A stretch of DNA of 64,000 bases. It comes from Lutibacter sp. (lineage in GTDB: Bacteria; Bacteroidota; Bacteroidia; Flavobacteriales; Flavobacteriaceae). Position numbers and translations under genes: made by a program. The notes under the pieces were generated by a model. The model ran no database searches, was not told where the DNA came from, and worked only from the letters and a program-made list of their open reading frames with translations. Below, piece by piece: positions 1 through 64,000 of this stretch. Within the stretch, counting starts at the first letter, position 1; every line of letters begins with the position of its first letter. Where the stretch lies: positions 310,001 to 374,000 of the forward strand of contig NZ_JAEINV010000001.1 of NCBI RefSeq assembly GCF_016342705.1, in the 5' to 3' direction.

Positions 1-378
1 TTTAGCTTTGTCTAAAATTGGTTTCAATTTTTCATCTCTGTTTTTAGAAATTTCTTCTCTAGCCACTTGTGATGCTTGGTAAAGATTTTGACGATCTTGT
101 TCAATTTCAGCACCTCTTTGTTGGTTTACTTCATCAGTTTGTGAATTTACTTCAGCTTCGTATTTTTTTAATTTTGCTGTAAATTTATCACTTTCAGCTT
201 TTAGTTCACTTTCGTATGTTTTGCTTAATTTTTCTAAATCAGCATTTAATGCTTTTGTTTCTGGCATTAAACTTAATAGTAAGTCAGTATTAATATGAGC
301 AACTTTTGTTTGTGCTTGTACCGTGTTTAACCCTAAAGTTACTATTGCAATTAGTAATAAAGTTTTAAAATTTTTCAT
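1..378 (-). CDS. OmpH/Skp-family periplasmic chaperone, C-terminus cut by window edge
   Basis: Translation of the reverse strand from the ATG at 378 gives a signal peptide (MKNFKTLLLIAIVTLGLN..., cleaved near VQAQ), then the OmpH opening (KVAHINTDLLLSLMPE) followed by a charged, helix-forming segment rich in Lys, Glu and Gln, as expected for the coiled-coil arms of Skp. The family holds unfolded outer-membrane proteins in the periplasm and passes them to BamA, whose gene lies two genes upstream. The frame is open to base 1, so the C-terminal end of this roughly 165-residue family is outside the window. It sits 20 bases after the second OmpH-like gene, and is presumably co-transcribed with it. 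Confidence 0.9.
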   Translation of the reverse strand, partial: MKNFKTLLLIAIVTLGLNTVQAQTKVAHINTDLLLSLMPETKALNADLEKLSKTYESELKAESDKFTAKLKKYEAEVNSQTDEVNQQRGAEIEQDRQNLYQASQVAREEISKNRDEKLKPILDKAK

Positions 379-398
379 TTTTTTGCTTGATGTTTAAA

Positions 399-1184
399 TT
401 AATTATTCTCTTTTTTTGCTTTTTTGGCTTTTTTTGCCTCTTCTATTTCTTTTATTCTTTGTAGTCTTTTATCTTCAATTGCTTTTTTTAATTCTTCTCT
501 TTTTTTAAGTTGTTCGGCTTTTTTTTCTTCTAGTTTTAGTTGTAATTCAGCTCTTTTTTGTTCTCTTTCAGAAATTACATTATCAGTGGTGCCGTCATCA
601 TTTATAGTTGTAACTGCTTCTTTATTGGTTAAAGCTTCTCTTTTTGCTTTTACTTCATTTAATTTTTCAGTTCTATTAATACTACTTATAACAAGTTCAC
701 TAACATCATATTGTTGATTTGAAAATAACATGATTAAATCGCTTGATTTGTCAAAGATAAAATCATAATTACGCTTTGATGCAATATCTTGAACTGCATT
801 ATATACTAAATCCTGAATTGGTTGTACTAACTGTTGTCTTAAAAAGAATAAATCGCCGTTGCTACCAAAATAGGTTTCTTGTAAAATTTTTAATTCAGTT
901 TCTTTTATTTGAATGTCTTCTTCTTTTTCAACAATTAGTTCTTTTGTTAATAATGCTTTTTCGTTATTTAATTCAGCTTTTAAATCTTCTATTTCTTTTT
1001 GTTGTGACTGAATGTTACTTTGCCAAGTGATGGCTTTTGCATTTATTTTACTTTGAGCTTCAGTATAGTCTGGTATATTTTGTAAAATATATTCCATATC
1101 TATATATCCTATTCGTTGTGCTTTTTGAGCAATTGAATTTAAGCTTAAAATTAGAAAAGCAATTAAAAGAACATTTCTTGTCAT
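399..1184 (-). CDS. OmpH/Skp-family periplasmic chaperone with long charged C-terminal tail
   Basis: A 261-residue protein with a signal peptide (residues 1-19, ending SIAQ) and the OmpH start RIGYIDMEYILQNIPDY at about 24-40. Two long helical stretches follow, as in the Skp tentacles. It is about 90 residues longer than classical Skp: the extra C-terminal part, from about residue 170, is almost entirely Lys, Glu and Arg and ends in AKKAKKAKKENN. Family knowledge: periplasmic holdase for outer-membrane proteins. It lies directly after bamA and before a second OmpH gene, the usual order in Flavobacteriia. A minus-strand -7 element lies in the 66-base gap after bamA, so it may also be transcribed separately. 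The basic tail could bind nucleic acid or lipopolysaccharide, but that is a guess. Confidence 0.92.
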   Translation of the reverse strand: MTRNVLLIAFLILSLNSIAQKAQRIGYIDMEYILQNIPDYTEAQSKINAKAITWQSNIQSQQKEIEDLKAELNNEKALLTKELIVEKEEDIQIKETELKILQETYFGSNGDLFFLRQQLVQPIQDLVYNAVQDIASKRNYDFIFDKSSDLIMLFSNQQYDVSELVISSINRTEKLNEVKAKREALTNKEAVTTINDDGTTDNVISEREQKRAELQLKLEEKKAEQLKKREELKKAIEDKRLQRIKEIEEAKKAKKAKKENN

Positions 1185-1231
1185 AACTATAATGTATTTA
1201 GAAAAAATCGTGCCAATTTATGAATCATATA

Positions 1232-1239
1232 CAAATATA
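1232..1239 (-). promoter_or_regulatory. Bacteroidota -7 element upstream of the ompH pair
   Basis: The plus strand reads CAAATATA, that is TATATTTG on the minus strand, matching TAnnTTTG. It lies about 47 bases before the ATG at 1184, in the bamA-ompH gap. No good -33 TTTG is seen at 19-21 bases. Confidence 0.45.
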
Positions 1240-1250
1240 ACTGTTTTACA

Positions 1251-3812
1251 TTAAAATTGTTGTCCTATTATAAAGTGTGTTTGCCATCCAGATTTTTCTG
1301 TTCCACCTGGTAATGGATCAAATCCGTGTGCAAAATCAATACCTAATAAACCAAAGGCTGGCATAAAGATTCTTAAACCAACACCTGCTGATCTTTTTAA
1401 TTGGAAAGGATTAAAGTTTTTAAACCCATCATAAGAGTTACCTGCCTCTAAAAATCCTAATGCATAAATAGATGCTGAAGGTTTTAAGGTAATTGGATAT
1501 CTTAATTCTAATTGGAATTTATTATAAATAGTACCGCCATCAATGGAAGAAAGCTGTCCATTTTCATAACCTCTTAAAGCAATGGTTTCTCTACCATCTA
1601 ATTGGTATGATGCCATTCCATCTCCACCAACAAAGTAGCGTTCAAAAGGAGAGTCGCCTAATTTTTTATTATAGTTACCTAAAAATCCAAATTCAGCATT
1701 AGACATAATTACTAAATCTTTTGTTAATGCAGTATACCATTTTCCTTTAAAGAAGGCTTTGTAGTATTCTAACCATTTAAATTTTTCAGCTAACTCCATA
1801 TTAGTATAATCTTTTTCATTTAATAAAGAATATGGAATTGTTAATTTTGCACCAATGGTAAAGTCTGAACCTGATTTTGGAAAAATTGGGTTTGGACCTG
1901 CAGAACTTCTTCCTATTGAAATGTTATACGCTAAATTATTTAAATTTCCGTTACTTAAAGTTAGGTTTCCAATTCGCATGCCGTATTCTTTTAAGTCATA
2001 CAGTTGGTAACTAACACTTTGTGATAATGTAAAATAGTTATCTGGCCATTGTAAACGTTGTCCTAAACCAACGGTAGCTCCAATAATATTTAAGCGTTGA
2101 TCTTTATCAACTTTATTGGTATAATAATCATATCTAAACTGTTTAGAGTTATAGATGGAGAATGATAATGATTTTGGTTTTTTGCCACCTAGCCAAGGTT
2201 CTACAAAAGAAAAACTTGAAGTAGTGTAATATCTACTTTTTTGTAAACGTAAAGATAAAGTTTGTCCGTCACCCATTGGTAATGGTCTATATGCTTTTTT
2301 GTTGAAAATATTTCTTGTAGAGAAGTTGTTGAATGACAACCCAAGTGTTCCAATAAAGGATCCACCACCATAACCTCCTTGTAATTCAATTTGACTTGAA
2401 CCTTTTTCAGCAACGGTATAATCTATATCAACAGTTTTATCTGAATAATTTGGTTTTATATCTGGAGTAATTGCTTCAGCATCAAAAAAGCCTAATTGCC
2501 CAATTTCTCTAATGGTTCTAATAATATCTGCTTTACTATATAAATAACCAGGTTTTGTTCTAATTTCACGGTAAACTACGTGGTCATTAGTTCTGTCATT
2601 ACCATTTACAGTAACTTTCTTAATTTTTGTTTGTTGGTCTTCATAAATACGAATTTCAACATCAATAGAATCGTTATTTACTCTTGTTTCAACGGGCATT
2701 ACTCTAGAAAATAAATACCCATTATTTTGGTATACTGTTGCAATATCTTCAGAATCTGGCGATCCATCTCCAGTAACGCGTTCTTTTAATATTTTACCAT
2801 TGTAGGTGTCACCTTTTTCAATTCTTAAAATTCGTTGTAATTGTTCATCGGTATATTTACTGTTTCCTAAGAATTTAATATCTCCAAAAATATATTTTTT
2901 ACCTTCTTCAACATCAATATTTAGGTTTAAAGTATTGTCATCATTCCAAGAAAGAGTATGGTCAATTACGCGCGCATCTCTATGTCCTTTTTCACTGTAA
3001 ACATCAATTAGTTTTTCTAAATCTGCTTTAAAGTCTGCTTCAATATATTTTGAACCTTTCCAGAATCTACCAATAAATGCTTTTTTGGTTTTTTTAAGTG
3101 CTTTTCTTAATTTTTTATCAGAAAATGCCTCGTTACCATTAAAAGTAATATTTTTAATTTTTACTTTTTCACCTTTATCAATATGAACTAACATATTTAC
3201 CGTGTTTACAGAAGAAGTATCAGGTTTGGTGTCTAAAGTAACTTTTGTTTTTAGAAATCCTTTTTCTTGGTATTTCTTTTTAAAATAATTGGTAGTAGTA
3301 ACAATTAGGTTGTCTGTTACCATGGCGCCAGTTTTAAGTTCAGCGTCTTTTTGTAAATCTTTTGCTTTACTTTCTTTTACACCCGTAATTTTAATTTTGT
3401 TAAGTTGAGGTAATTCTTCAACCGCAAATTCTAAATAGGCAGTGTTCCCATCTATGGTAGAAATATATACATCAACATTACTAAATTGTTTTGTTTCGTA
3501 TAATTTTTTAATGGCGCTGGTAAGTTTATCACCAGGTAATCTTATTTCCTGACCAACAAGTAAACCGGTATAAACTTTTACGGTTTCTTCTTCAAACTTT
3601 TTTAAACCTGTAACTGTAATTCCACCAAGTTCGTAAGAATTATCCTTTACAAATGCGGCGCTAATTTTTAAAGGTATAATGGAATCTTTAGCAATTGTGT
3701 CGTTTTTAATTTCAACTTCTTTTACAGCTATTTTTTCAATTTCTTGGGCTAATCCAACATTTACAGATGCAATAATTGTAATAAGTAAAAGGGCTATTTT
3801 AATTTTATTCAT
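1251..3812 (-). CDS. bamA: BamA, outer-membrane protein assembly factor
   Basis: An 853-residue protein: signal peptide (MNKIKIALLLITIIASVNV, ending LAQ), five POTRA-like repeats over roughly residues 65-460 (GLKKFEEETVKVYTG, KIKNITFNGNEAFSDKKL, KKVTVNGNDRTNDHVV) and a C-terminal 16-strand barrel that ends in the expected aromatic signature (HFIIGQQF). The conserved loop-6 motif RGYENG is present near residue 745. The protein folds and inserts beta-barrel proteins into the outer membrane. An in-frame ATG 11 codons upstream exists, but the ATG at 3812 is preferred: it starts directly with the signal peptide and overlaps the end of uppS by 8 bases, typical translational coupling. Downstream come two OmpH/Skp chaperones that deliver its clients. 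Confidence 0.97.
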   Translation of the reverse strand: MNKIKIALLLITIIASVNVGLAQEIEKIAVKEVEIKNDTIAKDSIIPLKISAAFVKDNSYELGGITVTGLKKFEEETVKVYTGLLVGQEIRLPGDKLTSAIKKLYETKQFSNVDVYISTIDGNTAYLEFAVEELPQLNKIKITGVKESKAKDLQKDAELKTGAMVTDNLIVTTTNYFKKKYQEKGFLKTKVTLDTKPDTSSVNTVNMLVHIDKGEKVKIKNITFNGNEAFSDKKLRKALKKTKKAFIGRFWKGSKYIEADFKADLEKLIDVYSEKGHRDARVIDHTLSWNDDNTLNLNIDVEEGKKYIFGDIKFLGNSKYTDEQLQRILRIEKGDTYNGKILKERVTGDGSPDSEDIATVYQNNGYLFSRVMPVETRVNNDSIDVEIRIYEDQQTKIKKVTVNGNDRTNDHVVYREIRTKPGYLYSKADIIRTIREIGQLGFFDAEAITPDIKPNYSDKTVDIDYTVAEKGSSQIELQGGYGGGSFIGTLGLSFNNFSTRNIFNKKAYRPLPMGDGQTLSLRLQKSRYYTTSSFSFVEPWLGGKKPKSLSFSIYNSKQFRYDYYTNKVDKDQRLNIIGATVGLGQRLQWPDNYFTLSQSVSYQLYDLKEYGMRIGNLTLSNGNLNNLAYNISIGRSSAGPNPIFPKSGSDFTIGAKLTIPYSLLNEKDYTNMELAEKFKWLEYYKAFFKGKWYTALTKDLVIMSNAEFGFLGNYNKKLGDSPFERYFVGGDGMASYQLDGRETIALRGYENGQLSSIDGGTIYNKFQLELRYPITLKPSASIYALGFLEAGNSYDGFKNFNPFQLKRSAGVGLRIFMPAFGLLGIDFAHGFDPLPGGTEKSGWQTHFIIGQQF

Positions 3813-4560
3813 TGATTTTTTCAATTTGTTCACTTGTTTTACCAAATCGTCTTTCTCTATTTTGAAATTCTAGTATAGCATTAAAAAGATTTTCCTTTCT
3901 AAAGTCTGGCCAAAGGGTATTTGTAAAATACATTTCGGCGTATGCTATTTGCCATAATAAAAAATTGCTGATTCTTTTTTCACCGCTGGTACGGATCATA
4001 AAATCAACATCAGGCAAAGAAAACGTATATAAATGATTATTAATAATATTTTCATTAATTTCTTCAATGCTCAACTCATTATTAACAACTTTTTTTGATA
4101 TATTTTTGATAACATTAACAATTTCATCTCGTGAGCCATAACTAAGCGCTAAAGTTAAGGTGAGTGTAGTGTTATTTTTAGTTTTTTCAATTACTTCCAG
4201 TAGTTCTTTTTGGGCACTTTTAGGAAGGTCGTTTAAATTACCTATAGTATTTAGTTTAATGTTGTTTTTTTGAAGTGTTTTTAGTTCTTTTTTTAACGAA
4301 GAAACTAATAACGACATTAAAGTTCTAACTTCTAATTTTGGACGATTCCAATTCTCTGTAGAGAAGGCGTACAAGGTTAAAAATTTTACTCCAATTTCTG
4401 CGCATCCTTCAATAACCTCTCTCACAGAATCAACCCCGTTTTTATGGCCAAACACACGTGGTTGTCCTTTTAATTTAGCCCATCTTCCGTTGCCATCCAT
4501 AATGATGGCTATATGTTTTGGCAGGTTATTTTGTTGTATTTTTAATTTTAAATTTTCCAT
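3805..4560 (-). CDS. uppS: Isoprenyl transferase (undecaprenyl diphosphate synthase)
   Basis: A 251-residue cis-prenyltransferase that condenses isopentenyl diphosphate onto farnesyl diphosphate to make the C55 lipid carrier for peptidoglycan and glycan synthesis. The signature HIAIIMDGNGRWA is at residues 16-28 with catalytic Asp22; FSTENWNRP near 80 and the C-terminal RTSGEKRISNFLLWQ and WPDF motifs are all present. Length matches the family (about 245-255). The frame is open upstream, but the ATG at 4560 is where homology begins and it overlaps the stop codon of the DUF6089 gene by one base (TAATG), so the two are translationally coupled. The 3' end overlaps bamA by 8 bases. Confidence 0.97.
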   Translation of the reverse strand: MENLKLKIQQNNLPKHIAIIMDGNGRWAKLKGQPRVFGHKNGVDSVREVIEGCAEIGVKFLTLYAFSTENWNRPKLEVRTLMSLLVSSLKKELKTLQKNNIKLNTIGNLNDLPKSAQKELLEVIEKTKNNTTLTLTLALSYGSRDEIVNVIKNISKKVVNNELSIEEINENIINNHLYTFSLPDVDFMIRTSGEKRISNFLLWQIAYAEMYFTNTLWPDFRKENLFNAILEFQNRERRFGKTSEQIEKINE

Positions 4561-5240
4561 TAATAAGGTGTCACATAACAAGGAGGTCTTCCAAAAGTGT
4601 ATACTAAAGAAATACCACTTAAAACATACCAATCATTACTATTAGGGTTTCCAAATTTTAATGAATTTATGTTGTTATTATTATAATCTATATCGTCAAC
4701 AAATGTATATCTAGCTCTTACTTCTGCAGCAATTGCAAAGCCAGCGCCTAATTTAGTTTTGTAACCTAAACCAAAAGGAATTGCAAATGAAGTATTTGAG
4801 CCATATTCATATTGTTCTACTCCAGTTTCTTTAGTAACAATACTGTAATTAAATGCAGCTAATTCTAAAAGTATATATGGCGTATGGGTTTTTCTAAAAT
4901 CACTTAAATTATATTCAAAATAATTAAATTCTAAACCAATTGCTAATTCTTTTATGGTGTTTGAAAAACCAATACCTCTATAATAGCGTTCTCTGTTAGT
5001 GGCGTCTTTATCGTCTGCATTTATTTGGGCATATGTAAAAGTACCTCTAATAGCAACACGTGGATTCATATTCCATTTATAAATAACACCTCCCATTAAA
5101 CTGTTTGGTTTCATATAATATTCAGAACCAATATCTCCAATGTAATTGCTACCACCCACAAATATTCCCGCTTCGTAAAGTTGTGCTTTTGTTGTAATAC
5201 TTATACAACTGAATATAAAAAAGATAATTAGTTTTTTCAT
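4560..5240 (-). CDS. DUF6089-type outer-membrane beta-barrel protein
   Basis: A 226-residue exported protein: signal peptide MKKLIIFFIFSCISITTKAQ, then alternating hydrophobic and polar strands with many Tyr, Gly and Asn residues (LYEAGIFVGGSNYIGDIGS, AIGLEFNYFEYNLSDF, ISLVYTFGRPPCY), as in an eight- to ten-strand barrel. This protein is regularly found just before uppS and bamA in flavobacteria, which fits an envelope role, but I know of no established function. The ATG at 5240 is chosen over an in-frame ATG six codons upstream because it begins the signal peptide; the upstream ATG lies within or very near the putative promoter element. Confidence 0.85.
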   Translation of the reverse strand: MKKLIIFFIFSCISITTKAQLYEAGIFVGGSNYIGDIGSEYYMKPNSLMGGVIYKWNMNPRVAIRGTFTYAQINADDKDATNRERYYRGIGFSNTIKELAIGLEFNYFEYNLSDFRKTHTPYILLELAAFNYSIVTKETGVEQYEYGSNTSFAIPFGLGYKTKLGAGFAIAAEVRARYTFVDDIDYNNNNINSLKFGNPNSNDWYVLSGISLVYTFGRPPCYVTPY

Positions 5241-5255
5241 AAATATTTTAGCGTG

Positions 5256-5263
5256 CAAATATA
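5256..5263 (-). promoter_or_regulatory. -7 promoter element for the DUF6089-uppS-bamA operon
   Basis: CAAATATA on the plus strand is TATATTTG on the minus strand, a full TAnnTTTG match, 16 bases before the ATG at 5240. No clear -33 element. Confidence 0.5.
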
Positions 5264-5363
5264 AATAAATCTATTTGCTTATTGAAGTTATACAATGCCT
5301 TTTTTGATTAACAGAATAAACGGTAATTTATTGCAGTATAACTTGGTACAAATATTAATTACT

Positions 5364-6245
5364 TTAATTACGAGTATCTTGCCCCCATAATAATTTTTCG
5401 CGTAAGGTTTTTATAAAGGTTTGATTGTTGATTTGGATCATTTTTAAACTGAAATCTGCTTTTTTAATACAAACTTCGGTAGCATTATTTACGGAAACTA
5501 TTCTAGAATCTAAGGATAAGAAAAATTCATCTTCACGTCCACTAATTTTTAAAGTTATAGTGGTTTCATCTGGAATAACCATTGGTCGTGCATTTAAATT
5601 ATGTGGAGCAATAGGTGTAATTGCAAAGCTTTTTGCTTGTGGAGTTATAATTGGTCCGCCACAACTTAAGGAATATCCTGTTGAACCCGTTGGTGTACAA
5701 ATAATTAATCCGTCTGACCAATAGGAGTTTAAATATTCATTATCTATAGATGTTTCAATGGTAATCATAGAAGCCGTATTTTTTCTACTTACTGAAACTT
5801 CATTTAAAGCAAAATTTAACGATTTTAAACTTTTTATTACAGGCGAAGTGGTAACGCTTAATAAAGTGCGCTCTTTTATTTTATAATTTTCAGTTAATAG
5901 TTGATGAATGGCGTTTTCTATTTCATCTTTTTGAACGGTTGCCAAAAAACCTAATCTACCTGTGTTTATTCCAACAATTGGAATATTTGAATTTCTTATA
6001 AAAGTAACGGCTCTTAAAATAGTCCCATCGCCACCAATGGTAATCATAAAGCTAAAGCTGTTGTCTAAATCTTTATAAGAAGAGAATGTTACTGCATTTT
6101 TTAATTCTACTTCTTTTTTTAAACCTTTATAGTAGTGATTTTCAATAATATATTCAATTGCGTTTTTTTCTAATAAATGAAAAAGTTCTGTCAGGTACTC
6201 TTTGTCTTCTGGCTTGTAATATTGCCCGTAAATGGCTACTTTCAT
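5364..6245 (-). CDS. nadK: NAD kinase
   Basis: A 293-residue cytosolic enzyme that phosphorylates NAD to NADP. The diagnostic GGDGT motif is at residues 71-75, followed by NTGRLGFLAT near 104 and the second signature TPTGSTGYSLSCGGPI near 186-201, which forms the NAD-binding pocket. Length is normal for the bacterial family. The start is 2 bases after the stop of the CBS-domain gene, so both form one leftward transcript; the next gene downstream (DUF6089) is 123 bases away with its own promoter element. Confidence 0.97.
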   Translation of the reverse strand: MKVAIYGQYYKPEDKEYLTELFHLLEKNAIEYIIENHYYKGLKKEVELKNAVTFSSYKDLDNSFSFMITIGGDGTILRAVTFIRNSNIPIVGINTGRLGFLATVQKDEIENAIHQLLTENYKIKERTLLSVTTSPVIKSLKSLNFALNEVSVSRKNTASMITIETSIDNEYLNSYWSDGLIICTPTGSTGYSLSCGGPIITPQAKSFAITPIAPHNLNARPMVIPDETTITLKISGREDEFFLSLDSRIVSVNNATEVCIKKADFSLKMIQINNQTFIKTLREKLLWGQDTRN

Positions 6246-6247
6246 AG

Positions 6248-6907
6248 CTATATGTTTAAATATTTTTGTAAATAAATAGATCTTTCTTTTAAATCTTCTA
6301 TATAAAAATCTTCTTTATGTGAAGAAAGAACAACGTAATTATAGCGTCTGAACGATTGTAAAATTTCATTAATTTCATTCGAATTAATTTTCACCGTTAT
6401 TTTTGTGGTAGTTGCATTAATTTCAGAAATAAATAAGCCTATTATTTTCGCGTTATTAGATTCTATAATTTGACAAATTTGACTAAAAGAATAATCTCTG
6501 CTTTCTTTTTCAAGCGATATAACAACTCCTTCACTTTTTAAAAATGGAGTTTCATTGTAAAGTTGTAAAATATCATTAATTTCAAAATAGCCTATATACT
6601 TATTGTGTTCAATAATAATAGGCACTAAATTAGTATTGTTAGAAGCAAAAACCCCTAAAAGATTTAATAAGTCATTTTCTTTTTCAATATAAAATAAACT
6701 AAATAAATATTGAAAATATCCAATTTCCTTTTCATTTTCTTCAATTTCTTTAATAGATTCTTCGGAAATTAAACCAATAAGTTGTTCATTTTTTACAATA
6801 GGAAAATGTGTAAAAGAAGATTCTTCAAACAATTGCTTTGCCTCTTTAACAGTGTTTTCAAGTGTTAAGGCTTTAAATTCATTTAAAATATATGGGGTTG
6901 TATCCAT
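6248..6907 (-). CDS. CBS-domain pair protein
   Basis: A 219-residue soluble protein. Residues about 5-125 contain two CBS modules (FTHFPIVKNEQLIGLISEES at 32-51; TNLVPIIIEHNKYIGYFEIN near 92-111), which usually bind adenosine nucleotides. The C-terminal 90 residues (GVVISLEKESRDYSFSQICQ, ATTTKITVKIN) resemble an ACT-like regulatory fold. It is the first gene of a two-gene unit with nadK, with a 2-base gap. Inference: a sensor of ATP, AMP or NAD linked to NAD kinase. No catalytic domain is seen. It is divergent from pdxJ, and the 97-base gap must hold both promoters. Confidence 0.85.
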   Translation of the reverse strand: MDTTPYILNEFKALTLENTVKEAKQLFEESSFTHFPIVKNEQLIGLISEESIKEIEENEKEIGYFQYLFSLFYIEKENDLLNLLGVFASNNTNLVPIIIEHNKYIGYFEINDILQLYNETPFLKSEGVVISLEKESRDYSFSQICQIIESNNAKIIGLFISEINATTTKITVKINSNEINEILQSFRRYNYVVLSSHKEDFYIEDLKERSIYLQKYLNI

Positions 6908-6968
6908 TTAGTTATCTATTAAAGTACAAATTAATCAAAAATAAAACCAAAAACATATTCTTAGTTCG

Positions 6969-6976
6969 TAAATTTG
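6969..6976 (+). promoter_or_regulatory. -7 element for pdxJ
   Basis: TAAATTTG, a full TAnnTTTG match, 29 bases before the pdxJ ATG. No -33 TTTG at 19-21 bases. Confidence 0.45.
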
Positions 6977-7004
6977 CCAACTCATTTCATAAAAGGTGTT
7001 AAAA

Positions 7005-7724
7005 ATGACAAAGTTAAGCGTAAATGTGAACAAAATTGCAACTTTAAGAAATTCACGTGGTGGAGATTTTCCAAATGTGGTAAAAGTGGCGAGTGATATT
7101 GAAAGTTTTGGTGCGGAAGGAATTACAATTCACCCAAGACCAGATGAACGTCATATTAGATATCAGGATGCGTATGATTTAAAAAAAACGGTAACTACTG
7201 AATTTAATATTGAAGGAAACCCAATTCCAAAATTTATGGAAATGGTGTTAGCCATTCGTCCAACTCAAGTTACTTTAGTTCCAGATGCTATTAATGCAGT
7301 AACTTCAAACGCAGGTTGGGATACTATTACACATCAGTCATTTTTAAAAGAGATGATTGCAGAATTCAAGTTAAAAGGTATTAGAACTTCTATTTTTATT
7401 GATACAAACAGCAAACTTATTGAAGCTGCAGCAACCACAGGAGCCGATAGAATTGAATTATACACAGAAGAATACGCTACACAATTTGCTTTAGGAAACA
7501 AAAAAGCTATTGAGCCATTCACAAAAAGTGCCATTTTAGCAACAGAATTAGGGTTGGGAATTAACGCCGGACACGATTTAAGCTTAGATAATATTCAGTT
7601 TTTTGCAGAAAATGTTCCTAATTTATTAGAAGTTTCTATTGGGCACGCATTAATTGCAGAATCGTTGTATTTAGGGTTGGAAAATGTGGTAAATATGTAT
7701 AAATATAGATTAAAGTCTAAATAA
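7005..7724 (+). CDS. pdxJ: Pyridoxine 5'-phosphate synthase
   Basis: A 239-residue TIM-barrel enzyme that condenses 1-deoxyxylulose 5-phosphate with 3-amino-2-oxopropyl phosphate, the last ring-forming step of the DXP-dependent vitamin B6 pathway. Family motifs are clear: [17 protein letters not shown] at the N-terminus, [16 protein letters not shown] near 38-53, EFNIEGNP near 67, GINAGHDLS near 185 and [12 protein letters not shown] near 211. A GTG three codons upstream is possible but the ATG at 7005 fits the family start. It stands alone, divergent from the CBS gene and 61 bases before the hydrolase. Confidence 0.97.
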
Positions 7725-7785
7725 AAATTGTCATTCCTCCCAAGGTAGTAATCTCTTTTTTTGAAGCTCTAAAATTAGCAAGTAC

Positions 7786-8550
7786 ATGCAATTATTACAT
7801 TCAACAATATCCGGAGAAGGCCAACCATTTTTAATTTTACATGGCTATTTTGGAATGAGTGATAACTGGAAAACGTTAGGAAATCAGTTTTCTGAAAATT
7901 ACCAAGTTCACTTAATAGACCAAAGAAATCACGGTAGAAGTTTTCATTCGGATGATTTTGATTATGAACTATTGGTAGAAGATTTATACGCATATATTCA
8001 ACACTATAAATTAGAAAAAGTCATATTATTAGGTCATTCAATGGGTGGAAAAGTAGCTATGTTGTTTGCGGTTACGTATCCGGAATTGGTTGATAAACTT
8101 ATAATTGCAGATATCAGTCCTAAATATTACGAGCCACATCATCAACCAATTTTAGCGGCGTTAAATTCAGTTAATTTCTCACTGCATAATACACGAAGTA
8201 AAGTAGAAGAAGTTTTAAGAATTTATATGAAAGATGAAAATGTGCTGCAGTTTATGTTAAAAAATGTTTTCAGAAAAAATAAGGAATCTTTAGCTTTTCG
8301 ATTCAATTTACATAGTTTATCCGAAAATAACAGCGAAGTAGGTGAGGCATTGCCATCATTTACACATTTTGATGGGCCAACATTATTTTTAAAAGGCGAA
8401 AATTCTAATTATATCACTTCAGAAGAAATTCCGTTAATAAATGCACATTTTGCAAATGCTAAAATTATAACTGTCAAAAATGCAGGTCATTGGCTTCATG
8501 CCGAGAATCCAACCCAGTTTTATAACGAAGTAATCACTTTTTTAAGCTAA
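7786..8550 (+). CDS. Alpha/beta-fold hydrolase (YbfF-like esterase)
   Basis: A 254-residue single-domain alpha/beta hydrolase. The oxyanion-hole region LILHGYFGMSDNW is at 16-28, IDQRNHGRS at 44-52, the nucleophile elbow GHSMGG at 83-88 with Ser85, and the catalytic His in NAGHWLHAENP near residue 236. The LIDQRNHGRS block and overall length are closest to the YbfF group of acyl-ester/acyl-CoA hydrolases. The substrate cannot be told from sequence. It is probably cytosolic as there is no signal peptide. Confidence 0.88.
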   Translation: MQLLHSTISGEGQPFLILHGYFGMSDNWKTLGNQFSENYQVHLIDQRNHGRSFHSDDFDYELLVEDLYAYIQHYKLEKVILLGHSMGGKVAMLFAVTYPELVDKLIIADISPKYYEPHHQPILAALNSVNFSLHNTRSKVEEVLRIYMKDENVLQFMLKNVFRKNKESLAFRFNLHSLSENNSEVGEALPSFTHFDGPTLFLKGENSNYITSEEIPLINAHFANAKIITVKNAGHWLHAENPTQFYNEVITFLS

Positions 8551-8607
8551 TTAGTAAAATGGCACAATTATAGTTATGTTTATAGTTCATAATTATAAAT
8601 TAAAAAA

Positions 8608-8958
8608 ATGAAAACTATATTAAGAATGCTATTAACTGCTGTTGCTGTAGTTGTAATAGCAAATTTTTTACCAGGAGTTACAGTTACTAATTTTGTGAGT
8701 GCTATGTTTTTAGCTATTGTGCTTGCTTTTTTAAGAATTACGGTAAAACCAATATTGGTAATCTTAACCTTGCCAGCTACTATTTTAACTTTAGGACTTT
8801 TTTTATTAGTTATAAATGCTGTAATAATTTTATTAGCAGGTTATTTTGTTGATGGATTTGAGGTAGCAGGTTTTTGGACAGCACTTTTATTTAGTATCTT
8901 ATTATCAATGTTACAATCTATTTTGTATTCATTTTTAAAGGAAGATGATAAAAAATAG
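8608..8958 (+). CDS. Phage-holin-family IV (YvlD-like) small membrane protein
   Basis: A 116-residue integral membrane protein with three to four hydrophobic helices (about 5-25, 27-60, 60-82, 85-108) and the family pattern VTNFVSAMFLAIVLAFLRITVKPILVILTLP. Despite the Pfam name for the family (mycobacterial four-helix phage holin), chromosomal copies like this one are not linked to phage, and no phage gene is nearby. Role unknown; some relatives in Gram-positives respond to envelope stress. It lies between the hydrolase and tig, in the same direction. Confidence 0.85.
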   Translation: MKTILRMLLTAVAVVVIANFLPGVTVTNFVSAMFLAIVLAFLRITVKPILVILTLPATILTLGLFLLVINAVIILLAGYFVDGFEVAGFWTALLFSILLSMLQSILYSFLKEDDKK

Positions 8959-8980
8959 TTGAGTTTGAGTGAATTAAATA

Positions 8981-9011
8981 TTTGAAAAGTGTATAAATTA
9001 TAGTACTTTTG
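8981..9011 (+). promoter_or_regulatory. Complete Bacteroidota promoter for tig
   Basis: A -33 TTTG at 8981-8984 and a -7 TACTTTTG at 9004-9011, separated by exactly 19 bases, match the Bacteroidota consensus in full. The tig ATG follows 38 bases after the -7 element. This is the best promoter in the window. Confidence 0.8.
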
Positions 9012-9049
9012 CACCCAATTTTTAATGATTTTAAGTAAAATAGCATAAA

Positions 9050-10372
9050 ATGAATATTACAAAAGAAAATATTGATGCGTTAAATGCAGTTGTGAAGGTT
9101 GAAATTTCGGCTGCTGATTACCAAGAGAAAGTAGATAAAATTTTAAAAGATTACCGTCAAAAAGCCAATATTCCTGGATTTAGAAAAGGACAAGTTCCAA
9201 TGGGAATGGTAAAAAAACAGTACGGAAAATCTATAATGATTGATGAGGTAAATAAATTATTGCAAGAATCATTAAATAATTTCTTGGTTGAAGAAAAATT
9301 AGACATTTTAGGAAATCCATTGCCAAAAATGCAAGATGATTTTAATTGGGATTCAGCGGATTACGCATTTGAATTTGAGTTAGGTTTAGCTCCAGAATTT
9401 GATGTTGATTTAAGCGCAAAAAATAAAATTACACAATACAATATTGTTGCAGACGAAGAATTATTAAACAAAGAAGTTGAAAATCTTCAAAAACGTTTTG
9501 GTACACTAGTTGCTAAAGAAGTTGTAGAAGAAGGAGTAAATATTGCTGGTTCTTTTGCAAATGAAGAAAAAGGGATTGATAAAAAATCAACTATTTCTTT
9601 AGAAGACATTAAAGGAAAAGCAAACCAAAAGAAATTTATTGGTAAAAAAGTTGGAGATGTTGTTGAGTTAGAAAGCAAAGGACTTTTTGAAGATGACCAT
9701 AAATTAATGGGTGCTTTAGGATTAGGACATGATGAAGTTCACGGATTAGAAATTCCATTAACTTTTACAATTGAAGAAATTAATGTTACTGAACTTGCTG
9801 AAATAAATCAAGAATTATTTGATAAGATTTTTGGCCCAGATGTAGTAAAATCTATTGAAGAGTTAAAAGAAAAAATTAAAGAAGATGCTGAAAAGCAATT
9901 TCAACAACAAGCAGATCAACAATTATTAAATGCTGTTACTGAATATTTAGTTGAAAATACTAAATTTGATTTACCAGCTGAATTCTTGAAAAAATGGTTA
10001 GCTGTTGCAGGTGAAAAACCAATGAGTGCAGAACAAGCTGCTGAAGAATTTGACAAATCTGAAAAAGGTTTACGTTACCAATTAATTGAAGGAAAAGTTA
10101 TTAGTAATAACAAATTACAAATTAGTTTTGATGAGTTAAAAGACTTTACAAAAGGATTTGTAAAAGCTCAAATGGCACAATATGGTCAGTTAAATCCAGA
10201 AGAAAAAGATTTAGAAGATATTGTACAAAGAGTATTAGGTAATCAAGACGAAGCTAAGCGTTTACAAGAACAATTAATGAGTCAAAAATTATTAACGTTC
10301 TATAAAGAGAACATTACTTTTAAAGTAAAAGAAGTAAATTATGAAAACTTTGTAAAAGAAGTTTACAAATAA
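9050..10372 (+). CDS. tig: Trigger factor
   Basis: A 440-residue ribosome-associated chaperone. The ribosome-docking signature IPGFRKGQVP is at 41-50; the middle FKBP-like prolyl-isomerase region (about 155-245) is recognisable but diverged, and the C-terminal helical arm region is rich in Gln, Glu and Lys, ending VKEVNYENFVKEVYK. It binds nascent chains at the exit tunnel. Length is normal. The gene is single, with its own promoter, and ends at a strong hairpin shared with the converging pyruvate kinase gene. In many other bacteria tig precedes clpP and clpX; here those genes are 6 kb downstream, separated by the minus-strand block. Confidence 0.95.
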   Translation: MNITKENIDALNAVVKVEISAADYQEKVDKILKDYRQKANIPGFRKGQVPMGMVKKQYGKSIMIDEVNKLLQESLNNFLVEEKLDILGNPLPKMQDDFNWDSADYAFEFELGLAPEFDVDLSAKNKITQYNIVADEELLNKEVENLQKRFGTLVAKEVVEEGVNIAGSFANEEKGIDKKSTISLEDIKGKANQKKFIGKKVGDVVELESKGLFEDDHKLMGALGLGHDEVHGLEIPLTFTIEEINVTELAEINQELFDKIFGPDVVKSIEELKEKIKEDAEKQFQQQADQQLLNAVTEYLVENTKFDLPAEFLKKWLAVAGEKPMSAEQAAEEFDKSEKGLRYQLIEGKVISNNKLQISFDELKDFTKGFVKAQMAQYGQLNPEEKDLEDIVQRVLGNQDEAKRLQEQLMSQKLLTFYKENITFKVKEVNYENFVKEVYK

Positions 10373-10392
10373 TTTTCACATAAATAAATAAT

Positions 10393-10425
10393 AAAAAACC
10401 TTAAAGTTTGCTTTAAGGTTTTTTT
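10393..10425. terminator. Bidirectional terminator between tig and pyruvate kinase gene
   Basis: Arms AAAAAACCTTAAAG and CTTTAAGGTTTTTT around a TTTG loop form a 14-bp stem with A and T tracts on both sides, serving both converging genes. Confidence 0.9.
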
Positions 10426-10428
10426 GTT

Positions 10429-12261
10429 TTATAAGTTTTCTGTAAACTTTAATTGTGGTAATAACGAAATTCTTTTTTTCTGAATTTGTTGCATTTTGCT
10501 TAAAATTTTATCGAGCATTTTTACAGCTTTTTCAATATAAGGCCCTTTGTTAAGCATCACACATTCTGCACGTTGAGACATAGCGGCATCGGTTATTTCT
10601 GCTCTGGTTGGAATTCCTTTCTTTGCTAAATTTTCCAAAACTTGAGTTGCCCAAATATCTGGAATATGCGCAGCTTCGCAAACGCTTAAAATTTCTTCCT
10701 GTATAATGGCAAAGTTTTTCCAACCTGTTTCAATAGCTAAATCTCCACGAGCAATCATAACTCCAATTGGATAATTTTCCATAGCTTTTAATAAAATACT
10801 TGGTAAGTTTTCAAAAGATTTTTGAGTTTCAATCTTAAGAATGATTCCAATAGATGCATCTAATTTTTTTAGCTCATTTAATAAATCTTCAACATCTTGC
10901 TTATTATTTACAAACGAAAAATTTACCGCATCAGCGTTTTTAGCTATAAACTTTAAATCGGTTTTATCTTTATCGGTTAAACCGCTAATTCCTAGTTCGC
11001 TATCAGGTAAATTAATTCCTTTATCGGCTCTTAGTTTTCCTCCAGTGGTTTTTGCATTGGTAATTTTAATCAATAAATAATCTGGGTGAATTTCATCAAT
11101 TATACCTTCAATTTTACCATCATCAAAATATATTAATTCTCCTTTTTTAATCTTTGAAAATAGTTGTGGTAATGTGCAAGAAATATGCGCGAAATCTATC
11201 ATATTTCCTTGTTCATCAAAAGTAGCTGGTTCGCCTAAAATAGGTTCTTTATTTAATTTTAAAGTATCGCCTTCAAATAAATAAATAATTTCTTCTAGCG
11301 GTAATAATTCGTGAACTGTATGTAATTCCGAAGTAGATTTCTTTTGAAGAAAAACGGTTAACTGCATTCCTGTTGTTACAAAAGCAGAATCTTTACAAGT
11401 TGCCCATCTGCCGTAACCTTCTTTTTCTTGAATGGTTATTTTACATTTTTTGTCACGAGAATCTGTAAACGTAAAATAGGATCCTTTTTTAGTTTTTTTA
11501 AGCCACTTTTTATTAACGGTTATAACAGCATCGGCCTGAGAATCTTTTGGAGGAAGCATTCCATAAGGAGCTAACCAAATTTTTGCTGGAGCGATTAATT
11601 GCCCTAATGAATTTCGTTTTGGTTTAATATGAATTACTTTATGACCGGGTTTCATTTTTCCAGTTCGTAATTTTGGTCCACCTAAATCCATCATTACTTT
11701 ACAATCTGGATTTGCGTTTTTAATATTGTCAATTATTTTTTTCCAAGTTACTTCATCATCATGTGCGCAATTTACACGTGAACAATTCATTCCGGCGTTA
11801 ATTAAATGTTCAGAAAAAGTACTACTTTCGGCTGCATTTGTTGGTTGTGTAACCAAAATCCGTGTTCGTCTATTTATTGGTTTTTCACCAAATAATGCGT
11901 TGGTATTTTTTTTTAAAAGTTGTTTACTTTCTTTATTTGTTAAAAATGATTGCTTAGGAATTGTATCATCAATTTTTAACAAATGACTTACTAAGGTTCT
12001 GTAAATAAGTATTGTATGTAGAATGCTACTTTCCGTATTTACAGATGTTGGCAAACCTAAATCGTTTAAATTTTTTTGAAATGGTGTATTGTCTAAACTT
12101 CTAAATGCTAAATAATGAATTAAATTTTTAGCGCTGTATTTATAGTTAGGATGCACATTATCTATTTGCAATTTGTAGGTGTTTTCAAAAGCTGCCATTT
12201 TATCTAAAATAGCATCAATTTGAGCGTTTACTTCCTGCAATTTTTGAATATCGAATAACAT
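10429..12261 (-). CDS. pyk: Long-form pyruvate kinase
   Basis: A 610-residue protein, over 100 residues longer than usual pyruvate kinase. The first 125 residues are helical with no familiar motif. The barrel starts at RRTRILVTQP (about 131) and continues with AGMNCSRVNCAHDDE, MMDLGGPKLRTG, the active-site block GIILKIETQKSFENLPSIL with the essential Lys and Glu, MIARGDLAIE and ATQVLENLAKKGIPTRAE. The usual GETAKG is replaced by NKGPYIEKAV, and the allosteric C-terminal domain is missing. The B domain is enlarged. The enzyme would convert phosphoenolpyruvate and ADP to pyruvate and ATP. Similar 600-residue forms occur elsewhere in bacteria, but their physiology is little known. The gene is transcribed alone. 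Confidence 0.85.
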   Translation of the reverse strand: MLFDIQKLQEVNAQIDAILDKMAAFENTYKLQIDNVHPNYKYSAKNLIHYLAFRSLDNTPFQKNLNDLGLPTSVNTESSILHTILIYRTLVSHLLKIDDTIPKQSFLTNKESKQLLKKNTNALFGEKPINRRTRILVTQPTNAAESSTFSEHLINAGMNCSRVNCAHDDEVTWKKIIDNIKNANPDCKVMMDLGGPKLRTGKMKPGHKVIHIKPKRNSLGQLIAPAKIWLAPYGMLPPKDSQADAVITVNKKWLKKTKKGSYFTFTDSRDKKCKITIQEKEGYGRWATCKDSAFVTTGMQLTVFLQKKSTSELHTVHELLPLEEIIYLFEGDTLKLNKEPILGEPATFDEQGNMIDFAHISCTLPQLFSKIKKGELIYFDDGKIEGIIDEIHPDYLLIKITNAKTTGGKLRADKGINLPDSELGISGLTDKDKTDLKFIAKNADAVNFSFVNNKQDVEDLLNELKKLDASIGIILKIETQKSFENLPSILLKAMENYPIGVMIARGDLAIETGWKNFAIIQEEILSVCEAAHIPDIWATQVLENLAKKGIPTRAEITDAAMSQRAECVMLNKGPYIEKAVKMLDKILSKMQQIQKKRISLLPQLKFTENL

Positions 12262-12300
12262 AAAAAAATTTTGAACTAAAAATACAAATAATTTAGTTCA

Positions 12301-13632
12301 TTATTTTCTTTTTGGAGCGCGAGTTTTAGGCTTTTTATACTTTTTAGCAATCTCTCTTCGGTAAGACCCACCAAGGTTTACTTTTTTGTTTTTTTCCTTT
12401 TTTTCGTGAAAACCAGAACCGGAATCTGAGCCAGAAGAACGCGTATCATTATTTATTTCCTGAGGATCTCTCGGAATTTCTTCATCTATTAATTCTTCTG
12501 AAATTTCAATGCTTTCGGGTAAATCATACACATCAATTTCTCTATTCATTAATAATTCAATTTCACCTAAATATTCAGCTTCATCTTCGGTAAAAAATGA
12601 AATAGAAGTTCCTTTTTGTTCCGCTCTACCAGTTCTACCAATTCTATGAATATAGTTTTCCGGTTTTTTAGGAATATTCATATTAATCACATGACTAACA
12701 TCCGATATGTCAATTCCACGAGAAACAATATCTGTTGCAATTAAAACGGGAAATTTATTGTTTTCAAAATTTTCTACAGAGCGTAATCTGTAATTTTGAG
12801 TTTTATTTGAATGAATTACTTGTGCCTGATTTGGTAAGGCAATATCTAATTCAGCATGTAAAATATTGGCTTGTTTCTTGTTTTTCACAAATACCAATAC
12901 TTTTTTATACACTTCTTTATCTTTTAAAAGCGAAATTAAAAAGTTAACTTTTGTGTTGAAATTTTGAACTGGATAGGCTTGTTGCTCAATAGTATCCAAC
13001 GGACTTCCGCTTGCTCCAACTTCAATTTTAATAGGATTTTTAAAGAAAACATCTAATAAATCATCTACTTCTTTTGTTAACGTTGCAGAAAATAAAATGC
13101 TTTGACGCTTTTTTGGAAGTAAATCTAACAAGGTGGAAAGTTGCGGTAAAAAACCTAAATTCAACATTTCATCTACTTCATCAATGACTAATTTTTGAAT
13201 TGATTTTAGTTTTAAAATACCGTCTAAAGCTAAATCTAATAATCTACCAGGAGTTGCAACTATAATATCTAAACCTTTAAAAACAAGTTGTTTATCGTTA
13301 TTAATATTTGTTCCTCCATAAATTCCGGCAAATCTTATATTTATATATGGTGTTAAATTTTCAATTTCTTGCACCACTTGCACTACTAATTCTCTTGTTG
13401 GCACAACAATTAATACACGTGGAAATTTTTGATCGGAATAGGTTAATTGTCTTAAAATTGGTAATAAGTATGCGTAGGTTTTACCAGTTCCGGTTTGTGC
13501 TATTCCAACAACATCTTTACTACTCATAATTACCGAAAAAGCTTTTTCTTGAATAGGTGTTGGCGTTTTTAAACCAAGGTCATCTAAGGCATTCAATAAA
13601 AAGCGGTTTAAGTTTAAATCTGAAAATGTCAT
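12301..13632 (-). CDS. DEAD-box RNA helicase (DEVD variant)
   Basis: A 443-residue ATP-dependent RNA helicase. Q motif FSDLNLNRFLLNALDDLG at the start, PTPIQ, motif I AQTGTGKT (about 49-56), Ia PTRELVVQ, Ib TPGRL, motif II DEVD in place of DEAD, III SAT, then the second RecA domain with ATDIVSRGID and HRIGRTGRAEQ. The C-terminal 75 residues are a disordered, basic tail (KKYKKPKTRAPKRK) as in RhlE/CsdA-type helicases. The start at 13632 is chosen because homology begins at MTFSDL; an in-frame ATG six codons upstream lies against the promoter element. Likely role: rRNA maturation or mRNA remodelling in the cytosol. Confidence 0.94.
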   Translation of the reverse strand: MTFSDLNLNRFLLNALDDLGLKTPTPIQEKAFSVIMSSKDVVGIAQTGTGKTYAYLLPILRQLTYSDQKFPRVLIVVPTRELVVQVVQEIENLTPYINIRFAGIYGGTNINNDKQLVFKGLDIIVATPGRLLDLALDGILKLKSIQKLVIDEVDEMLNLGFLPQLSTLLDLLPKKRQSILFSATLTKEVDDLLDVFFKNPIKIEVGASGSPLDTIEQQAYPVQNFNTKVNFLISLLKDKEVYKKVLVFVKNKKQANILHAELDIALPNQAQVIHSNKTQNYRLRSVENFENNKFPVLIATDIVSRGIDISDVSHVINMNIPKKPENYIHRIGRTGRAEQKGTSISFFTEDEAEYLGEIELLMNREIDVYDLPESIEISEELIDEEIPRDPQEINNDTRSSGSDSGSGFHEKKEKNKKVNLGGSYRREIAKKYKKPKTRAPKRK

Positions 13633-13647
13633 TGTTTTATTTTTTTG

Positions 13648-13655
13648 CAAATATA
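13648..13655 (-). promoter_or_regulatory. -7 element for the helicase gene
   Basis: CAAATATA on the plus strand, TATATTTG on the minus strand, 16 bases before the ATG at 13632. This location supports the shorter start. Confidence 0.5.
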
Positions 13656-13705
13656 AGTGTTAATACACACATATTTTGATTGTTAGCAATAATTTGGGAA
13701 AATGG

Positions 13706-14332
13706 TTAGTTTTCAAAAATAATTAATCGGTTTAAAACCGTTACTTTAGAGAAGCCAAGCTCGTTTTTAATCCAATCAAAAGTGTTTTTATGATAAAAAG
13801 ATACGTGGGTTTCATCGTTTTTATAATACCAACTTTCAAAGTTGATAGTTTCTTTATAAACATCGGTCATACAATACAATTTTCCATTTAGTTTTAATAA
13901 TGATTTTAATAATTTAAACTCTTTTAACGGTTGATGAAAATGTTCAATAACTTCGCAACAAACTATAAAATTATAGGTAGTTTTTAAGGCAGTTAAATTG
14001 TTATCAAAAAAAGGATCATAAGTGGTGATGTTATAATTTTTATCACGTAATAATTTTGTAATTACTGGTCCTGTTCCACAACCAAAATCTAAACCTATGT
14101 TTGTGGAGTTAAAATCGGTTAAAACACCATTTAGTATAGGTTTAACAAAATTTTGATAACCAATATCATTTATGTCGTTATTATGATTTTTATATCTTTT
14201 AATTTCTTGTGAGGGTGAAACAAAATGATTTGGGTTCATTAAAATAGCATTACAATTTGAGCACTTGTAATATTCTTTTTCATTTAAATGAAAAAACAAA
14301 CTAGTTTTGGTATTACAAAGTGAACAGTTCAT
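13706..14332 (-). CDS. Zinc-ribbon class I SAM methyltransferase
   Basis: A 208-residue protein. The N-terminal zinc ribbon has Cys3, Cys6, Cys24 and Cys27 (CSLC and CSNC pairs). The SAM-binding motif IGLDFGCGTGPV is near residues 77-88, followed by ITTYDPFF and the post-motif CCEVIEHF. The fold is that of a methyltransf_23-type enzyme. The zinc ribbon followed by this domain resembles methyltransferases acting on small molecules or sugars, but the target is not evident. It begins 2 bases after the M1 peptidase gene ends, so the two share a transcript. Confidence 0.85.
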   Translation of the reverse strand: MNCSLCNTKTSLFFHLNEKEYYKCSNCNAILMNPNHFVSPSQEIKRYKNHNNDINDIGYQNFVKPILNGVLTDFNSTNIGLDFGCGTGPVITKLLRDKNYNITTYDPFFDNNLTALKTTYNFIVCCEVIEHFHQPLKEFKLLKSLLKLNGKLYCMTDVYKETINFESWYYKNDETHVSFYHKNTFDWIKNELGFSKVTVLNRLIIFEN

Positions 14333-14334
14333 AA

Positions 14335-15930
14335 TTAATCTTTAATAAGTTCAAATAATAAATAATTATTTGGATCTATTTTTATGTCTTTAACTTCACT
14401 TTTAGCCGAAATTTCGTTTGGCGCAAATTTATTAGTTACTTGAATTGTTTTAATTTCAGAAGTTCCGTCTGTATATATTAATTCAATATCTAAAGGGAAT
14501 TTAAAATCATTTTCTTGAACTTGATCAATAATAAGGCGCAGTTTATGTTGGTGATATATCCAACTTGTTTTTAAAATTGGATGTCCAGATTGTCCTAGCC
14601 ATTCGTGAAAAAAGTCTTCTAAATTACTGTTAGAAACACTTTCTATGCATTTTCTAAAATCGTCGGTAGTTGCGTTTTTAAATTTATAAGTGTCATAGTA
14701 TAATTGGATGCTCTTCCAAAAAGTATCTTCACCTAATTTATGATGCAGCATATGCAAAAACCAACCGCCTTTTTGATAAGAATTTGGGTTTAAAATACTC
14801 ATTAAATTAGTGGAGAAGTAATCAATTACGGGCGTTTGTTGCTTTTTGTGAAATGCAATAATTTCTTCTTTTTCTGTAGATAAACGTTCTTGAAAAGCGG
14901 CTTCGCCTAAACTTTTTTGAACGTATAAATTTGTAAAATAAGTAGCAAAACCTTCGCTTAACCATATGTGAGGCCAATCTAGTTCTGTTGCTGAATTTCC
15001 AAACCATTGATGTGCTATTTCATGAGCAATTAAATCTTCGTGTTCACGTTTTCCTGTAACAGATTTTTCGAAATAGAAAATATTTCCGGCATTTTCCATA
15101 CCGCCAAAACGTGTTTTGGATTGTACGTTTGCTAATTTTTCAAACGGATATTCTCCAACATTTTCAATAAAGAAATTTAGCACATCTTTTGCCGTTGAAA
15201 AATCGTAAAAACCATTTTCCTTTGTTTGTGGATATACCCAAGTTGAAACCGGTATATTATGTGTTTCACCAATATTTTGAACAGCAAATTTAGCAATACC
15301 AATTACCATAACCTTGGTAGGTAATGGAATGTTTGAAGTGTAATTATATTGTTTTAAATTATTGTTTAAATTGGTTTCTTCTACTTCAAAACCATTAGCA
15401 ATTACTTGGTAATAATTGGGTGCAGTTATAATATATTCTATAGTTGCTTTATCAGAAGGATGATCTACACATGGAAACCAATTGTGCGCTCTGTTTGGCC
15501 AATTATCACCAAAAAAAGTACGATCTCCATATAAATTATTGCTAATAATTAATCCATCTTTTGGAATTCCTTCATAGCTAATTGTGTACGTGTAAATGCT
15601 ATCTGTTTTTATTTTATTGGATTTGATTATCAGTTTGTTAGTGGTATGTGTGTAAGTAACTGAATCTCTATTTTGGAATATTGAAGTTATTTCCATGCCT
15701 TTTCCAGTACTATCTTTTTTTATAAAATCTAATGTAAATTCAGGAATAATCTTTTTAAACTTCAATGAAATAGCCATAGTAGCTTTAATGCTATTTGTGG
15801 TATCGTTCACAGCAATGGAAAGTTTGTAATTTTGAACATCAATTGTTTCAAGCCTATTTTGAAAGTTTTGAGCATTTGAAGTTGATATAAAAGTAATTAA
15901 AATAAGGATGAAATTAATTTGATTTTTCAT
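14335..15930 (-). CDS. M1-family aminopeptidase, exported
   Basis: A 531-residue zinc metallopeptidase with a signal peptide (MKNQINFILILITFISTSNA). N-terminal beta saddle domain, then the catalytic domain with the exopeptidase motif GGMENAG (in place of GAMEN) and the zinc site HEIAHQWFGN near residue 298 followed by WLSEGFATYF, which supplies the third ligand Glu. The long C-terminal helical domain of PepN is absent; the C-terminus is a short beta domain. It would remove N-terminal residues from peptides in the periplasm or outside the cell. The ATG at 15930 is chosen since it starts the signal peptide; a -7 element lies just upstream. Confidence 0.93.
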   Translation of the reverse strand: MKNQINFILILITFISTSNAQNFQNRLETIDVQNYKLSIAVNDTTNSIKATMAISLKFKKIIPEFTLDFIKKDSTGKGMEITSIFQNRDSVTYTHTTNKLIIKSNKIKTDSIYTYTISYEGIPKDGLIISNNLYGDRTFFGDNWPNRAHNWFPCVDHPSDKATIEYIITAPNYYQVIANGFEVEETNLNNNLKQYNYTSNIPLPTKVMVIGIAKFAVQNIGETHNIPVSTWVYPQTKENGFYDFSTAKDVLNFFIENVGEYPFEKLANVQSKTRFGGMENAGNIFYFEKSVTGKREHEDLIAHEIAHQWFGNSATELDWPHIWLSEGFATYFTNLYVQKSLGEAAFQERLSTEKEEIIAFHKKQQTPVIDYFSTNLMSILNPNSYQKGGWFLHMLHHKLGEDTFWKSIQLYYDTYKFKNATTDDFRKCIESVSNSNLEDFFHEWLGQSGHPILKTSWIYHQHKLRLIIDQVQENDFKFPLDIELIYTDGTSEIKTIQVTNKFAPNEISAKSEVKDIKIDPNNYLLFELIKD

Positions 15931-15956
15931 AAATTGATAACGTTGTTGTTGAAGTT

Positions 15957-15964
15957 CAAATATA
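15957..15964 (-). promoter_or_regulatory. -7 element for the M1 peptidase-methyltransferase unit
   Basis: CAAATATA on the plus strand is TATATTTG on the minus strand, 27 bases before the ATG at 15930. Confidence 0.5.
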
Positions 15965-15988
15965 CCCAAAACATAGAATTAGTTGCAT

Positions 15989-16024
15989 AAAAAAGCCCGA
16001 AAATTCTTGTTTTTCGGGCTTTTT
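15989..16024. terminator. Terminator after the 16.0-16.5 kb gene
   Basis: Arms AAAAGCCCGAAAA and TTTTTCGGGCTTTT with a TTCTTG loop; a GC-rich core flanked by A and T tracts, downstream of the minus-strand gene at 16041-16535. Confidence 0.85.
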
Positions 16025-16040
16025 AACTAAAACCAAAATA

Positions 16041-16535
16041 CTATCCTTTATTATAAAGGTTTACAATTTCTAAAATATCTTTTAATTCTTGCGATTTAAT
16101 TTTGTCTGCTATTTGAGGTGATTCACTTAAAAAATCACTCAATACTTTACTAAATTTGCTGTTTGAAGAAGGTACTTTAATTAATTCGTCGAATACTTTT
16201 TCAATATAGTAAGAGTTATCTCTTAGATATAAATTCAATTTTTCACCTGAAGCAATTTTTTTTGCCATGACCATTTCTCCGGAATTATATATTCGGCAAA
16301 ACATTTCGTCTCCGCGAGTATAGCATTTTATAGTCTCAATATCGGGTGATTGACTCAATCCATCAGCATCAATATAATTAATATGAAGAATGCTTTTTGA
16401 ATCATTCATTTTTTCAATTTGTACATCTTTAATGGTATCATAACGCTTCGTTATAATGGTCCCTTTCTCAAACTCTTGTGCGTAAATACTTATTGTAAAT
16501 ACAACAAGTAATAATGTTATTATTTTTAATTTCAT
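16041..16535 (-). CDS. Small exported protein of unknown function
   Basis: A 164-residue protein with a signal peptide (MKLKIITLLLVVFTISIYAQ). The body has short beta strands (GTIITKRYDTIKDVQIEKM, SILHINYIDADG) and a helical C-terminus ending EILEIV-like LKDILEIVNLYNKG. No catalytic motif is seen. The pattern, a strand-rich domain opening with a request for a request-like GxIxT segment, resembles small exported Bacteroidota proteins, but I do not recognise a named family. It is transcribed alone, between a -7 element and a strong terminator. Confidence 0.7.
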   Translation of the reverse strand: MKLKIITLLLVVFTISIYAQEFEKGTIITKRYDTIKDVQIEKMNDSKSILHINYIDADGLSQSPDIETIKCYTRGDEMFCRIYNSGEMVMAKKIASGEKLNLYLRDNSYYIEKVFDELIKVPSSNSKFSKVLSDFLSESPQIADKIKSQELKDILEIVNLYNKG

Positions 16536-16575
16536 GATAAAATTTATTTATATTTTTAATTTCTAAAAACCTTCT

Positions 16576-16583
16576 CAAAGATA
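16576..16583 (-). promoter_or_regulatory. -7 element for the 16.0-16.5 kb gene
   Basis: CAAAGATA on the plus strand, TATCTTTG on the minus strand, 41 bases before the ATG at 16535. Confidence 0.45.
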
Positions 16584-16734
16584 GCTAAAAATATTATGCG
16601 CGCATAATAAAATAGCGAAAAAATTGCCATAATTATCACAAAATGAGGTTGATTAAATATTCCTTAAGCAAATTGACTTTAAAATAAATAAATACTTCTT
16701 ATCTTTACCCACTAAATATTTAAAACCCTGAAAA

Positions 16735-17394
16735 ATGGATTACGGAAAAGAATTTAAAAAGTTTGCAACAAAGCAGCAAGGAATTAGTAGTTTGCATTAC
16801 GATAAATTGGTGAGCAGTGTAACACCTTATATTATTGAAGAGCGCCAATTAAATGTTGCTCAAATGGACGTTTTTTCTCGTTTAATGATGGATAGAATCA
16901 TATTTTTAGGAACTGCCATAGATGATTACGTAGCTAATATTATTCAAGCACAATTATTGTTTTTAGAAAGTGTAGATAATTCTAAAGATATTTCAATTTA
17001 TATAAACTCACCAGGTGGTGGCGTTTACGCAGGTTTAGGAATCTATGATACGATGCAATTTATTAAGCCAGAAGTAGCAACAATTTGTACTGGAATGGCA
17101 GCATCTATGGGGGCAGTTTTAATGTGTGCAGGTGAAAAAGGAAAACGTTCTGCTTTACCCCATTCAAGAATAATGATTCACCAACCATTAGGTGGTGCGC
17201 AAGGACAAGCAAGTGATATTGAAATTACTGCAAGAGAAATTATGAAATTAAAAGATGAATTGTACCAAATAATATCTAAGCATTCTGGGCAATCTATGGA
17301 AAAAGTTCATGCGGATTCGGATAGAGATTATTGGATGAAAGCTGAAGAAGCCAAAGCATATGGAATGATTGATGAAATTTTAATGAGAAAATAA
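16735..17394 (+). CDS. clpP: ATP-dependent Clp protease proteolytic subunit
   Basis: A 219-residue serine protease. The catalytic Ser124 lies in [12 protein letters not shown] and His149 in [12 protein letters not shown], with the Asp near residue 198; the [11 protein letters not shown] oxyanion segment is at 90-100. The subunit forms a 14-mer barrel that degrades proteins fed in by ClpX, encoded 47 bases downstream. A slightly degenerate -7 element (TATCTTTA, 16700-16707) lies 27 bases before the start. The N-terminal extension of about 20 residues before the mature start is usual for ClpP. Confidence 0.97.
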
Positions 17395-17441
17395 TAATTT
17401 CTTAATTACCCCTTAAATTTAACTAAAAAATTAAAGAAATT

Positions 17442-18683
17442 ATGGCAAAGGATGATGTTTTAGAATGTTCATTTTGTGGAAGAAAAAAGCCAGAAACAGA
17501 TTTGCTTATTGCAGGTTTAGATGCTCATATTTGTGATAGATGCATTGAGCAAGCGCACGGAATTGTGATGGAAGAAATTGCAGAGAATAAAACCTCAAGT
17601 CTTTCTTCAGAATTAATTCTTAAAAAACCTCGAGAAATAAAAGAATTTATTGATCAATATATGATTGGTCAAGATGAAGGCAAAAGAGTTATGGCAGTGG
17701 CAGTTTATAACCACTACAAGCGTTTATTGCAACCAGTTTCTAAAGATGAAGATGATATTGATATTGAAAAAAGTAATATTATAATTGTTGGAGAAACAGG
17801 GACTGGTAAAACCTTAATTGCCAGAACCATTGCACGTATGTTAAATGTTCCGTTTTGTATTGTAGATGCAACAGTTTTAACAGAAGCAGGTTATGTTGGT
17901 GAAGATGTTGAAACTATTTTAACACGTTTGCTTCAAGCAGCAGATTATGATGTTGCCAAAGCAGAAAAAGGAATTGTTTTTATTGATGAAATTGATAAAA
18001 TAGCCCGTAAAGGTGACAATCCATCTATTACAAGAGATGTTTCAGGTGAAGGAGTTCAGCAAGCTTTATTAAAATTATTAGAAGGATCTGTTGTAAATGT
18101 TCCGCCAAAAGGAGGAAGAAAGCATCCAGATCAAAAGTTTATTGAAGTAAACACTAAAAATATATTATTTATTGCTGGTGGTGCTTTTTCTGGAATTGAT
18201 AAAGTAATTGGAAAACGTTTAAATAGACAAGCTGTTGGTTATAGCGCTTCCATAAAAATTGATAAAGTAGACGAAAGTAATTTGCTAAAATATATTATTC
18301 CAAAAGATTTAAAAGAATTTGGTTTAATTCCTGAAATTATTGGTCGTTTACCAGTTTTAACACATATGGATCCATTAGATGCAGATACGTTGAGAGCTAT
18401 TTTAACGGAACCTAAAAACTCCATCATAAAACAATATCAAAAGTTGTTTAAAATGGATGGTATTGAGTTTTCTATTAATGAAAAAGCGTTGCTGTACATT
18501 GTTGATAAGGCTGTTGAATACAAGCTAGGTGCTAGAGGTTTACGTTCTTTATGTGAAGCTATTTTAACAGATGCTATGTTTGAATTGCCCGGAACAGATG
18601 AAACTCAATTGTCAATAGATAAAAAATACGCAGAAAATAAAATTAATAAGTCTACCATTAAAAAATTAAAGGCAGTTTCTTAA
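17442..18683 (+). CDS. clpX: ATP-dependent unfoldase ClpX
   Basis: A 413-residue AAA+ unfoldase that selects tagged substrates and feeds them to ClpP. The N-terminal zinc-binding domain has all four ligands (Cys9, Cys12, Cys31, Cys34). Walker A GETGTGKT lies at about 113-120, the VGEDVE pore-loop region follows, Walker B is VFIDEIDKI, and the [20 protein letters not shown] segment is intact. The sensor-2 region [10 protein letters not shown] is near the C-terminus. The gene follows clpP as one operon and ends at a strong hairpin before dnaG. Confidence 0.97.
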
Positions 18684-18704
18684 TAGAAATGTGCTTTGTG
18701 AAAT

Positions 18705-18740
18705 AAAATCACCCTTTACTTGTTGAAGGGTGATTTTTTT
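18705..18740 (+). terminator. Terminator after clpPX
   Basis: Arms AAAATCACCCTT and AAGGGTGATTTT with a 9-base loop and a T run, 22 bases after the clpX stop. Confidence 0.9.
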
Positions 18741-18784
18741 ATCTAATTTTTGTAATTTAGAACTCTTAAAAACATTCAATAAAA

Positions 18785-20764
18785 TTGATTTCCAGAGAAA
18801 CCATAGATAGAGTTTTTGAAACTGCTCGTGTAGAGGAGGTTATTGGCGAATTTGTACAATTAAAAAGAGCAGGAAGTAACTTTAAAGGCTTAAGTCCTTT
18901 TTCGGAAGAGCGCTCACCTTCCTTTATGGTTTCGCCAGTAAAAGGAATTTGGAAAGATTTTAGTACTGGTAAGGGCGGAAATGCTGTTTCTTTTTTAATG
19001 GAACATGAACACTATTCGTATCCTGAAGCTATTCGGTATTTAGCCAAAAAATACAATATAGAATTAGAAGAAACCGAACAAACCGATGAACAAAAACAAC
19101 AATCGGATGAACGTGAAAGTATGTTTTTGGTGTCAGAATTTGCTAGAGATTATTTTCAAAGAATATTGTTAGAAGACAATGAAGGAAAAGCAATTGGTTT
19201 AAGTTATTTTCAAGAACGTGGTTTTACCGATGAAACTATTAAAAAGTTTCAACTGGGGTATTCTTTAAATAATTGGGATGCGTTTTCTTCTGAAGCTTTA
19301 AATAAAGGATATAATTTAAAATATTTAGAATCTACTGGTTTAACCATTGTAAAACAAGATTTGTTAGCGCCCAACGGAACTAAGCAATTTGATAGGTTTA
19401 AAGGTAGAGTGTTGTTTCCAATTCATAGTATGAGTGGAAGAGTGCTTGGTTTTGGAGGTAGAATTTTAACCAATGATAAAAAAGCTGCTAAATATTTAAA
19501 CTCACCCGATAGCGATATTTACCATAAAGGAAATATTTTATACGGTATTTATTACGCTAAACAAACCATTGCAAAAGAAGATACTTGTTATTTGGTGGAA
19601 GGCTATACAGATGTAATTTCATTTCACCAAAAAGGTGTTGAAAATGTAGTGGCTTCTTCTGGAACTGCTCTTACGGAAAATCAGATTAGATTAATAAACA
19701 GATTAACAAAAAATATTACCATTCTTTTTGATGGTGATGCAGCAGGAATAAGAGCTTCCATTCGTGGAATCGATTTAATTTTAGAGCAGGGAATGAATGT
19801 GCGTGTATTATCTTTTCCTGATGGCGATGATCCAGATAGTTTTGCGAAAAAAGTTTCTGAGAAAGAATTAAAAGAATATCTAGAAAATAACTCGCAAGAT
19901 TTTATCAATTTTAAAGTGTCTTTATTAATGAAAGACGCACAGAATGATCCTGTTAAAAAAGCGGGATTAATACGTGATATTGTAGTGAGTATTTCAAAAA
20001 TTCCAGATAGAATTCAGCGTGAAGTGTATATTCAGGAATGCTCTAGAATTATGGATATTTCTGAATCTGTTTTGTTTAGTGAGTTAGCTCAATTAGATAA
20101 GAAGGAGCAAAGAGATGCTTCTGGAAAACCATCGTATGATAAACCTTCTGAACCAGTTTTAACTAAAACACCACAGTTAGAAAAGGTAAATGAATTAACA
20201 AAATACGAACGAGAAATTATAAAAATATTATTGTTGTATGGTAATAATGAAGTGGATTTTGTGGATTATGAAGCACCGGAGATTATTGATCCAAATAAAC
20301 CTCAAAAATTAAAGAAAGTACAAATTACAAACGCAGTTTCTAAAGAAGTTTATTTGAATTTGCAGGAAGATGAAATTGAATTTACAGATGACACTTTTAA
20401 ACATATTTATTACAAAGTAATTGAACAATTAAATCTAAATGAAACTATTTCTGTAGATTCACTAGTGAATAGCTCAAATCCTGAAATTTCCAATTTGGTT
20501 ACAAATATTTTAATGGATGATGAAAAATATGTTTTAAGTAATTGGGAACGTAAAAATATATTTACAAGGTCTAAAGAAAGCGATCTTTCTAAAATGGTAT
20601 TAGATGCAATTTATAACTTACGCCGTGTTTTAATTGAAGAGAAAATAAATACGCTCATATCCGATGAAATAAATGAAAATGAGCGTGAACAAATTTTGGA
20701 AACAATTGTAAACTATTCTAGCTTAAAAAAGTTGTTGTTTGAACGATTAAATAGAGTTATTTAA
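18785..20764 (+). CDS. dnaG: DNA primase DnaG, zinc-ligand-free N-terminus
   Basis: A 659-residue primase that lays RNA primers for replication. The start is a TTG at 18785: MISRETIDRVFETARV is the family N-terminus and no ATG lies nearby. The CHC2 zinc-finger region is recognisable (FKGLSPFSEERSPSFMVSP, DFSTGKGGNAVSFL, about 34-70), but the Cys and His ligands are all replaced. The TOPRIM core is intact: YLVEGYTDVISFHQKG, SSGTALTENQ, LFDGDAAGIRA and GDDPDSF. The C-terminal helicase-interaction region (about 450-659) is long and diverged. The last 4 bases overlap the converging SPOR gene. Confidence 0.94.
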   Translation: MISRETIDRVFETARVEEVIGEFVQLKRAGSNFKGLSPFSEERSPSFMVSPVKGIWKDFSTGKGGNAVSFLMEHEHYSYPEAIRYLAKKYNIELEETEQTDEQKQQSDERESMFLVSEFARDYFQRILLEDNEGKAIGLSYFQERGFTDETIKKFQLGYSLNNWDAFSSEALNKGYNLKYLESTGLTIVKQDLLAPNGTKQFDRFKGRVLFPIHSMSGRVLGFGGRILTNDKKAAKYLNSPDSDIYHKGNILYGIYYAKQTIAKEDTCYLVEGYTDVISFHQKGVENVVASSGTALTENQIRLINRLTKNITILFDGDAAGIRASIRGIDLILEQGMNVRVLSFPDGDDPDSFAKKVSEKELKEYLENNSQDFINFKVSLLMKDAQNDPVKKAGLIRDIVVSISKIPDRIQREVYIQECSRIMDISESVLFSELAQLDKKEQRDASGKPSYDKPSEPVLTKTPQLEKVNELTKYEREIIKILLLYGNNEVDFVDYEAPEIIDPNKPQKLKKVQITNAVSKEVYLNLQEDEIEFTDDTFKHIYYKVIEQLNLNETISVDSLVNSSNPEISNLVTNILMDDEKYVLSNWERKNIFTRSKESDLSKMVLDAIYNLRRVLIEEKINTLISDEINENEREQILETIVNYSSLKKLLFERLNRVI

Positions 20765-21132
20765 TTTTTGTCTTCAATAACAATTGCCCCAACATATTTC
20801 TTTTTAATAATAAGTAATGTTCTGTCGGCTTCTAATCTAGTTTTAAACGGGCCAATTTGAGTTTTCCATTCTGGTGCTTTATATTTTGTACTTGTCATAT
20901 ATTCTGGAAAATTTGCTTTGCTTTCTTGCTCAATTTTGTATGCTTGCGATTCATTTCCGTTGTAAATCTGTATTTTAAAACCTCCAAGGTTTTTATTTTT
21001 CTTATTAAATGCTCTTTTTTGCTCAATTAATTTATCAATTTTAGCACTTTCTGTTTGTGCATAGCTGTAGTTTAAACTCAAAAAAACAGCTATAAAAGCC
21101 AATATTTTTATGTTTTTTAATGAAATATTCAT
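20761..21132 (-). CDS. SPOR-domain protein, exported
   Basis: A 123-residue protein with a signal peptide (NIKILAFIAVFLSLNYSYAQ). Residues about 48-120 form a SPOR domain (GGFKIQIYNGNESQAYKIEQ, WKTQIGPFKTRLEADRTL, KKKYVGAIVIED), a fold that binds denuded peptidoglycan glycan strands. In flavobacteria, such short single SPOR proteins are usual and their partners mostly unknown. It converges on dnaG, with a 4-base overlap of the two stop regions, and has its own -7 element upstream. Confidence 0.85.
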   Translation of the reverse strand: MNISLKNIKILAFIAVFLSLNYSYAQTESAKIDKLIEQKRAFNKKNKNLGGFKIQIYNGNESQAYKIEQESKANFPEYMTSTKYKAPEWKTQIGPFKTRLEADRTLLIIKKKYVGAIVIEDKN

Positions 21133-21151
21133 AAAATTTTTAATTTTTGTT

Positions 21152-21159
21152 CAAATTTA
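21152..21159 (-). promoter_or_regulatory. -7 element for the SPOR gene
   Basis: CAAATTTA on the plus strand, TAAATTTG on the minus strand, 20 bases before the ATG at 21132. Confidence 0.45.
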
Positions 21160-21258
21160 TGGTTTTATCTGAAATACACATCTTTATTTTTATTATTTAG
21201 AATGAATATAAATTAACTTTAACACAATTTTTAGATTTTTAGTTTTGGTTAATAATAG

Positions 21259-21266
21259 TACTTTTG
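21259..21266 (+). promoter_or_regulatory. -7 element for the act operon
   Basis: TACTTTTG, identical to the -7 element of tig, about 87 bases before the actA ATG at 21353. This leaves a long 5' leader of about 80 bases. Confidence 0.5.
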
Positions 21267-21352
21267 TGAAATCATTTAAAAAAATGACTTATGTCATATG
21301 TTTTTATATGAAAATATTGTACCAAACAAGAAAGAAAAGATTTTTTTTAAGT

Positions 21353-22915
21353 ATGAAAAGTGTGAAATTACACAGTCCCTTATCAAGATTAGTCAAATAT
21401 AGTCTTGCTTTCCTTTTATTATTTTCACTTAATTTATTTGCACAAGAAGGCGATGCCGCAAATGGAGAAAAGCTCTTCAAGGCTAATTGCGCTGCTTGTC
21501 ATAAGTTAGATAAAAAATTAATAGGTCCTGAATTATTAAAAATCACTGAAAGAAGAGATTTAGAATGGCTAAAAGCTTGGATTAAAGACAACAATGCGTT
21601 GGTTGCTTCTGGTGATAAATTAGCAAAGGAAGTTCAAGATAGCAATCCTGCAGCTATGACACCTTTCCCTCAATTAAGTGATTCAGATATCAATGATATA
21701 TTGGTATATACAAAAGGAGCTCCAGTCGCTGCAACTTCAGTTGCGTCTGCTGATGTTGATCCTGGTGTAGAATTAGGTAAACAAATTTTCAAGGCCAATT
21801 GTGCAGCTTGTCACAAATTAGAAGGGAAACTTATTGGTCCGGAGTTATTAAAAATTACTGAAAAGCGTGAAGCTTCTTGGTTGAAAGCTTGGATTAAAGA
21901 CAACAATGCTTTGGTTGCTTCGGGCGATAAATTAGCAAAAGAAGTTCAGGATAGTAATCCTGCAGCTATGACACCATTTCCTCAATTATCTGATGAAGAT
22001 ATTGATAATGTATTGAAATATTTAGCTGTTGGAGATGTTCAACCTGCTGCTGTTGCAACATCAACAGCTGGTAGCGAAGAAATATTTAATAAACCAGGAA
22101 TTGGAATTCTTCCGTCTCTAGCAATTACTATTTTGGTATTTTTATTATTATCAATTATAGTTGCAGCAACTACCAATAAAAAAGTTGTTGAAGGAGAAGA
22201 GGAAGCAGGAAGTATGTTAAAAAGTATGTTTTTTAACCCTTTCTTGCGTTTCTTAACTTTAATATTTGTTTTATTAGGTGGAACATGGATGTTGTTTGCT
22301 TGGTTATTACAAATAGATGTAAATGAAGGTTATCAGCCAATTCAGCCAATAGCATTTTCACATGCAGTTCACGCTGGTGATAATAAAATAGATTGTCAAT
22401 ATTGTCACTCTTCTGCTAAGCACAGTAAAACTTCAGGTATTCCAACAGCAAATGTTTGTATGAATTGCCATAAATCAATTTCAGAATATAATGGAGAATT
22501 GTTTGATGGTCATACAAAAGAAGATTTAGATAAAGAAATCCAAAAAATATATGATGCAGTAGGATGGGATAAAGAAAATGTAAAATACATTGAAGGATTC
22601 CAACAGAAACCAATTGAATGGGTGCGAATTCATAATTTAGCAGATTTTGCTTACTATAATCACTCTCAACACGTAACAGTTGCAGGTGTTCAATGTCAAA
22701 CTTGCCATGGGCCAGTTGAAACAATGCACGAAATGCGTCAGTTTTCACCACTTACAATGGGATGGTGTATTGACTGTCACAGACAAACTGAGGTTGATAT
22801 GACTGAAAATGGATATTATAAAAATATTCACGACCAATTGTCTAAGAAATATGGTGTAGAAAAAGTGACTGCTGCTCAAATGGGTGGTTTAGAATGTGGT
22901 AAGTGTCACTATTAA
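21353..22915 (+). CDS. actA: Alternative complex III subunit A, multihaem cytochrome c with duplicated N-terminal haem domain
   Basis: A 520-residue protein of the quinol:electron-acceptor oxidoreductase ACIII. Signal peptide, then two near-identical mono-haem cytochrome domains, each with FKANCAACHKL and the block WIKDNNALVASGDKLAKEVQ (about 30-120 and 125-215), a transmembrane pair (about 245-320), and a C-terminal pentahaem region with CQYCH, CMNCH, CQTCH, CIDCH and CGKCH. That makes seven CxxCH sites. It would pass electrons from the complex to cytochrome oxidase, encoded downstream. The ATG at 21353 is preferred, since the preceding 36 codons read as leader sequence and the signal peptide begins after it. 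Confidence 0.92.
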   Translation: MKSVKLHSPLSRLVKYSLAFLLLFSLNLFAQEGDAANGEKLFKANCAACHKLDKKLIGPELLKITERRDLEWLKAWIKDNNALVASGDKLAKEVQDSNPAAMTPFPQLSDSDINDILVYTKGAPVAATSVASADVDPGVELGKQIFKANCAACHKLEGKLIGPELLKITEKREASWLKAWIKDNNALVASGDKLAKEVQDSNPAAMTPFPQLSDEDIDNVLKYLAVGDVQPAAVATSTAGSEEIFNKPGIGILPSLAITILVFLLLSIIVAATTNKKVVEGEEEAGSMLKSMFFNPFLRFLTLIFVLLGGTWMLFAWLLQIDVNEGYQPIQPIAFSHAVHAGDNKIDCQYCHSSAKHSKTSGIPTANVCMNCHKSISEYNGELFDGHTKEDLDKEIQKIYDAVGWDKENVKYIEGFQQKPIEWVRIHNLADFAYYNHSQHVTVAGVQCQTCHGPVETMHEMRQFSPLTMGWCIDCHRQTEVDMTENGYYKNIHDQLSKKYGVEKVTAAQMGGLECGKCHY

Positions 22916-22947
22916 TATTAATTACGAAGTAAATAACTAAATATAAA

Positions 22948-25900
22948 ATGGCATCAAACAAAAAATACTGGAAAAGTGTTGAAGAGCTAAACGAAAATAG
23001 CTTGCTTGTTGATACGTTAAAAAATAACGAGTTTGTTGAAGAAATTCCTACAGATGAATTTTTAGGAAATAAAGAAAATCTTGAGTCATCATCAACAACA
23101 CGTAGAGACTTTTTAAAGTATGTTGGATTTACAACTGCAGCAGCTTCTTTAGCTGCTTGTGAAGGTCCAGTAGTAAAATCAATTCCTTACGTTATAAAAC
23201 CAAATGATATTATTCCTGGTGTTGCTGAATATTATGCAACTACTATGGCAGATGGATTTGATTTTGCAAATGTATTGGTGAAAGTTAGAGAAGGTCGTCC
23301 AATAAAAATTGAACCAAATAAAGAAGCTAGTGGGACTACAAATGCACGTGTTCAAGCTTCGGTACTTTCATTGTATGACAGTTTGCGTTTAAAAGCGCCA
23401 AAAGCTAATGGGGCTGATATTTCTTGGGCAGATGCGGACAGTCAAATTATTTCAAAATTAAATGAGATTAAAGAGGCTGGATTACCAATTGCCGTGTTAA
23501 CTGGAACCTGTGCGAGTCCTTCAACTAAAAAATTAATAGGAAAATTAGGTGAAACTTTTGGGACTGTAAATCATATCGCTTATGATGCAGTTTCTGAATC
23601 TGCTGCATTAGATGCTTTTGAAGCACTATATGGAACGAGAGCTTTGCCAGATTATAATCTTGAAAAAGCGGATGTAATTGTATCTATTGGTGCGGATTTC
23701 TTAGGAGATTGGCAAGGTGGTGGATTTGATGCTGGATATGCAAAAGGACGTGTTCCTCAAAATGGAAAAATGTCTCGTCATATTCAAATAGAATCTAATA
23801 TGACATTAACTGGCGCTAATGCTGATAAACGTTTAATGGTAAAACCATCAGAACAAAATTTAGCATTGATTAAATTATATAACGCAGTAGTTAAGGGAAT
23901 TGCAACAAAAGAAGCAAGTCCGTTAAATGATACAATTCAAAACGCTGCGGCTCAAATTAAAGCTGCTGGAACAAAAGCAGTTGTAGTAACTGGAATTCAA
24001 GATAAAAAGGCACAGTTATTAGCATTGGCAATTAACAATGCTATTAATAGTGAAGTAATTGATGTAGTTGCAACTAAAAATATAAGAAAAGGAAATGATG
24101 CTGTAGTTGCTCAGTTAATAGCTGATATGAATGAAGGAAAAATTGGTGCGGTTATTATTAATAATTCAAATCCTGTTTATTCATTACCAAATGCTGCTGA
24201 GTTTTTAGAAGGATTAAAAAAAGTGAAATTATCTGTTGCATTTTCTATGCAAGATAATGAAACAGCAAATGCTGTTCAATATGCATTAGCAACTCCACAT
24301 TATTTAGAGTCTTGGGGTGATGTAGTGATCAAAAAAGGGCAATATAGTTTAATGCAACCAACTATTAAACCATTATTTAATACACGTCAGTTTCAAGATG
24401 TATTATTAACTTGGACTGGAAGCGCTTCAACATATTACGATTTCTTAAAAGAATTATGGAGTACTGATATTTTAGGTGGCACTTCTTGGAATCAAGCATT
24501 ACACGATGGTATTTTTGTTTCTTCAGAAGTTTCTCCAGATGTTTCAGCTTTAGAAGTTGATATTGATGCCGCTGGATCTGCTTTAGCAGCTATAAAAGGA
24601 AGTGGTTTAGAGCTATCTTTATATACAAAAACCGGGATGGGTGATGGCCAAATGGCTAACAACCCTTGGTTACAGGAATTTCCAGATCCAATTACAAGAA
24701 CATCTTGGGATAATTACATAACGATCTCTAAAGCAGATGCTGAGTCTATTGGAGTTGAAAATCATCATGTTTCAAACGGAGCATTAAATGGTAGTTTAGT
24801 TGAATTAACCGTAAATGGAGTTTCAGAAATTTTACCGGCTTTAATTCAACCAGGTCAAGCAAAAGGATCTTTAGGATTAGCGCTTGGTTATGGACGTAAG
24901 CAAGGTTTAAAAGAAGAAATGCAAACTGGTAAAAATGCTTACCAATTTTATAAAGGTTTTAATAACTTTCAATCAGATGTTACTTTAAAAGTTGTTGCTG
25001 GAGAACACGAATTTGCGTGCGTTCAGTTGCAAAATACCTTAATGGGTAGAGGAGATATTATTAAAGAAACAACTTTAGAGGACTTTATTAATAAAGATGC
25101 CGCTGAATGGAATATAATTCCGAAGGTATCTTTAAACCATAATGAAGTTGATGCAACAAGTGTTGATTTATGGGATTCTTTTGATAGATCAATCGGGCAT
25201 CATTTTAATTTATCAATAGATTTAAATGCCTGTACAGGTTGTGGAGCTTGCGTAATTGCTTGTCACGCTGAAAATAATGTGCCAGTTGTTGGTAAAGAAG
25301 AAATTAGAAAATCGAGAGATATGCACTGGTTGCGTATTGATAGATATTATTCTCACGAAGAAGATTTTGCTGGGGATAATGAAGTGAAAGAGAATGGTAA
25401 AGGGGTAATAGGTTTTAAAACAGCGATGTCTGATTTAGAACATCCTTCTGATAATCCATCGGTGGCATTTCAACCAGTAATGTGTCAACATTGTAATCAC
25501 GCACCATGTGAAACTGTTTGTCCAGTTGCTGCAACATCACACAGTCGTCAGGGTCAAAACCATATGGCATATAATCGTTGTGTTGGTACTCGTTATTGCG
25601 CAAACAACTGTCCATATAAAGTACGTAGATTTAACTGGTTTAATTATCCAAATAACAGCGAATTTGATTTCAATATGAATGACGATTTAGGTAAAATGGT
25701 ATTAAATCCAGATGTAGTTGTGCGTTCTAGAGGTGTTATGGAAAAATGTTCAATGTGTATTCAAATGACACAGGCTACAATTTTAAAAGCGAAGAAAGAA
25801 GGAAGACCAGTGAATACAAATGAGTTTTCAACTGCGTGTTCTAATGCTTGTAGTACTGGAGCAATGGTGTTTGGAGATGTGAATAAAGAAGATGATACAG

Positions 25901-26007
25901 TGACAGCATTAGCAAAAGATAAAAGAGCATATCACTTATTAGAGCAGGTAGGAACTAAACCAAATGTAGTTTACCATGTGAAAGTAAGAAATACTCAAGA
26001 AGCATAA
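22948..26007 (+). CDS. actB: Alternative complex III subunit B, molybdopterin-fold and iron-sulfur subunit
   Basis: A 1019-residue periplasmic subunit. A twin-arginine-type signal is at residues 51-71 (TRRDFLKYVGF..., then LAAC with Cys71 as a possible lipid site). Residues about 80-740 resemble a molybdoenzyme catalytic chain (in ACIII this domain carries no cofactor), and 755-1000 form a ferredoxin-like subunit with CTGCGACVIACH, CQHCNHAPCETVCP, CVGTRYCANNCPY and CSMC, giving four iron-sulfur clusters. The two parts, separate proteins in other enzymes, are fused here as in known ACIII. It conducts electrons from the quinol site towards ActA. Confidence 0.95.
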   Translation: MASNKKYWKSVEELNENSLLVDTLKNNEFVEEIPTDEFLGNKENLESSSTTRRDFLKYVGFTTAAASLAACEGPVVKSIPYVIKPNDIIPGVAEYYATTMADGFDFANVLVKVREGRPIKIEPNKEASGTTNARVQASVLSLYDSLRLKAPKANGADISWADADSQIISKLNEIKEAGLPIAVLTGTCASPSTKKLIGKLGETFGTVNHIAYDAVSESAALDAFEALYGTRALPDYNLEKADVIVSIGADFLGDWQGGGFDAGYAKGRVPQNGKMSRHIQIESNMTLTGANADKRLMVKPSEQNLALIKLYNAVVKGIATKEASPLNDTIQNAAAQIKAAGTKAVVVTGIQDKKAQLLALAINNAINSEVIDVVATKNIRKGNDAVVAQLIADMNEGKIGAVIINNSNPVYSLPNAAEFLEGLKKVKLSVAFSMQDNETANAVQYALATPHYLESWGDVVIKKGQYSLMQPTIKPLFNTRQFQDVLLTWTGSASTYYDFLKELWSTDILGGTSWNQALHDGIFVSSEVSPDVSALEVDIDAAGSALAAIKGSGLELSLYTKTGMGDGQMANNPWLQEFPDPITRTSWDNYITISKADAESIGVENHHVSNGALNGSLVELTVNGVSEILPALIQPGQAKGSLGLALGYGRKQGLKEEMQTGKNAYQFYKGFNNFQSDVTLKVVAGEHEFACVQLQNTLMGRGDIIKETTLEDFINKDAAEWNIIPKVSLNHNEVDATSVDLWDSFDRSIGHHFNLSIDLNACTGCGACVIACHAENNVPVVGKEEIRKSRDMHWLRIDRYYSHEEDFAGDNEVKENGKGVIGFKTAMSDLEHPSDNPSVAFQPVMCQHCNHAPCETVCPVAATSHSRQGQNHMAYNRCVGTRYCANNCPYKVRRFNWFNYPNNSEFDFNMNDDLGKMVLNPDVVVRSRGVMEKCSMCIQMTQATILKAKKEGRPVNTNEFSTACSNACSTGAMVFGDVNKEDDTVTALAKDKRAYHLLEQVGTKPNVVYHVKVRNTQEA

Positions 26008-26041
26008 ATTAATAATAATAGATAATAATTAAATAAGAATT

Positions 26042-27754
26042 ATGTCGTCTCATTACGAAGCACCTATTAGAAGACCTTTAATTGTTGGAGATAAAAGCTA
26101 CCACGATATTACCGTTGAAGTAGCAGCTCCAATTGAAGGTAAAGCAAATAAATTATGGTGGACTGCATTTACAATTGCATTACTAGCCTTTTTGTGGGGA
26201 TTAGGATCAATTATGTACACTATTGGAACAGGAATTGGAGTTTGGGGATTAAATAAAACCGTAGGATGGGCTTGGGATATTACCAACTTTGTATGGTGGG
26301 TAGGTATCGGTCACGCTGGTACATTAATTTCCGCAGTATTATTGTTGTTCCGTCAAAAATGGAGAATGGGTATTAACCGTTCTGCAGAAGCAATGACAAT
26401 TTTCTCTGTTGTTCAGGCAGGTTTATTTCCAGTAATACATATGGGTCGTGTATGGAATGCACACTTTGTATTACCTATTCCTAACCAATTTGGAACACTT
26501 TGGACAAACTTTAACTCACCATTATTATGGGACGTTTTTGCAATTTCAACTTATTTATCAGTTTCATTAGTTTTCTGGTGGACTGGTTTATTGCCTGATT
26601 TCGCAATGTTACGTGATAGAGCTGTAAAACCTTTTCAAAAGAAAATTTATAGTTTGGTTAGTTTTGGATGGACTGGTAGAGCAAAAGACTGGCAACGTTT
26701 TGAAGAAGTATCATTGGTGTTAGCTGGTTTAGCTACTCCGTTAGTACTTTCAGTTCATACAATTGTATCTTTTGACTTTGCTACATCTGTTATTCCAGGT
26801 TGGCATACTACAATTTTCCCTCCATACTTTGTTGCGGGAGCGGTTTTCTCTGGGTTTGCAATGGTTAATACCTTGTTAATCATTATGAGAAAAGTTTCAA
26901 ATTTAGAAGCTTATATTACAGTTCAACATATAGAATTAATGAACATTGTAATTATGATTACGGGTTCAATAGTTGGATGTGCATACATTACAGAGTTATT
27001 TATAGCTTGGTATTCAGGTGTTGAATACGAACAATATGCGTTCTTAAATAGAGCAACAGGACCTTACTGGTGGGCATATTTATTAATGATGAGTTGTAAC
27101 GTATTCTCTCCACAATTTATGTGGTCTAAAAGATTACGTACAAGTATAATGTTCTCTTTCTTTATTTCAATTGTAGTGAATGTTGGAATGTGGTTTGAAC
27201 GTTTTGTAATTATTGTAACCTCATTACATAGAGATTACTTACCTTCATCTTGGACAATGTTTTCTCCAACATTTGTGGATATTGGAATTTATGTGGGTAC
27301 AATCGGGTTTTTCTTTGTATTGTTTTTATTATATGCAAGAACATTCCCTGTAATTGCTCAAGCTGAAGTAAAATCTATTTTAAAATCTTCAGGTGAAAAT
27401 TATAAATTACATAGAGATGCTGGTGCTAAAAATCCTGCTCCTGCAAAAAAAATAGTTACTTCTAAGAAAATTGAAGTTGTTGAGGATACTACTGCTTCTA
27501 AAAATAATTTATTAGGTGCATTAGGAATATTTGATGCTGCTACTGAAAAGGCCGATGACTTAAAATTAATAAGTGGTGTGGGTCCTAAATTAGAAGAAAC
27601 TTTGAACGAAATTGGTATTTATACGTTCGATCAAGTTAGTAAAATGACAGAAAAAGAATATGACTTGTTAGATTCATTATTAGATTCTTTTAAAGGAAGA
27701 GCGTTACGTGATGATTGGGCAGGACAAGCAAAAAACTTAAAAAATAAAGGGTAG
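26042..27754 (+). CDS. actC: Alternative complex III subunit C (NrfD-like) with C-terminal helix-hairpin-helix domain
   Basis: A 570-residue membrane subunit. Residues 35-450 hold about nine to ten transmembrane helices of the NrfD/PsrC type (WWTAFTIALLAFLWGLGSI, HAGTLISAVLLLFRQKW, HIELMNIVIMITGSIVG), forming the quinol site and possible proton path. Unlike typical ActC of about 450-480 residues, it carries an extra tail: a linker with charged and Ala-rich sequence and then a helix-hairpin-helix domain at about 505-565 (DLKLISGVGPKLEETLNEIG, FKGRALRDDWAGQAKNL). Very similar tails occur on NuoE of complex I in alphaproteobacteria. The tail faces the cytoplasm or periplasm depending on helix count. 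Confidence 0.94.
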   Translation: MSSHYEAPIRRPLIVGDKSYHDITVEVAAPIEGKANKLWWTAFTIALLAFLWGLGSIMYTIGTGIGVWGLNKTVGWAWDITNFVWWVGIGHAGTLISAVLLLFRQKWRMGINRSAEAMTIFSVVQAGLFPVIHMGRVWNAHFVLPIPNQFGTLWTNFNSPLLWDVFAISTYLSVSLVFWWTGLLPDFAMLRDRAVKPFQKKIYSLVSFGWTGRAKDWQRFEEVSLVLAGLATPLVLSVHTIVSFDFATSVIPGWHTTIFPPYFVAGAVFSGFAMVNTLLIIMRKVSNLEAYITVQHIELMNIVIMITGSIVGCAYITELFIAWYSGVEYEQYAFLNRATGPYWWAYLLMMSCNVFSPQFMWSKRLRTSIMFSFFISIVVNVGMWFERFVIIVTSLHRDYLPSSWTMFSPTFVDIGIYVGTIGFFFVLFLLYARTFPVIAQAEVKSILKSSGENYKLHRDAGAKNPAPAKKIVTSKKIEVVEDTTASKNNLLGALGIFDAATEKADDLKLISGVGPKLEETLNEIGIYTFDQVSKMTEKEYDLLDSLLDSFKGRALRDDWAGQAKNLKNKG

Positions 27755-27756
27755 AT

Positions 27757-28284
27757 ATGAGCTCAAAAGTAATACAAGCAATGTATAACGACGATGACAT
27801 CTTGATGGATGCCGTTAAAGAGGTACGTGCAGCAAATCATCATATTGCAGAAGTGTACACGCCATTTCCAGTTCATGGATTAGATAAAGCAATGGGTCTT
27901 AAAGGAACCAGAATTGCTATTACAGCTTTTTTATATGGTTGTGTTGGGTTTTCATTTGCTATTTGGATGATGAATTATATGATGATTGAACAATGGCCTC
28001 AGGATATTGGAGGAAAACCAAGTTTTAGTTTTGTATTAAATATGCCAGCATTTGTACCAATTATGTTTGAATTAAGTGTGTTTTTTGCAGCACATTTAAT
28101 GGTAATAACATTTTATATGCGTAGTAGATTATGGCCTTTTAAAGAAGCTGAAAACCCTGATCCAAGAACAACAGATGATATGTTTGTAATGGAAGTTTAT
28201 GTTGATGGAAATGAAGATGAATTGGTATCCTTTTTAGAACAAACTGGAACTGTAGAAATTAAAGTAACAGAAAAGCATAATTAA
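27757..28284 (+). CDS. actD: Alternative complex III subunit D (DUF3341)
   Basis: A 175-residue membrane protein, DUF3341 family. Two hydrophobic helices (about 50-70, GTRIAITAFLYGCVGFSFAI; 95-120, ALVP-type FVPIMFELSVFFAAHLMVI) after an N-terminal soluble part with VYTPFPVHGLDKAMG. The C-terminal region is acidic (VDGNEDELVSFLEQTG). It packs beside ActC and ActF in the membrane arm of ACIII. The start is 2 bases after actC ends and the stop is 1 base before actE. Confidence 0.94.
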   Translation: MSSKVIQAMYNDDDILMDAVKEVRAANHHIAEVYTPFPVHGLDKAMGLKGTRIAITAFLYGCVGFSFAIWMMNYMMIEQWPQDIGGKPSFSFVLNMPAFVPIMFELSVFFAAHLMVITFYMRSRLWPFKEAENPDPRTTDDMFVMEVYVDGNEDELVSFLEQTGTVEIKVTEKHN

Positions 28285-28285
28285 A

Positions 28286-28840
28286 ATGAAGAGCATTTTA
28301 AAAATAACAATAGCGTTGGCTTTCATAATTACATTATCATCTTGTTGGAGTGATAAAACAAAGCCAAATTACCAATATATGCCAGATATGTATAAGTCGG
28401 TTGGATATGAAACTTATTCTACAAACCCAAATTATGCAAACGGTATGACTACTCAAATTCCTATTGAAGGAACTATTGCTCGTGGTCAAGTTCCTTATGA
28501 CTATGAAAATACAAATGAAGGGTACGAAGCCGCTAAATTGGAATTAAAAAATCCTTTTGAAATAAATGAAACTAATTTAGCAAACGGTAAAAAAATGTTT
28601 GATATTTATTGCATATCATGTCATGGAAGTATTGGTGCAGGAGACGGTGAATTAGTTAAAAGAGATAAATTTTTAGGAGTTCCTAATTATAAAGATAGAG
28701 AAATTACAGAAGGAAGTATTTACCATGTGATTATGTATGGAAGAAATATGATGGGATCACATGCTTCTCAATTAACTGCTAAAGAACGTTGGCAAGTTAC
28801 AATGTACGTTCAACAGCTTAGAACAGAATTATTACAATAA
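28286..28840 (+). CDS. actE: Alternative complex III subunit E, mono-haem cytochrome c lipoprotein
   Basis: A 184-residue protein with a lipoprotein signal (ITLSSCWSDK, Cys near residue 21) and one haem-binding site CISCHG near residue 110 in a cytochrome c domain; the distal Met is likely in RNMMGSHASQL. It carries electrons out of ACIII toward the oxidase. Position and length match ActE of known flavobacterial complexes. The gene is 1 base after actD and 29 bases before actF. Confidence 0.94.
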   Translation: MKSILKITIALAFIITLSSCWSDKTKPNYQYMPDMYKSVGYETYSTNPNYANGMTTQIPIEGTIARGQVPYDYENTNEGYEAAKLELKNPFEINETNLANGKKMFDIYCISCHGSIGAGDGELVKRDKFLGVPNYKDREITEGSIYHVIMYGRNMMGSHASQLTAKERWQVTMYVQQLRTELLQ

Positions 28841-28869
28841 CACTTTTACTAAGATAGAATTTTTTAGAT

Positions 28870-30204
28870 ATGTATACCTTTTCAAGTAAATTAAAACAAT
28901 TTTCATTTGCTTTAATGATTATAGGATTTTTGGGAGTAGCCTACGGGTTTTTCTCAACGCCAAATTCAGTAGAAGATGTTAAAGTAATGTTAGCAGAAAG
29001 TCATGACGCTCATGGTGAAACTGCTACTATTGAAAATGAAGCACATGCAACTGAAACAACTGATGCACATGAAAATGTGGCACATTCAGATGATACCCAT
29101 GCTGAACACGCATATCATTATTTAAAAAATAAACCATGGTCAGCATTATATGTTGCCTTGTTTTTCTTTTTTATGATTTCGTTGGCAACCTTAGCATTTT
29201 ATGCAATTCAACATGCGGCACAAGCAGGATGGTCTGTAGTATTATTTAGAGTAATGGAAGCAATTACGGCATACTTGCCAGTTGGTGGAGTTTTATTATT
29301 CGTATTTTTCGTGTTATCATCTTTACATTTAAATCACTTATTTATTTGGATGGATCCTGAAGTAGTTGCGCACGATGAATTAATTCAAAATAAATCAGGG
29401 TATTTAAACATTCCTTTCTTTTTAGCAAGAGCGGCAATTTATATTGGCGGGTGGATTTGGTATCGTCAACATGCAAGAAAATTAACCTTAGCACAAGACA
29501 ATGCTGCGGCTGGAGACATTAGTAACTATACGAAATTATTTAAGCGTTCTGCAGCATTTTTAGTGTTCTTTTTAGTTACCGAATCTATGATGTCTTGGGA
29601 TTGGATTATGAGTTTAGATCCACATTGGTTTAGTACTTTATTTGGCTGGTATGTTTTTGCTAGTATGATTGTTTCTGCAGTTACAACAATTGCTTTGGTT
29701 TCAATCTATTTAAAGGGAAAAGGGTATTTAGAATTTGTTAATAATAGCCACTTACATGATTTAGCAAAATTTATGTTTGGATTTAGTATTTTTTGGACAT
29801 ATTTATGGTTCTCTCAATTTATGTTAATTTGGTATGCTAATATACCTGAAGAGGTAACATATTTTGCTACTAGATTTGGCGACTATAAATTACCTTTTTT
29901 AGGAATGGTGGTTTTAAACTTTGTTTTCCCATTATTAGTATTAATGAATAGCGACTTTAAACGTGTAAATTGGTTTATTATTTTTACAGGTATAATAATT
30001 CTAATTGGTCATTACATAGATATTTTTGTGATGATTATGCCTGCAACTGTTGGAGATCAATGGTTTATTGGTATTTCAGAAATTGGTTCAGTATTATTAA
30101 TACTAGGCTTATTTATTTATGTTGTGTTTACAGCATTATCAAAAGCTCCTTTATTAGCAAAAGGAAATCCATTTATTAAAGAAAGTGAACATTTTCACTA
30201 TTAA
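28870..30204 (+). CDS. actF: Alternative complex III subunit F
   Basis: A 444-residue membrane protein, a shortened paralogue of the NrfD type. A first helix at 12-30, then a His- and Glu-rich segment (about 43-87, ESHDAHGETATIENEAHATE-like, then HSDDTHAEHAYHY) and about nine further helices. The His-rich segment is common in flavobacterial ActF and might bind metal or buffer protons; that is inference. Motifs SWDWIMSLDPHWFSTLFGWYV and NNSHLHDLAKFMFG are characteristic. It ends the act gene group; a hairpin follows before coxB. Confidence 0.94.
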   Translation: MYTFSSKLKQFSFALMIIGFLGVAYGFFSTPNSVEDVKVMLAESHDAHGETATIENEAHATETTDAHENVAHSDDTHAEHAYHYLKNKPWSALYVALFFFFMISLATLAFYAIQHAAQAGWSVVLFRVMEAITAYLPVGGVLLFVFFVLSSLHLNHLFIWMDPEVVAHDELIQNKSGYLNIPFFLARAAIYIGGWIWYRQHARKLTLAQDNAAAGDISNYTKLFKRSAAFLVFFLVTESMMSWDWIMSLDPHWFSTLFGWYVFASMIVSAVTTIALVSIYLKGKGYLEFVNNSHLHDLAKFMFGFSIFWTYLWFSQFMLIWYANIPEEVTYFATRFGDYKLPFLGMVVLNFVFPLLVLMNSDFKRVNWFIIFTGIIILIGHYIDIFVMIMPATVGDQWFIGISEIGSVLLILGLFIYVVFTALSKAPLLAKGNPFIKESEHFHY

Positions 30205-30227
30205 TAATATTATTTTAAGTATAAATG

Positions 30228-30260
30228 AATCCTGAATTCTAATTATTCAGGATTTTTTTT
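30228..30260 (+). terminator. Hairpin between actF and coxB
   Basis: Arms AATCCTGAAT and ATTCAGGATT with a 7-base loop and eight T's. It would end or attenuate the act transcript, and directly abuts a -7 element for the cox genes. Confidence 0.8.
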
Positions 30261-30267
30261 ATATTTG
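30260..30267 (+). promoter_or_regulatory. -7 element for coxBA
   Basis: TATATTTG, a full TAnnTTTG match starting at the last T of the terminator, 28 bases before the coxB ATG. Confidence 0.5.
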
Positions 30268-30295
30268 GCACTACTATACTAACAACTAAAAAAAT

Positions 30296-31303
30296 ATGAC
30301 AGCATTACTTTATGTATTACTTGCTATTGTTGTTGCCGTTGCAATATGGCAGATAGCGAGTATTTTTAACTTAAAAGGCGTAATAGCCACTGAGAAGGAT
30401 AACAATACTCAGGGAATTTTATTCGCTCTTTTTGGGATTTTCTTTTATGGCTTAATGATATTTTCATTTTGGAAATACTCAGTAATTCTATTGCCAGAAT
30501 CAGCATCGGCAGAAGGTGAAAAATATGACACTTTGTATTTAATAACAATGTTATTAATACTTGTTGTTCAGGCAATTACACAATTTTTATTGTTTTATTT
30601 TGCTTTTAAATACAGAGGAGTTAAAGGTAGAAAGGCACTTTTTTATGCCGATAGTCATAAATTGGAAACCATTTGGACTGTTGTTCCTGCTATTGTTTTG
30701 GCTGGTTTAGTTTTATACGGTTTAACTGTATGGAATGATGTAATGGATTCTTCGGATGCAGAAAACCCGTTAATTATTGAAGTATACGCAAAACAATTTC
30801 AATGGGAAGCGCGTTATGCAGGAAATGATAATGAGTTGGGTTTAGCAAATGTTAGAAATATAAAAGGTATTAATACCATGGGGGTTGATATGACTGATAA
30901 AAATGCTTTAGACGATATTCCAACAAGAGAATTGCACTTGCCAAAAGGACGAAAAGTAATTTTTAAATTCCGTTCACAAGATGTTTTACACTCTGCATTT
31001 ATGCCTCATTTTAGAGCTCAAATGAACTGTGTTCCTGGTATGGTTACCGAATTTGCTTTTACACCAAGTATGACAACTGATGAAATGAGAGTAAATGAAA
31101 AAACCGTTGCTAAAGTTGAAGGAATTAATAAAATAAGAGCTGAAAAAGGAGAAGACCCTTATGTATTTGATTATTTATTACTTTGTAATAAAATTTGTGG
31201 AGCTTCACATTATAATATGCAAATGAAAATTATTGTTGAAGAAGAGGATCAATTTAATACTTGGTTAGCTAGTCAAAAAACAATGGCTCAAGTTGTTCAA
31301 TAA
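30296..31303 (+). CDS. coxB: Cytochrome c oxidase subunit II
   Basis: A 335-residue subunit with four predicted hydrophobic helices (two at the N-terminus, then the canonical pair at about 78-105 and 120-142) and a periplasmic cupredoxin domain. The binuclear CuA site is intact: His in VLHSAFMPHFRAQ and the CNKICGASHYNM block near residue 300. No fused haem domain is present. It accepts electrons from cytochrome c or directly from ACIII, whose genes lie immediately upstream, and passes them to subunit I. In flavobacteria ACIII and the oxidase are known to form a supercomplex. Confidence 0.96.
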   Translation: MTALLYVLLAIVVAVAIWQIASIFNLKGVIATEKDNNTQGILFALFGIFFYGLMIFSFWKYSVILLPESASAEGEKYDTLYLITMLLILVVQAITQFLLFYFAFKYRGVKGRKALFYADSHKLETIWTVVPAIVLAGLVLYGLTVWNDVMDSSDAENPLIIEVYAKQFQWEARYAGNDNELGLANVRNIKGINTMGVDMTDKNALDDIPTRELHLPKGRKVIFKFRSQDVLHSAFMPHFRAQMNCVPGMVTEFAFTPSMTTDEMRVNEKTVAKVEGINKIRAEKGEDPYVFDYLLLCNKICGASHYNMQMKIIVEEEDQFNTWLASQKTMAQVVQ

Positions 31304-31335
31304 AATTTACTACTACTTTACTAAAAAAATAAAAT

Positions 31336-33087
31336 ATGTCAGATCATCATCATAAAGAAACATTCATTACAAAATACGTTTTTAGTACTGACCATAAAAT
31401 GATTTCAAAGCAGTATTTAGTTACTGGTATTTTTATGGGAATTATAGGGGTATTTATGTCTATGTTATTTCGTTTACAAATTGCATGGCCAGAGCATTCT
31501 TTCAGTATTATTGAAGCCTTTTTAGGACATCACCAAGATGGAGGAGTTATGTCGCCAGATATTTATTTAGCAATTGTTACCATTCATGGTACCATTATGG
31601 TATTTTTTGTATTAACTGCTGGATTAAGTGGAACATTTAGTAACCTTTTAATTCCATTGCAAATTGGAGCTCGAGACATGGCTTCAGGATTTCTAAATAT
31701 GGTATCATATTGGTTATTTTTCTTATCAAGTGTAATTATGGTTATTTCACTTTTTGTAGAAGCAGGACCAGCATCTGCAGGATGGACCATTTATCCACCA
31801 TTAAGTGCGTTGCCACAAGCAATTCCAGGATCGGGAATGGGAATGACACTATGGTTAGTTTCAATGGCAATATTTATTGCATCATCATTGTTAGGAGCGT
31901 TGAATTATATTGTTACAGTGCTTAATTTAAGAACTGTTGGCATGAAGATGACCAGACTTCCACTTACAATTTGGGCATTTTTTGTTACAGCAATTATTGG
32001 TGTTGTTTCGTTTCCAGTATTGTTATCTGCTGCATTATTATTAATTTTTGATAGAAGTTTTGGAACTTCGTTCTATTTATCAGATATTTTTATTCAAGGT
32101 GAAGTATTACATTACCAAGGTGGTTCGCCTGTATTGTTTGAGCATTTATTTTGGTTTTTAGGACATCCAGAAGTATATATAGTTTTATTACCAGCATTAG
32201 GTATTACTTCTGAAATTATTTCAACAAATTCAAGAAAACCAATTTTTGGATATAGAGCTATGATTGGTTCAATTATAGCAATAGCATTTTTATCAACTAT
32301 TGTTTGGGGGCATCATATGTTTGTTTCTGGTATGAATCCATTTTTAGGATCTGTATTTACATTTACAACCTTATTAATTGCTATTCCTTCAGCAGTAAAA
32401 GCATTTAACTATATTACAACATTGTGGAAAGGAAATTTACAAATGAATCCGGCGATGCTTTTTTCAATTGGATTGGTTTCAACTTTTATTTCTGGCGGTT
32501 TAACAGGTTTGGTATTAGGAGATAGTGCTTTGGATATTAATGTGCACGATACTTATTTTGTAGTTGCTCACTTCCATTTAGTAATGGGTGTTTCTGCTAT
32601 TTACGGTATGTTTGCAGGTGTTTATCATTGGTTTCCTAAAATGTTTGGTAGAATGATGAATAAAACATTAGGATATTGGCATTTCTGGATAACTGCAGTT
32701 GCAGCATATGGAGTATTTTTCCCGATGCATTTTATTGGTTTAGCAGGATTACCTCGTAGATATTATTCTAATACAGCATTTCCATTATTTGATGACGTTG
32801 CAGATATTAATATAGTTATAACACTATTTGCACTTTTAGGAGGTTTGGCTCAAATTATATTTTTAGCTAATTTCTTTATCAGTATTTATAAAGGTAAAAA
32901 ATCAGAACAAAACCCTTGGAAATCTAATACATTAGAATGGACTACTCCTGTAGAACACGTTCACGGAAACTGGCCTGGTGAACTTCCAACTGTTCATCGT
33001 TGGGCATATGATTATAGTAAACCGGGGCATGATGATGATTTTGTTTCTCAAATTACACCTTTAAAAGAAGGCGAAGAGGAATCATAG
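31336..33087 (+). CDS. coxA: Cytochrome c oxidase subunit I
   Basis: A 583-residue, twelve-helix haem-copper oxidase subunit. Key sites: FWFLGHPEVYIVLLP (His of CuB and cross-linked Tyr), WGHHMF (two CuB His) and VHDTYFVVAHFHLVMG (haem a3 and a ligands). The Glu of HPEVYI and the following Tyr are kept as in A-type oxidases. It reduces oxygen to water and pumps protons. Subunits III and IV are not encoded here; in this group they are often elsewhere. The gene ends at a strong hairpin shared with the converging FemAB-like gene. Confidence 0.97.
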   Translation: MSDHHHKETFITKYVFSTDHKMISKQYLVTGIFMGIIGVFMSMLFRLQIAWPEHSFSIIEAFLGHHQDGGVMSPDIYLAIVTIHGTIMVFFVLTAGLSGTFSNLLIPLQIGARDMASGFLNMVSYWLFFLSSVIMVISLFVEAGPASAGWTIYPPLSALPQAIPGSGMGMTLWLVSMAIFIASSLLGALNYIVTVLNLRTVGMKMTRLPLTIWAFFVTAIIGVVSFPVLLSAALLLIFDRSFGTSFYLSDIFIQGEVLHYQGGSPVLFEHLFWFLGHPEVYIVLLPALGITSEIISTNSRKPIFGYRAMIGSIIAIAFLSTIVWGHHMFVSGMNPFLGSVFTFTTLLIAIPSAVKAFNYITTLWKGNLQMNPAMLFSIGLVSTFISGGLTGLVLGDSALDINVHDTYFVVAHFHLVMGVSAIYGMFAGVYHWFPKMFGRMMNKTLGYWHFWITAVAAYGVFFPMHFIGLAGLPRRYYSNTAFPLFDDVADINIVITLFALLGGLAQIIFLANFFISIYKGKKSEQNPWKSNTLEWTTPVEHVHGNWPGELPTVHRWAYDYSKPGHDDDFVSQITPLKEGEEES

Positions 33088-33104
33088 ATACTATAAAACA
33101 ACTT

Positions 33105-33141
33105 AAAAAAACCTTTCTGAAAATATCAGAAAGGTTTTTTT
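33105..33141. terminator. Bidirectional terminator after coxA
   Basis: Arms AAAAAACCTTTCTGA and TCAGAAAGGTTTTTT with a short A/T loop, between converging genes. Confidence 0.9.
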
Positions 33142-33161
33142 ATGTTATAATTTGGTTGATA

Positions 33162-34265
33162 CTAATTATTGAGTTCATACATTTTATATAATTCATAAAC
33201 TTTATGATCATACGGATAATCCCAACATCCCATTCTATGGAATAGATTTCCGCCAAACCCTTTTTTATAAATATGAATTCCCCGCAAAGGATGTTTTTGG
33301 TTTAAATTTGGTGCAGAGCCAAACATATCATACTCAGAACATCCCCAGTTTTTAGCAATTTTAAGCGATTCCCATTGCAGTGCGTAACTTGCCATCATAT
33401 TTTTATTTTTGTATGAAGAAGCGCCATACAAATAAGTTCCGCGTTTATTTGATAATACTAAAAACATAGATGCTAATAGTTTACCATTGTAATCAGCCAT
33501 TAACATTTTAACATTAACACCATTTTTAGTGTTATCTTGATTTTTTAAAATACTTGAAAAGTACTCTTTATTTTGTAGTGGTAACTGTTGGCGAATAGCA
33601 GTTTCTTTATATAATTTATACCAACTTTCTATATGCTCAATGCCATATTCTTTAATTTGAATTCCCTTTTTAGAGGCTTTTTTAATATTATAACGTGTAT
33701 TATAACGCATGTTGGAGAGTAACTCTTTCTCTGATAAAGTTAAATCTAAAAAGAAAGTATTTTTTGGTAGAATATCATTTGGGCTTTTCTGTAAATTCCA
33801 ATTTTCAGTTTTAAAATTAACTCTAAATTCTTGAACTTGACTTTGAGGAGGACCAACCCAATTTCCAGTTTCATCAAAATATTCTTCATCAACCGACCAT
33901 TGATTTTGCCACATTAAATCATAACGTATAAATACACAATTAGCAGGTAATTCAGGTTTTAAAACTTCAGAAAGTTGTTCAAGAAAAACGCCTTGATTTT
34001 CAAAATCTGGCTCTATTTTAGGACCGTAAGGAACGTAAGCAAAACAGTGATCAGCATCTATATTTTTTATAAGAACCAGAATGTCATCTTTAATAATTGT
34101 TGAAGTATTTTCAGAGTTATAGATCAACTCTTTTGAGATAGTTAACTCAAATCCATAAGGTTTAAAACCCTGTTTACTTTTTAATCGACCCCAAAAAGGA
34201 GTTTGTGGTAAAATATGGGTAGTTTTTAGTTCTTCTAGCTTTTTCTTTTCTAATCGGCAAATCAT
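33162..34265 (-). CDS. FemAB/FemX-like aminoacyltransferase
   Basis: A 367-residue cytosolic protein with two GNAT-type halves. Motifs include QTPFWGRLKSKQGF near the N-terminus, NTRYNIKKASKKGI about half way, and the C-terminal YALQWESLKIAKNWGCSEYDMFG with KKGFGGN. Family knowledge: FemX-type enzymes add amino acids from tRNA to the lipid II peptide. Gram-negative Bacteroidota have direct peptidoglycan cross-links, so another acceptor, or a branched peptide, is possible. The start at 34265 is chosen because a -7 element lies between it and an upstream in-frame ATG (34301). Confidence 0.85.
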   Translation of the reverse strand: MICRLEKKKLEELKTTHILPQTPFWGRLKSKQGFKPYGFELTISKELIYNSENTSTIIKDDILVLIKNIDADHCFAYVPYGPKIEPDFENQGVFLEQLSEVLKPELPANCVFIRYDLMWQNQWSVDEEYFDETGNWVGPPQSQVQEFRVNFKTENWNLQKSPNDILPKNTFFLDLTLSEKELLSNMRYNTRYNIKKASKKGIQIKEYGIEHIESWYKLYKETAIRQQLPLQNKEYFSSILKNQDNTKNGVNVKMLMADYNGKLLASMFLVLSNKRGTYLYGASSYKNKNMMASYALQWESLKIAKNWGCSEYDMFGSAPNLNQKHPLRGIHIYKKGFGGNLFHRMGCWDYPYDHKVYELYKMYELNN

Positions 34266-34283
34266 TAAATCTCTCTTTTTTTG

Positions 34284-34291
34284 CAAAACTA
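34284..34291 (-). promoter_or_regulatory. -7 element for the FemAB-like gene
   Basis: CAAAACTA on the plus strand, TAGTTTTG on the minus strand, 19 bases before the ATG at 34265. It decides the shorter start. Confidence 0.45.
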
Positions 34292-34525
34292 GCAAAATCA
34301 TTACTTTATATAAAATTTGTAGTTAATTTATTTAAATTATCTAGGAATTCTAATGCATCCTATTGTAAGAAAATCACTTCTTTATGGCTGCTCTTTTTAT
34401 TTTTAGAAATAAAAAGTGAAATTAAATTGTAACAATTATATGTATTAGTTTTATCATTTATATGCAATAAAAAAAGTTATGTTGAAAAGCTTGTTGTTTT
34501 TTTACAAAGGTTTTTTTATTTCTGC

Positions 34526-34533
34526 TATCTTTG
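34526..34533 (+). promoter_or_regulatory. -7 element directly before ruvB
   Basis: TATCTTTG, full TAnnTTTG, only 5 bases before the ATG at 34539. Transcription would start at or next to the A of ATG, so the message would be leaderless or nearly so. Confidence 0.5.
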
Positions 34534-34538
34534 TTTTT

Positions 34539-35561
34539 ATGAACGAAAACTTGAATCCTGATAAAGAACATTTTTCTCCTGAAGAATTAGATGTAGAAAA
34601 AAAATTACGTCCACTATCATTTAGTGATTTTACAGGGCAAGAGCAGGTTCTAGAAAACTTAAAAATTTTTGTTGAAGCGGCCAATTTACGTGGCGAAGCT
34701 TTAGATCACACCTTATTTCACGGTCCGCCAGGATTGGGAAAAACTACGTTAGCACATATTCTAGCCAACGAATTAAATGTTGGATTGAAAATTACTTCAG
34801 GCCCTGTGTTAGATAAACCGGGAGATTTAGCAGGTTTATTAACTAATTTAAGTGAACGTGATGTGCTTTTTATTGATGAAATTCATAGGTTAAGTCCAGT
34901 AGTTGAAGAATATTTATATTCAGCAATGGAAGACTATCGTATTGATATAATGATAGAAAGTGGTCCAAATGCCAGAACTGTTCAAATAGATTTGGAGCCA
35001 TTTACATTAATAGGTGCAACCACACGTTCAGGTTTATTAACTGCGCCAATGCGCGCTCGTTTTGGAATAAGTAGCAGATTACAATATTATAATACAGAAT
35101 TGTTAACCACAATTGTACAGCGAAGTGCAGCAATTTTAAAAGTACCAATTTCAATGGAATCAGCTATTGAAATAGCAGGAAGAAGTAGAGGAACGCCAAG
35201 AATTGCTAATGCATTATTAAGAAGAGTTAGAGATTTTGCGCAAATAAAAGGAAATGGAAATATTACCATTCAAATTGCAAAATATGCTTTAGAAGCATTG
35301 CATGTTGACGCACATGGCTTGGATGAAATGGATAACAAAATTTTATCTACTATTATTGATAAGTTTAAAGGTGGGCCAGTTGGAATTAGTACAATTGCAA
35401 CTGCTGTTGGTGAAAATACTGAAACCATTGAAGAAGTGTATGAACCTTTTTTAATACAAGAAGGTTTTTTAATGAGAACCCCACGTGGTAGAGAAGTTAC
35501 CGAACTTGCGTATAAACATTTAGGCAAAATTAAAAGCCAGAATCAAGGCGAATTATTCTAG
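34539..35561 (+). CDS. ruvB: Holliday junction branch-migration ATPase RuvB
   Basis: A 340-residue AAA+ motor that with RuvA moves Holliday junctions. [18 protein letters not shown] at the start, Walker [13 protein letters not shown] near 55, Walker [10 protein letters not shown] near 105, the sensor [18 protein letters not shown] and the C-terminal winged helix ending [20 protein letters not shown]. An upstream in-frame ATG at 34479 would add 20 hydrophobic residues not found in RuvB, and would start before the promoter, so 34539 is preferred. ruvA and ruvC are not in the window. Confidence 0.96.
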
Positions 35562-35567
35562 TTTTTA

Positions 35568-35583
35568 TGTGACTTTCATCACA
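35568..35583 (+). promoter_or_regulatory. Crp/Fnr-type palindrome upstream of the sulP pair
   Basis: TGTGACTTTCATCACA: perfect 5-base arms TGTGA and TCACA around 6 bases. Its centre (35575.5) is 28.5 bases before the first T of the -7 element, placing it near -41.5, the class II activator position. Three related sites lie further along this island. Confidence 0.65.
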
Positions 35584-35603
35584 ATACTAAATATTTATCG
35601 AAG

Positions 35604-35611
35604 TACTTTTG
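35604..35611 (+). promoter_or_regulatory. -7 element for the sulP pair
   Basis: TACTTTTG, 22 bases before the ATG at 35634. No -33 TTTG, consistent with dependence on an activator at the upstream palindrome. Confidence 0.55.
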
Positions 35612-35633
35612 TTTCTAATAGTTATATAAACTT

Positions 35634-37376
35634 ATGAATATGAGTTTAAAAAAAATATTCCCTTTTTTAACTTGGTTACCATTAGTTAAACATACTTGGA
35701 AAGATGATTTTATTGCAGGAATAACAGGCACTATAATTGTAATTCCACAAGCTGTTGCTTTTGCTATGATTGCTGGTTTACCTCCAGTTTATGGCTTTTA
35801 TACAGCAATGATTACTCCAATTATTGCTGCATTATTTGGTTCTTCATATCATTTAATTTCTGGGCCAACCACCACAAGTTCAATAGTTGTTTTTGCTGTT
35901 ATCAGTAAGTTTGCAAGTCCGGAAACAGAACTAGAAGCATTTATTTCATTAGCTATTGTTTTATCTTTTATGGCTGGTGTTATAAAGTTGATTATGGGAT
36001 TGGCTAAAATGGGAAAGTTGGTGAATTTTGTTTCTAATTCAGTTGTTATTGGTTTTGCTGCTGGAGCAGGAATTTTAATTGCATTTAAACAATTAAAACA
36101 TGTGTTTGGAATTCAAGTACCACTAGGCAGCACATTTTATGAAATCATTAATTACATAATTGTTCATATTCAAGAAACAAATTTATATGTTTTAGGAGTT
36201 GCTTTAGGAACTCTAATTTTGGCTTTTATCATTAAAAAGATAAAATATATTTCTAGATTGTATATGCTAATAGCCATGGTTTTGGGAAGTATTTTGGCTA
36301 TTTTGTTGGGTGGAAATTTACACGGAATTGAAACTGTTGGAACTGTTCCTTCAAATTTACCTCCTTTTAAAATTCCAAATTTTAATTTTGAAGATATGCG
36401 ACTGTTAACTTCTGGAGCAGTTACTTTGGCTTTATTAGGTTTGGTAGAGGCTGTTTCAATTGCAAGAGCAGTAGCATTGCATTCACATCAAAAATTAGAT
36501 AATAATAGAGAGTTTATAGGTCAAGGTTTGTCTAATATTATTTCCAGTTTTTTCTCGTCATATGCAAGTTCAGGTTCTTTTACTAGATCTGGGGTAAATT
36601 ATCAGGCAGGTGCTAAAACGCCTCTTTCTGCAATTGTCTCGGCAGTTGGTTTAATGTTGGTAGTATTGTTTTTTGCAAAGTATGCATCGTTTTTGCCTAA
36701 GCCAGCAATGGGTGGAATTATATTATTGGTGGGTTATAATTTAATTGATTTTAAAAATATAAAAACAATTATTAAAAGTAGTAAAAGAGAGTTTATTGTA
36801 TTAATAATTACGCTTTTAGGAACCTTATTTTTAGAGCTAGAAACTGCATTGCTTTTAGGGATATTAATTTCTTTATTTTTCTATTTAGAAAAAACATCTA
36901 AACCAAATATTGCTGTTTTTGGTAAAAATAGTGAAGATAAATTCATGAATATTATTAGAGATGAAACCACCAAAGAATGTCCTCAATTAAAAATGATTCG
37001 TATAGACGGTTCCATTTATTTTGGTGCTGTTGAAGGAATTTCAAATTATTTTGCAGATTTATATGAAGAAAATAAGCAACAATATTTGTTAATTATTTCA
37101 AACGGAGTTAATTTTATTGATGTAGCAGGAGCAGAATGGTTAACGCAAGAAGTGTTGAAATGGCAAAAACGAGGTGGAGGAATTTATTTTGTTGGTTTAA
37201 AAATTATAAGTCAAGATATTCTTCAAAATGGAGGGTTTTTGAATTCAATAGGTGCGGAGAACTTTTTTAAAGATAAAAATACTGCAGTTTCTACAATTTA
37301 TACCAAACTGGATAAAAGCATTTGTGAAAAGTGCGATATAAAGTTATTTAATGAATGTAAAAAATCTCTTCAATAA
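35634..37376 (+). CDS. SulP-family anion transporter with STAS domain (first copy)
   Basis: A 580-residue membrane protein. The SulP core of about 10-14 helices opens with the family block FIAGITGTIIVIPQAVAFAMIAGLPPVYGFY-like sequence at about 24-55, followed by SGPTTTSSIVVF and SFFSSYASSGSFTRSGVNYQAGAKTPLSAI. The C-terminal STAS domain is at about 450-560. The last 15 residues carry three Cys (CEKCDIKLFNEC), an unusual tail that could bind metal. SulP proteins move sulfate, bicarbonate or other anions. Location beside persulfide dioxygenase suggests sulfate or sulfite. The second copy follows with a one-base overlap. Confidence 0.9.
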   Translation: MNMSLKKIFPFLTWLPLVKHTWKDDFIAGITGTIIVIPQAVAFAMIAGLPPVYGFYTAMITPIIAALFGSSYHLISGPTTTSSIVVFAVISKFASPETELEAFISLAIVLSFMAGVIKLIMGLAKMGKLVNFVSNSVVIGFAAGAGILIAFKQLKHVFGIQVPLGSTFYEIINYIIVHIQETNLYVLGVALGTLILAFIIKKIKYISRLYMLIAMVLGSILAILLGGNLHGIETVGTVPSNLPPFKIPNFNFEDMRLLTSGAVTLALLGLVEAVSIARAVALHSHQKLDNNREFIGQGLSNIISSFFSSYASSGSFTRSGVNYQAGAKTPLSAIVSAVGLMLVVLFFAKYASFLPKPAMGGIILLVGYNLIDFKNIKTIIKSSKREFIVLIITLLGTLFLELETALLLGILISLFFYLEKTSKPNIAVFGKNSEDKFMNIIRDETTKECPQLKMIRIDGSIYFGAVEGISNYFADLYEENKQQYLLIISNGVNFIDVAGAEWLTQEVLKWQKRGGGIYFVGLKIISQDILQNGGFLNSIGAENFFKDKNTAVSTIYTKLDKSICEKCDIKLFNECKKSLQ

Positions 37377-39112
37377 TGAAGTTTAAAAAGTTTATTCCAA
37401 TTTTAGAATGGTTGCCAAATTATCAAAAAGCTTGGTTTAAAGATGATTTTGGAGCAGGATTAACCGTTGGAATAATGTTAATTCCTCAAGGGATTGCCTA
37501 TGCAATGATTGCTGGATTACCACCAATTTACGGTTTGTATACGGCAATGATTCCTCAAATAATTTATGCAATATTTGGAACTTCTCGCCAATTAGCTGTT
37601 GGACCAGTAGCAATGGATTCGTTAATTGTGGCTTCTGGTGTTGCAACATTAGCAGAAGTTGGCACAGAACATTTTATTGAGTTTGCCATTTTACTGGCAT
37701 TTATAATGGGTGTTTTACAAGTATTGTTTGGAATATTTAAGCTAGGATTTTTAGTTAATTTTTTATCGCGTCCTGTTATTAGTGGATTTACATCTGCGGC
37801 AGCATTAATTATTGCATTAAGTCAGCTTAAAAATTTATTAGGTGTAAATCTACAAAAAGGAAATAAAATTCATGAACTACTAATTGAAGTTTACCATCAT
37901 ATTAATGAAATAAACTGGATTACTTTTGCCATTGGTATTATATCCATACTAATTTTGGTGTTTTTTAAAAAATTGACAAAAAAAATTCCGGCAGCATTAG
38001 TTTTAGTGGTGTTAGGAATAATAGTTGTTAAATATTTAAATTTAAATGAAATTGGCGTGAAAATAATTGGTGATATTCCGCAAGGATTACCAGCTTTTAA
38101 AATACCAAGTTTTAGTCTAGATGTAATTATTGATTTATTTCCTATTGCATTAACCTTATCTTTCATCGCTTTTTTAGAAGCAATATCCGTTGCTAAAGCC
38201 ATAGAATTAAAGCACAAAAACTATAAAGTAAACCCAAACCAAGAGTTAATAGCTATTGGAATGGGAAATATTGTTGGGTCATTTTTTCAAACGTATCCAG
38301 CGACCGGAGGGCTGTCTAGATCTGCAGTAAATAATCAACTTGGTGCAAAAACTCCTATGGCAGCAATTATTTCAAGTGTAATTGTTGGCTTAACATTGTT
38401 GTTTTTAACGCCCGTTTTTTATTATTTACCACAAGCTGTTTTAGCAGCAATTATTATTGTGGCAGTTTTTGGATTGTTAGATTTTACGGTGCCAAAACAA
38501 TTGCTTAAATACTCTAAAAGAGAGTTGGTAATTTTAAATATAACTTTAATAATAACAGCAACAATAGGTATTAAAGAGGGTATATTTATTGGGGTAATTT
38601 TGTCTTTAGGAATGTTAATTTATAGAAGTACTAAACCTCATATTGCAATATTAGGAAGAATTCCAAATACACATTTTTATAGAAATATTAAAAGATTTGA
38701 AGGTTTATTGGAAATTAATCCTGCCGTTTTAATTGTGCGCTTTGATGCACAATTATTTTTTGCTAATGTTCAATATTTTAAAGATCAATTAGAAGAATAT
38801 GTTGAAGAAAAAGGAACAGGTTTAAAATTAATTATTATTGATGGTGAAAGTATTAATACCATTGATAGTTCTGGTATTTATATGATGAATGATGTTATTT
38901 CAAAATACCATAGCAATCAAATTGAAATTGCGCTTACAGGGATGAAAGGACCCGTACGTGATGTTTTAGAAAAAAGCGGGGTTATGCAAAAAATAAGGTA
39001 TGAAAATTGTTTTATGAGTATTCAAGAAGCTGTTGATGCATATGAAGATACGGTTAAAAATAAAGAATTAGAACTAAAATATTTTGAATATATAAAGCAA
39101 ACAAACAATTAA
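37376..39112 (+). CDS. SulP-family anion transporter with STAS domain (second copy)
   Basis: A 578-residue paralogue of the preceding gene, opening with LEWLPNYQKAWFKDDFGAG and IMLIPQGIAYAMIAGLPPIYGLY-type sequence. SFFQTYPATGGLSRSAVNNQLGAKTP is the conserved segment after helix 8, and the STAS domain occupies about 440-555 (LIIIDGESINTIDSSGIYMM, with a Ser at the phosphorylation-like site). It lacks the Cys-rich tail of its neighbour. The stop of the first gene and this ATG share one base. The pair may act as a heteromer or handle two related anions. The substrate is unproven. Confidence 0.9.
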   Translation: MKFKKFIPILEWLPNYQKAWFKDDFGAGLTVGIMLIPQGIAYAMIAGLPPIYGLYTAMIPQIIYAIFGTSRQLAVGPVAMDSLIVASGVATLAEVGTEHFIEFAILLAFIMGVLQVLFGIFKLGFLVNFLSRPVISGFTSAAALIIALSQLKNLLGVNLQKGNKIHELLIEVYHHINEINWITFAIGIISILILVFFKKLTKKIPAALVLVVLGIIVVKYLNLNEIGVKIIGDIPQGLPAFKIPSFSLDVIIDLFPIALTLSFIAFLEAISVAKAIELKHKNYKVNPNQELIAIGMGNIVGSFFQTYPATGGLSRSAVNNQLGAKTPMAAIISSVIVGLTLLFLTPVFYYLPQAVLAAIIIVAVFGLLDFTVPKQLLKYSKRELVILNITLIITATIGIKEGIFIGVILSLGMLIYRSTKPHIAILGRIPNTHFYRNIKRFEGLLEINPAVLIVRFDAQLFFANVQYFKDQLEEYVEEKGTGLKLIIIDGESINTIDSSGIYMMNDVISKYHSNQIEIALTGMKGPVRDVLEKSGVMQKIRYENCFMSIQEAVDAYEDTVKNKELELKYFEYIKQTNN

Positions 39113-39135
39113 AGTTTTCTTAAAAAAGTTGTTTA

Positions 39136-39151
39136 TGTAACCTCAGTTACA
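39136..39151 (+). promoter_or_regulatory. Crp/Fnr-type palindrome upstream of the persulfide dioxygenase gene
   Basis: TGTAACCTCAGTTACA: perfect 6-base arms around 4 bases. Its centre (39143.5) is 28.5 bases before the first T of the -7 element, exactly as at the sulP promoter. Confidence 0.7.
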
Positions 39152-39171
39152 AAAAAAAAGAACGTTTCATG

Positions 39172-39179
39172 TAGATTTG
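39172..39179 (+). promoter_or_regulatory. -7 element for the persulfide dioxygenase gene
   Basis: TAGATTTG, full TAnnTTTG, 43 bases before the ATG. An inverted repeat ATGTAG (39169-39174) and CTACAT (39185-39190) spans it. Confidence 0.5.
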
Positions 39180-39222
39180 AAAAACTACATACTAAGTTTA
39201 ATAATATATAAATCAGAGAATT

Positions 39223-40638
39223 ATGAAAGTTGAACAATTATTTACAGGCTGCCTTGCAGAAATGGCTTACTACATTGAATCTAATGGAGAAGCTGCAATT
39301 ATTGATCCTCTTAGAGAAACCGAACCATATATAGAAATGGCAAAAGCAGATGGGGCTAAAATTAAATATGTTTTTTTAACTCACTTTCATGCCGATTTTG
39401 TTTCTGGTCAAGTAGATTTAGCCAAAAAAACTGGAGCCACCATCGTTTTTGGTCCAAACGCAAATCCAAACTATGATATTCATCAAGGTAAAGATGGAGA
39501 ATTATTTCAAATAGGAAATATTTTATTGAAACTATTGCATACTCCTGGTCATACAATGGAGTCTTCTTCTTATGTTTTGATTGATAAAAATGAAAAAACG
39601 CCATATGTATTTACTGGTGATTGCTTATTTATTGGTGATGTGGGAAGACCGGATTTAGCTGTAAAATCTGATTTAACTCAGGCAGATTTGGCGGGTCATT
39701 TATTTGACTCACTTCGAAATAAAATAATGACATTGCCAGATGATATTATTGTATATCCTAATCATGGTGCGGGTTCTGCTTGTGGGAAGAATATGAGTTC
39801 AGAAACTTTTGACACTTTAGGAAATCAGAAGAAAACAAACTATGCCTTAAGAGCAGACATGACTAAAGAAGAGTTCATTACTGAAGTAACAACTGGTTTA
39901 AAACCAGCACCACAGTATTTTGGTAATAACGTAAGAATGAATAAAGGTGTTAATACTAGTATAGACGAAATTTTACATAGAGGAACAACCCCCCTTGATG
40001 CCGCAACATTTAAAGAAATGAGTGAACGTGATGATATTTTAGTGGTTGATACACGTTCAAAAGAAGAATATACAGAAGAAGGAACCGTTCCTGGAGCCTG
40101 GTATATTGGAGCAGATGGAGGTTTTGCACCTTGGGTTGGCGCTTTAATTCCTAATATAAAACAAAAAATTATTTTTATTGCTGAAGGTGGACGGGAACAT
40201 GAGGTAGTAACACGTTTTTCAAGAGTTGGTTATGATCATACCTTTGGCTTTTTGCGTGGAGGAATGCACGCTTGGTTAGCCGCCGGATTTGAAGCTGATA
40301 AAATTGGATCTATGTCAGCCACTCAATTTGCAAATAAATTGAAAGAAGGAACAATAGGCAAAGCACTTGACGTGAGAAAAGAATCTGAATATCTTTCAGA
40401 ACATGTTGTTGGAGTAGAAAATTTTCCTTTAGATTATATTCATTCAAATTTTGCTGAAATAAAGTCAGATACAACTTATGTACTGCATTGTGCTAGCGGT
40501 TATCGATCATTAATTGCTGCATCAATTTTTAAAGCAAATGGAGTAGAAAATGTGTTTGATGTGAGAGGAGGCTTTAAGGATATTAAAGATACTGAGGCAA
40601 AATTAACAGATTATGTTTGTCCAACAACATTATTATAA
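39223..40638 (+). CDS. Persulfide dioxygenase (ETHE1-like) fused to two rhodanese domains
   Basis: A 471-residue protein. Residues 1-250 are a metallo-beta-lactamase-fold dioxygenase: THFHADFVSG at 53-62 (His54, His56, Asp58), LLHTPGHTMESSSYVL and VFTGDCLFIGDVGRPDL, giving the iron ligands of the ETHE1 class. Two rhodanese domains follow: the first (about 270-365) has EGGRE where the active Cys should be, so is probably structural; the second (about 370-471) keeps CASGYRS. It would oxidise glutathione- or thiol-bound persulfide to sulfite, with the second rhodanese moving sulfane sulfur. The order is the same as in CstB-like proteins. Own promoter upstream; strong terminator downstream. Confidence 0.9.
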   Translation: MKVEQLFTGCLAEMAYYIESNGEAAIIDPLRETEPYIEMAKADGAKIKYVFLTHFHADFVSGQVDLAKKTGATIVFGPNANPNYDIHQGKDGELFQIGNILLKLLHTPGHTMESSSYVLIDKNEKTPYVFTGDCLFIGDVGRPDLAVKSDLTQADLAGHLFDSLRNKIMTLPDDIIVYPNHGAGSACGKNMSSETFDTLGNQKKTNYALRADMTKEEFITEVTTGLKPAPQYFGNNVRMNKGVNTSIDEILHRGTTPLDAATFKEMSERDDILVVDTRSKEEYTEEGTVPGAWYIGADGGFAPWVGALIPNIKQKIIFIAEGGREHEVVTRFSRVGYDHTFGFLRGGMHAWLAAGFEADKIGSMSATQFANKLKEGTIGKALDVRKESEYLSEHVVGVENFPLDYIHSNFAEIKSDTTYVLHCASGYRSLIAASIFKANGVENVFDVRGGFKDIKDTEAKLTDYVCPTTLL

Positions 40639-40662
40639 ATGTTCTTTTTTATTTAATATTTT

Positions 40663-40687
40663 GGGGAGTTTTTAACTCCCCTTTTTT
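40663..40687 (+). terminator. Terminator after the persulfide dioxygenase gene
   Basis: Arms GGGGAGTT and AACTCCCC with a short T loop and six T's, 24 bases after the stop. Confidence 0.9.
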
Positions 40688-40696
40688 ATTTTTATT

Positions 40697-40712
40697 CGTA
40701 ACTTTAGTTACC
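40697..40712 (+). promoter_or_regulatory. Crp/Fnr-type palindrome upstream of the rhodanese operon
   Basis: CGTAACTTTAGTTACC: perfect arms GTAAC and GTTAC around 4 bases. Its centre (40704.5) is 29.5 bases before the -7 element, one base more than at the two preceding sites. Confidence 0.65.
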
Positions 40713-40729
40713 ACATTCCAAAATGTGGT
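40710..40729. repeat. Second inverted repeat in the rhodanese promoter
   Basis: Arms ACCACATT and AATGTGGT, perfect over 8 bases around CCAA, lying between the Crp/Fnr-type site and the -7 element. It could be a second operator. Confidence 0.5.
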
Positions 40730-40733
40730 TAGG

Positions 40734-40741
40734 TACATTTG
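40734..40741 (+). promoter_or_regulatory. -7 element for the rhodanese operon
   Basis: TACATTTG, full TAnnTTTG, 23 bases before the ATG at 40765. It lies inside a longer upstream open frame and so decides the shorter start. Confidence 0.55.
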
Positions 40742-40764
40742 TCAAAAATCAAAAATATATAAAT

Positions 40765-41166
40765 ATGAAATTAAAATTAGGGGTTGTTTTATTTATGCTA
40801 TTTATTAGCTTAGGCTGTAATTCTAAACCACCATTAAACGAACAAGAAAAATCGGCAATCCATGTTGTAAAGCCTGCTGAGTTTAAAGAGAAATCAATAA
40901 ATCAAGTTATTATTGATATTAGAACACCACAAGAATTTAATCAAGGCCATATTGAAGGCGCAATAAATATCAATTTTTTTGATAATTCATTTATTGAGCA
41001 AATTGGAAAATACGACAAATCAAAACCTATTTTTTTGTATTGTAGATCAGGTAATAGAACATCTTCTGCGGCAGCAAAAGTTGCAAAATTAGGATATGGA
41101 GAAATTTATGATTTACAAGGAGGAATTATGAGTTGGTCTAGAGAAAATCTTCAAATAATAAAATAA
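40765..41166 (+). CDS. Rhodanese-domain lipoprotein
   Basis: A 133-residue protein: lipoprotein signal MKLKLGVVLFMLFISLGCNS with lipid-site Cys18, then one rhodanese domain (about 35-130) with the active-site loop YCRSGNRTSS. Anchored to a membrane on the periplasmic side, it would accept or donate sulfane sulfur outside the cytoplasm. It starts a probable operon: 1 base before the DUF3365 gene, then the SQR-like flavoprotein. The start at 40765 is set by the signal peptide and by the promoter at 40734. Confidence 0.9.
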   Translation: MKLKLGVVLFMLFISLGCNSKPPLNEQEKSAIHVVKPAEFKEKSINQVIIDIRTPQEFNQGHIEGAININFFDNSFIEQIGKYDKSKPIFLYCRSGNRTSSAAAKVAKLGYGEIYDLQGGIMSWSRENLQIIK

Positions 41167-41167
41167 A

Positions 41168-41737
41168 ATGGTAAAAAAAATATTTTTTCTAATAACAATT
41201 GTGGTTGCGTTAGTTTCCTGTAATACTTCTTTTTCAGAAAAAGACAAAGAAGCATATACTTTAAAAGGGAAAGAAATTGCAGAAGCTGCATTTTTAGAAT
41301 TAAGCACGCAACTTACTGAACAAATGAAAGCAGGTGGTCCAGCGCAAGCTATTCCGTTTTGTAATCAAAAGGCCATGCGAATAACAAATCAATTATCAGA
41401 AAAATTTGAAGCTACTATTAAACGAACTTCAAATGATTTAAGAAATGACCAAAACGCTCCTTCAAAAAGAGAATTAGAAATTTTAGATGAATTTCATAAA
41501 ACCAAGTTGGAAGGAAAACCATTAAAACCTATTGTTGAAGTTGATGCAACTAATAAAAAGCATTTTTATGCGCCAATTATTATGAAAGCCAATTGCTTAG
41601 TTTGTCATGGCACTATAAATGAAACAGTGAATATTAAAACAGATTCTATTATAAAATCATTATATCCAAATGATAAAGCAATAGGGTATAACGAAGGTGA
41701 TTTAAGAGGGATTTGGAGTATTACTTTTAAAAATTAA
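41168..41737 (+). CDS. DUF3365 haem-binding lipoprotein
   Basis: A 189-residue protein with a lipoprotein signal (MVKKIFFLITIVVALVSCN, Cys18) and the DUF3365 fold (Tll0287-like), which is a sensor-type haem domain. The single haem motif CLVCHG is at about residue 155, preceded by PAQAIPFCNQKAMR near 55-70 and FYAPIIMKANC. As a periplasmic mono-haem protein in a sulfide operon it may take electrons or sense redox state or sulfide; there is no direct proof. It lies 1 base after the rhodanese gene and 4 bases before the SQR-like gene. Confidence 0.85.
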   Translation: MVKKIFFLITIVVALVSCNTSFSEKDKEAYTLKGKEIAEAAFLELSTQLTEQMKAGGPAQAIPFCNQKAMRITNQLSEKFEATIKRTSNDLRNDQNAPSKRELEILDEFHKTKLEGKPLKPIVEVDATNKKHFYAPIIMKANCLVCHGTINETVNIKTDSIIKSLYPNDKAIGYNEGDLRGIWSITFKN

Positions 41738-41741
41738 AATT

Positions 41742-43199
41742 ATGGCAAAAGTAGTTGTTTTAGGAGCAGGGATTTCTGGCCACACGGCAGTTTCCTATTT
41801 AAGTAAAAGCCTTAAAAACCCACATGAAGTAGTGATGGTTTCTCCCAATAGTAATTTTCAATGGGTACCTTCAAATATTTGGGTTGGTGTTGGATTAATG
41901 ACTCCAGATCAGGTGAAATTTGCATTGGCGCCTGTGTATAAAAAAATGGGTGTAGATTATAAACAAGCATTAGCTGTATCTATAAATCCAGAAGGAGATG
42001 TAGATAATTCAAAAGGATTTGTAACTATTAAATATGTTTCTGAAGATAAAAAAGATATTGAAGAAAAAGTTACTTACGATTATTTAATAAATGCCACAGG
42101 ACCAAAATTAAATTTTGAAGCAACAGAAGGATTAGGCCCAAAAAAACATACAGAATCTGTTTGTACATATGATCACGCTGCACACGCCTGGACCAAACTG
42201 CAAGAGTCTTTAAAGAAAATGGAAAATGGTGAAAGACAAACGTTTTTAATTGGAACTGGACACGCTATGGCTACTTGCCAAGGTGCTGCTTTTGAGTATA
42301 TTTTAAATATAGCTTTTGAAATTAAAAAGCGTAAACTTCAACATTTAGCCGATTTATGGTGGATAACCAATGAATATGAGTTGGGTGATTTTGGTATGGG
42401 AGGTGCTTATATTAAAAGAAATGGATATATAACACCAACCAAAATTTTTGCTGAATCTATTTTAAAAGAATATGGCGTACAATGGATTAAGCAAGCTGGT
42501 GTACAAAAAGTTGAAAAAGGAGTGGTGTATTATGAAAATTTAAGAGGAGAGCATAAAACTGTAAATTTTGATTTTGCCATGTTAATTCCTGGGTTTACTG
42601 GTGCTGGTATGAAAGCTTTTAATAAAAAGAATGAAGATATTAGTGCTGAAATTTTTGTTGCTAATGGAATGATGAAAGTTGATGCAGATTATACGCCTAA
42701 AGCATATGAAGAATGGAAAGCAGAAGATTGGCCAGAAACATATCAAAGTGTAAAATACGCAAATGTTTATGCGGCTGGAATTGCTTTTGCACCACCGCAT
42801 GCAATGTCTAAACCAATGGAAAGTCCGAATGGGACGAAAATATTTCCAACACCTCCAAGAACAGGAATGCCATCAGGTGTAATAGGTAAAATTGTAGCGC
42901 AAAATATTATTCATTCTATAAAAGTGGGTAAAATTGAACATCCACATAGGGCTTCTATGGCTAAGATGGGTGCTGCCTGTATAGTTTCTGCCGGATATGG
43001 TTTAAGAAAGGGTCAAGCAGCTGTAATGACTGTAAATCCAATTGTTCAAGATTGGGAAAAATATCCAAAATGGGGAAGGAATATTGATGATACCGTTGGA
43101 GTGGTGGGTACAGCAGGACATTGGATGAAATTATTTATGCATTATATGTTTTTATATAAAGCAAAAGCAAAACCTTTTTGGTGGTTAATTCCAGAATAA
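41742..43199 (+). CDS. Sulfide:quinone reductase-like FAD/NAD(P)-binding flavoprotein
   Basis: A 485-residue flavoprotein of the SQR/FCSD superfamily. FAD-binding VVLGAGISGHTAVSYL at 5-20, DYLINATGPKLNFEAT near 113-128 and PHAMSKPMESPNG near 352-364. Three Cys fall at positions expected for an SQR-like redox site: Cys141 (SVCTYDHA), Cys179 (MATCQGAA) and Cys413 (GAACIVSAG). The C-terminal 60 residues (GHWMKLFMHYMFLYKAKAKP) are amphipathic, consistent with binding the membrane surface. It would oxidise sulfide or a thiol-persulfide and reduce quinone. It differs in sequence from the second SQR at 44 kb, so the window holds two subtypes. Confidence 0.82.
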   Translation: MAKVVVLGAGISGHTAVSYLSKSLKNPHEVVMVSPNSNFQWVPSNIWVGVGLMTPDQVKFALAPVYKKMGVDYKQALAVSINPEGDVDNSKGFVTIKYVSEDKKDIEEKVTYDYLINATGPKLNFEATEGLGPKKHTESVCTYDHAAHAWTKLQESLKKMENGERQTFLIGTGHAMATCQGAAFEYILNIAFEIKKRKLQHLADLWWITNEYELGDFGMGGAYIKRNGYITPTKIFAESILKEYGVQWIKQAGVQKVEKGVVYYENLRGEHKTVNFDFAMLIPGFTGAGMKAFNKKNEDISAEIFVANGMMKVDADYTPKAYEEWKAEDWPETYQSVKYANVYAAGIAFAPPHAMSKPMESPNGTKIFPTPPRTGMPSGVIGKIVAQNIIHSIKVGKIEHPHRASMAKMGAACIVSAGYGLRKGQAAVMTVNPIVQDWEKYPKWGRNIDDTVGVVGTAGHWMKLFMHYMFLYKAKAKPFWWLIPE

Positions 43200-43214
43200 T
43201 TTAAAACGAAACAG

Positions 43215-43379
43215 ATGAAAACAACAACAGATAAAACAGTACCATATAGTAATATTTCCTTTGGAACTGAACCAACAAAATTGGTTCGGTTTATGAGAGT
43301 TTTCTTTCCATATCAGATTTACAATTTTTTTAAATTAAATTTAAAAGTAATGATGATAGTTGTTAGAGGGCATTCATAA
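43215..43379 (+). CDS. 54-residue protein after the SQR-like gene
   Basis: An open frame from ATG at 43215 to TAA at 43377-43379: 54 residues beginning MKTTTDKTVPYSNISFGTEP, with a core TKLVRFMRVFFPYQIYNFFK and a C-terminal VMMIVVRGHS. It lies 15 bases after the SQR-like stop in the same direction, uses codons like its neighbours, and has a hydrophobic, basic central stretch that may be amphipathic. No homologous domain recognised. It could be a small accessory subunit for membrane attachment of the flavoprotein. Confidence 0.55.
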   Translation: MKTTTDKTVPYSNISFGTEPTKLVRFMRVFFPYQIYNFFKLNLKVMMIVVRGHS

Positions 43380-43391
43380 AAATTAATTTTG

Positions 43392-43399
43392 TAATTTTG
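43392..43399 (+). promoter_or_regulatory. -7 element for the HMA-like gene
   Basis: TAATTTTG, full TAnnTTTG, 18 bases before the ATG at 43418. No Crp/Fnr-type palindrome at the matching distance. Confidence 0.45.
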
Positions 43400-43417
43400 T
43401 ACTCTAAAAATAATAGT

Positions 43418-43690
43418 ATGACAACGTTAGAAATATTAAACTTAAAATGTGGCGGTTGTGCCAATTCTATTAAAAAAGGATTGTTAGCAATTGATGGAGT
43501 TACTGATGTTTCTGTAGACTTAGAAGCTTCAAAAGTAACTATAGACACCAAAGATAATTCGGTTTTAACTGAAGTGAAAAATAAACTTTCAACTATGGGT
43601 TACCCAGAAGTTGGAGATGCTAATACAATAATTCACAAAGCAAAATCTTTTGTTAGTTGCGCAACTGGAAGAATGACTTCAGAATCTTAA
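43418..43690 (+). CDS. Small HMA-like (heavy-metal-associated domain) protein
   Basis: A 90-residue protein. Residues 1-65 form an HMA fold with LKCGGCANSIKKGLLAIDGV; Cys11 and Cys14 would bind a soft metal ion such as copper(I), or take part in thiol chemistry. The C-terminal 20 residues add a third Cys (FVSCATGRMTSES). The site reads CGGC with no preceding Met as in MxCxxC of classical CopZ. In a sulfide island it could handle copper mobilised by sulfide, or carry persulfide sulfur; both are inference. An upstream in-frame ATG at 43397 overlaps the promoter, so 43418 is preferred. Confidence 0.8.
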   Translation: MTTLEILNLKCGGCANSIKKGLLAIDGVTDVSVDLEASKVTIDTKDNSVLTEVKNKLSTMGYPEVGDANTIIHKAKSFVSCATGRMTSES

Positions 43691-43700
43691 AAAACTAGTT

Positions 43701-43910
43701 ATGAAAAAAAACGTAGGTAGTACAGATAAGATAGTGAGAATGGTTTTGGCTATTGCAATAGGTTATTTTGCGTATTCAACAGTGTTTGAAACTAGTTGGA
43801 TTCAATATGTATTATATGTAATTGCTGGGATAATGCTAGTCACTCCAATCACTGGATTTTGTCCTCTTTATACACTTTTTGGAGTAAATACTTGTGAAAT
43901 AAAAGAATAA
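43701..43910 (+). CDS. DUF2892 (YgaP-like) small membrane protein
   Basis: A 69-residue protein: KNVGSTDKIVRMVLAIAIG at the start, two hydrophobic helices (about 11-25 and 34-48) and the end motif GFCPLYTLFGVNTCEIKE with two Cys. DUF2892 is the transmembrane part of YgaP, whose other half is a rhodanese, so its presence beside rhodanese genes fits sulfur handling at the membrane. It follows the HMA-like gene by 10 bases, and is followed by the 50-base palindrome. Confidence 0.85.
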   Translation: MKKNVGSTDKIVRMVLAIAIGYFAYSTVFETSWIQYVLYVIAGIMLVTPITGFCPLYTLFGVNTCEIKE

Positions 43911-43926
43911 GTAACCATAGATTTTA

Positions 43927-43976
43927 AAAAAAAAGCACTTTAATGTGATTATAATCACATTAAAGTGCTTTTTTTT
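43927..43976. terminator. 50-base perfect palindrome: terminator plus Crp/Fnr-type site
   Basis: Bases 43927-43976 read the same on both strands, with no mismatch (centre 43951.5). The outer A and T tracts and GCACTTTAATGTGATT stem form a strong hairpin that ends the HMA-DUF2892 transcript. The central 16 bases, TGTGATTATAATCACA (43944-43959), match the Crp/Fnr-type site of this island, and their centre is 28.5 bases before a -7-like element at 43980. One structure may thus both end one unit and control the next. Confidence 0.8.
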
Positions 43977-43979
43977 ATT

Positions 43980-43987
43980 TAATTTTC
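43980..43987 (+). promoter_or_regulatory. -7-like element before the second SQR gene
   Basis: TAATTTTC matches TAnnTTTG except for the last base. Its distance from the Crp/Fnr-type core is 28.5 bases, as at sulP and the dioxygenase gene. Confidence 0.45.
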
Positions 43988-44018
43988 TTAGTTGAAAGTT
44001 AATTTAAAATAGTCTATT

Positions 44019-45329
44019 ATGTCTAAACATTATCAAGTGTTGGTAATTGGTGGTGGAACAGCTGGAATTATGGTTTCATCCATGCTAAAAAGAAAAAATA
44101 AATCCATTCAAATTGGTTTAATTGAACCAGCTCAAACGCATTATTATCAGCCAGCTTGGACATTGGTTGGAGCAAATACATACGATTTTGAGAAGACCGC
44201 GAGGCCAATGGCTTCATTAATACCAGAAGGAGTTGATTGGATTCAACAATTTGCCGAGAAATTTGAACCAGAAAACAATAAAGTTTTCACTAAAAAAGGT
44301 GAAGAATTTACTTATGATTATTTAGTAGTTGCGCCAGGATTGAAGATTGCTCCTGAAATGATTGAAGGGCTTAAAGAGGCAATGGATAAAGGAGTTGTTT
44401 GTAGTAATTATACAAATCCAAAGCATACTTGGGAAATTTTACAAAAATTTAAAGGAGGAACAGCACTTTTTACCCAACCTGCAACACCAATTAAATGTGG
44501 AGGTGCACCTCAAAAAATAATGTATTTGGCAGATGAGCATTTTAGAAAAGAGGGACTAAGAGATAAAACAGATATTGTTTTTGCTTTACCAAGCGGATCT
44601 ATTTTTGGTGTAAAAATAATTGCGGATACTTTAATGAATGTTGTAGATAAAAAAGATATTAATGTTCGATTTTTTCATAGACTTGTAAAAGTAGATGGTG
44701 ATAAAAAAATTGCTTGGTATGAAATAGATAAGGATTTAACAGCGGGTGGTTGCGTAACTATTGCAGATGGAGATATTACTACATTAGATAAAGATATTCA
44801 ATACAACTATAAAGATGTTAAGGTAAGTAGAAGAGGAGAACAATATGGAATTCATTTTGATATGATGCATTTGGCACCGCCACAATGTGCGCCTGATTTT
44901 ATTAAAAATTCTCCTTTAGTTTCTGAAGCTGGTTGGGTTGATGTAAATAAAGGAACAATGCAACATGTTAAATACGGAAATATTTTTAGTTTAGGAGATG
45001 TTTCTAATTTACCAACTTCAAAAACAGGTGCAGCCATTAGAAAACAAGCTCCGGTTGTGGTTGAAAATATTTTAAAGTTAATTGAATCAAATGCACTTTC
45101 AACAAAAGAATATAAAGGATATACTTCTTGTCCGTTAGTTACAGGTTATGGTAAAATGGTATTGGCGGAGTTTGATTATAATCAAAATTTTGAACCAGAT
45201 CCAAAGTTAAAACAGTTTCCTTTAATGATTTCAGATTCTTCAAAAGAGCATTGGAGATTATGGTTACTAAAAAAATATATGCTTCCTTATTTGTATTGGA
45301 ATAAGATGATGAAAGGTATTGAAGTTTAA
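44019..45329 (+). CDS. sqr: Sulfide:quinone oxidoreductase, SQOR (type II) like
   Basis: A 436-residue FAD enzyme closest to mitochondrial SQOR. FAD-binding VLVIGGGTAGIMVSSML at 8-24, the segment AQTHYYQPAWTLVGAN near 38-53, and the two active-site Cys are Cys160 (PIKCGGAPQK) and Cys371 (SCPLVTGYG), which form the sulfur-bridged redox pair in SQOR. GDVSNLPTSKTGAAIRKQAP is near 326-345. The C-terminal helices WLLKKYMLPYLYWNKMMKGI attach it to the membrane. It oxidises sulfide to a persulfide and reduces quinone; the dioxygenase at 39.2 kb would use the product. It is transcribed alone. Confidence 0.92.
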   Translation: MSKHYQVLVIGGGTAGIMVSSMLKRKNKSIQIGLIEPAQTHYYQPAWTLVGANTYDFEKTARPMASLIPEGVDWIQQFAEKFEPENNKVFTKKGEEFTYDYLVVAPGLKIAPEMIEGLKEAMDKGVVCSNYTNPKHTWEILQKFKGGTALFTQPATPIKCGGAPQKIMYLADEHFRKEGLRDKTDIVFALPSGSIFGVKIIADTLMNVVDKKDINVRFFHRLVKVDGDKKIAWYEIDKDLTAGGCVTIADGDITTLDKDIQYNYKDVKVSRRGEQYGIHFDMMHLAPPQCAPDFIKNSPLVSEAGWVDVNKGTMQHVKYGNIFSLGDVSNLPTSKTGAAIRKQAPVVVENILKLIESNALSTKEYKGYTSCPLVTGYGKMVLAEFDYNQNFEPDPKLKQFPLMISDSSKEHWRLWLLKKYMLPYLYWNKMMKGIEV

Positions 45330-45355
45330 TAATTTTATTGAAAAGGATTTAAACT

Positions 45356-45393
45356 AAAAATAGAATACTTAGCATTTGTATTCTATTTTTTTT
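45356..45393. terminator. Bidirectional terminator after the second SQR gene
   Basis: Arms AAAAATAGAATAC and GTATTCTATTTTT around a 9-base loop, between converging genes; its last bases reach the stop of the GNAT gene. Confidence 0.85.
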
Positions 45394-45862
45394 ATGAAAT
45401 ATTAGGAGTGTAAGTAAAAATCCATTCCTTAATAGTGTTATCAAAATCATTATGACTTTCTGAAAAAAGTTTGAATCCGTTTTTTTTATAAAAATAGTTA
45501 AGCTGTTCTTCTTCAATAGTTAACCAGTATTTTTGATTTGGATTTAGTGCTTTTAAATAAGATAACCAAGTAGTGGCTAATTGCAGATTTCTTTTATGTT
45601 CGGCAACCCAAATATATCCTAAATAATTAAACCCATCAGCGAATAAATACGCATGCGAAATTTCAAAAGGAGTCATTTCTTTTAGTTTTTCTGTAAAAAC
45701 AATACCTCCGCAAATAATTTCGTTATTTTCTTTAATTACATAAATTGTAGCTGTTTTTTTATAGAAAATCCAATTAGGAACAATGCTAATTTTCCAATCA
45801 TTTGGTAAAATATCAAAAAATTGATTTGGGTTTCCTTTAAGTTTTTCAAATTGTATTTCCAT
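45392..45862 (-). CDS. GNAT-family acetyltransferase-like protein
   Basis: A 156-residue protein with a GNAT-like layout: strands IYVIKENNEIICGGIVF (about 40-56), the acetyl-CoA region YLGYIWVAEHKRNLQLATTWL near 80-100 and the typical end block LNYFYKKNGFKLFSE near 127-141. The Q/RxxGxG loop is not canonical (AEHKRNLQLA), so activity is uncertain. It lies 15 bases downstream of the PurD-like ATP-grasp gene, and the pair probably forms a small biosynthetic or peptide-modifying unit. Substrate unknown. Confidence 0.7.
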   Translation of the reverse strand: MEIQFEKLKGNPNQFFDILPNDWKISIVPNWIFYKKTATIYVIKENNEIICGGIVFTEKLKEMTPFEISHAYLFADGFNYLGYIWVAEHKRNLQLATTWLSYLKALNPNQKYWLTIEEEQLNYFYKKNGFKLFSESHNDFDNTIKEWIFTYTPNIS

Positions 45863-45877
45863 TTCAATAAAATTAAA

Positions 45878-47209
45878 TTATAACAATCCCCAAGACCAAA
45901 GCTTGTCGGAATCATCAAACCATCTGTCGCCAATATCGGTTCTATAATAGCTGTTGTTTACAATAATATTTCCAATTCTATTATTCATCATTTTTTGAGC
46001 ATCTTTCATAGTTAATCCAGTTCCAGAAACCATTACTGCAATCCCTGTGTTTCCAGTAATTAACCACTCATCATTTATTTTTTTTAGATGCATTGGGTGA
46101 ATTCCTTCCTTAATTTCTTTTTTAAAAATAACAATAGAATCTTTTGAAAATAATTCAAAACTTTTTTTGTCATCAAAAGGAAATGGAGGAACCACAATAA
46201 ATGCTCCTATTTGAAATCCTTTCTTAACATTTATAGTAAATTTTTGTCCGCCTGCAACTTTATAAAGCATATTTCCTATTGGCTCAATTATACCTGCACG
46301 TTGAATAAATATTTGAGGAAAACCAAACCTTGATGTAAATTCTAAAGGATAAATACCATTGACATTTACAATGCAATTAATATCTATATGACCAATAAAA
46401 TTTTTCTTAATTAGGGTGTTTTCAAACTTTTTTAAAGTAGCATCAAAAATGGGAGAATCTTTTACCCAAAACATACTGCTTCCCATTTCTCCTGTAGAAA
46501 CACCTAATTCTTTTGGAAATAATTTTTTATGCTCAAAAGTGACATTAATGGGTGTTATAAATTCATTCCCATTAAAAAATGCTGAAACTGAAATTTCTAC
46601 ACCTTTTACTTTTCTTTGCAATTGAAAATTTCCAAAATCATTTCCCCAGGATTTTTCATAAGCATTTAATACGCGAATAACATCAAGACCTTCATCATCA
46701 TTACCTACAAATAGTAATTGTTTTAGTTCTTGAGTTTCTCCACAAGGTTTTACAACATAAGCATCAGGATTTTTTTTTACAAAGGCAATTGCGTCTTGAA
46801 AATTAAAAAACTCTTTGGATTGTAATATTTTTACTTTGTGTTTTTTTAATTCTTCTTGTCCAAAATTACGATCTAATTCAAGCCTATCTGTATATTCTGA
46901 TCCTCCAAAAACAATTTTTCCAGCAGCTCTCAGTTCTTCACATTCTTTTCCAAAACCTGTATAATCAAAAATAATAATGTCTGCCCAATCAATATGTTTT
47001 TTCCAATTGGATACTTTAGGAACAAAACCGTAGCCAATTTCTTTTGAAGGTTTATCTTCAATAAATAGTTTAACAAAATTTCCTTCGTTCTGAATTGCAC
47101 AAGCAATATCAAGTATTTCTCCCCAGCGGGAAATAAATAAGAAATTTCGTTTGGTTAGTTGTTCGTTTTTTAAATTTAATTCTTTATTTTTTATTTTTTT
47201 TGTAGGCAT
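45878..47209 (-). CDS. PurD-like ATP-grasp ligase
   Basis: A 443-residue protein related to phosphoribosylamine-glycine ligase but not the housekeeping enzyme. The ATP-grasp part is clear: RLELDRNFGQEELKKHKVK, AYVVKPCGE, EKSWGNDFGNFQLQRKVKGVE, GVSTGEMGSSMFW (like the PurD TGGMG loop) and FIGHIDINCIVNVNGIYPLEFTSRFGFPQ. The N-terminal GxGGREHA motif is missing, replaced by LFISRWGEILDIACAIQNEG. It would join a carboxylate and an amine using ATP. It is the first gene of a unit with the GNAT gene. The ATG at 47209 is the first available; a shorter start is possible. Confidence 0.8.
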   Translation of the reverse strand: MPTKKIKNKELNLKNEQLTKRNFLFISRWGEILDIACAIQNEGNFVKLFIEDKPSKEIGYGFVPKVSNWKKHIDWADIIIFDYTGFGKECEELRAAGKIVFGGSEYTDRLELDRNFGQEELKKHKVKILQSKEFFNFQDAIAFVKKNPDAYVVKPCGETQELKQLLFVGNDDEGLDVIRVLNAYEKSWGNDFGNFQLQRKVKGVEISVSAFFNGNEFITPINVTFEHKKLFPKELGVSTGEMGSSMFWVKDSPIFDATLKKFENTLIKKNFIGHIDINCIVNVNGIYPLEFTSRFGFPQIFIQRAGIIEPIGNMLYKVAGGQKFTINVKKGFQIGAFIVVPPFPFDDKKSFELFSKDSIVIFKKEIKEGIHPMHLKKINDEWLITGNTGIAVMVSGTGLTMKDAQKMMNNRIGNIIVNNSYYRTDIGDRWFDDSDKLWSWGLL

Positions 47210-47247
47210 TTTAAAAATTTCTTTTAAGCAACTTAATTAAAGGTAAC

Positions 47248-47280
47248 AAAAAAAGAGGAGTTTTTAAACTCCTCTTTTTT
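47248..47280 (-). terminator. Terminator after the small exported-protein gene
   Basis: Arms AAAAAAGAGGAGTTT and AAACTCCTCTTTTTT with a 2-base loop, just downstream of the gene at 47283-47588. Confidence 0.9.
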
Positions 47281-47282
47281 GA

Positions 47283-47588
47283 TTATTCAACCAATGTTAA
47301 TTTTGTAACTACAAAAACTTCATAAGGTTCATTGCTTTCATCAAGTCTTTTTTGGGTTTCGTAGGTTACATTAAAAGTTTTACCATTGTATTTTATATCT
47401 TTAAGATCGTATATTTTAGTTACTTCAGCAGAAACTTCTTGAATATAATATGTTTCATCTTCACTATCTGTAAAAAAATAAGTATCGTCTTCAAATCCGT
47501 CAAATACGGCTTTCATTGTAAATACTTCCTGATCGTTTTTGCCAAAGGCTAAAGAAATAATTGTAAAAAAAGTTAAAAGTGTTTTCAT
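47283..47588 (-). CDS. Small exported protein of unknown function
   Basis: A 101-residue protein with a short signal peptide (MKTLLTFFTIISLAFG) and an acidic, strand-rich body (VFTMKAVFDGFEDDTYFFTD, EDETYYIQEVSAEVTKIYDL, FNVTYETQKRLDESNEP). No known domain or catalytic motif. Such small beta-rich secreted proteins are frequent in flavobacteria. It is transcribed alone and ends at a strong hairpin. Confidence 0.7.
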   Translation of the reverse strand: MKTLLTFFTIISLAFGKNDQEVFTMKAVFDGFEDDTYFFTDSEDETYYIQEVSAEVTKIYDLKDIKYNGKTFNVTYETQKRLDESNEPYEVFVVTKLTLVE

Positions 47589-47948
47589 GTTTTGTAAGTT
47601 TTAAATTCTAAAATTTTATTGTTGTCGCAATTTTTAATAAAATTTATTAATAAAGGTAAATTGCAAATACCACAGAACGTTTCAACAAATTCTTATAGTA
47701 AAAATGATGATTATAGGTAGCTTTAAATAAATGGAGTTAACTCCGTCGGATGACTTGAGTTGTTATTCTAAAAAATGTGTTTTTAATAATATACACAAAT
47801 TTAACAGCTGTTTTCATTGCTATTTAATAATGCTTTAAAAGCGCATTTTACGATGCAAATATATATAAAAAGGGAATTTAAAAAATATAAAATTTTCATA
47901 ATTATTTCAGTTAAAAATTAAATTTTTTATAGATCATTTAAATTTAAA
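47589..47948. other. 360-base gap without a convincing gene
   Basis: Very AT-rich. A 12-base palindrome GGAGTTAACTCC lies at 47733-47744, and a minus-strand -7-like element (CAAATATA on the plus strand, 47856-47863) could start a leftward transcript through the gap. No open frame with coding character, tRNA, or clear small-RNA terminator is seen. The leader of the rightward gene at 47949 must also lie here. Confidence 0.5.
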
Positions 47949-48347
47949 ATGTACCTTGTAATTAAATTTAAAAATGGTTTTAAAGTGAGTAAAAAAAAAT
48001 ATTTTTTAAAATTAATAAGTTTAGTTTTAATTTTTGCTGTTTGTTTTAGTTGTAAGTTGTATAAAAACCCAACAACGGTTAATGAAGCTTTACAAAATAC
48101 AGATAATGGTTATTTTAAAGTAAATATGAAAAATGGAGATGAAGTTATTTTTGAAAAAATAGAGAAAATAGATTCAATAATTTACGGTATAAAAACTATT
48201 GAAAATAATGAAATTAAAACGGTTTTAATTGAAAATGACATTTTGAATATTCAAAAGCAAAATAAAAAATCTTCAAATTCATTTAAAATCATTGGAATTA
48301 CTGTTGGAATTGGGTCGGTTTTATTAGTTTTCGGAATGTTAAATTAA
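47949..48347 (+). CDS. Small membrane-anchored lipoprotein-like protein
   Basis: A 132-residue protein: a basic N-terminus, hydrophobic segment LKLISLVLIFAVCFSC with a possible lipid-site Cys near 36, a strand-rich middle (NGDEVIFEKIEKIDSIIYGI) and a C-terminal hydrophobic helix (FKIIGITVGIGSVLLVFGML). No known family. Later in-frame starts (the ATG-less stretch makes MYLVIK the only ATG before the signal) leave the ATG at 47949 as the best choice. It lies next to, but probably not within, the downstream sensor operon, since a hairpin follows. Confidence 0.65.
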   Translation: MYLVIKFKNGFKVSKKKYFLKLISLVLIFAVCFSCKLYKNPTTVNEALQNTDNGYFKVNMKNGDEVIFEKIEKIDSIIYGIKTIENNEIKTVLIENDILNIQKQNKKSSNSFKIIGITVGIGSVLLVFGMLN

Positions 48348-48384
48348 CAATATCAAGCAACTAGCTCATAAATATTTAACACAT

Positions 48385-48416
48385 ATAAAAAATCCACTTT
48401 TAAGGTGGTTTTTTTA
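48385..48416 (+). terminator. Weak terminator before the sensor-kinase operon
   Basis: Arms CCACTT and AAGGTGG (one G-T pair) with A and T tracts outside, 38 bases after the stop at 48347. Confidence 0.6.
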
Positions 48417-48537
48417 TTTTATTGAATAAAATAGGTATATTTATATGAAGTGATTTGCCACTAAAAAAATTTAAAATTATTGTGTTTTTTTAAATTTAAT
48501 TTGAATATAGTATTGATTAAAAAAATAAAAATAGAAG

Positions 48538-50847
48538 ATGGGAGAAAATCCAATTCAATTTATGAATGAAATAAATGCAGTTGTTATTTCAGTAAATAAT
48601 AAAGGTGAAATAATATACCTTTCACCATATTGTGAAGTGTTGCTAGGTTATAAAATTAACGACAAATTAAAAAAAGAATGGTGGGAAAAAATTAGTTTTT
48701 CTAACGATGAAATTGCTTTAAATAAATTAAAGATTGAAGAAATTTCTAAAGGAAAATTAAAAATTTCAGCGAAGCCCTATGAAAGTAAAGTAAAATGTAG
48801 TGATGGTAATTTTAAATGGATTGAATGGAGAGATACAGTTTCTGATGCGAATACTTTTACAACTGTAGGTGTAGATATTACAAATAGAAAGTCTCAAGAA
48901 ATAGCCTCATTTCATTCTAATGATATTATAAATAGCGTTGATGCTATGATTTTAGTGAGTGATAAAAATGATAATGTTATTTTTTGCTCACCTTCTGTAG
49001 AAAGAATGTTAGGGTACAGAGATGAGGAAATTATGGGTGATAAATGGTGGAAGTTAACCTATGAAAACCAATATGAAGCTAAAAAAGTAAAAGAAGCTAT
49101 TCATAATTTAATTTATTTTCATATTAAAGATTTTACCGATATTTCAAAAAGACAAATTAAGACAAAGAATGGCGATTATAAATGGATAGAGTGGCAATTG
49201 TCTAAAGGATTAAATGACACTTATATTTCTGTTGGAACCGATATTACTAGTAGGGTTAAAACAGAAATGGAATTAAAACAAGCTAAAGATACTGCAGAGA
49301 AATCTTTAAAAGTTAAGGATGAGTTTTTAGCAAACATGAGTCATGAAATTAGAACTCCTTTAAATGCAGTTATTGGATTTACGGATTTATTATTAGAAAC
49401 GCAATTAACCACAGAGCAAAAGGAGCATTTAGAAACCATGAGAAACTCTGGTGAAATTCTATTGTCTCTTATAAATAACGTATTGGATTTAGCAAAATTA
49501 GATTCTAACAAAGTTGAGATAGAAGAAATTCCGTTTAATCTTCATAAAAGTTTATATGAAGTTGTAAAACTAATGAAGTTAAAAGCTAAAGAGAAAAAAA
49601 TAACTTTAAATCTTGATATTGACCCAAATACACCAGAATATGTTTTGGGAGATCCAACAAGAATTGGACAAATTTTATTAAACCTTATTGGTAATGCCAT
49701 TAAATTTACCGATGAAGGATCTGTTGGAGTTTTAGTTAAATTAGTAAAAGATGAAAACAATTTAGCGGATATTTATTTTGAAATAAAAGACACAGGTATT
49801 GGTATAGTTTCTAATAAAATTAGCACAGTATTTGGTGTTTTTACCCAAGCAAAAAGTGATACTTCAAGAATATATGGAGGAACAGGTTTGGGATTAGCCA
49901 TTGTTAAAAAATTGGTAGCGCTGTTAGAAGGAGAAATAAAAGTGCAAAGTAAATTTGGAGTAGGTAGTAATTTTAAAATGACCATTCCATTTAAAAAAGA
50001 TGTAACTAAAATTGAAAAACATTTTGTTGAATTGGATGAAGCAGAAAATTCAACATTAGAGTTAAAAATTTTGTTAGTTGAAGATAATAAAACAAATCAA
50101 TTATTAGCAAAAACAAGATTAGAAAGATGGAATTGCACCGTAGATATTGCCAATAACGGTATTGAAGGAGTTAAAAAAGTTCAGAAAAATATGTACGACA
50201 TTATTTTAATGGATATTCAAATGCCGGTAATGGATGGGTATGAAGCTACAAAAATTATAAAAAACGATCTTTCTAAACAAGTTAGCAGAATACCTATTAT
50301 TGCAATGACTGCTTATACTTCTAAAAATGATATTGATATGGCTTTAGAAGCCGGAATGAACGATTATATTTTTAAACCTTTTAAAAAAGAGGAATTACTT
50401 TTATTGCTAAAAAAATACGGAAAATCAATTAGTTCAGAAAAATTTGAAGCTAAAAAAAGCGAAGGTGAAATTTCAACCAAAAATGCAATACAAGAAAAAT
50501 ATACAGATCTTGAATTTTTAAAGCAAGAATCGTTAAATGAAACGTCAATTTTAGTATTGCTTATTCAATTATTTTTAAAAGATTTAGATGAATATGTGAA
50601 AGTTGTTACTAAAGAAATAAAAACAAAAAACTGGGAAGCCTTGCATAGAGCAACCCATAAAATAAAACCAAATATAAGCATGTTTGGGATTTCAAAAATG
50701 GAAACAATGATACATTCTTTAATGAGAAATTTAGAAAAGAAAGAGAATTTAGATGGGGTTGAGGTGGTTTTGAATAATTGTAAAGAAATTATTGAAAAAG
50801 TTAAAGAAGAATTAGTTGAAGAATTAAAAATGTTAGAAAATGAGTAA
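48538..50847 (+). CDS. Hybrid sensor histidine kinase (PAS-PAS-HisKA-HATPase-REC-HPt)
   Basis: A 769-residue cytosolic kinase without transmembrane helices. Two PAS domains with PAC motifs (about 5-118 and 125-242; KWIEWRDTVSDANTFTTVG, KWIEWQLSKG), HisKA with His269 in MSHEIRTPLNAVIGF, HATPase with NLIGNAIKFT, DTGIGI and GGTGLGLAI, a receiver with Asp559 (LMDIQMPVMDG) and a C-terminal HPt with His707 in ATHKIKPN. All phosphorelay sites are intact. The ligand is unknown; soluble PAS domains suggest a redox or small-molecule signal. The stop overlaps the next gene, a single-domain response regulator, by 8 bases. Confidence 0.94.
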   Translation: MGENPIQFMNEINAVVISVNNKGEIIYLSPYCEVLLGYKINDKLKKEWWEKISFSNDEIALNKLKIEEISKGKLKISAKPYESKVKCSDGNFKWIEWRDTVSDANTFTTVGVDITNRKSQEIASFHSNDIINSVDAMILVSDKNDNVIFCSPSVERMLGYRDEEIMGDKWWKLTYENQYEAKKVKEAIHNLIYFHIKDFTDISKRQIKTKNGDYKWIEWQLSKGLNDTYISVGTDITSRVKTEMELKQAKDTAEKSLKVKDEFLANMSHEIRTPLNAVIGFTDLLLETQLTTEQKEHLETMRNSGEILLSLINNVLDLAKLDSNKVEIEEIPFNLHKSLYEVVKLMKLKAKEKKITLNLDIDPNTPEYVLGDPTRIGQILLNLIGNAIKFTDEGSVGVLVKLVKDENNLADIYFEIKDTGIGIVSNKISTVFGVFTQAKSDTSRIYGGTGLGLAIVKKLVALLEGEIKVQSKFGVGSNFKMTIPFKKDVTKIEKHFVELDEAENSTLELKILLVEDNKTNQLLAKTRLERWNCTVDIANNGIEGVKKVQKNMYDIILMDIQMPVMDGYEATKIIKNDLSKQVSRIPIIAMTAYTSKNDIDMALEAGMNDYIFKPFKKEELLLLLKKYGKSISSEKFEAKKSEGEISTKNAIQEKYTDLEFLKQESLNETSILVLLIQLFLKDLDEYVKVVTKEIKTKNWEALHRATHKIKPNISMFGISKMETMIHSLMRNLEKKENLDGVEVVLNNCKEIIEKVKEELVEELKMLENE

Positions 50848-51208
50848 CTTAAAAAAAATTGTTTTAGCAGAAGATAATTCAACTTTAGCACTATTATTAA
50901 AGTTTAGATTAGAAAAGGAAGGTTATCAGCTTTTAATTGCGGAGGATGGTAAAAAAGCTATTGAATTAATTGAAGAACATAAACCCGATATTATTTTATC
51001 GGATATTATGATGCCTTTTATTAGTGGATTAGAAGTTATTAGCCACGTTAGAAATAAATTAAAATTACAGATGCCAATTATTGTTTTTTCAGCTGCAGGG
51101 CAAGAAGAAATGGTTTTAAAAGCATTTAACTTAGGTGCAAATGATTTTATGGGAAAACCATTTAGTCCAAATGAATTGGTAATTAGAGTGAGGCGTTTAT
51201 TAACTTAA
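50840..51208 (+). CDS. Single-domain response regulator
   Basis: A 122-residue receiver: IVLAEDNSTLALLLK with the acidic pair at 11-12, phospho-acceptor Asp55 in IILSDIMMPF, Thr/Ser position in VFSAAG and Lys in GANDFMGKPFSP. There is no output domain, so it must act by binding another protein, as CheY or Spo0F do. It would accept phosphate from the HPt of the kinase encoded just before it (8-base overlap). The next gene encodes a HEAT-repeat membrane protein, an obvious candidate partner. Confidence 0.93.
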   Translation: MSNLKKIVLAEDNSTLALLLKFRLEKEGYQLLIAEDGKKAIELIEEHKPDIILSDIMMPFISGLEVISHVRNKLKLQMPIIVFSAAGQEEMVLKAFNLGANDFMGKPFSPNELVIRVRRLLT

Positions 51209-51226
51209 AATATTTATATAAACTAT

Positions 51227-52330
51227 ATGACAAACATCCAAAATATTTTAACATATTTTAATCAACTTCCAATATTACTGCAAATTGTTTGGATTGGTGT
51301 TTTAGGGTTGTTTGTTAGCATACTATTTTTTCTTTTTTATCTTTATTATTTAAGAAACTATTTAAGAGCTGAGGAGGTTATTTCAAAAAACTTGTTTACA
51401 GAGTACGAAGCTAGTTTAATAAACTATTTGTATTCTGGAGACGGTATTTCTAAAATAACAAGTGAACAGCAAGAAATTATTGATAAAATGAAAACTTGTA
51501 TACAAGACAAGTTTAAACGAACTATTTTTATCTCAGTTTTATCAAAATTAAAAAATGATATTTCTGGTGAAATGGCTACTGCAATAAATACTTTATATTT
51601 AAAAACCGGACTTATTAAATACTCATTAAATAATTTAGAAAGTAAAAAATGGGATAAAATTGCACTCGGAATTAAGGAACTTACTCAGTTTGAGGTTGTA
51701 AATGTTTATAATGAAATTAGTAAATATAAAAATCATGATAAACAAGAAGTTAGAAATCAAGTTCAACTTTATTATGTAAGTTTATTTCATTTTAATGGGT
51801 TAGAATTTTTAGATAATTTAAAATCACCAATTTCAGAATGGAATCAAATTCAATTGCTAGAAATATTGCAAAAATTTGATGATCAAGAAATTACAGATAT
51901 ATCACCTTGGTTAAAATCTGAAAATGATTCAGTGGTATTATTTGCATTAAAATTAGCCAAAATTTACAATCAGTTTCAGGTAATTGAAATTTTACTAAAC
52001 TTATTAAATCATAAAAATAAACAAATAAGAGTTTGTGTTATTGAAATTTTAGGGTATTTCCAAGTAAAGGAAGTTAAACAAATTTTAAAAATAAATTTCG
52101 GAAATAGAAGTGAAGAAGAAAAAGTTGCATTTTTTAAGATTTTTGAAGATATAGTTGATGAAGAAGACGAGGCGTTTATTATTGAAAACACTTCCAATCC
52201 TAATTTTAAAATTAGATTTTTGGCTTTTAAATTATTAAAAAAGTTGAATATTGAAGCAATTAACTTACTAAAGGTGAATGCGTCAGGAATAAATAACGAG
52301 CAGATTTTTAAGTTTTTAGAAATAATTTAA
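51227..52330 (+). CDS. HEAT-repeat membrane protein
   Basis: A 367-residue protein with one N-terminal transmembrane helix (about 15-42) and a helical cytosolic part with HEAT-like repeats, best seen at about 215-360 (DDQEITDISPWLKSENDSVV, EILLNLLNHKNKQIRVCVIE, NPNFKIRFLAFKLLKKLN). No catalytic site. HEAT repeats bind proteins. It lies between the response regulator and the glycosyltransferase (2-base gap), so it may couple the signal to the synthase. Related HEAT-repeat proteins sit in similar GT2 gene groups in some Bacteroidota. Confidence 0.82.
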   Translation: MTNIQNILTYFNQLPILLQIVWIGVLGLFVSILFFLFYLYYLRNYLRAEEVISKNLFTEYEASLINYLYSGDGISKITSEQQEIIDKMKTCIQDKFKRTIFISVLSKLKNDISGEMATAINTLYLKTGLIKYSLNNLESKKWDKIALGIKELTQFEVVNVYNEISKYKNHDKQEVRNQVQLYYVSLFHFNGLEFLDNLKSPISEWNQIQLLEILQKFDDQEITDISPWLKSENDSVVLFALKLAKIYNQFQVIEILLNLLNHKNKQIRVCVIEILGYFQVKEVKQILKINFGNRSEEEKVAFFKIFEDIVDEEDEAFIIENTSNPNFKIRFLAFKLLKKLNIEAINLLKVNASGINNEQIFKFLEII

Positions 52331-52332
52331 TT

Positions 52333-53763
52333 ATGGATAGTAGTACTGTTAGAATAATACTTTTTATAATACATTCATTATTTTTTATCTATGCATTTTC
52401 AGTAATTGTATCTTATATAGTTTTGGCTATTATTTCTGCTGTTGAATCTAATGAATACATGAAAAAAAATAGTTTTGTTAATTATAACGAAATATTATCT
52501 TCTACAGTTTCACCTTCAATATCAATAATTGCTCCAGCCTATAATGAAAGTTTAAATATAATAGAAAATGTAAGATCTTTATTGTCAAGCCATTATGTTA
52601 ATTATGATGTAATTATTGTAAACGACGGAAGTAAAGACAATAGTTTAGACCTACTTATTAACGCGTACGATTTAGTAAAGGTTAATTATTTAATTAATGA
52701 ACAAATACCTACAAAGCCATTAAGAGCAGGTGTATTTAAATCTAACAATCCAGCATTTGAAAAATTAATTGTAGTAGATAAGGAGAATGGAGGAAAAGCC
52801 GATGCTTTAAATTTTGGTTTAAATATTTCTAGCAGTCAATATTGTGCGTGTATTGATGTTGATTGTTTGCTGTTAGAAGATTCACTGCAAAAAATGATAA
52901 AACCATTTTTAGAAGTTACAGATGTAAAGGTAATTGCTTCCGGTGGAGTTATTAGAATTGCAAATGCCTGTACAATTAAAGAAGGGAAATTGTTAGATGT
53001 TAATTTGCCAAATAAATGGATTGAAATTGCCCAGATTTTAGAATATTTAAGATCATTTTTATTAGGTAGAATGGCTTGGAGTAGATTAAACGGTTTATTA
53101 GTAATTTCAGGAGCCTTTGGAATGTTCGAAAAAAAATCTGCCATTGAAGTTGGTGGTTATGACACCAATACTGTTGGAGAAGACATGGAAATAATTGTGC
53201 GAATGAGAAGGCATATGGAAGAGAAAAAAGTAAAATATAAAGTGGCTTATATTCCAGATCCGTTATGTTGGACAGAAGCTCCAGACAATTATAAAATTTT
53301 AATTTCACAAAGAAATAGATGGACGCGAGGTACCATTGAAACATTACGAAAACACAGAAAAATTGGTTTCAATCCAAAATATAATTTATTAGGAATGTTA
53401 AGTTTTCCTTATTGGTTTTTTTACGAAAGGTTAGCACCAATAATTGAAGTTATTGGAATGATTTATTTTTTAATTTTAGTAGCTTTAAAAAGCGTGAGAT
53501 GGGATTTTGCATTTGCATTTTTTTTATTAGCTTATTTATTTTCAGTTGTATTTACAATTGTTGCCATTTTTTCTGAAGAGTTCACTTTTCATCAATATAA
53601 AAAGAAAGGAACCGGATTTAAATTAATTTTGGTAACGCTGTTAGAACCATTTATTTTACATCCTGTAATTTTATATGCAGCCATTAAAGGAAATTACGAT
53701 TACTATTTTAATAAAAAGAAAAAATGGGGAGAAATGGTACGAAAAGGTATGTCAAAATCTTAA
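52333..53763 (+). CDS. Family 2 processive glycosyltransferase (BcsA/PgaC/YaiP-like)
   Basis: A 476-residue inner-membrane synthase: N-terminal helix at 8-36, cytosolic GT2 domain with IIAPAYNESLNI, VNDGSKDNS near 93-101, the DxD-type CIDVDCLL near 172-179, GEDMEI with the catalytic acidic pair near 278 and QRNRWTRGT near 325, then three C-terminal helices (about 345-455). The Q-x-x-R-W motif marks processive polymerising enzymes (cellulose, hyaluronan, poly-N-acetylglucosamine). The sugar is not predictable. The neighbouring phosphotransferase and outer-membrane barrel suggest a modified, exported polysaccharide. Confidence 0.9.
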   Translation: MDSSTVRIILFIIHSLFFIYAFSVIVSYIVLAIISAVESNEYMKKNSFVNYNEILSSTVSPSISIIAPAYNESLNIIENVRSLLSSHYVNYDVIIVNDGSKDNSLDLLINAYDLVKVNYLINEQIPTKPLRAGVFKSNNPAFEKLIVVDKENGGKADALNFGLNISSSQYCACIDVDCLLLEDSLQKMIKPFLEVTDVKVIASGGVIRIANACTIKEGKLLDVNLPNKWIEIAQILEYLRSFLLGRMAWSRLNGLLVISGAFGMFEKKSAIEVGGYDTNTVGEDMEIIVRMRRHMEEKKVKYKVAYIPDPLCWTEAPDNYKILISQRNRWTRGTIETLRKHRKIGFNPKYNLLGMLSFPYWFFYERLAPIIEVIGMIYFLILVALKSVRWDFAFAFFLLAYLFSVVFTIVAIFSEEFTFHQYKKKGTGFKLILVTLLEPFILHPVILYAAIKGNYDYYFNKKKKWGEMVRKGMSKS

Positions 53764-53778
53764 AAAACAATTATTAGT

Positions 53779-56202
53779 ATGAAATTAAAATTCCAACTTA
53801 AAGAAATTTATAAATACGGCTATTTAATTTTAGCATTTATAGCTACGTTTTGGCTTATCAGTTTTTTTGAAGTGTTTCAGTTAACTTCAAAGAATGTTGG
53901 TATTTCTATTGGTTCATCATTGTTCTTTAAATTATTGAATGATTTTTGGACAGGATTATTTATAAGTGTATTTCTTTTTCCTTTGTATTTTTTAGTGGCC
54001 TATTTTCATAAAAAAGCAGCCGTTATTTTAATTCAAATATTATTTGTAATTATTATAATTGGCCAATTTGCGCTTGTTAATTATAGTTTAACAACCTTAA
54101 TTAATTTAGGAGCCGATTTATTAGGCTATTCTTATAGTGATATTACGACTACAGTTTCATCTTCCGTAGAATTTTCTATTGGTTATTTTGTGCCATATTT
54201 AATTTTTGGTGGAATCTTTTTTGGGTTTATTGTTGCTTTTAAAAAGTTTTTTCCTGAGAAGTCTTTAATAGCAATTTATACAATTACCATTGTATTGTTT
54301 GGAGCAGGAAAATTGGTTTTTTCACAAACTTCAGAAACAGAATATCAAAATAAACTAAATTATTTAGTATTTGATATTTTAAAATTTCAACAAGAAAAAA
54401 GAGAGCTAAATGCAATGGATTTAGATAGTAGAACTGATTTTCCATTTTTATCACCAACATCAAAATCTGAAAATGTTTTAGGGCCACTTTTAAATTTAAA
54501 GGAAGAAAAACCAACTATAGTTTTTATTATTGTTGAAGGATTAGGAGCAGAGTTTGTTGGGGATAATACGTATGGAGGATTTACTCCTTTTTTAGATTCA
54601 TTAATTGATGAATCTTTATATTGGGAAAACTTTGTAAGTACTACCGGAAGAACTTTTGGTGTTCTACCTTCCATCTTAGGTTCCTTACCATTTGCGGAAC
54701 AAGGTTTTTTAGAACAACAAAAATTACCTTCACATTTATCATTAATTAGTGTTTTAAAAGCAAATGGTTATACAACTTCTTTTTATTCTGGTGATAAATC
54801 TAGTTTTGATAGAAAAATTAATTTTTTAGAATTCAATGGTATTGATGAAGTAATTGATGAAGATAAATTTGGCGAAAATTTCACCAAAACCGAAGCAAAC
54901 GAAGGTGGTTTTTCTTGGGGTTATCCAGATGAAGAAATTTTTAGAAAAACAATATCTGTATTAGATTCAAAAGCTGATCCAAGGTTAGATATAATTATGA
55001 CTATCTCTAATCACGAACCTTTTAATTTTCCCAATAAAAACAGCTATATTTCAAAAGTTGATAGTATTATTTCAACCAAAAATATAAATGCGGATTTAAG
55101 CGCCGAAATTAAATCGTATTCAGAGATTTTTGCAAGTTTATTGTATACAGATGCTTCTATAAAAGGATTTATAACAGAATATAAAAAACGACCAGATTTT
55201 GAAAATACCATTTTTATAATTACTGGAGATCATAGGTTAATTCCTATTGTGCAAAAAGATAAATTATGTCGTTTTCATGTGCCGTTTTATATCTATAGTC
55301 CTTTGGTAAAACAACCTAAAAAATTTAAATCTATCTCGTCGCATTTTGATGTAACTCCGAGTGTTTTGTCGCTTTTAATGAATTCCTATAATTTTATAAA
55401 ATTAGAAAATGTTCCTTGGATTAGTAAAGGCTTAGATACGGCGCAACAATTTAGAAATATTCATAAAATACCATTAATGCGGTATAAAGGAAGTATTAAC
55501 GATTATATTTATGAAAATTATTTGTATTCGGATGGTAATTTATTTAAAATAAACGAAAACTTTGGAACAGTTAAAGTTGTTGAACATGACTTGTTAAATA
55601 CTATTTCAGATTCATTAAAAGCATTTAAAAAGTTAAATGCGTATAGTACCTTAAAAAATAAAATTTATCCTGAAGAAAATAATATTTATATAAATCCAGG
55701 AATAGATTTCACTCAGGAAGAATTAAAAATTATAGAAGTATCAACCAAAGGTTTAACATTTGATAAAATATTTTTATTGGCTAGAGAATCGGCTTTTAAT
55801 AAAGATTTTAAAAAGGCGCAATTACTCTGCAATTATATTTTAAATGAATACCCTAACCACGCCGATGCCCGTACTTTAAAAGGAAGGACGTTAGCTTGGG
55901 AAGGAAAATATAAAGAATCTGAGTTAGAGTTGTTGAATGTTATTAAACGAGTACCTTATTATTATGATTGTTACTTGGCGTTAATGGATGTTTATTGGTG
56001 GTCAGATCAAGATGAAAAATCTATTGAAATTGCTCAAAAAGCATTTAAAAATAAAATTGTAAATGGCGATTTGAGCTTTAAATTAGCAAAAGCTTACCAA
56101 AGGTTAGATTATAAAAAGGAATCAAATATATTAATGGATAGTTTGTTAAAGATCTATCCAGAGAATGTTGAATACAAAGAATTTAAGCAAACCCTAAAAT
56201 AA
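53779..56202 (+). CDS. LTA-synthase-like phosphotransferase with C-terminal TPR repeats
   Basis: An 807-residue protein: five transmembrane helices (about 11-33, 55-82, 83-110, 135-155, 160-180), then a periplasmic sulfatase-fold catalytic domain at about 235-565. Metal and nucleophile sites: FIIVEGLGAEF with Glu253, TTGRTFGVLP with likely nucleophile Thr292, SGDKSSFD and ITGDHR with Asp484-His485. The C-terminal 180 residues carry two to three TPR-like helices (CNYILNEYPNHADARTLKGR, AQKAFKNKIVNGDLSFKLAK). LTA-synthase relatives add phosphoglycerol or phosphoethanolamine to glycans. The TPR tail, similar in style to the TPR part of the next protein, is unusual. Confidence 0.88.
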   Translation: MKLKFQLKEIYKYGYLILAFIATFWLISFFEVFQLTSKNVGISIGSSLFFKLLNDFWTGLFISVFLFPLYFLVAYFHKKAAVILIQILFVIIIIGQFALVNYSLTTLINLGADLLGYSYSDITTTVSSSVEFSIGYFVPYLIFGGIFFGFIVAFKKFFPEKSLIAIYTITIVLFGAGKLVFSQTSETEYQNKLNYLVFDILKFQQEKRELNAMDLDSRTDFPFLSPTSKSENVLGPLLNLKEEKPTIVFIIVEGLGAEFVGDNTYGGFTPFLDSLIDESLYWENFVSTTGRTFGVLPSILGSLPFAEQGFLEQQKLPSHLSLISVLKANGYTTSFYSGDKSSFDRKINFLEFNGIDEVIDEDKFGENFTKTEANEGGFSWGYPDEEIFRKTISVLDSKADPRLDIIMTISNHEPFNFPNKNSYISKVDSIISTKNINADLSAEIKSYSEIFASLLYTDASIKGFITEYKKRPDFENTIFIITGDHRLIPIVQKDKLCRFHVPFYIYSPLVKQPKKFKSISSHFDVTPSVLSLLMNSYNFIKLENVPWISKGLDTAQQFRNIHKIPLMRYKGSINDYIYENYLYSDGNLFKINENFGTVKVVEHDLLNTISDSLKAFKKLNAYSTLKNKIYPEENNIYINPGIDFTQEELKIIEVSTKGLTFDKIFLLARESAFNKDFKKAQLLCNYILNEYPNHADARTLKGRTLAWEGKYKESELELLNVIKRVPYYYDCYLALMDVYWWSDQDEKSIEIAQKAFKNKIVNGDLSFKLAKAYQRLDYKKESNILMDSLLKIYPENVEYKEFKQTLK

Positions 56203-56203
56203 A

Positions 56204-57463
56204 ATGAAATCAAAACAACAATTATTTTTGGCATTATGTTTATTAATTAGTGTTTCTATTTTTGCCCAACAAAAAGAATTTAATGGAGATCCAGATGTTA
56301 CTTTTGAAACGGCTAGAAAATTAGCTTTTGACGGCAATAGAAAACAAGCACAAGATTCACTCATAATGTTGCTTAAAAAATATCCGAATTACCATGATAT
56401 TCGTTCATTCTTAGCAAGCACCTATTCTTGGGATGGAAATTATAAATTGGCCAAAAAGGAATTTTTATATGTGCTAGAAAAAGATCCGAAAAATGAAACA
56501 ACTTGGGTGGCGGCTATCAATAATGATTTATGGTCTGAAGCATCTTTTAGCGCTTTAGAAATGGCAAACAAAGGATTGCAATACTTTCCTAGTAGCGAAG
56601 AGATTTTATTGGTTAAAGCAAAAGCGGAAGAAAATTCGCAAAACCCCGAAGATGCGCTAAAAACAGTGCAAGTAATTTTAAGTAAAAACCCCAATAATAA
56701 AGAGGCTATGGAGTACAAAGAAAGCTTAAATCAATCGCTTCGGTTCAATGCCATTGGCGTAAGTTCTTCTATCGATTTGTACTCAGAGGTTTTTGATCCA
56801 ATGCAATTTTATACGTTAAAATATAAACGGTTAACAAAATATGGAAGTATTATTGCAAAAGGAAATTTCAGTAGAAGATTTAGTGATAACGGAGCTCAGT
56901 TTGAAGTGGATTTATACCCAAAAATTGCCAAAGGATTGTATGCGTATTTAAACCTCGGTTTTTCAAATTCTTACTTGTATCCAGATGTTCGTTTTGGAGC
57001 AGAATTACACCAATCATTACCACACAGTTTTGAGGTTTCGCTAGGTATGAGATCATTAAAATATAGTTCCACTACAAATATTTATACAGGATATGTAGGT
57101 TGGTATACAGGGAATAGTTATTGGTCCTTTAGGCCATATGTTACACCTGGAGATTCTGGAGCAAGTACTTCAGGGACTTTAAATTATAGAAAATATAATA
57201 GTGATGCAGATAATTATTTTAGCATTGCTGCCGGAATTGGATTTTCACCAGAATTGTATCGATTTAATTATGAAGGAAATGAAGACCAAATCATTAAATT
57301 AGAATCTCAAAAAATAAATTTTGGCTATTATTTCACCTCAAAAAGCAAACAAAATGCTTGGGGAACGCAGTTAGGAATATCTCATCAAGAAATAAGTTTT
57401 GATCCAGGAAATTTCTTTTGGATTTATTCATTAGGCGTATCATGGGAGTTGAAATTTAAATAA
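56204..57463 (+). CDS. TPR plus YaiO-type outer-membrane beta-barrel protein
   Basis: A 419-residue protein: signal peptide (FLALCLLISVSIFAQQ), TPR-like repeats at about 28-180 (FDGNRKQAQDSLIMLLKKYP, YKLAKKEFLYVLEKDPKN), then a 14-or-more-strand barrel from about 190 with alternating aromatic residues, ending SLGVSWELKF. E. coli YaiO, next to GT2 yaiP, has this barrel, and PgaA has the same TPR-barrel order for exporting poly-N-acetylglucosamine. It is therefore the probable outer-membrane port for the glycan. One base after the LTA-like gene. Confidence 0.9.
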   Translation: MKSKQQLFLALCLLISVSIFAQQKEFNGDPDVTFETARKLAFDGNRKQAQDSLIMLLKKYPNYHDIRSFLASTYSWDGNYKLAKKEFLYVLEKDPKNETTWVAAINNDLWSEASFSALEMANKGLQYFPSSEEILLVKAKAEENSQNPEDALKTVQVILSKNPNNKEAMEYKESLNQSLRFNAIGVSSSIDLYSEVFDPMQFYTLKYKRLTKYGSIIAKGNFSRRFSDNGAQFEVDLYPKIAKGLYAYLNLGFSNSYLYPDVRFGAELHQSLPHSFEVSLGMRSLKYSSTTNIYTGYVGWYTGNSYWSFRPYVTPGDSGASTSGTLNYRKYNSDADNYFSIAAGIGFSPELYRFNYEGNEDQIIKLESQKINFGYYFTSKSKQNAWGTQLGISHQEISFDPGNFFWIYSLGVSWELKFK

Positions 57464-57469
57464 TTTTGT

Positions 57470-57940
57470 ATGAGTGTTGAAATTGAACGAAAATTTTTGG
57501 TAAAAGGGGATTATAAAAAATTTACCACATCAAGCTATAAAATTTCACAAGGATTTTTGTCTTCCGATCCTGAAAGAACTGTTCGCGTTAGAGTAAGAGA
57601 TACAAAAGGATTTATTACAGTAAAAGGTATTTCAAATAATTCAGGTACCACTCGTTTTGAATGGGAAAAAGAAATCTCTTTACCAGATGCTGAAAATTTA
57701 TTAGCCATTTGTGAACCTTCTATTATAACAAAAATTAGGCATATTGTTCCAACAACTAATAATTTGTTTTTTGAGGTTGATGAATTTATGGATAAAAATG
57801 ATGGTTTGGTAATTGCGGAAATAGAATTACCTGATGAAAACTTTATTTTTGAAAAACCCATTTGGTTGGGGAAGGAAGTTACAGGTGAAATAAAATATTT
57901 TAATTCGGTTTTATCTAAGAACCCGTTTAGTAATTGGTAA
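57470..57940 (+). CDS. CYTH-domain protein
   Basis: A 156-residue single-domain protein with the CYTH signature MSVEIERKFLV (ExExK), and further strands with ERTVRVRVRD, GFITVKG, TRFEWEKEI, ITKIRHIV, FEVDEF and AEIELP. These make the triphosphate tunnel that binds nucleotide or inorganic triphosphate with divalent metal. Family enzymes hydrolyse triphosphate, short polyphosphate, or cyclise ATP. It is placed 6 bases after the barrel gene, so may be co-expressed, but may be a passenger. It is the last gene of the tight run. Confidence 0.9.
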   Translation: MSVEIERKFLVKGDYKKFTTSSYKISQGFLSSDPERTVRVRVRDTKGFITVKGISNNSGTTRFEWEKEISLPDAENLLAICEPSIITKIRHIVPTTNNLFFEVDEFMDKNDGLVIAEIELPDENFIFEKPIWLGKEVTGEIKYFNSVLSKNPFSNW

Positions 57941-57977
57941 TTTTTAGTTATATTCGATTTTATTTTTAATACTATTT

Positions 57978-59795
57978 ATGTTAGAATTAGCAGGAATTAT
58001 TATATTAGGTATTGTGGCTCAGTGGTTTGCTTGGAGGTTTAAAATACCTGCAATTTTACCTTTAATTTTAATTGGGTTGCTTGTTGGACCAATATCAACA
58101 CTAATTTCGGTAGACGGTACAAAATGGTTAGAGCCAGTTTGGAATGGAACAGAAGGATTATTCCCTGGTGAGCGCTTATTTAACTTTGTATCACTAGCCA
58201 TTGGAATTATTCTTTTTGAAGGAGGTTTAACTCTAAAAAAAGAAGAAATACTAAATGTAGGCCCCGTAATTTTAAAGTTAATTACACTCGGCTCTGTTAT
58301 CACTTTTTTTGGAGCAGGTATAGCAGCACATTATATTTTTTATTTAAGTTGGGATATTTCATTTCTATTTTCCGCATTAATTATAGTAACAGGGCCAACG
58401 GTTATTGCGCCAATTTTAAGAAATATACCTTTGAAAAAGGATATTTCAACTGTATTAAAATGGGAAAGTATACTTATTGATCCAATTGGAGCCTTAGTGG
58501 CAGTATTGGTTTTTGAGTTTATAAGTGTTGGTACTGGTTATGAATATACTAAAGAAGCTTTAGTAGAATTTGGTAAAATAGTTATTATTGGAATTTCAAT
58601 TGGTTTCACATTTGCCTATGGACTTTTTTATGGAATTAAAAATAATTTAATTCCACATTATTTATTAAATGTTGCAACATTAGCTAGCGTACTTTTTGTT
58701 TTTGTTTTATCCGATTTTTTTGCCCACGAATCTGGATTATTATCAGTAGTAATTATGGGGATGGTTTTAGGGAATAAAAAATCAAAAGAATTAAAAGACA
58801 TACTTTATTTTAAAGAATCTATAAGTGTGTTATTAATTTCAATTTTATTTATTTTACTTTCTGCAAACATTAATATTAGTGATTTATATTTATTGTATAA
58901 CTGGGAATCTTTAATACTTTTTGGAGTTGTTATATTAATTTTAAGACCACTGGGTGTATTTTTAAGTACCATTAATTCTGGTTTAAAGTTTAATGAAAAA
59001 ATATTTATAAGCTGGGTGGGTCCACGTGGAATTGTGGCGGCTGGTATAGCTTCCTTATTCGGACTTAAATTAACAATGCAAGGAGAGCCAGGTGCAGAAT
59101 ACATTACACCACTGGTGTTTATGATAGTTCTAGGAACAGTAGTTTTAAATGCAACAACAGCCAGATTGTTTGCAAAATTATCAGGTGTATTTTTAAAATC
59201 ATCCGATGGTATTTTAATTGCAGGAGCGTCAAGTTTTTCACGTTTAATAGGAACTTATTTAAAAGAAAACGGTAGACGTGTAGTGTTAATTGATAGCAAC
59301 CCAAAAAGTATTGAAAAAGCAAGAGCTTTGGGCTTGGAAGGTATTGAAGGAAATGTGTACTCTGATGATTTAATTGATAATATTGAATTAAATGATGTGG
59401 GTTATTTATTAGCCTTAACTGCAAGCGCATCTGTAAATAGGTTTGTTTTAGAGCGTTTTTCTGATATCTATGGAGAGTGTGGTGCTTTCAGATTAATTTC
59501 AACAGAAGAAATGTTAGCAGGTGAACATAAGCCAGACACCAACCTTTTTACGCATAGTAATGATTATATTAATTTAAGTGAGGTTGTTAGAGATTATCCT
59601 TTTATTAATGAAATTGAAATTAATTCCAAAGAAGAATACAAAAAACTATTGAAAGATATTAATTTTGAAACTCATGCCATTCCTGTATTTGTAAAAGATA
59701 ATAAAGGTGTAATTCATATCATATCTTCATTATTAAATGATGATACTATTGAAAAAGGCAATAAACTAATGTATGTTGGTAAAAAATTAGTATAA
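57978..59795 (+). CDS. Cation:proton antiporter (NhaP/CPA1) with TrkA-N-like domain
   Basis: A 605-residue membrane protein. Residues 1-390 hold 12-13 helices of the CPA1 type, with SLAIGIILFEGGLTL, TGPTVIAPILRNIPL, ESILIDPIGALVAVL and ISWVGPRGIVAAGIASL; the ion-binding Asp is in LIDPIGA. The C-terminal part (about 405-530) is a TrkA-N-like nucleotide-binding regulatory domain (LIAGASSFSRLIGTYLKENG, VVLIDSNPKS), followed by a short TrkA-C-like end. It exchanges Na+ or K+ for H+. It is 37 bases after the CYTH gene and 100 bases before the LpxH-like gene. Confidence 0.93.
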   Translation: MLELAGIIILGIVAQWFAWRFKIPAILPLILIGLLVGPISTLISVDGTKWLEPVWNGTEGLFPGERLFNFVSLAIGIILFEGGLTLKKEEILNVGPVILKLITLGSVITFFGAGIAAHYIFYLSWDISFLFSALIIVTGPTVIAPILRNIPLKKDISTVLKWESILIDPIGALVAVLVFEFISVGTGYEYTKEALVEFGKIVIIGISIGFTFAYGLFYGIKNNLIPHYLLNVATLASVLFVFVLSDFFAHESGLLSVVIMGMVLGNKKSKELKDILYFKESISVLLISILFILLSANINISDLYLLYNWESLILFGVVILILRPLGVFLSTINSGLKFNEKIFISWVGPRGIVAAGIASLFGLKLTMQGEPGAEYITPLVFMIVLGTVVLNATTARLFAKLSGVFLKSSDGILIAGASSFSRLIGTYLKENGRRVVLIDSNPKSIEKARALGLEGIEGNVYSDDLIDNIELNDVGYLLALTASASVNRFVLERFSDIYGECGAFRLISTEEMLAGEHKPDTNLFTHSNDYINLSEVVRDYPFINEIEINSKEEYKKLLKDINFETHAIPVFVKDNKGVIHIISSLLNDDTIEKGNKLMYVGKKLV

Positions 59796-59895
59796 ATTTT
59801 AACCTACATATAATATTCTCTAAACTTTTAAATAACAGATGTTTCTGTAATTGTGCTTATGTAAAATATTCATTTTTTGAATGAAATTTAAGTAG

Positions 59896-60756
59896 GTGAA
59901 TTCCCAAAGCGCGAAAAGAAATATAGACATTGTTGTTATATCTGATATACATTTAGGTACCTACGGTTGCCACGCAAAAGAGTTATTAAGCTATTTAAAA
60001 AGTATTAATCCACAAACGCTTATTCTTAATGGAGATATTATTGATATCTGGCAATTTAGTAAACGCTATTGGCCAAAATCTCACATGAAAGTTATTAAGT
60101 ATATTTTTAAATTAATTTCCGAAGAAAAGGAAGTGTATTACATTCCTGGTAATCATGATGAAATGCTTCGAAAATTTGTGGACTTTAAATTAGGTTCGTT
60201 TTCTATTAAAAATAAAGTTGTTTTAGAGTTGGATGGAAAAAAAGCCTGGTTTTTTCACGGTGATGTTTTTGATGTTACCATGCAACATTCAAAATGGTTA
60301 GCAAAGTTAGGAGCCATAGGCTATGATAGCCTAATATTAATTAATAGAGGTGTAAATTTTATCAGTAACTTTTTTGGAAAAGGAAAAATTTCATTGTCAA
60401 AAAAAATAAAAGATAGTGTAAAATCAGCTGTAAAATTTATCAATAATTTTGAAGAAACTGCCACCAATATAGCCATTGAAAATAAGTTTGATTTTGTGAT
60501 TTGTGGTCATATACATCAACCAATTATTAAAGAAATTGAAAATAATAAGGGTAAAGTTATGTACTTAAATTCTGGTGATTGGATTGAGAATTTAACGGCT
60601 TTAGAATATTATAACAAACAATGGAATTTATATTGTTATAATGATGATGATTTAGAAAAAAATGCAATAGAAACTGAAACGAGTATTGATATAATAGATC
60701 AATCTACAGAAGAAATATTTGGGCAATTATTAGCCGACTTTAATTTTAAAATATAA
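59896..60756 (+). CDS. LpxH-like UDP-2,3-diacylglucosamine diphosphatase
   Basis: A 286-residue calcineurin-like metallophosphoesterase. Metal ligands: VVISDIHLGTYG (about 13-24), NGDIIDIW, YIPGNHDE, FFHGDVFD and CGHIHQP. Family knowledge: LpxH and relatives split UDP-diacylglucosamine in lipid A synthesis; this length (with the insertion at about 140-180) is like the flavobacterial group. The start is GTG at 59896. An ATG lies in frame 15 bases upstream, but the codon directly before the GTG is TAG, so the upstream reading is blocked. The 3' end overlaps the glycosyltransferase gene by one base. Confidence 0.85.
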   Translation: MNSQSAKRNIDIVVISDIHLGTYGCHAKELLSYLKSINPQTLILNGDIIDIWQFSKRYWPKSHMKVIKYIFKLISEEKEVYYIPGNHDEMLRKFVDFKLGSFSIKNKVVLELDGKKAWFFHGDVFDVTMQHSKWLAKLGAIGYDSLILINRGVNFISNFFGKGKISLSKKIKDSVKSAVKFINNFEETATNIAIENKFDFVICGHIHQPIIKEIENNKGKVMYLNSGDWIENLTALEYYNKQWNLYCYNDDDLEKNAIETETSIDIIDQSTEEIFGQLLADFNFKI

Positions 60757-61766
60757 TGAAAATATTATACGCAGTACAAGGTACTGGAAACGGTCATTTA
60801 AGCAGAGCTAAAGAAATTATACCAGCTTTACTAAATAGAGCTCAGGTAGATGTTTTAGTGAGCGGTACTCAGGCTGAAGTTTCTATTTCGCATCCAATTA
60901 AATATGTTTATAAAGGATTAAGTTTTTATTTTGGGAAAAAAGGAGGAATAGATTTTATAAAAACCATAAAAAGAAATTCAATTTTAAGTGTTTTAAAAGA
61001 AGTAAAAAATTGTCCTGTTGAAAATTATGATTTAGTAATTAATGATTTTGAACCAATTACAGCAATGGCTTGCAATTTAAAAGGAGTAAAAAGTATTTCA
61101 TTAAGTCATCAAAGCGCATTGTATACTCCTAATGTTCCAAAACCAACTCATACAGATTTAATTGGAAAATTTATTTTAAAAAAATATGCAAAATGCAGTA
61201 TAAACTATGGTTTCCATTTTAAAAAATACAATGATAACATATATACTCCAATTATAAGAAATGCTATAAGAACATTAAAAAGAATTGAAAAAGACCACTA
61301 CACAGTGTATTTACCATCATATTCTGATAAAAAAATTATTGAAGTGCTTTCTGAAATTAAAGATATAAAGTGGAAGGTTTTTTCAAAAAATGCCAAAAAA
61401 TATTACCAAGTTAAAAATGTATATGTAAGACCAATAGATAGTGATAAATTTGAAAAAAGTTTGGCTTCCTGTAAAGGTATTTTGTGTGGAGCCGGTTTTG
61501 AAACTCCAGCAGAAGCTATTTATTTACAGAAAAAATTAATAGTAATTCCAATGAAAAATCAATATGAACAGCATTTTAATGCTCGTGCATTAGAAGAGCT
61601 GAATGTACCTGTTTTAAACTCTTTAAAAAAGAAAAATATTCCTAAAATTAAAATGTGGATTGAAAGCAATCAAAAAATTGAATTAGATTTTCCTAACGAA
61701 ACCCAACAAATAATTGATCATATTTTATATGATTTTATTGTTGAAGAAGATTTTTTATTTGTCTAA
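60756..61766 (+). CDS. MurG-like glycosyltransferase
   Basis: A 336-residue GT-B-fold protein with the N-terminal glycine-rich block YAVQGTGNGHLSRAKEI and the C-terminal nucleotide-sugar region LCGAGFETPAEAIYLQKKLIVIPMKNQYEQHFNA, with AGFETP in place of the usual GGxxT of MurG. It is of the kind annotated as UDP-glucuronosyl or glycosyltransferase family 28-like. It overlaps the LpxH-like gene by one base, so they probably work on the same lipid or glycolipid. The acceptor is not known. Confidence 0.85.
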   Translation: MKILYAVQGTGNGHLSRAKEIIPALLNRAQVDVLVSGTQAEVSISHPIKYVYKGLSFYFGKKGGIDFIKTIKRNSILSVLKEVKNCPVENYDLVINDFEPITAMACNLKGVKSISLSHQSALYTPNVPKPTHTDLIGKFILKKYAKCSINYGFHFKKYNDNIYTPIIRNAIRTLKRIEKDHYTVYLPSYSDKKIIEVLSEIKDIKWKVFSKNAKKYYQVKNVYVRPIDSDKFEKSLASCKGILCGAGFETPAEAIYLQKKLIVIPMKNQYEQHFNARALEELNVPVLNSLKKKNIPKIKMWIESNQKIELDFPNETQQIIDHILYDFIVEEDFLFV

Positions 61767-61853
61767 AATTTATGCTAATTTTTTTTATTGTAGTGTCATA
61801 ATTTCAAAACTTCGTATTTTTAACTTTTAATTTTAGTTAAAATAACTGAAAAT

Positions 61854-62846
61854 ATGTATAATACAAGTAAAACATATAAGTTAATACGTTGGGGAATAAT
61901 TGGTTGTGGTGATGTTACCGAAATTAAAAGCGGTCCGCCATATTATAAAATTGAAGGTTTTTCTTTAGCTGCTGTTATGCGCCGTGATAAAGCAAAAGCA
62001 AAAGATTATGCTACACGTCATCAAGTAAAAAAATACTACACAAACGCTGATGATTTAATAAATGATACTGATATTGATGCTGTTTATATAGCTACACCGC
62101 CAGACACTCATAAATTGTATGGGTTAAAGGTTGCTGCTGTTGGAAAACCATGTTGTATTGAAAAACCTTTGGCACCAAGTTATGCTGATAGTATAGAAAT
62201 TTTTAATGCTTTTAATAAAACAAATACTCCGCTATTTGTTGCGTATTATAGACGAACACAACCTAGATTTAATCAAATTAAAAAATGGATTGATGAAGGA
62301 ACTATTGGTGAAATTAGGCATATTAACTGGCATTTAAGTAAAACTACAAGTGAGCAGGATTTATCAAAAGAATACAATTGGCGAACAGATATTAAAGTGG
62401 CTCCAGGTGGTTATTTTGATGATTTAGCCAGTCACGGAATTGATTTATTCACCTATTTTTTGGGAAATATTACTGAAGCGAAAGGCATTAGTTTAAATCA
62501 ACAAGGTTTATATTCTGCTAAAGATGCGATTACGGCTTGTTGGGTACATGAAAATGGAATTACTGGTGCCGGAAGCTGGAATTTTGGTTGTAATTTAAAT
62601 GAAGATATTGTAAAAATTTATGGAAGTAAAGGTTCTATTGTATTTTCAGTTTTTGAGAATGCTCCAATTGTGTTGGAAAGTGCGTTAAAAAATGAAAGTG
62701 CAATGATTGAGCATCCTGAAAATGTACAATATTTTCATGTAGAAGCTATGAGAAATTTTCTTTTAAAAGGAAAAGAACATCCTTCAATGGGTAAATCTGC
62801 ATTGCATACAAGTTGGGTAATGGATAAGATTTTGGGAGCTATTTAA
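61854..62846 (+). CDS. Gfo/Idh/MocA-family oxidoreductase
   Basis: A 330-residue NAD(P)-dependent dehydrogenase. Rossmann motif WGIIGCGDVTEIKSGP at about 12-27, VYIATPPDTHKLYG near 76-89, CIEKPLAPSYAD with the catalytic Lys near 101 and GGYFDDLASHGIDL near 186-199 with the His. It likely oxidises or reduces a sugar or cyclitol. It lies 87 bases after the glycosyltransferase and 4 bases before the AlkB-like gene. Confidence 0.92.
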   Translation: MYNTSKTYKLIRWGIIGCGDVTEIKSGPPYYKIEGFSLAAVMRRDKAKAKDYATRHQVKKYYTNADDLINDTDIDAVYIATPPDTHKLYGLKVAAVGKPCCIEKPLAPSYADSIEIFNAFNKTNTPLFVAYYRRTQPRFNQIKKWIDEGTIGEIRHINWHLSKTTSEQDLSKEYNWRTDIKVAPGGYFDDLASHGIDLFTYFLGNITEAKGISLNQQGLYSAKDAITACWVHENGITGAGSWNFGCNLNEDIVKIYGSKGSIVFSVFENAPIVLESALKNESAMIEHPENVQYFHVEAMRNFLLKGKEHPSMGKSALHTSWVMDKILGAI

Positions 62847-62850
62847 TAGT

Positions 62851-63453
62851 ATGGATTTATTTAGTGTAAATTCTTTTCAAAATATATTGCCATTTGATGG
62901 TGAAGTATTAGATTATGGTTTGGTATTAAATAGTGAGAATTGTTCTTATTATTTCAATATTTTTTTAAATGCTGGTTTTTGGGAACACGATGAGTTTGTA
63001 ATGTTTGGTAAGCAAATTATAACAGCACGTAAAGTCGCTTGGTTTGGAGATTTAGAGTGTCAATATTCTTATTCTAGTTCAATAAAAAAGGCAATTGCTT
63101 GGACTCCAGAATTACTTTCAATAAAAAATTTAGTGGAATTAAAAACAGGAAAAACATTTAACTCCTGCTTATTGAATTTATATCATAATGGAAATGAAGG
63201 AATGGGTTGGCATCAGGATAATGAAAAGGAATTAGGTAAAAACCCAATAATTGCCTCTTTAAGTTTAGGTGTAGCTCGAAAATTTTCTTTCAAACATGTG
63301 CAATCAAAACAAAAAGTTGATATCCTTTTACAACCAGGAAGTTTATTACTGATGAAAGGTGAAACGCAAGAAAAATGGTTGCATAGTGTGCCTAAAACAA
63401 CCAAAGTGAAATCCCCAAGAATTAACTTAACGTTTAGAAATATTGAGAACTAA
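62851..63453 (+). CDS. AlkB-like 2-oxoglutarate-Fe(II) dioxygenase
   Basis: A 200-residue protein with the non-haem iron triad: GWHQDNEKELG (HxD near 112-122), the distal His in KWLHSVPKT near 180, and 2-oxoglutarate-binding Arg in SPRINLTFR near the end. The region ARKVAWFGDLECQYSYS is like that in AlkB and ALKBH2/3, so it probably removes methyl groups from 1-methyladenine and 3-methylcytosine in DNA. No Ada gene is near. It is 4 bases downstream of the Gfo/Idh/MocA gene, an odd pairing, and its last four bases overlap the converging gene. Confidence 0.92.
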   Translation: MDLFSVNSFQNILPFDGEVLDYGLVLNSENCSYYFNIFLNAGFWEHDEFVMFGKQIITARKVAWFGDLECQYSYSSSIKKAIAWTPELLSIKNLVELKTGKTFNSCLLNLYHNGNEGMGWHQDNEKELGKNPIIASLSLGVARKFSFKHVQSKQKVDILLQPGSLLLMKGETQEKWLHSVPKTTKVKSPRINLTFRNIEN

Positions 63454-63776
63454 TTAGTGTATTTCCAATAATGCGGATTGGTATCTTCAGAAACCTGATT
63501 CCAATAATCTTGATTCACTTTATGCCCGTCAAACGTTTTTAATTTACGTTCAAAAACCCAAATAGTTGGATTAAAAACCATATCGGTCACAGCAACAGTG
63601 TATAATTGAGGATCTTCTTCTGTTTTGCGTTTCTCTTCTTCTATAATTACTTCAAAACCATTGTGCTCTAATAGTTTTTTTAAAAAGTCTTTTCTATTTT
63701 CATCTGTATTTTTTTCAACAAAAGTTACTCTTGTTTCACCAATACTACCAAATGAATGTTTTCCGTCTAAACCCAT
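63450..63776 (-). CDS. Conserved small protein of unknown function
   Basis: A 108-residue cytosolic protein: MGLDGKHSFGSIGETRVTFV, a helix with DENRKDFLKKLLEHNGF, then strands EVIIEEEKRKTEED, YTVAVTDMVFNPTIWVFERK and a C-terminal QDYWNQVSEDTNPHYW. It resembles small uncharacterised flavobacterial proteins found near nuoN; no catalytic motif. It overlaps the AlkB-like gene by 4 bases at the 3' end and lies 6 bases downstream of the nuoN stop, so it may be co-transcribed with nuo. Confidence 0.7.
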   Translation of the reverse strand: MGLDGKHSFGSIGETRVTFVEKNTDENRKDFLKKLLEHNGFEVIIEEEKRKTEEDPQLYTVAVTDMVFNPTIWVFERKLKTFDGHKVNQDYWNQVSEDTNPHYWKYTN

Positions 63777-63782
63777 AATTTC

Positions 63783-64000
63783 TTAATTAATAACACTACT
63801 TAATTCATAAATATAGTCGTATAACGGACTATATAATCCTAACACTAAAATACCAATTACTGTAATTAGTAATCCTAATTTCATATATAATTTATTCTCA
63901 AAAAATGGAATTGGATTTTCACTTCTTCTAATAAACATAGCTCTAATAACTAATAAATAATAATATAAAGAAATGGTTACGTTTACAACTGCTAAAAATA
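63783..64000 (-). CDS. nuoN: NADH-quinone oxidoreductase subunit N, C-terminus only
   Basis: The reverse-strand frame ending in TAA at 63783-63785 and open to the window edge encodes 72 residues: AVVNVTISLYYYLLVIRAMF near the left, IRRSENPIPFFENKLYMKLG, then the last helix GLLITVIGILVLGLYSPL. The block VVNVTISLYYYLLVIRAMF is typical of the penultimate helix of NuoN. The rest of the gene lies beyond base 64000. NuoN is a proton-pumping subunit of complex I; with ACIII and cytochrome oxidase it completes the respiratory chain seen in this window. Confidence 0.85.
   Translation of the reverse strand, partial: FLAVVNVTISLYYYLLVIRAMFIRRSENPIPFFENKLYMKLGLLITVIGILVLGLYSPLYDYIYELSSVIN

Follow-up and report, generated by a model that had tools for sequence, protein, structure and literature searches.

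What switches on the sulfide-oxidation island of this Lutibacter genome, and does a single protein do it? The window, by which we mean the whole 64,000-nucleotide stretch that was analysed, holds four palindromes upstream of genes for sulfur transport and oxidation; the earlier note read them as class II sites of one Crp/Fnr-family regulator encoded elsewhere. Comparison with relatives suggests a different answer: two related Crp/Fnr-type proteins probably switch on sulfide-oxidation genes in marine Bacteroidota.

Palindromes and promoter boxes of the island

The features are as follows, in order along the window.

35568–35583, + strand: operator 1, TGTGA-N6-TCACA, TGTGACTTTCATCACA, upstream of sulP1
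35604–35611, + strand: -7 box TACTTTTG, operator 1 centred 28.5 upstream
35634–37376, + strand: sulP1, SulP family transporter with STAS domain (Pfam PF00916, PF01740)
37376–39112, + strand: sulP2, SulP family transporter without a site of its own, probably in the sulP1 operon
39136–39151, + strand: operator 2, TGTAAC-N4-GTTACA, TGTAACCTCAGTTACA, upstream of PDO
39172–39179, + strand: -7 box TAGATTTG, operator 2 centred 28.5 upstream
39223–40638, + strand: PDO, MBL-fold and rhodanese protein, probable persulfide dioxygenase (PF00753, PF00581)
40663–40681, + strand: predicted intrinsic terminator hairpin 3′ of PDO
40698–40711, + strand: operator 3, GTAAC-N4-GTTAC, GTAACTTTAGTTAC, upstream of the putative rhodanese-SQR operon
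40734–40741, + strand: -7 box TACATTTG, operator 3 centred 29.5 upstream
40765–41166, + strand: rhodanese-like protein, N-terminus lipoprotein-like by inspection (PF00581)
41168–41737, + strand: Tll0287-like protein (PF11845)
41742–43199, + strand: SQR-a, putative sulfide:quinone oxidoreductase-like flavoprotein (PF07992)
43215–43379, + strand: 54-aa ORF, no Pfam family
43418–43690, + strand: HMA-domain protein (PF00403)
43701–43910, + strand: YgaP-like TM protein (PF11127)
43944–43959, + strand: operator 4, TGTGA-N6-TCACA, TGTGATTATAATCACA, upstream of SQOR
43980–43987, + strand: -7 box TAATTTTC, operator 4 centred 28.5 upstream; its final base departs from TAnnTTTG
44019–45329, + strand: SQOR, sulfide:quinone oxidoreductase (PF07992)

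Against NCBIfam, SQOR scores 254 bits with SQR_III, under the cut-off of 525, and SQR-a gives a weak match of 43 bits (cut-off 525).

All four palindromes and their box distances (28.5, 28.5, 29.5 and 28.5) were confirmed by the sequence. Such palindromes are not enriched by themselves. TGTGA-N6-TCACA with up to two mismatches occurs 28 times in the window against 28.2 in shuffles; genome-wide, TGTRA-N6-TYACA is found at 34 places versus 39 for the reversed pattern, and GTRAY-N4-RTYAC at 66 versus 91. Chance origin of the island palindromes is nonetheless rejected because of their spacing and their conservation. Among 49 of the 66 GTRAY-N4-RTYAC palindromes, read on both strands (C22:160858 and 16 others were left out), an exact TAnnTTTG is commonest at 28.5 (four cases) and next at 29.5 (two); no other offset between 10.5 and 59.5 has more than one. 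Only two of the 34 TGTRA-N6-TYACA places are exact TGTGA-N6-TCACA, and both lie inside the island. The statement that the window has no further comparable site is correct for the GTRAY-N4-RTYAC form, whose sole other match there (26948) has no box at 27.5–30.5. Two looser palindrome matches are seen in the window at 24928 and 30184.

Conservation of the sites in relatives

The earlier note had staked its reading in part on conservation in related genomes, and conserved the sites are. Relatives' loci were taken as the best 80 of 552 relatives listed. What we call the Lutibacter group is the window plus 16 loci, chosen by identity and label; it takes in L025, L026 (labelled Gelidibacter) and L061, all carrying other labels, and L079, labelled Lutibacter, is placed among the non-Lutibacter loci. 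In this group the core site was found at 15/15 sulP1 promoters, every one 28.5 from TAnnTTT, at 17/17 PDO promoters, and at 15/15 rhodanese and 8/8 SQOR loci, that is, at 55/55 for the four island promoters together. The internal negatives of the same group had none (ruvB 0/7, sulP2 0/13, D3365 0/16, SQR-a 0/10, HMA 0/12); a reversed-core control matched in 5/15 of its rhodanese regions. Outside the group, 50 of 61 PDO promoters carry the site, versus 1/61 for the reversed control, and 11/61 are without the core; the site is found at 2/24 rhodanese and 0/27 sulP1 promoters. On these comparative grounds, the four palindromes are real, conserved control sites, and the putative regulon is common to Flavobacteriia and some other Bacteroidota. 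Co-regulation of the island, as had been proposed, is likewise supported.

TAnnTTT lies at 28.5 or 29.5 from 51/55 Lutibacter-group sites and, among the best 80 of 552 relatives, from 62/79 non-Lutibacter sites. In Flavobacterium psychrophilum, TAnnTTTG is placed at -12 to -5 (PMC9723704), and with the start located from the -7 boxes, the observed distance would put operator centres at -40.5/-41.5, in line with the class II geometry suggested earlier. A dimer near -41.5 would also overlap the -33 region, and position alone is no proof of activation; a Crp/Fnr protein might instead repress, blocking polymerase until a signal releases it. We find this improbable: the tight 28.5–29.5 spacing across many promoters fits polymerase contact, and NtcA, a CRP-family activator whose helix is similar, works from GTAN8TAC sites at about -41.5 (PMC3898017). 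We therefore favour operators of Crp/Fnr-family activators: bound there, a dimer would engage RNA polymerase in the class II manner and turn on the sulP pair, PDO, the rhodanese-SQR unit and SQOR.

Candidate regulators

All nine HTH_Crp_2 matches found lie outside the window, which supports the prediction of a regulator encoded elsewhere; among the ORFs of 28000–52000 no regulator candidate was found. Three genes stand out. L008 (contig C8) and L007 (C7) are V-type, with helix SRVV[IV]SR, and L009 (C8) is E-type, with helix SREAISR. L008 exceeds the Pfam cut-offs for cNMP_binding (39.7 vs 27.5 bits) and HTH_Crp_2 (36.7 vs 27), and its model (pLDDT 91.4) has a predicted fold matching CRP and NtcA. 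L009 reaches 27.3 bits for HTH_Crp_2 (cut-off 27) and has no cNMP_binding match at E ≤ 0.001. L063, a response-regulator match, was dropped as a regulator homologue.

Among the matches listed, a regulator is present in 104/109 family genomes and PDO in 108/109, a comparison that is uninformative, and linkage was therefore used. A strong L008-type gene occurs in 96/109 family genomes. In at least 71/96 a listed PDO-like gene lies no more than 12 kb away from it (about 0.95 expected), and in at least 65/96 no more than 5 kb away; for 25/96, the matches listed include no PDO-like gene within 12 kb. The layouts seen are Crp-site-YeeE in 23/30 Lutibacter loci, Crp-site-PDO in L161–L163, Crp-site-molybdoenzyme in L157 and Crp-site-YeeE-YeeE-site-molybdoenzyme in L148 and L151. 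L008 itself was found in 35/38 Lutibacter genomes. Outside Lutibacter, 26/51 V-type and 5/10 E-type L008-like loci have a core site no more than 330 bp beyond the 3′ end of the regulator gene, and 25/51 V-type loci have none there; this tally merges four duplicates (L052/L158, L096/L161, L097/L163, L098/L162) and leaves out L165, whose helix was not read and which has one mixed site. Of five searched genomes with a core-less PDO promoter, three (L058, L067, L078) have a strong L008-type gene. L085 has a PDO site and no L008-like match in its genome, and L090 has a PDO site with L008-like matches limited to one of 54 residues and a weak one of 40 bits. Autoregulation was considered and rejected: none of the Crp genes of a first set carries a core site in the 200 bp before it, and in the wider set L175 is the sole gene that does.

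Two operator classes and two helices

The island uses two dialects, TGTGA-N6-TCACA at sulP and SQOR and GTAAC-N4-GTTAC at the rhodanese gene. The division recurs in the named Lutibacter-group loci, where sulP1 is TGTGA-type in 13/14, SQOR TGTGA-type in 7/7 and rhodanese GTAAC-type in 14/14. Of the V-type loci outside Lutibacter that have a site, 24/26 show GTAA on both sides, two are mixed and none has TGTGA on both sides, versus TGTGA on both sides in 4/5 E-type loci and one mixed. The helix Glu of L009 is present in 20/20 Lutibacter genomes fetched, these being drawn from 31 genomes with a listed L009-like match, our own included, where likeness was assessed by the table of matches. We hypothesize that V-type L008 and L007 read GTAAC-N4-GTTAC and that E-type L009 reads TGTGA-N6-TCACA.

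For sulP1, 13 of 38 Lutibacter genomes were selected. All eight with an L009 match or fragment (G002, G003, G004, G006, G013, G018, G033, G023) have a TGTGA-type sulP1 site. Without L009, the site is TGTAA-type in G025 and degenerate TGTAA-type in G026; these two appear closely related, which leaves few independent events behind the swap. G024, 87% complete, has a TGTAA-type site, with neither L009 nor L008 found; named loci and genomes overlap here, L036 and G024 sharing one sulP1 site. G022 is TGTGA-type, and its contig stops 62 bp past YeeE2, with the L009 position beyond view.

Could L008 alone read all four sites, being relaxed at half-site position 4, with G or A there a matter of drift or affinity tuning? 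CRP altered at Glu181 has relaxed specificity, PDO sites within Lutibacter are of mixed dialect, and in one Lutibacter clade a V-type L008 adjoins a TGTGA-type yeeE site (nine loci), which could mean that V-type proteins recognise both dialects or that this site has passed to L009. We nevertheless think it unlikely, since the V-type and E-type loci outside Lutibacter, the promoter-specific classes within it and the sulP1 class in genomes without L009 all argue against it. The idea that a single regulator governs the entire island is thus probably wrong: with one clade misfitting the rule, the two operator classes mostly track the two helix kinds, and the sulP site falls in the other class where L009 is absent.

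Comparison with known systems

NtcA of cyanobacteria is alike in family and in helix (stRVtVtRLL aligned to tsRVVisRLL), and GTAAC-N4-GTTAC contains its GTAN8TAC (PMC3898017). L008, however, scores 41.3 bits against an NCBIfam equivalog cut-off of 244.95, the genes here concern sulfur and not nitrogen, and the L008 effector domain carries Cys78.

The E. coli CRP site, TGTGA-N6-TCACA, equals one island dialect. CRP also resembles the candidates in the predicted fold of L008, in the probable class II position and in the Glu that L009 has at the same helix position; yet L008 and L009 score 43 and 28 bits (NCBIfam cut-off 266), and the L008-family position aligned to the cAMP-contact Glu72 of CRP is not Glu. 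FNR belongs to the superfamily and would share the class II geometry, but the score is 23 bits against an NCBIfam cut-off of 228, and L008 has Cys78 and Cys91 only, not the four-cysteine Fe-S set. The closest solved structure to L008 by sequence and fold is 3dv8, from Eubacterium rectale, another Crp/Fnr protein, which has a Cys in the equivalent position, although its entry names a putative regulator and no further function.

SqrR/BigR, CstR and FisR are persulfide-responsive regulators of sulfide oxidation that control SQR and PDO genes; they belong to other protein families, and none is known to be Crp/Fnr. Cys78 is the only invariant Cys among 48 selected aligned sequences. A two-cysteine persulfide sensor was rejected, the second Cys motif of many homologues being absent from Lutibacter L008.

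A probable operator fused into a predicted terminator

The terminator around site 4 had been overlooked in the earlier note.

43928–43975, + strand: fused operator–terminator, predicted hairpin with operator 4 as apex (folding and covariation over 15 loci)

The hairpin has 23 bp followed by a T run (-28.3 kcal/mol, z -10.2), the stable stem and T run of a predicted intrinsic terminator. The SQOR operator would thus be nested in the terminator of the upstream unit. GTGA/TCAC is kept in 15/16 SQOR orthologues (L198–L213) and lost in L204, which was excluded from the stem alignment of the window locus and 14 relatives; entry took the GTGA/TCAC core and at least 9/12 complementary flanking pairs, and all 15 core-bearing loci passed.

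The strength of the hairpin, its T run and a -7 box that falls short of the full TAnnTTTG are also what a plain terminator stem resembling a Crp site by chance would give. This we judge very unlikely: over the 15 loci, 10/12 outer-stem pairs are altered on both sides, in contrast to the invariant GTGA/TCAC core of four pairs; a relaxed box ([TA]AnnTTT or TAnnTT) is maintained at 28.5 in 14/15; and the nesting occurs again at SQR-a in L046, L050, L073 and L076 (L040, with a weak hairpin, was excluded from this count). We prefer the fusion, in which one palindrome would terminate the upstream transcript as RNA and activate the downstream gene as DNA. Such an element would be compact punctuation whose RNA and DNA roles are separable by mutation because outer stem and core are under different constraints. 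Terminators built from DNA uptake sequences offer a parallel, their hairpin being made of an element that has a separate role as DNA; unlike those, the nested element here would be a transcription-factor operator at a promoter.

We are fairly confident of the explanation as a whole, with Crp/Fnr class II operators, paralogues outside the window, two dialects and a fused terminator. To a more specific joint reading we give about even chances: paralogues differing at one helix residue (Val/Glu) would read GTAAC and TGTGA, operator–terminator fusions joining RNA end and DNA activation would have arisen more than once, and Cys78 could be a reactive-sulfur sensor. No such regulon came up in searches of the openly licensed PMC literature. 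For heterotrophic sulfide oxidation in a widespread group of marine and sediment bacteria, the proposal puts forward a regulator together with its operator and the genes it would control, and it offers a natural test of how a single helix residue sets Crp/Fnr operator choice.

Elsewhere in the same genome, palindromes that are candidate sites stand before genes for a rhodanese (L269), a peroxiredoxin (L270), a TolC/RND set (L268), a thioredoxin (L275) and a phs-like operon (L106).

Operator spacing and predicted class II geometry

On re-reading the window sequence, the four palindromes and their distances to the −7 boxes were all as an earlier note had claimed: the centres lie 28.5 (TACTTTTG), 28.5 (TAGATTTG), 29.5 (TACATTTG) and 28.5 bp (TAATTTTC) upstream of the boxes of sulP1, the putative persulfide dioxygenase gene (PDO), the rhodanese-SQR operon and SQOR, respectively. 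Palindromes of this class are not enriched by themselves; it is the combination of site and spacing that is unusual. The window holds 28 palindromes with at most two mismatches against 28.2 in shuffles, and genome-wide the pattern occurs at 34 places (39 for the reversed pattern) and the 14-letter core at 66 (91 for the reversed control). Around 49 of these 66 core places, both strands counted, exact TAnnTTTG boxes number four at 28.5 and two at 29.5; between 10.5 and 59.5 no other offset has more than one. In Flavobacterium psychrophilum, this box lies at −12 to −5 (PMC9723704), so the sites would be at −40.5 or −41.5. This geometry, with start positions predicted from the −7 boxes, gives good support to the earlier suggestion of class II activation. 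A second small hairpin, CCACATT/AATGTGG (window 40713-40733), lies between operator 3 and its box.

Conservation across relatives

The window is Lutibacter-like: among the relatives listed, named ones at 85-90% PDO identity are mostly Lutibacter. Promoters were scanned for GTRA-N6-TYAC at most 200 bp from the gene start, with the reversed core as control. In the Lutibacter group (17 loci including the window, some lacking individual genes), the core precedes sulP1 in 15/15, PDO in 17/17, rhodanese in 15/15 and SQOR in 8/8. The reversed core was found in 0, 0, 5 and 0 of these regions, which leaves the control at rhodanese imperfect. No core precedes the operon-internal genes sulP2 (0/13), D3365 (0/16), SQR-a (0/10) and HMA (0/12), or the neighbour ruvB (0/7). 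A 54-aa ORF without a Pfam match occupies the SQR-a/HMA gap (43215-43379).

Beyond this group, the core was found before PDO in 50 of 61 loci (reversed control, 1), SQOR in 10 of 11 and SQR-a in 5 of 6, the last probably heading a separate unit there; it precedes sulP2 in 12/39, rhodanese in 2/24 and sulP1 in 0/27. TAnnTTT starts 28.5 or 29.5 bp past the centre at 62 of these 79 sites, any other offset reaching at most 7, and at 51 of 55 sites within the group, where 9 boxes also fall at 23.5.

Candidate regulators

A profile search gave nine HTH_Crp_2 matches in the source genome, of which three related members each lie beside sulfur genes:

L008, contig C8, adjoining a pair of Sulf_transp (YeeE-like) proteins
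L009, contig C8, just past the YeeE-like pair
L007, contig C7, inside a sulfur-gene cluster

The L007 cluster presumably comprises rhodanese-like, YeeE-like, SQR-like and NrfD/molybdopterin proteins. An operator of like kind lies in the L008-YeeE gap (box TACTTTTA at 28.5), where 23 of 30 Lutibacter loci have the core, and another precedes the C8 molybdoenzyme operon, an Fe-S/NrfD fusion plus molybdopterin subunit that we take to be SoeABC-like (box TAACTTTG at 28.5).

Strong L008-type best matches (≥177 bits) occur in 96 of 109 family genomes; for at least 71 of the 96 a PDO-like gene is listed no more than 12 kb away, and for at least 65 no more than 5 kb away, where about one would be expected. 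The order regulator-site-target recurs with YeeE, PDO and the molybdoenzyme. L008-like regulators fall into V-type and E-type according to the residue that corresponds to Glu181 of CRP; outside Lutibacter, the core lies at most 330 bp 3′ of the regulator gene in 26/51 V-type and 5/10 E-type loci. In 15 records outside Lutibacter, the PDO locus itself contains a Crp/Fnr gene with L008 as best match, 5 of them V-type and 10 E-type. The E-type genes (helix SSREVISR) are in L046, L056, L057, L069, L072, L073, L076, L082, L092 and L103, immediately upstream of SQOR in L046 and L072. A Crp gene in L175 is directly preceded by TGTAACTTTGGTTACA (position 1447, box 28.5 bp away) and is possibly autoregulated in that genome.

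Further candidate sites in the source genome are:

C8:292689, before a rhodanese
C16:47544, before a 1-Cys peroxiredoxin
C17:24875/24897, two sites before a TolC/RND set
C22:212828, before a thioredoxin; no box at the expected spacing

The region C7 12001-32000 is a large sulfur cluster including the V-type L007, with members we assume to be SQR-like, TusE-like, DsrE-like, several rhodanese-like, a YeeE-like pair and an NrfD-type complex. Upstream of its molybdoenzyme operon lies AGTAACAATGGTTACA, with no TAnnTTT box at the expected spacing.

Two operator dialects

These data are best read as a Crp/Fnr regulon of Bacteroidota with two operator dialects; we found no description of such a regulon in openly licensed papers. 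The single regulator proposed earlier is probably wrong, since the two dialects (TGTGA-N6-TCACA and GTAAC-N4-GTTAC) mostly split with regulator type. Among non-Lutibacter loci with a 3′ site, V-type regulators have GTAA on both sides in 24/26 (2 mixed) and E-type TGTGA on both sides in 4/5 (1 mixed). In the alignment NtcA, like the V-type regulators, carries R-V in the recognition helix; its site is GTAN8TAC (PMC3898017). Nine loci break this rule: their yeeE site is TGTGA-type although the neighbouring L008 is V-type.

In Lutibacter-group loci without the window, sites are TGTGA-type at sulP1 (13/14; the exception, L036, matches genome G024) and SQOR (7/7), GTAAC-type at rhodanese (14/14) and varied at PDO (1 GG, 7 AA, 8 mixed by half-site letters). 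Both regulator kinds occur in Lutibacter, and L009 carries Glu in 20/20 genomes fetched. We compared sulP1 class with L009 in 13 chosen genomes of 38. All eight with an L009 match or fragment have a TGTGA-type site. G025, G026 and G016 lack L009 3′ of the YeeE pair and any L009-like match genome-wide, and in G024 an L007-type gene is the sole regulator found of the three kinds. The sulP1 sites there are TGTAATTCTTATTACA (G025), TGTAATTCTTGTAACA (G026, core incomplete) and CGTAACATTCATTACG (G024); for G016 no sulP1 orthologue is listed and a mixed site precedes sulP2. G022 has a TGTGA-type site with L009 unseen, its contig ending 62 bp past YeeE2. All 16 SQOR-bearing Lutibacter genomes have an L009-like match, a weak co-occurrence because 31/38 have one anyway.

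Curated cut-offs ruled out L008 as CRP, FNR or NtcA, and the cAMP-binding glutamate of CRP is missing from its family in the alignment. Cys78 of L008, just before a helix of the effector domain, is invariant in 48 aligned homologues and is a plausible candidate for a reactive-sulfur sensor; a second cysteine motif common in homologues is missing from Lutibacter. Where the matching TSAIA-like stretch could be read in L009 proteins it contains no cysteine, so the two regulators may respond to different inputs.

An operator fused with a terminator

Site 4 forms the apex of a 23-bp hairpin followed by a T run. Across 15 aligned loci its four GTGA/TCAC pairs are invariant, both sides change in 10 of the 12 outer pairs and 97.1% of all cells pair; operator and outer stem are therefore under separate constraints. 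In a further SQOR orthologue (L204) the core is lost and the hairpin, by eye, kept. When every core match in L025-L104 and the window is counted, seven have 12/12 complementary flanking pairs; the promoter scan gave the same number, of which five lie before SQOR and two before SQR-a. In L046, L050, L073 and L076 a fusion with a T run stands upstream of SQR-a (boxes at 28.5 or 29.5), so the arrangement recurs at another gene. Judged from the listing, our literature search found no description of such a fusion; one paper, by its title on terminators and DNA uptake, concerns a related double use of hairpins. Short SQOR fragments occur in G002 (C17/C19), G003 (C1) and G006 (C4), with an internal stop codon in three of five, which suggests that SQOR has decayed in these three Lutibacter genomes.
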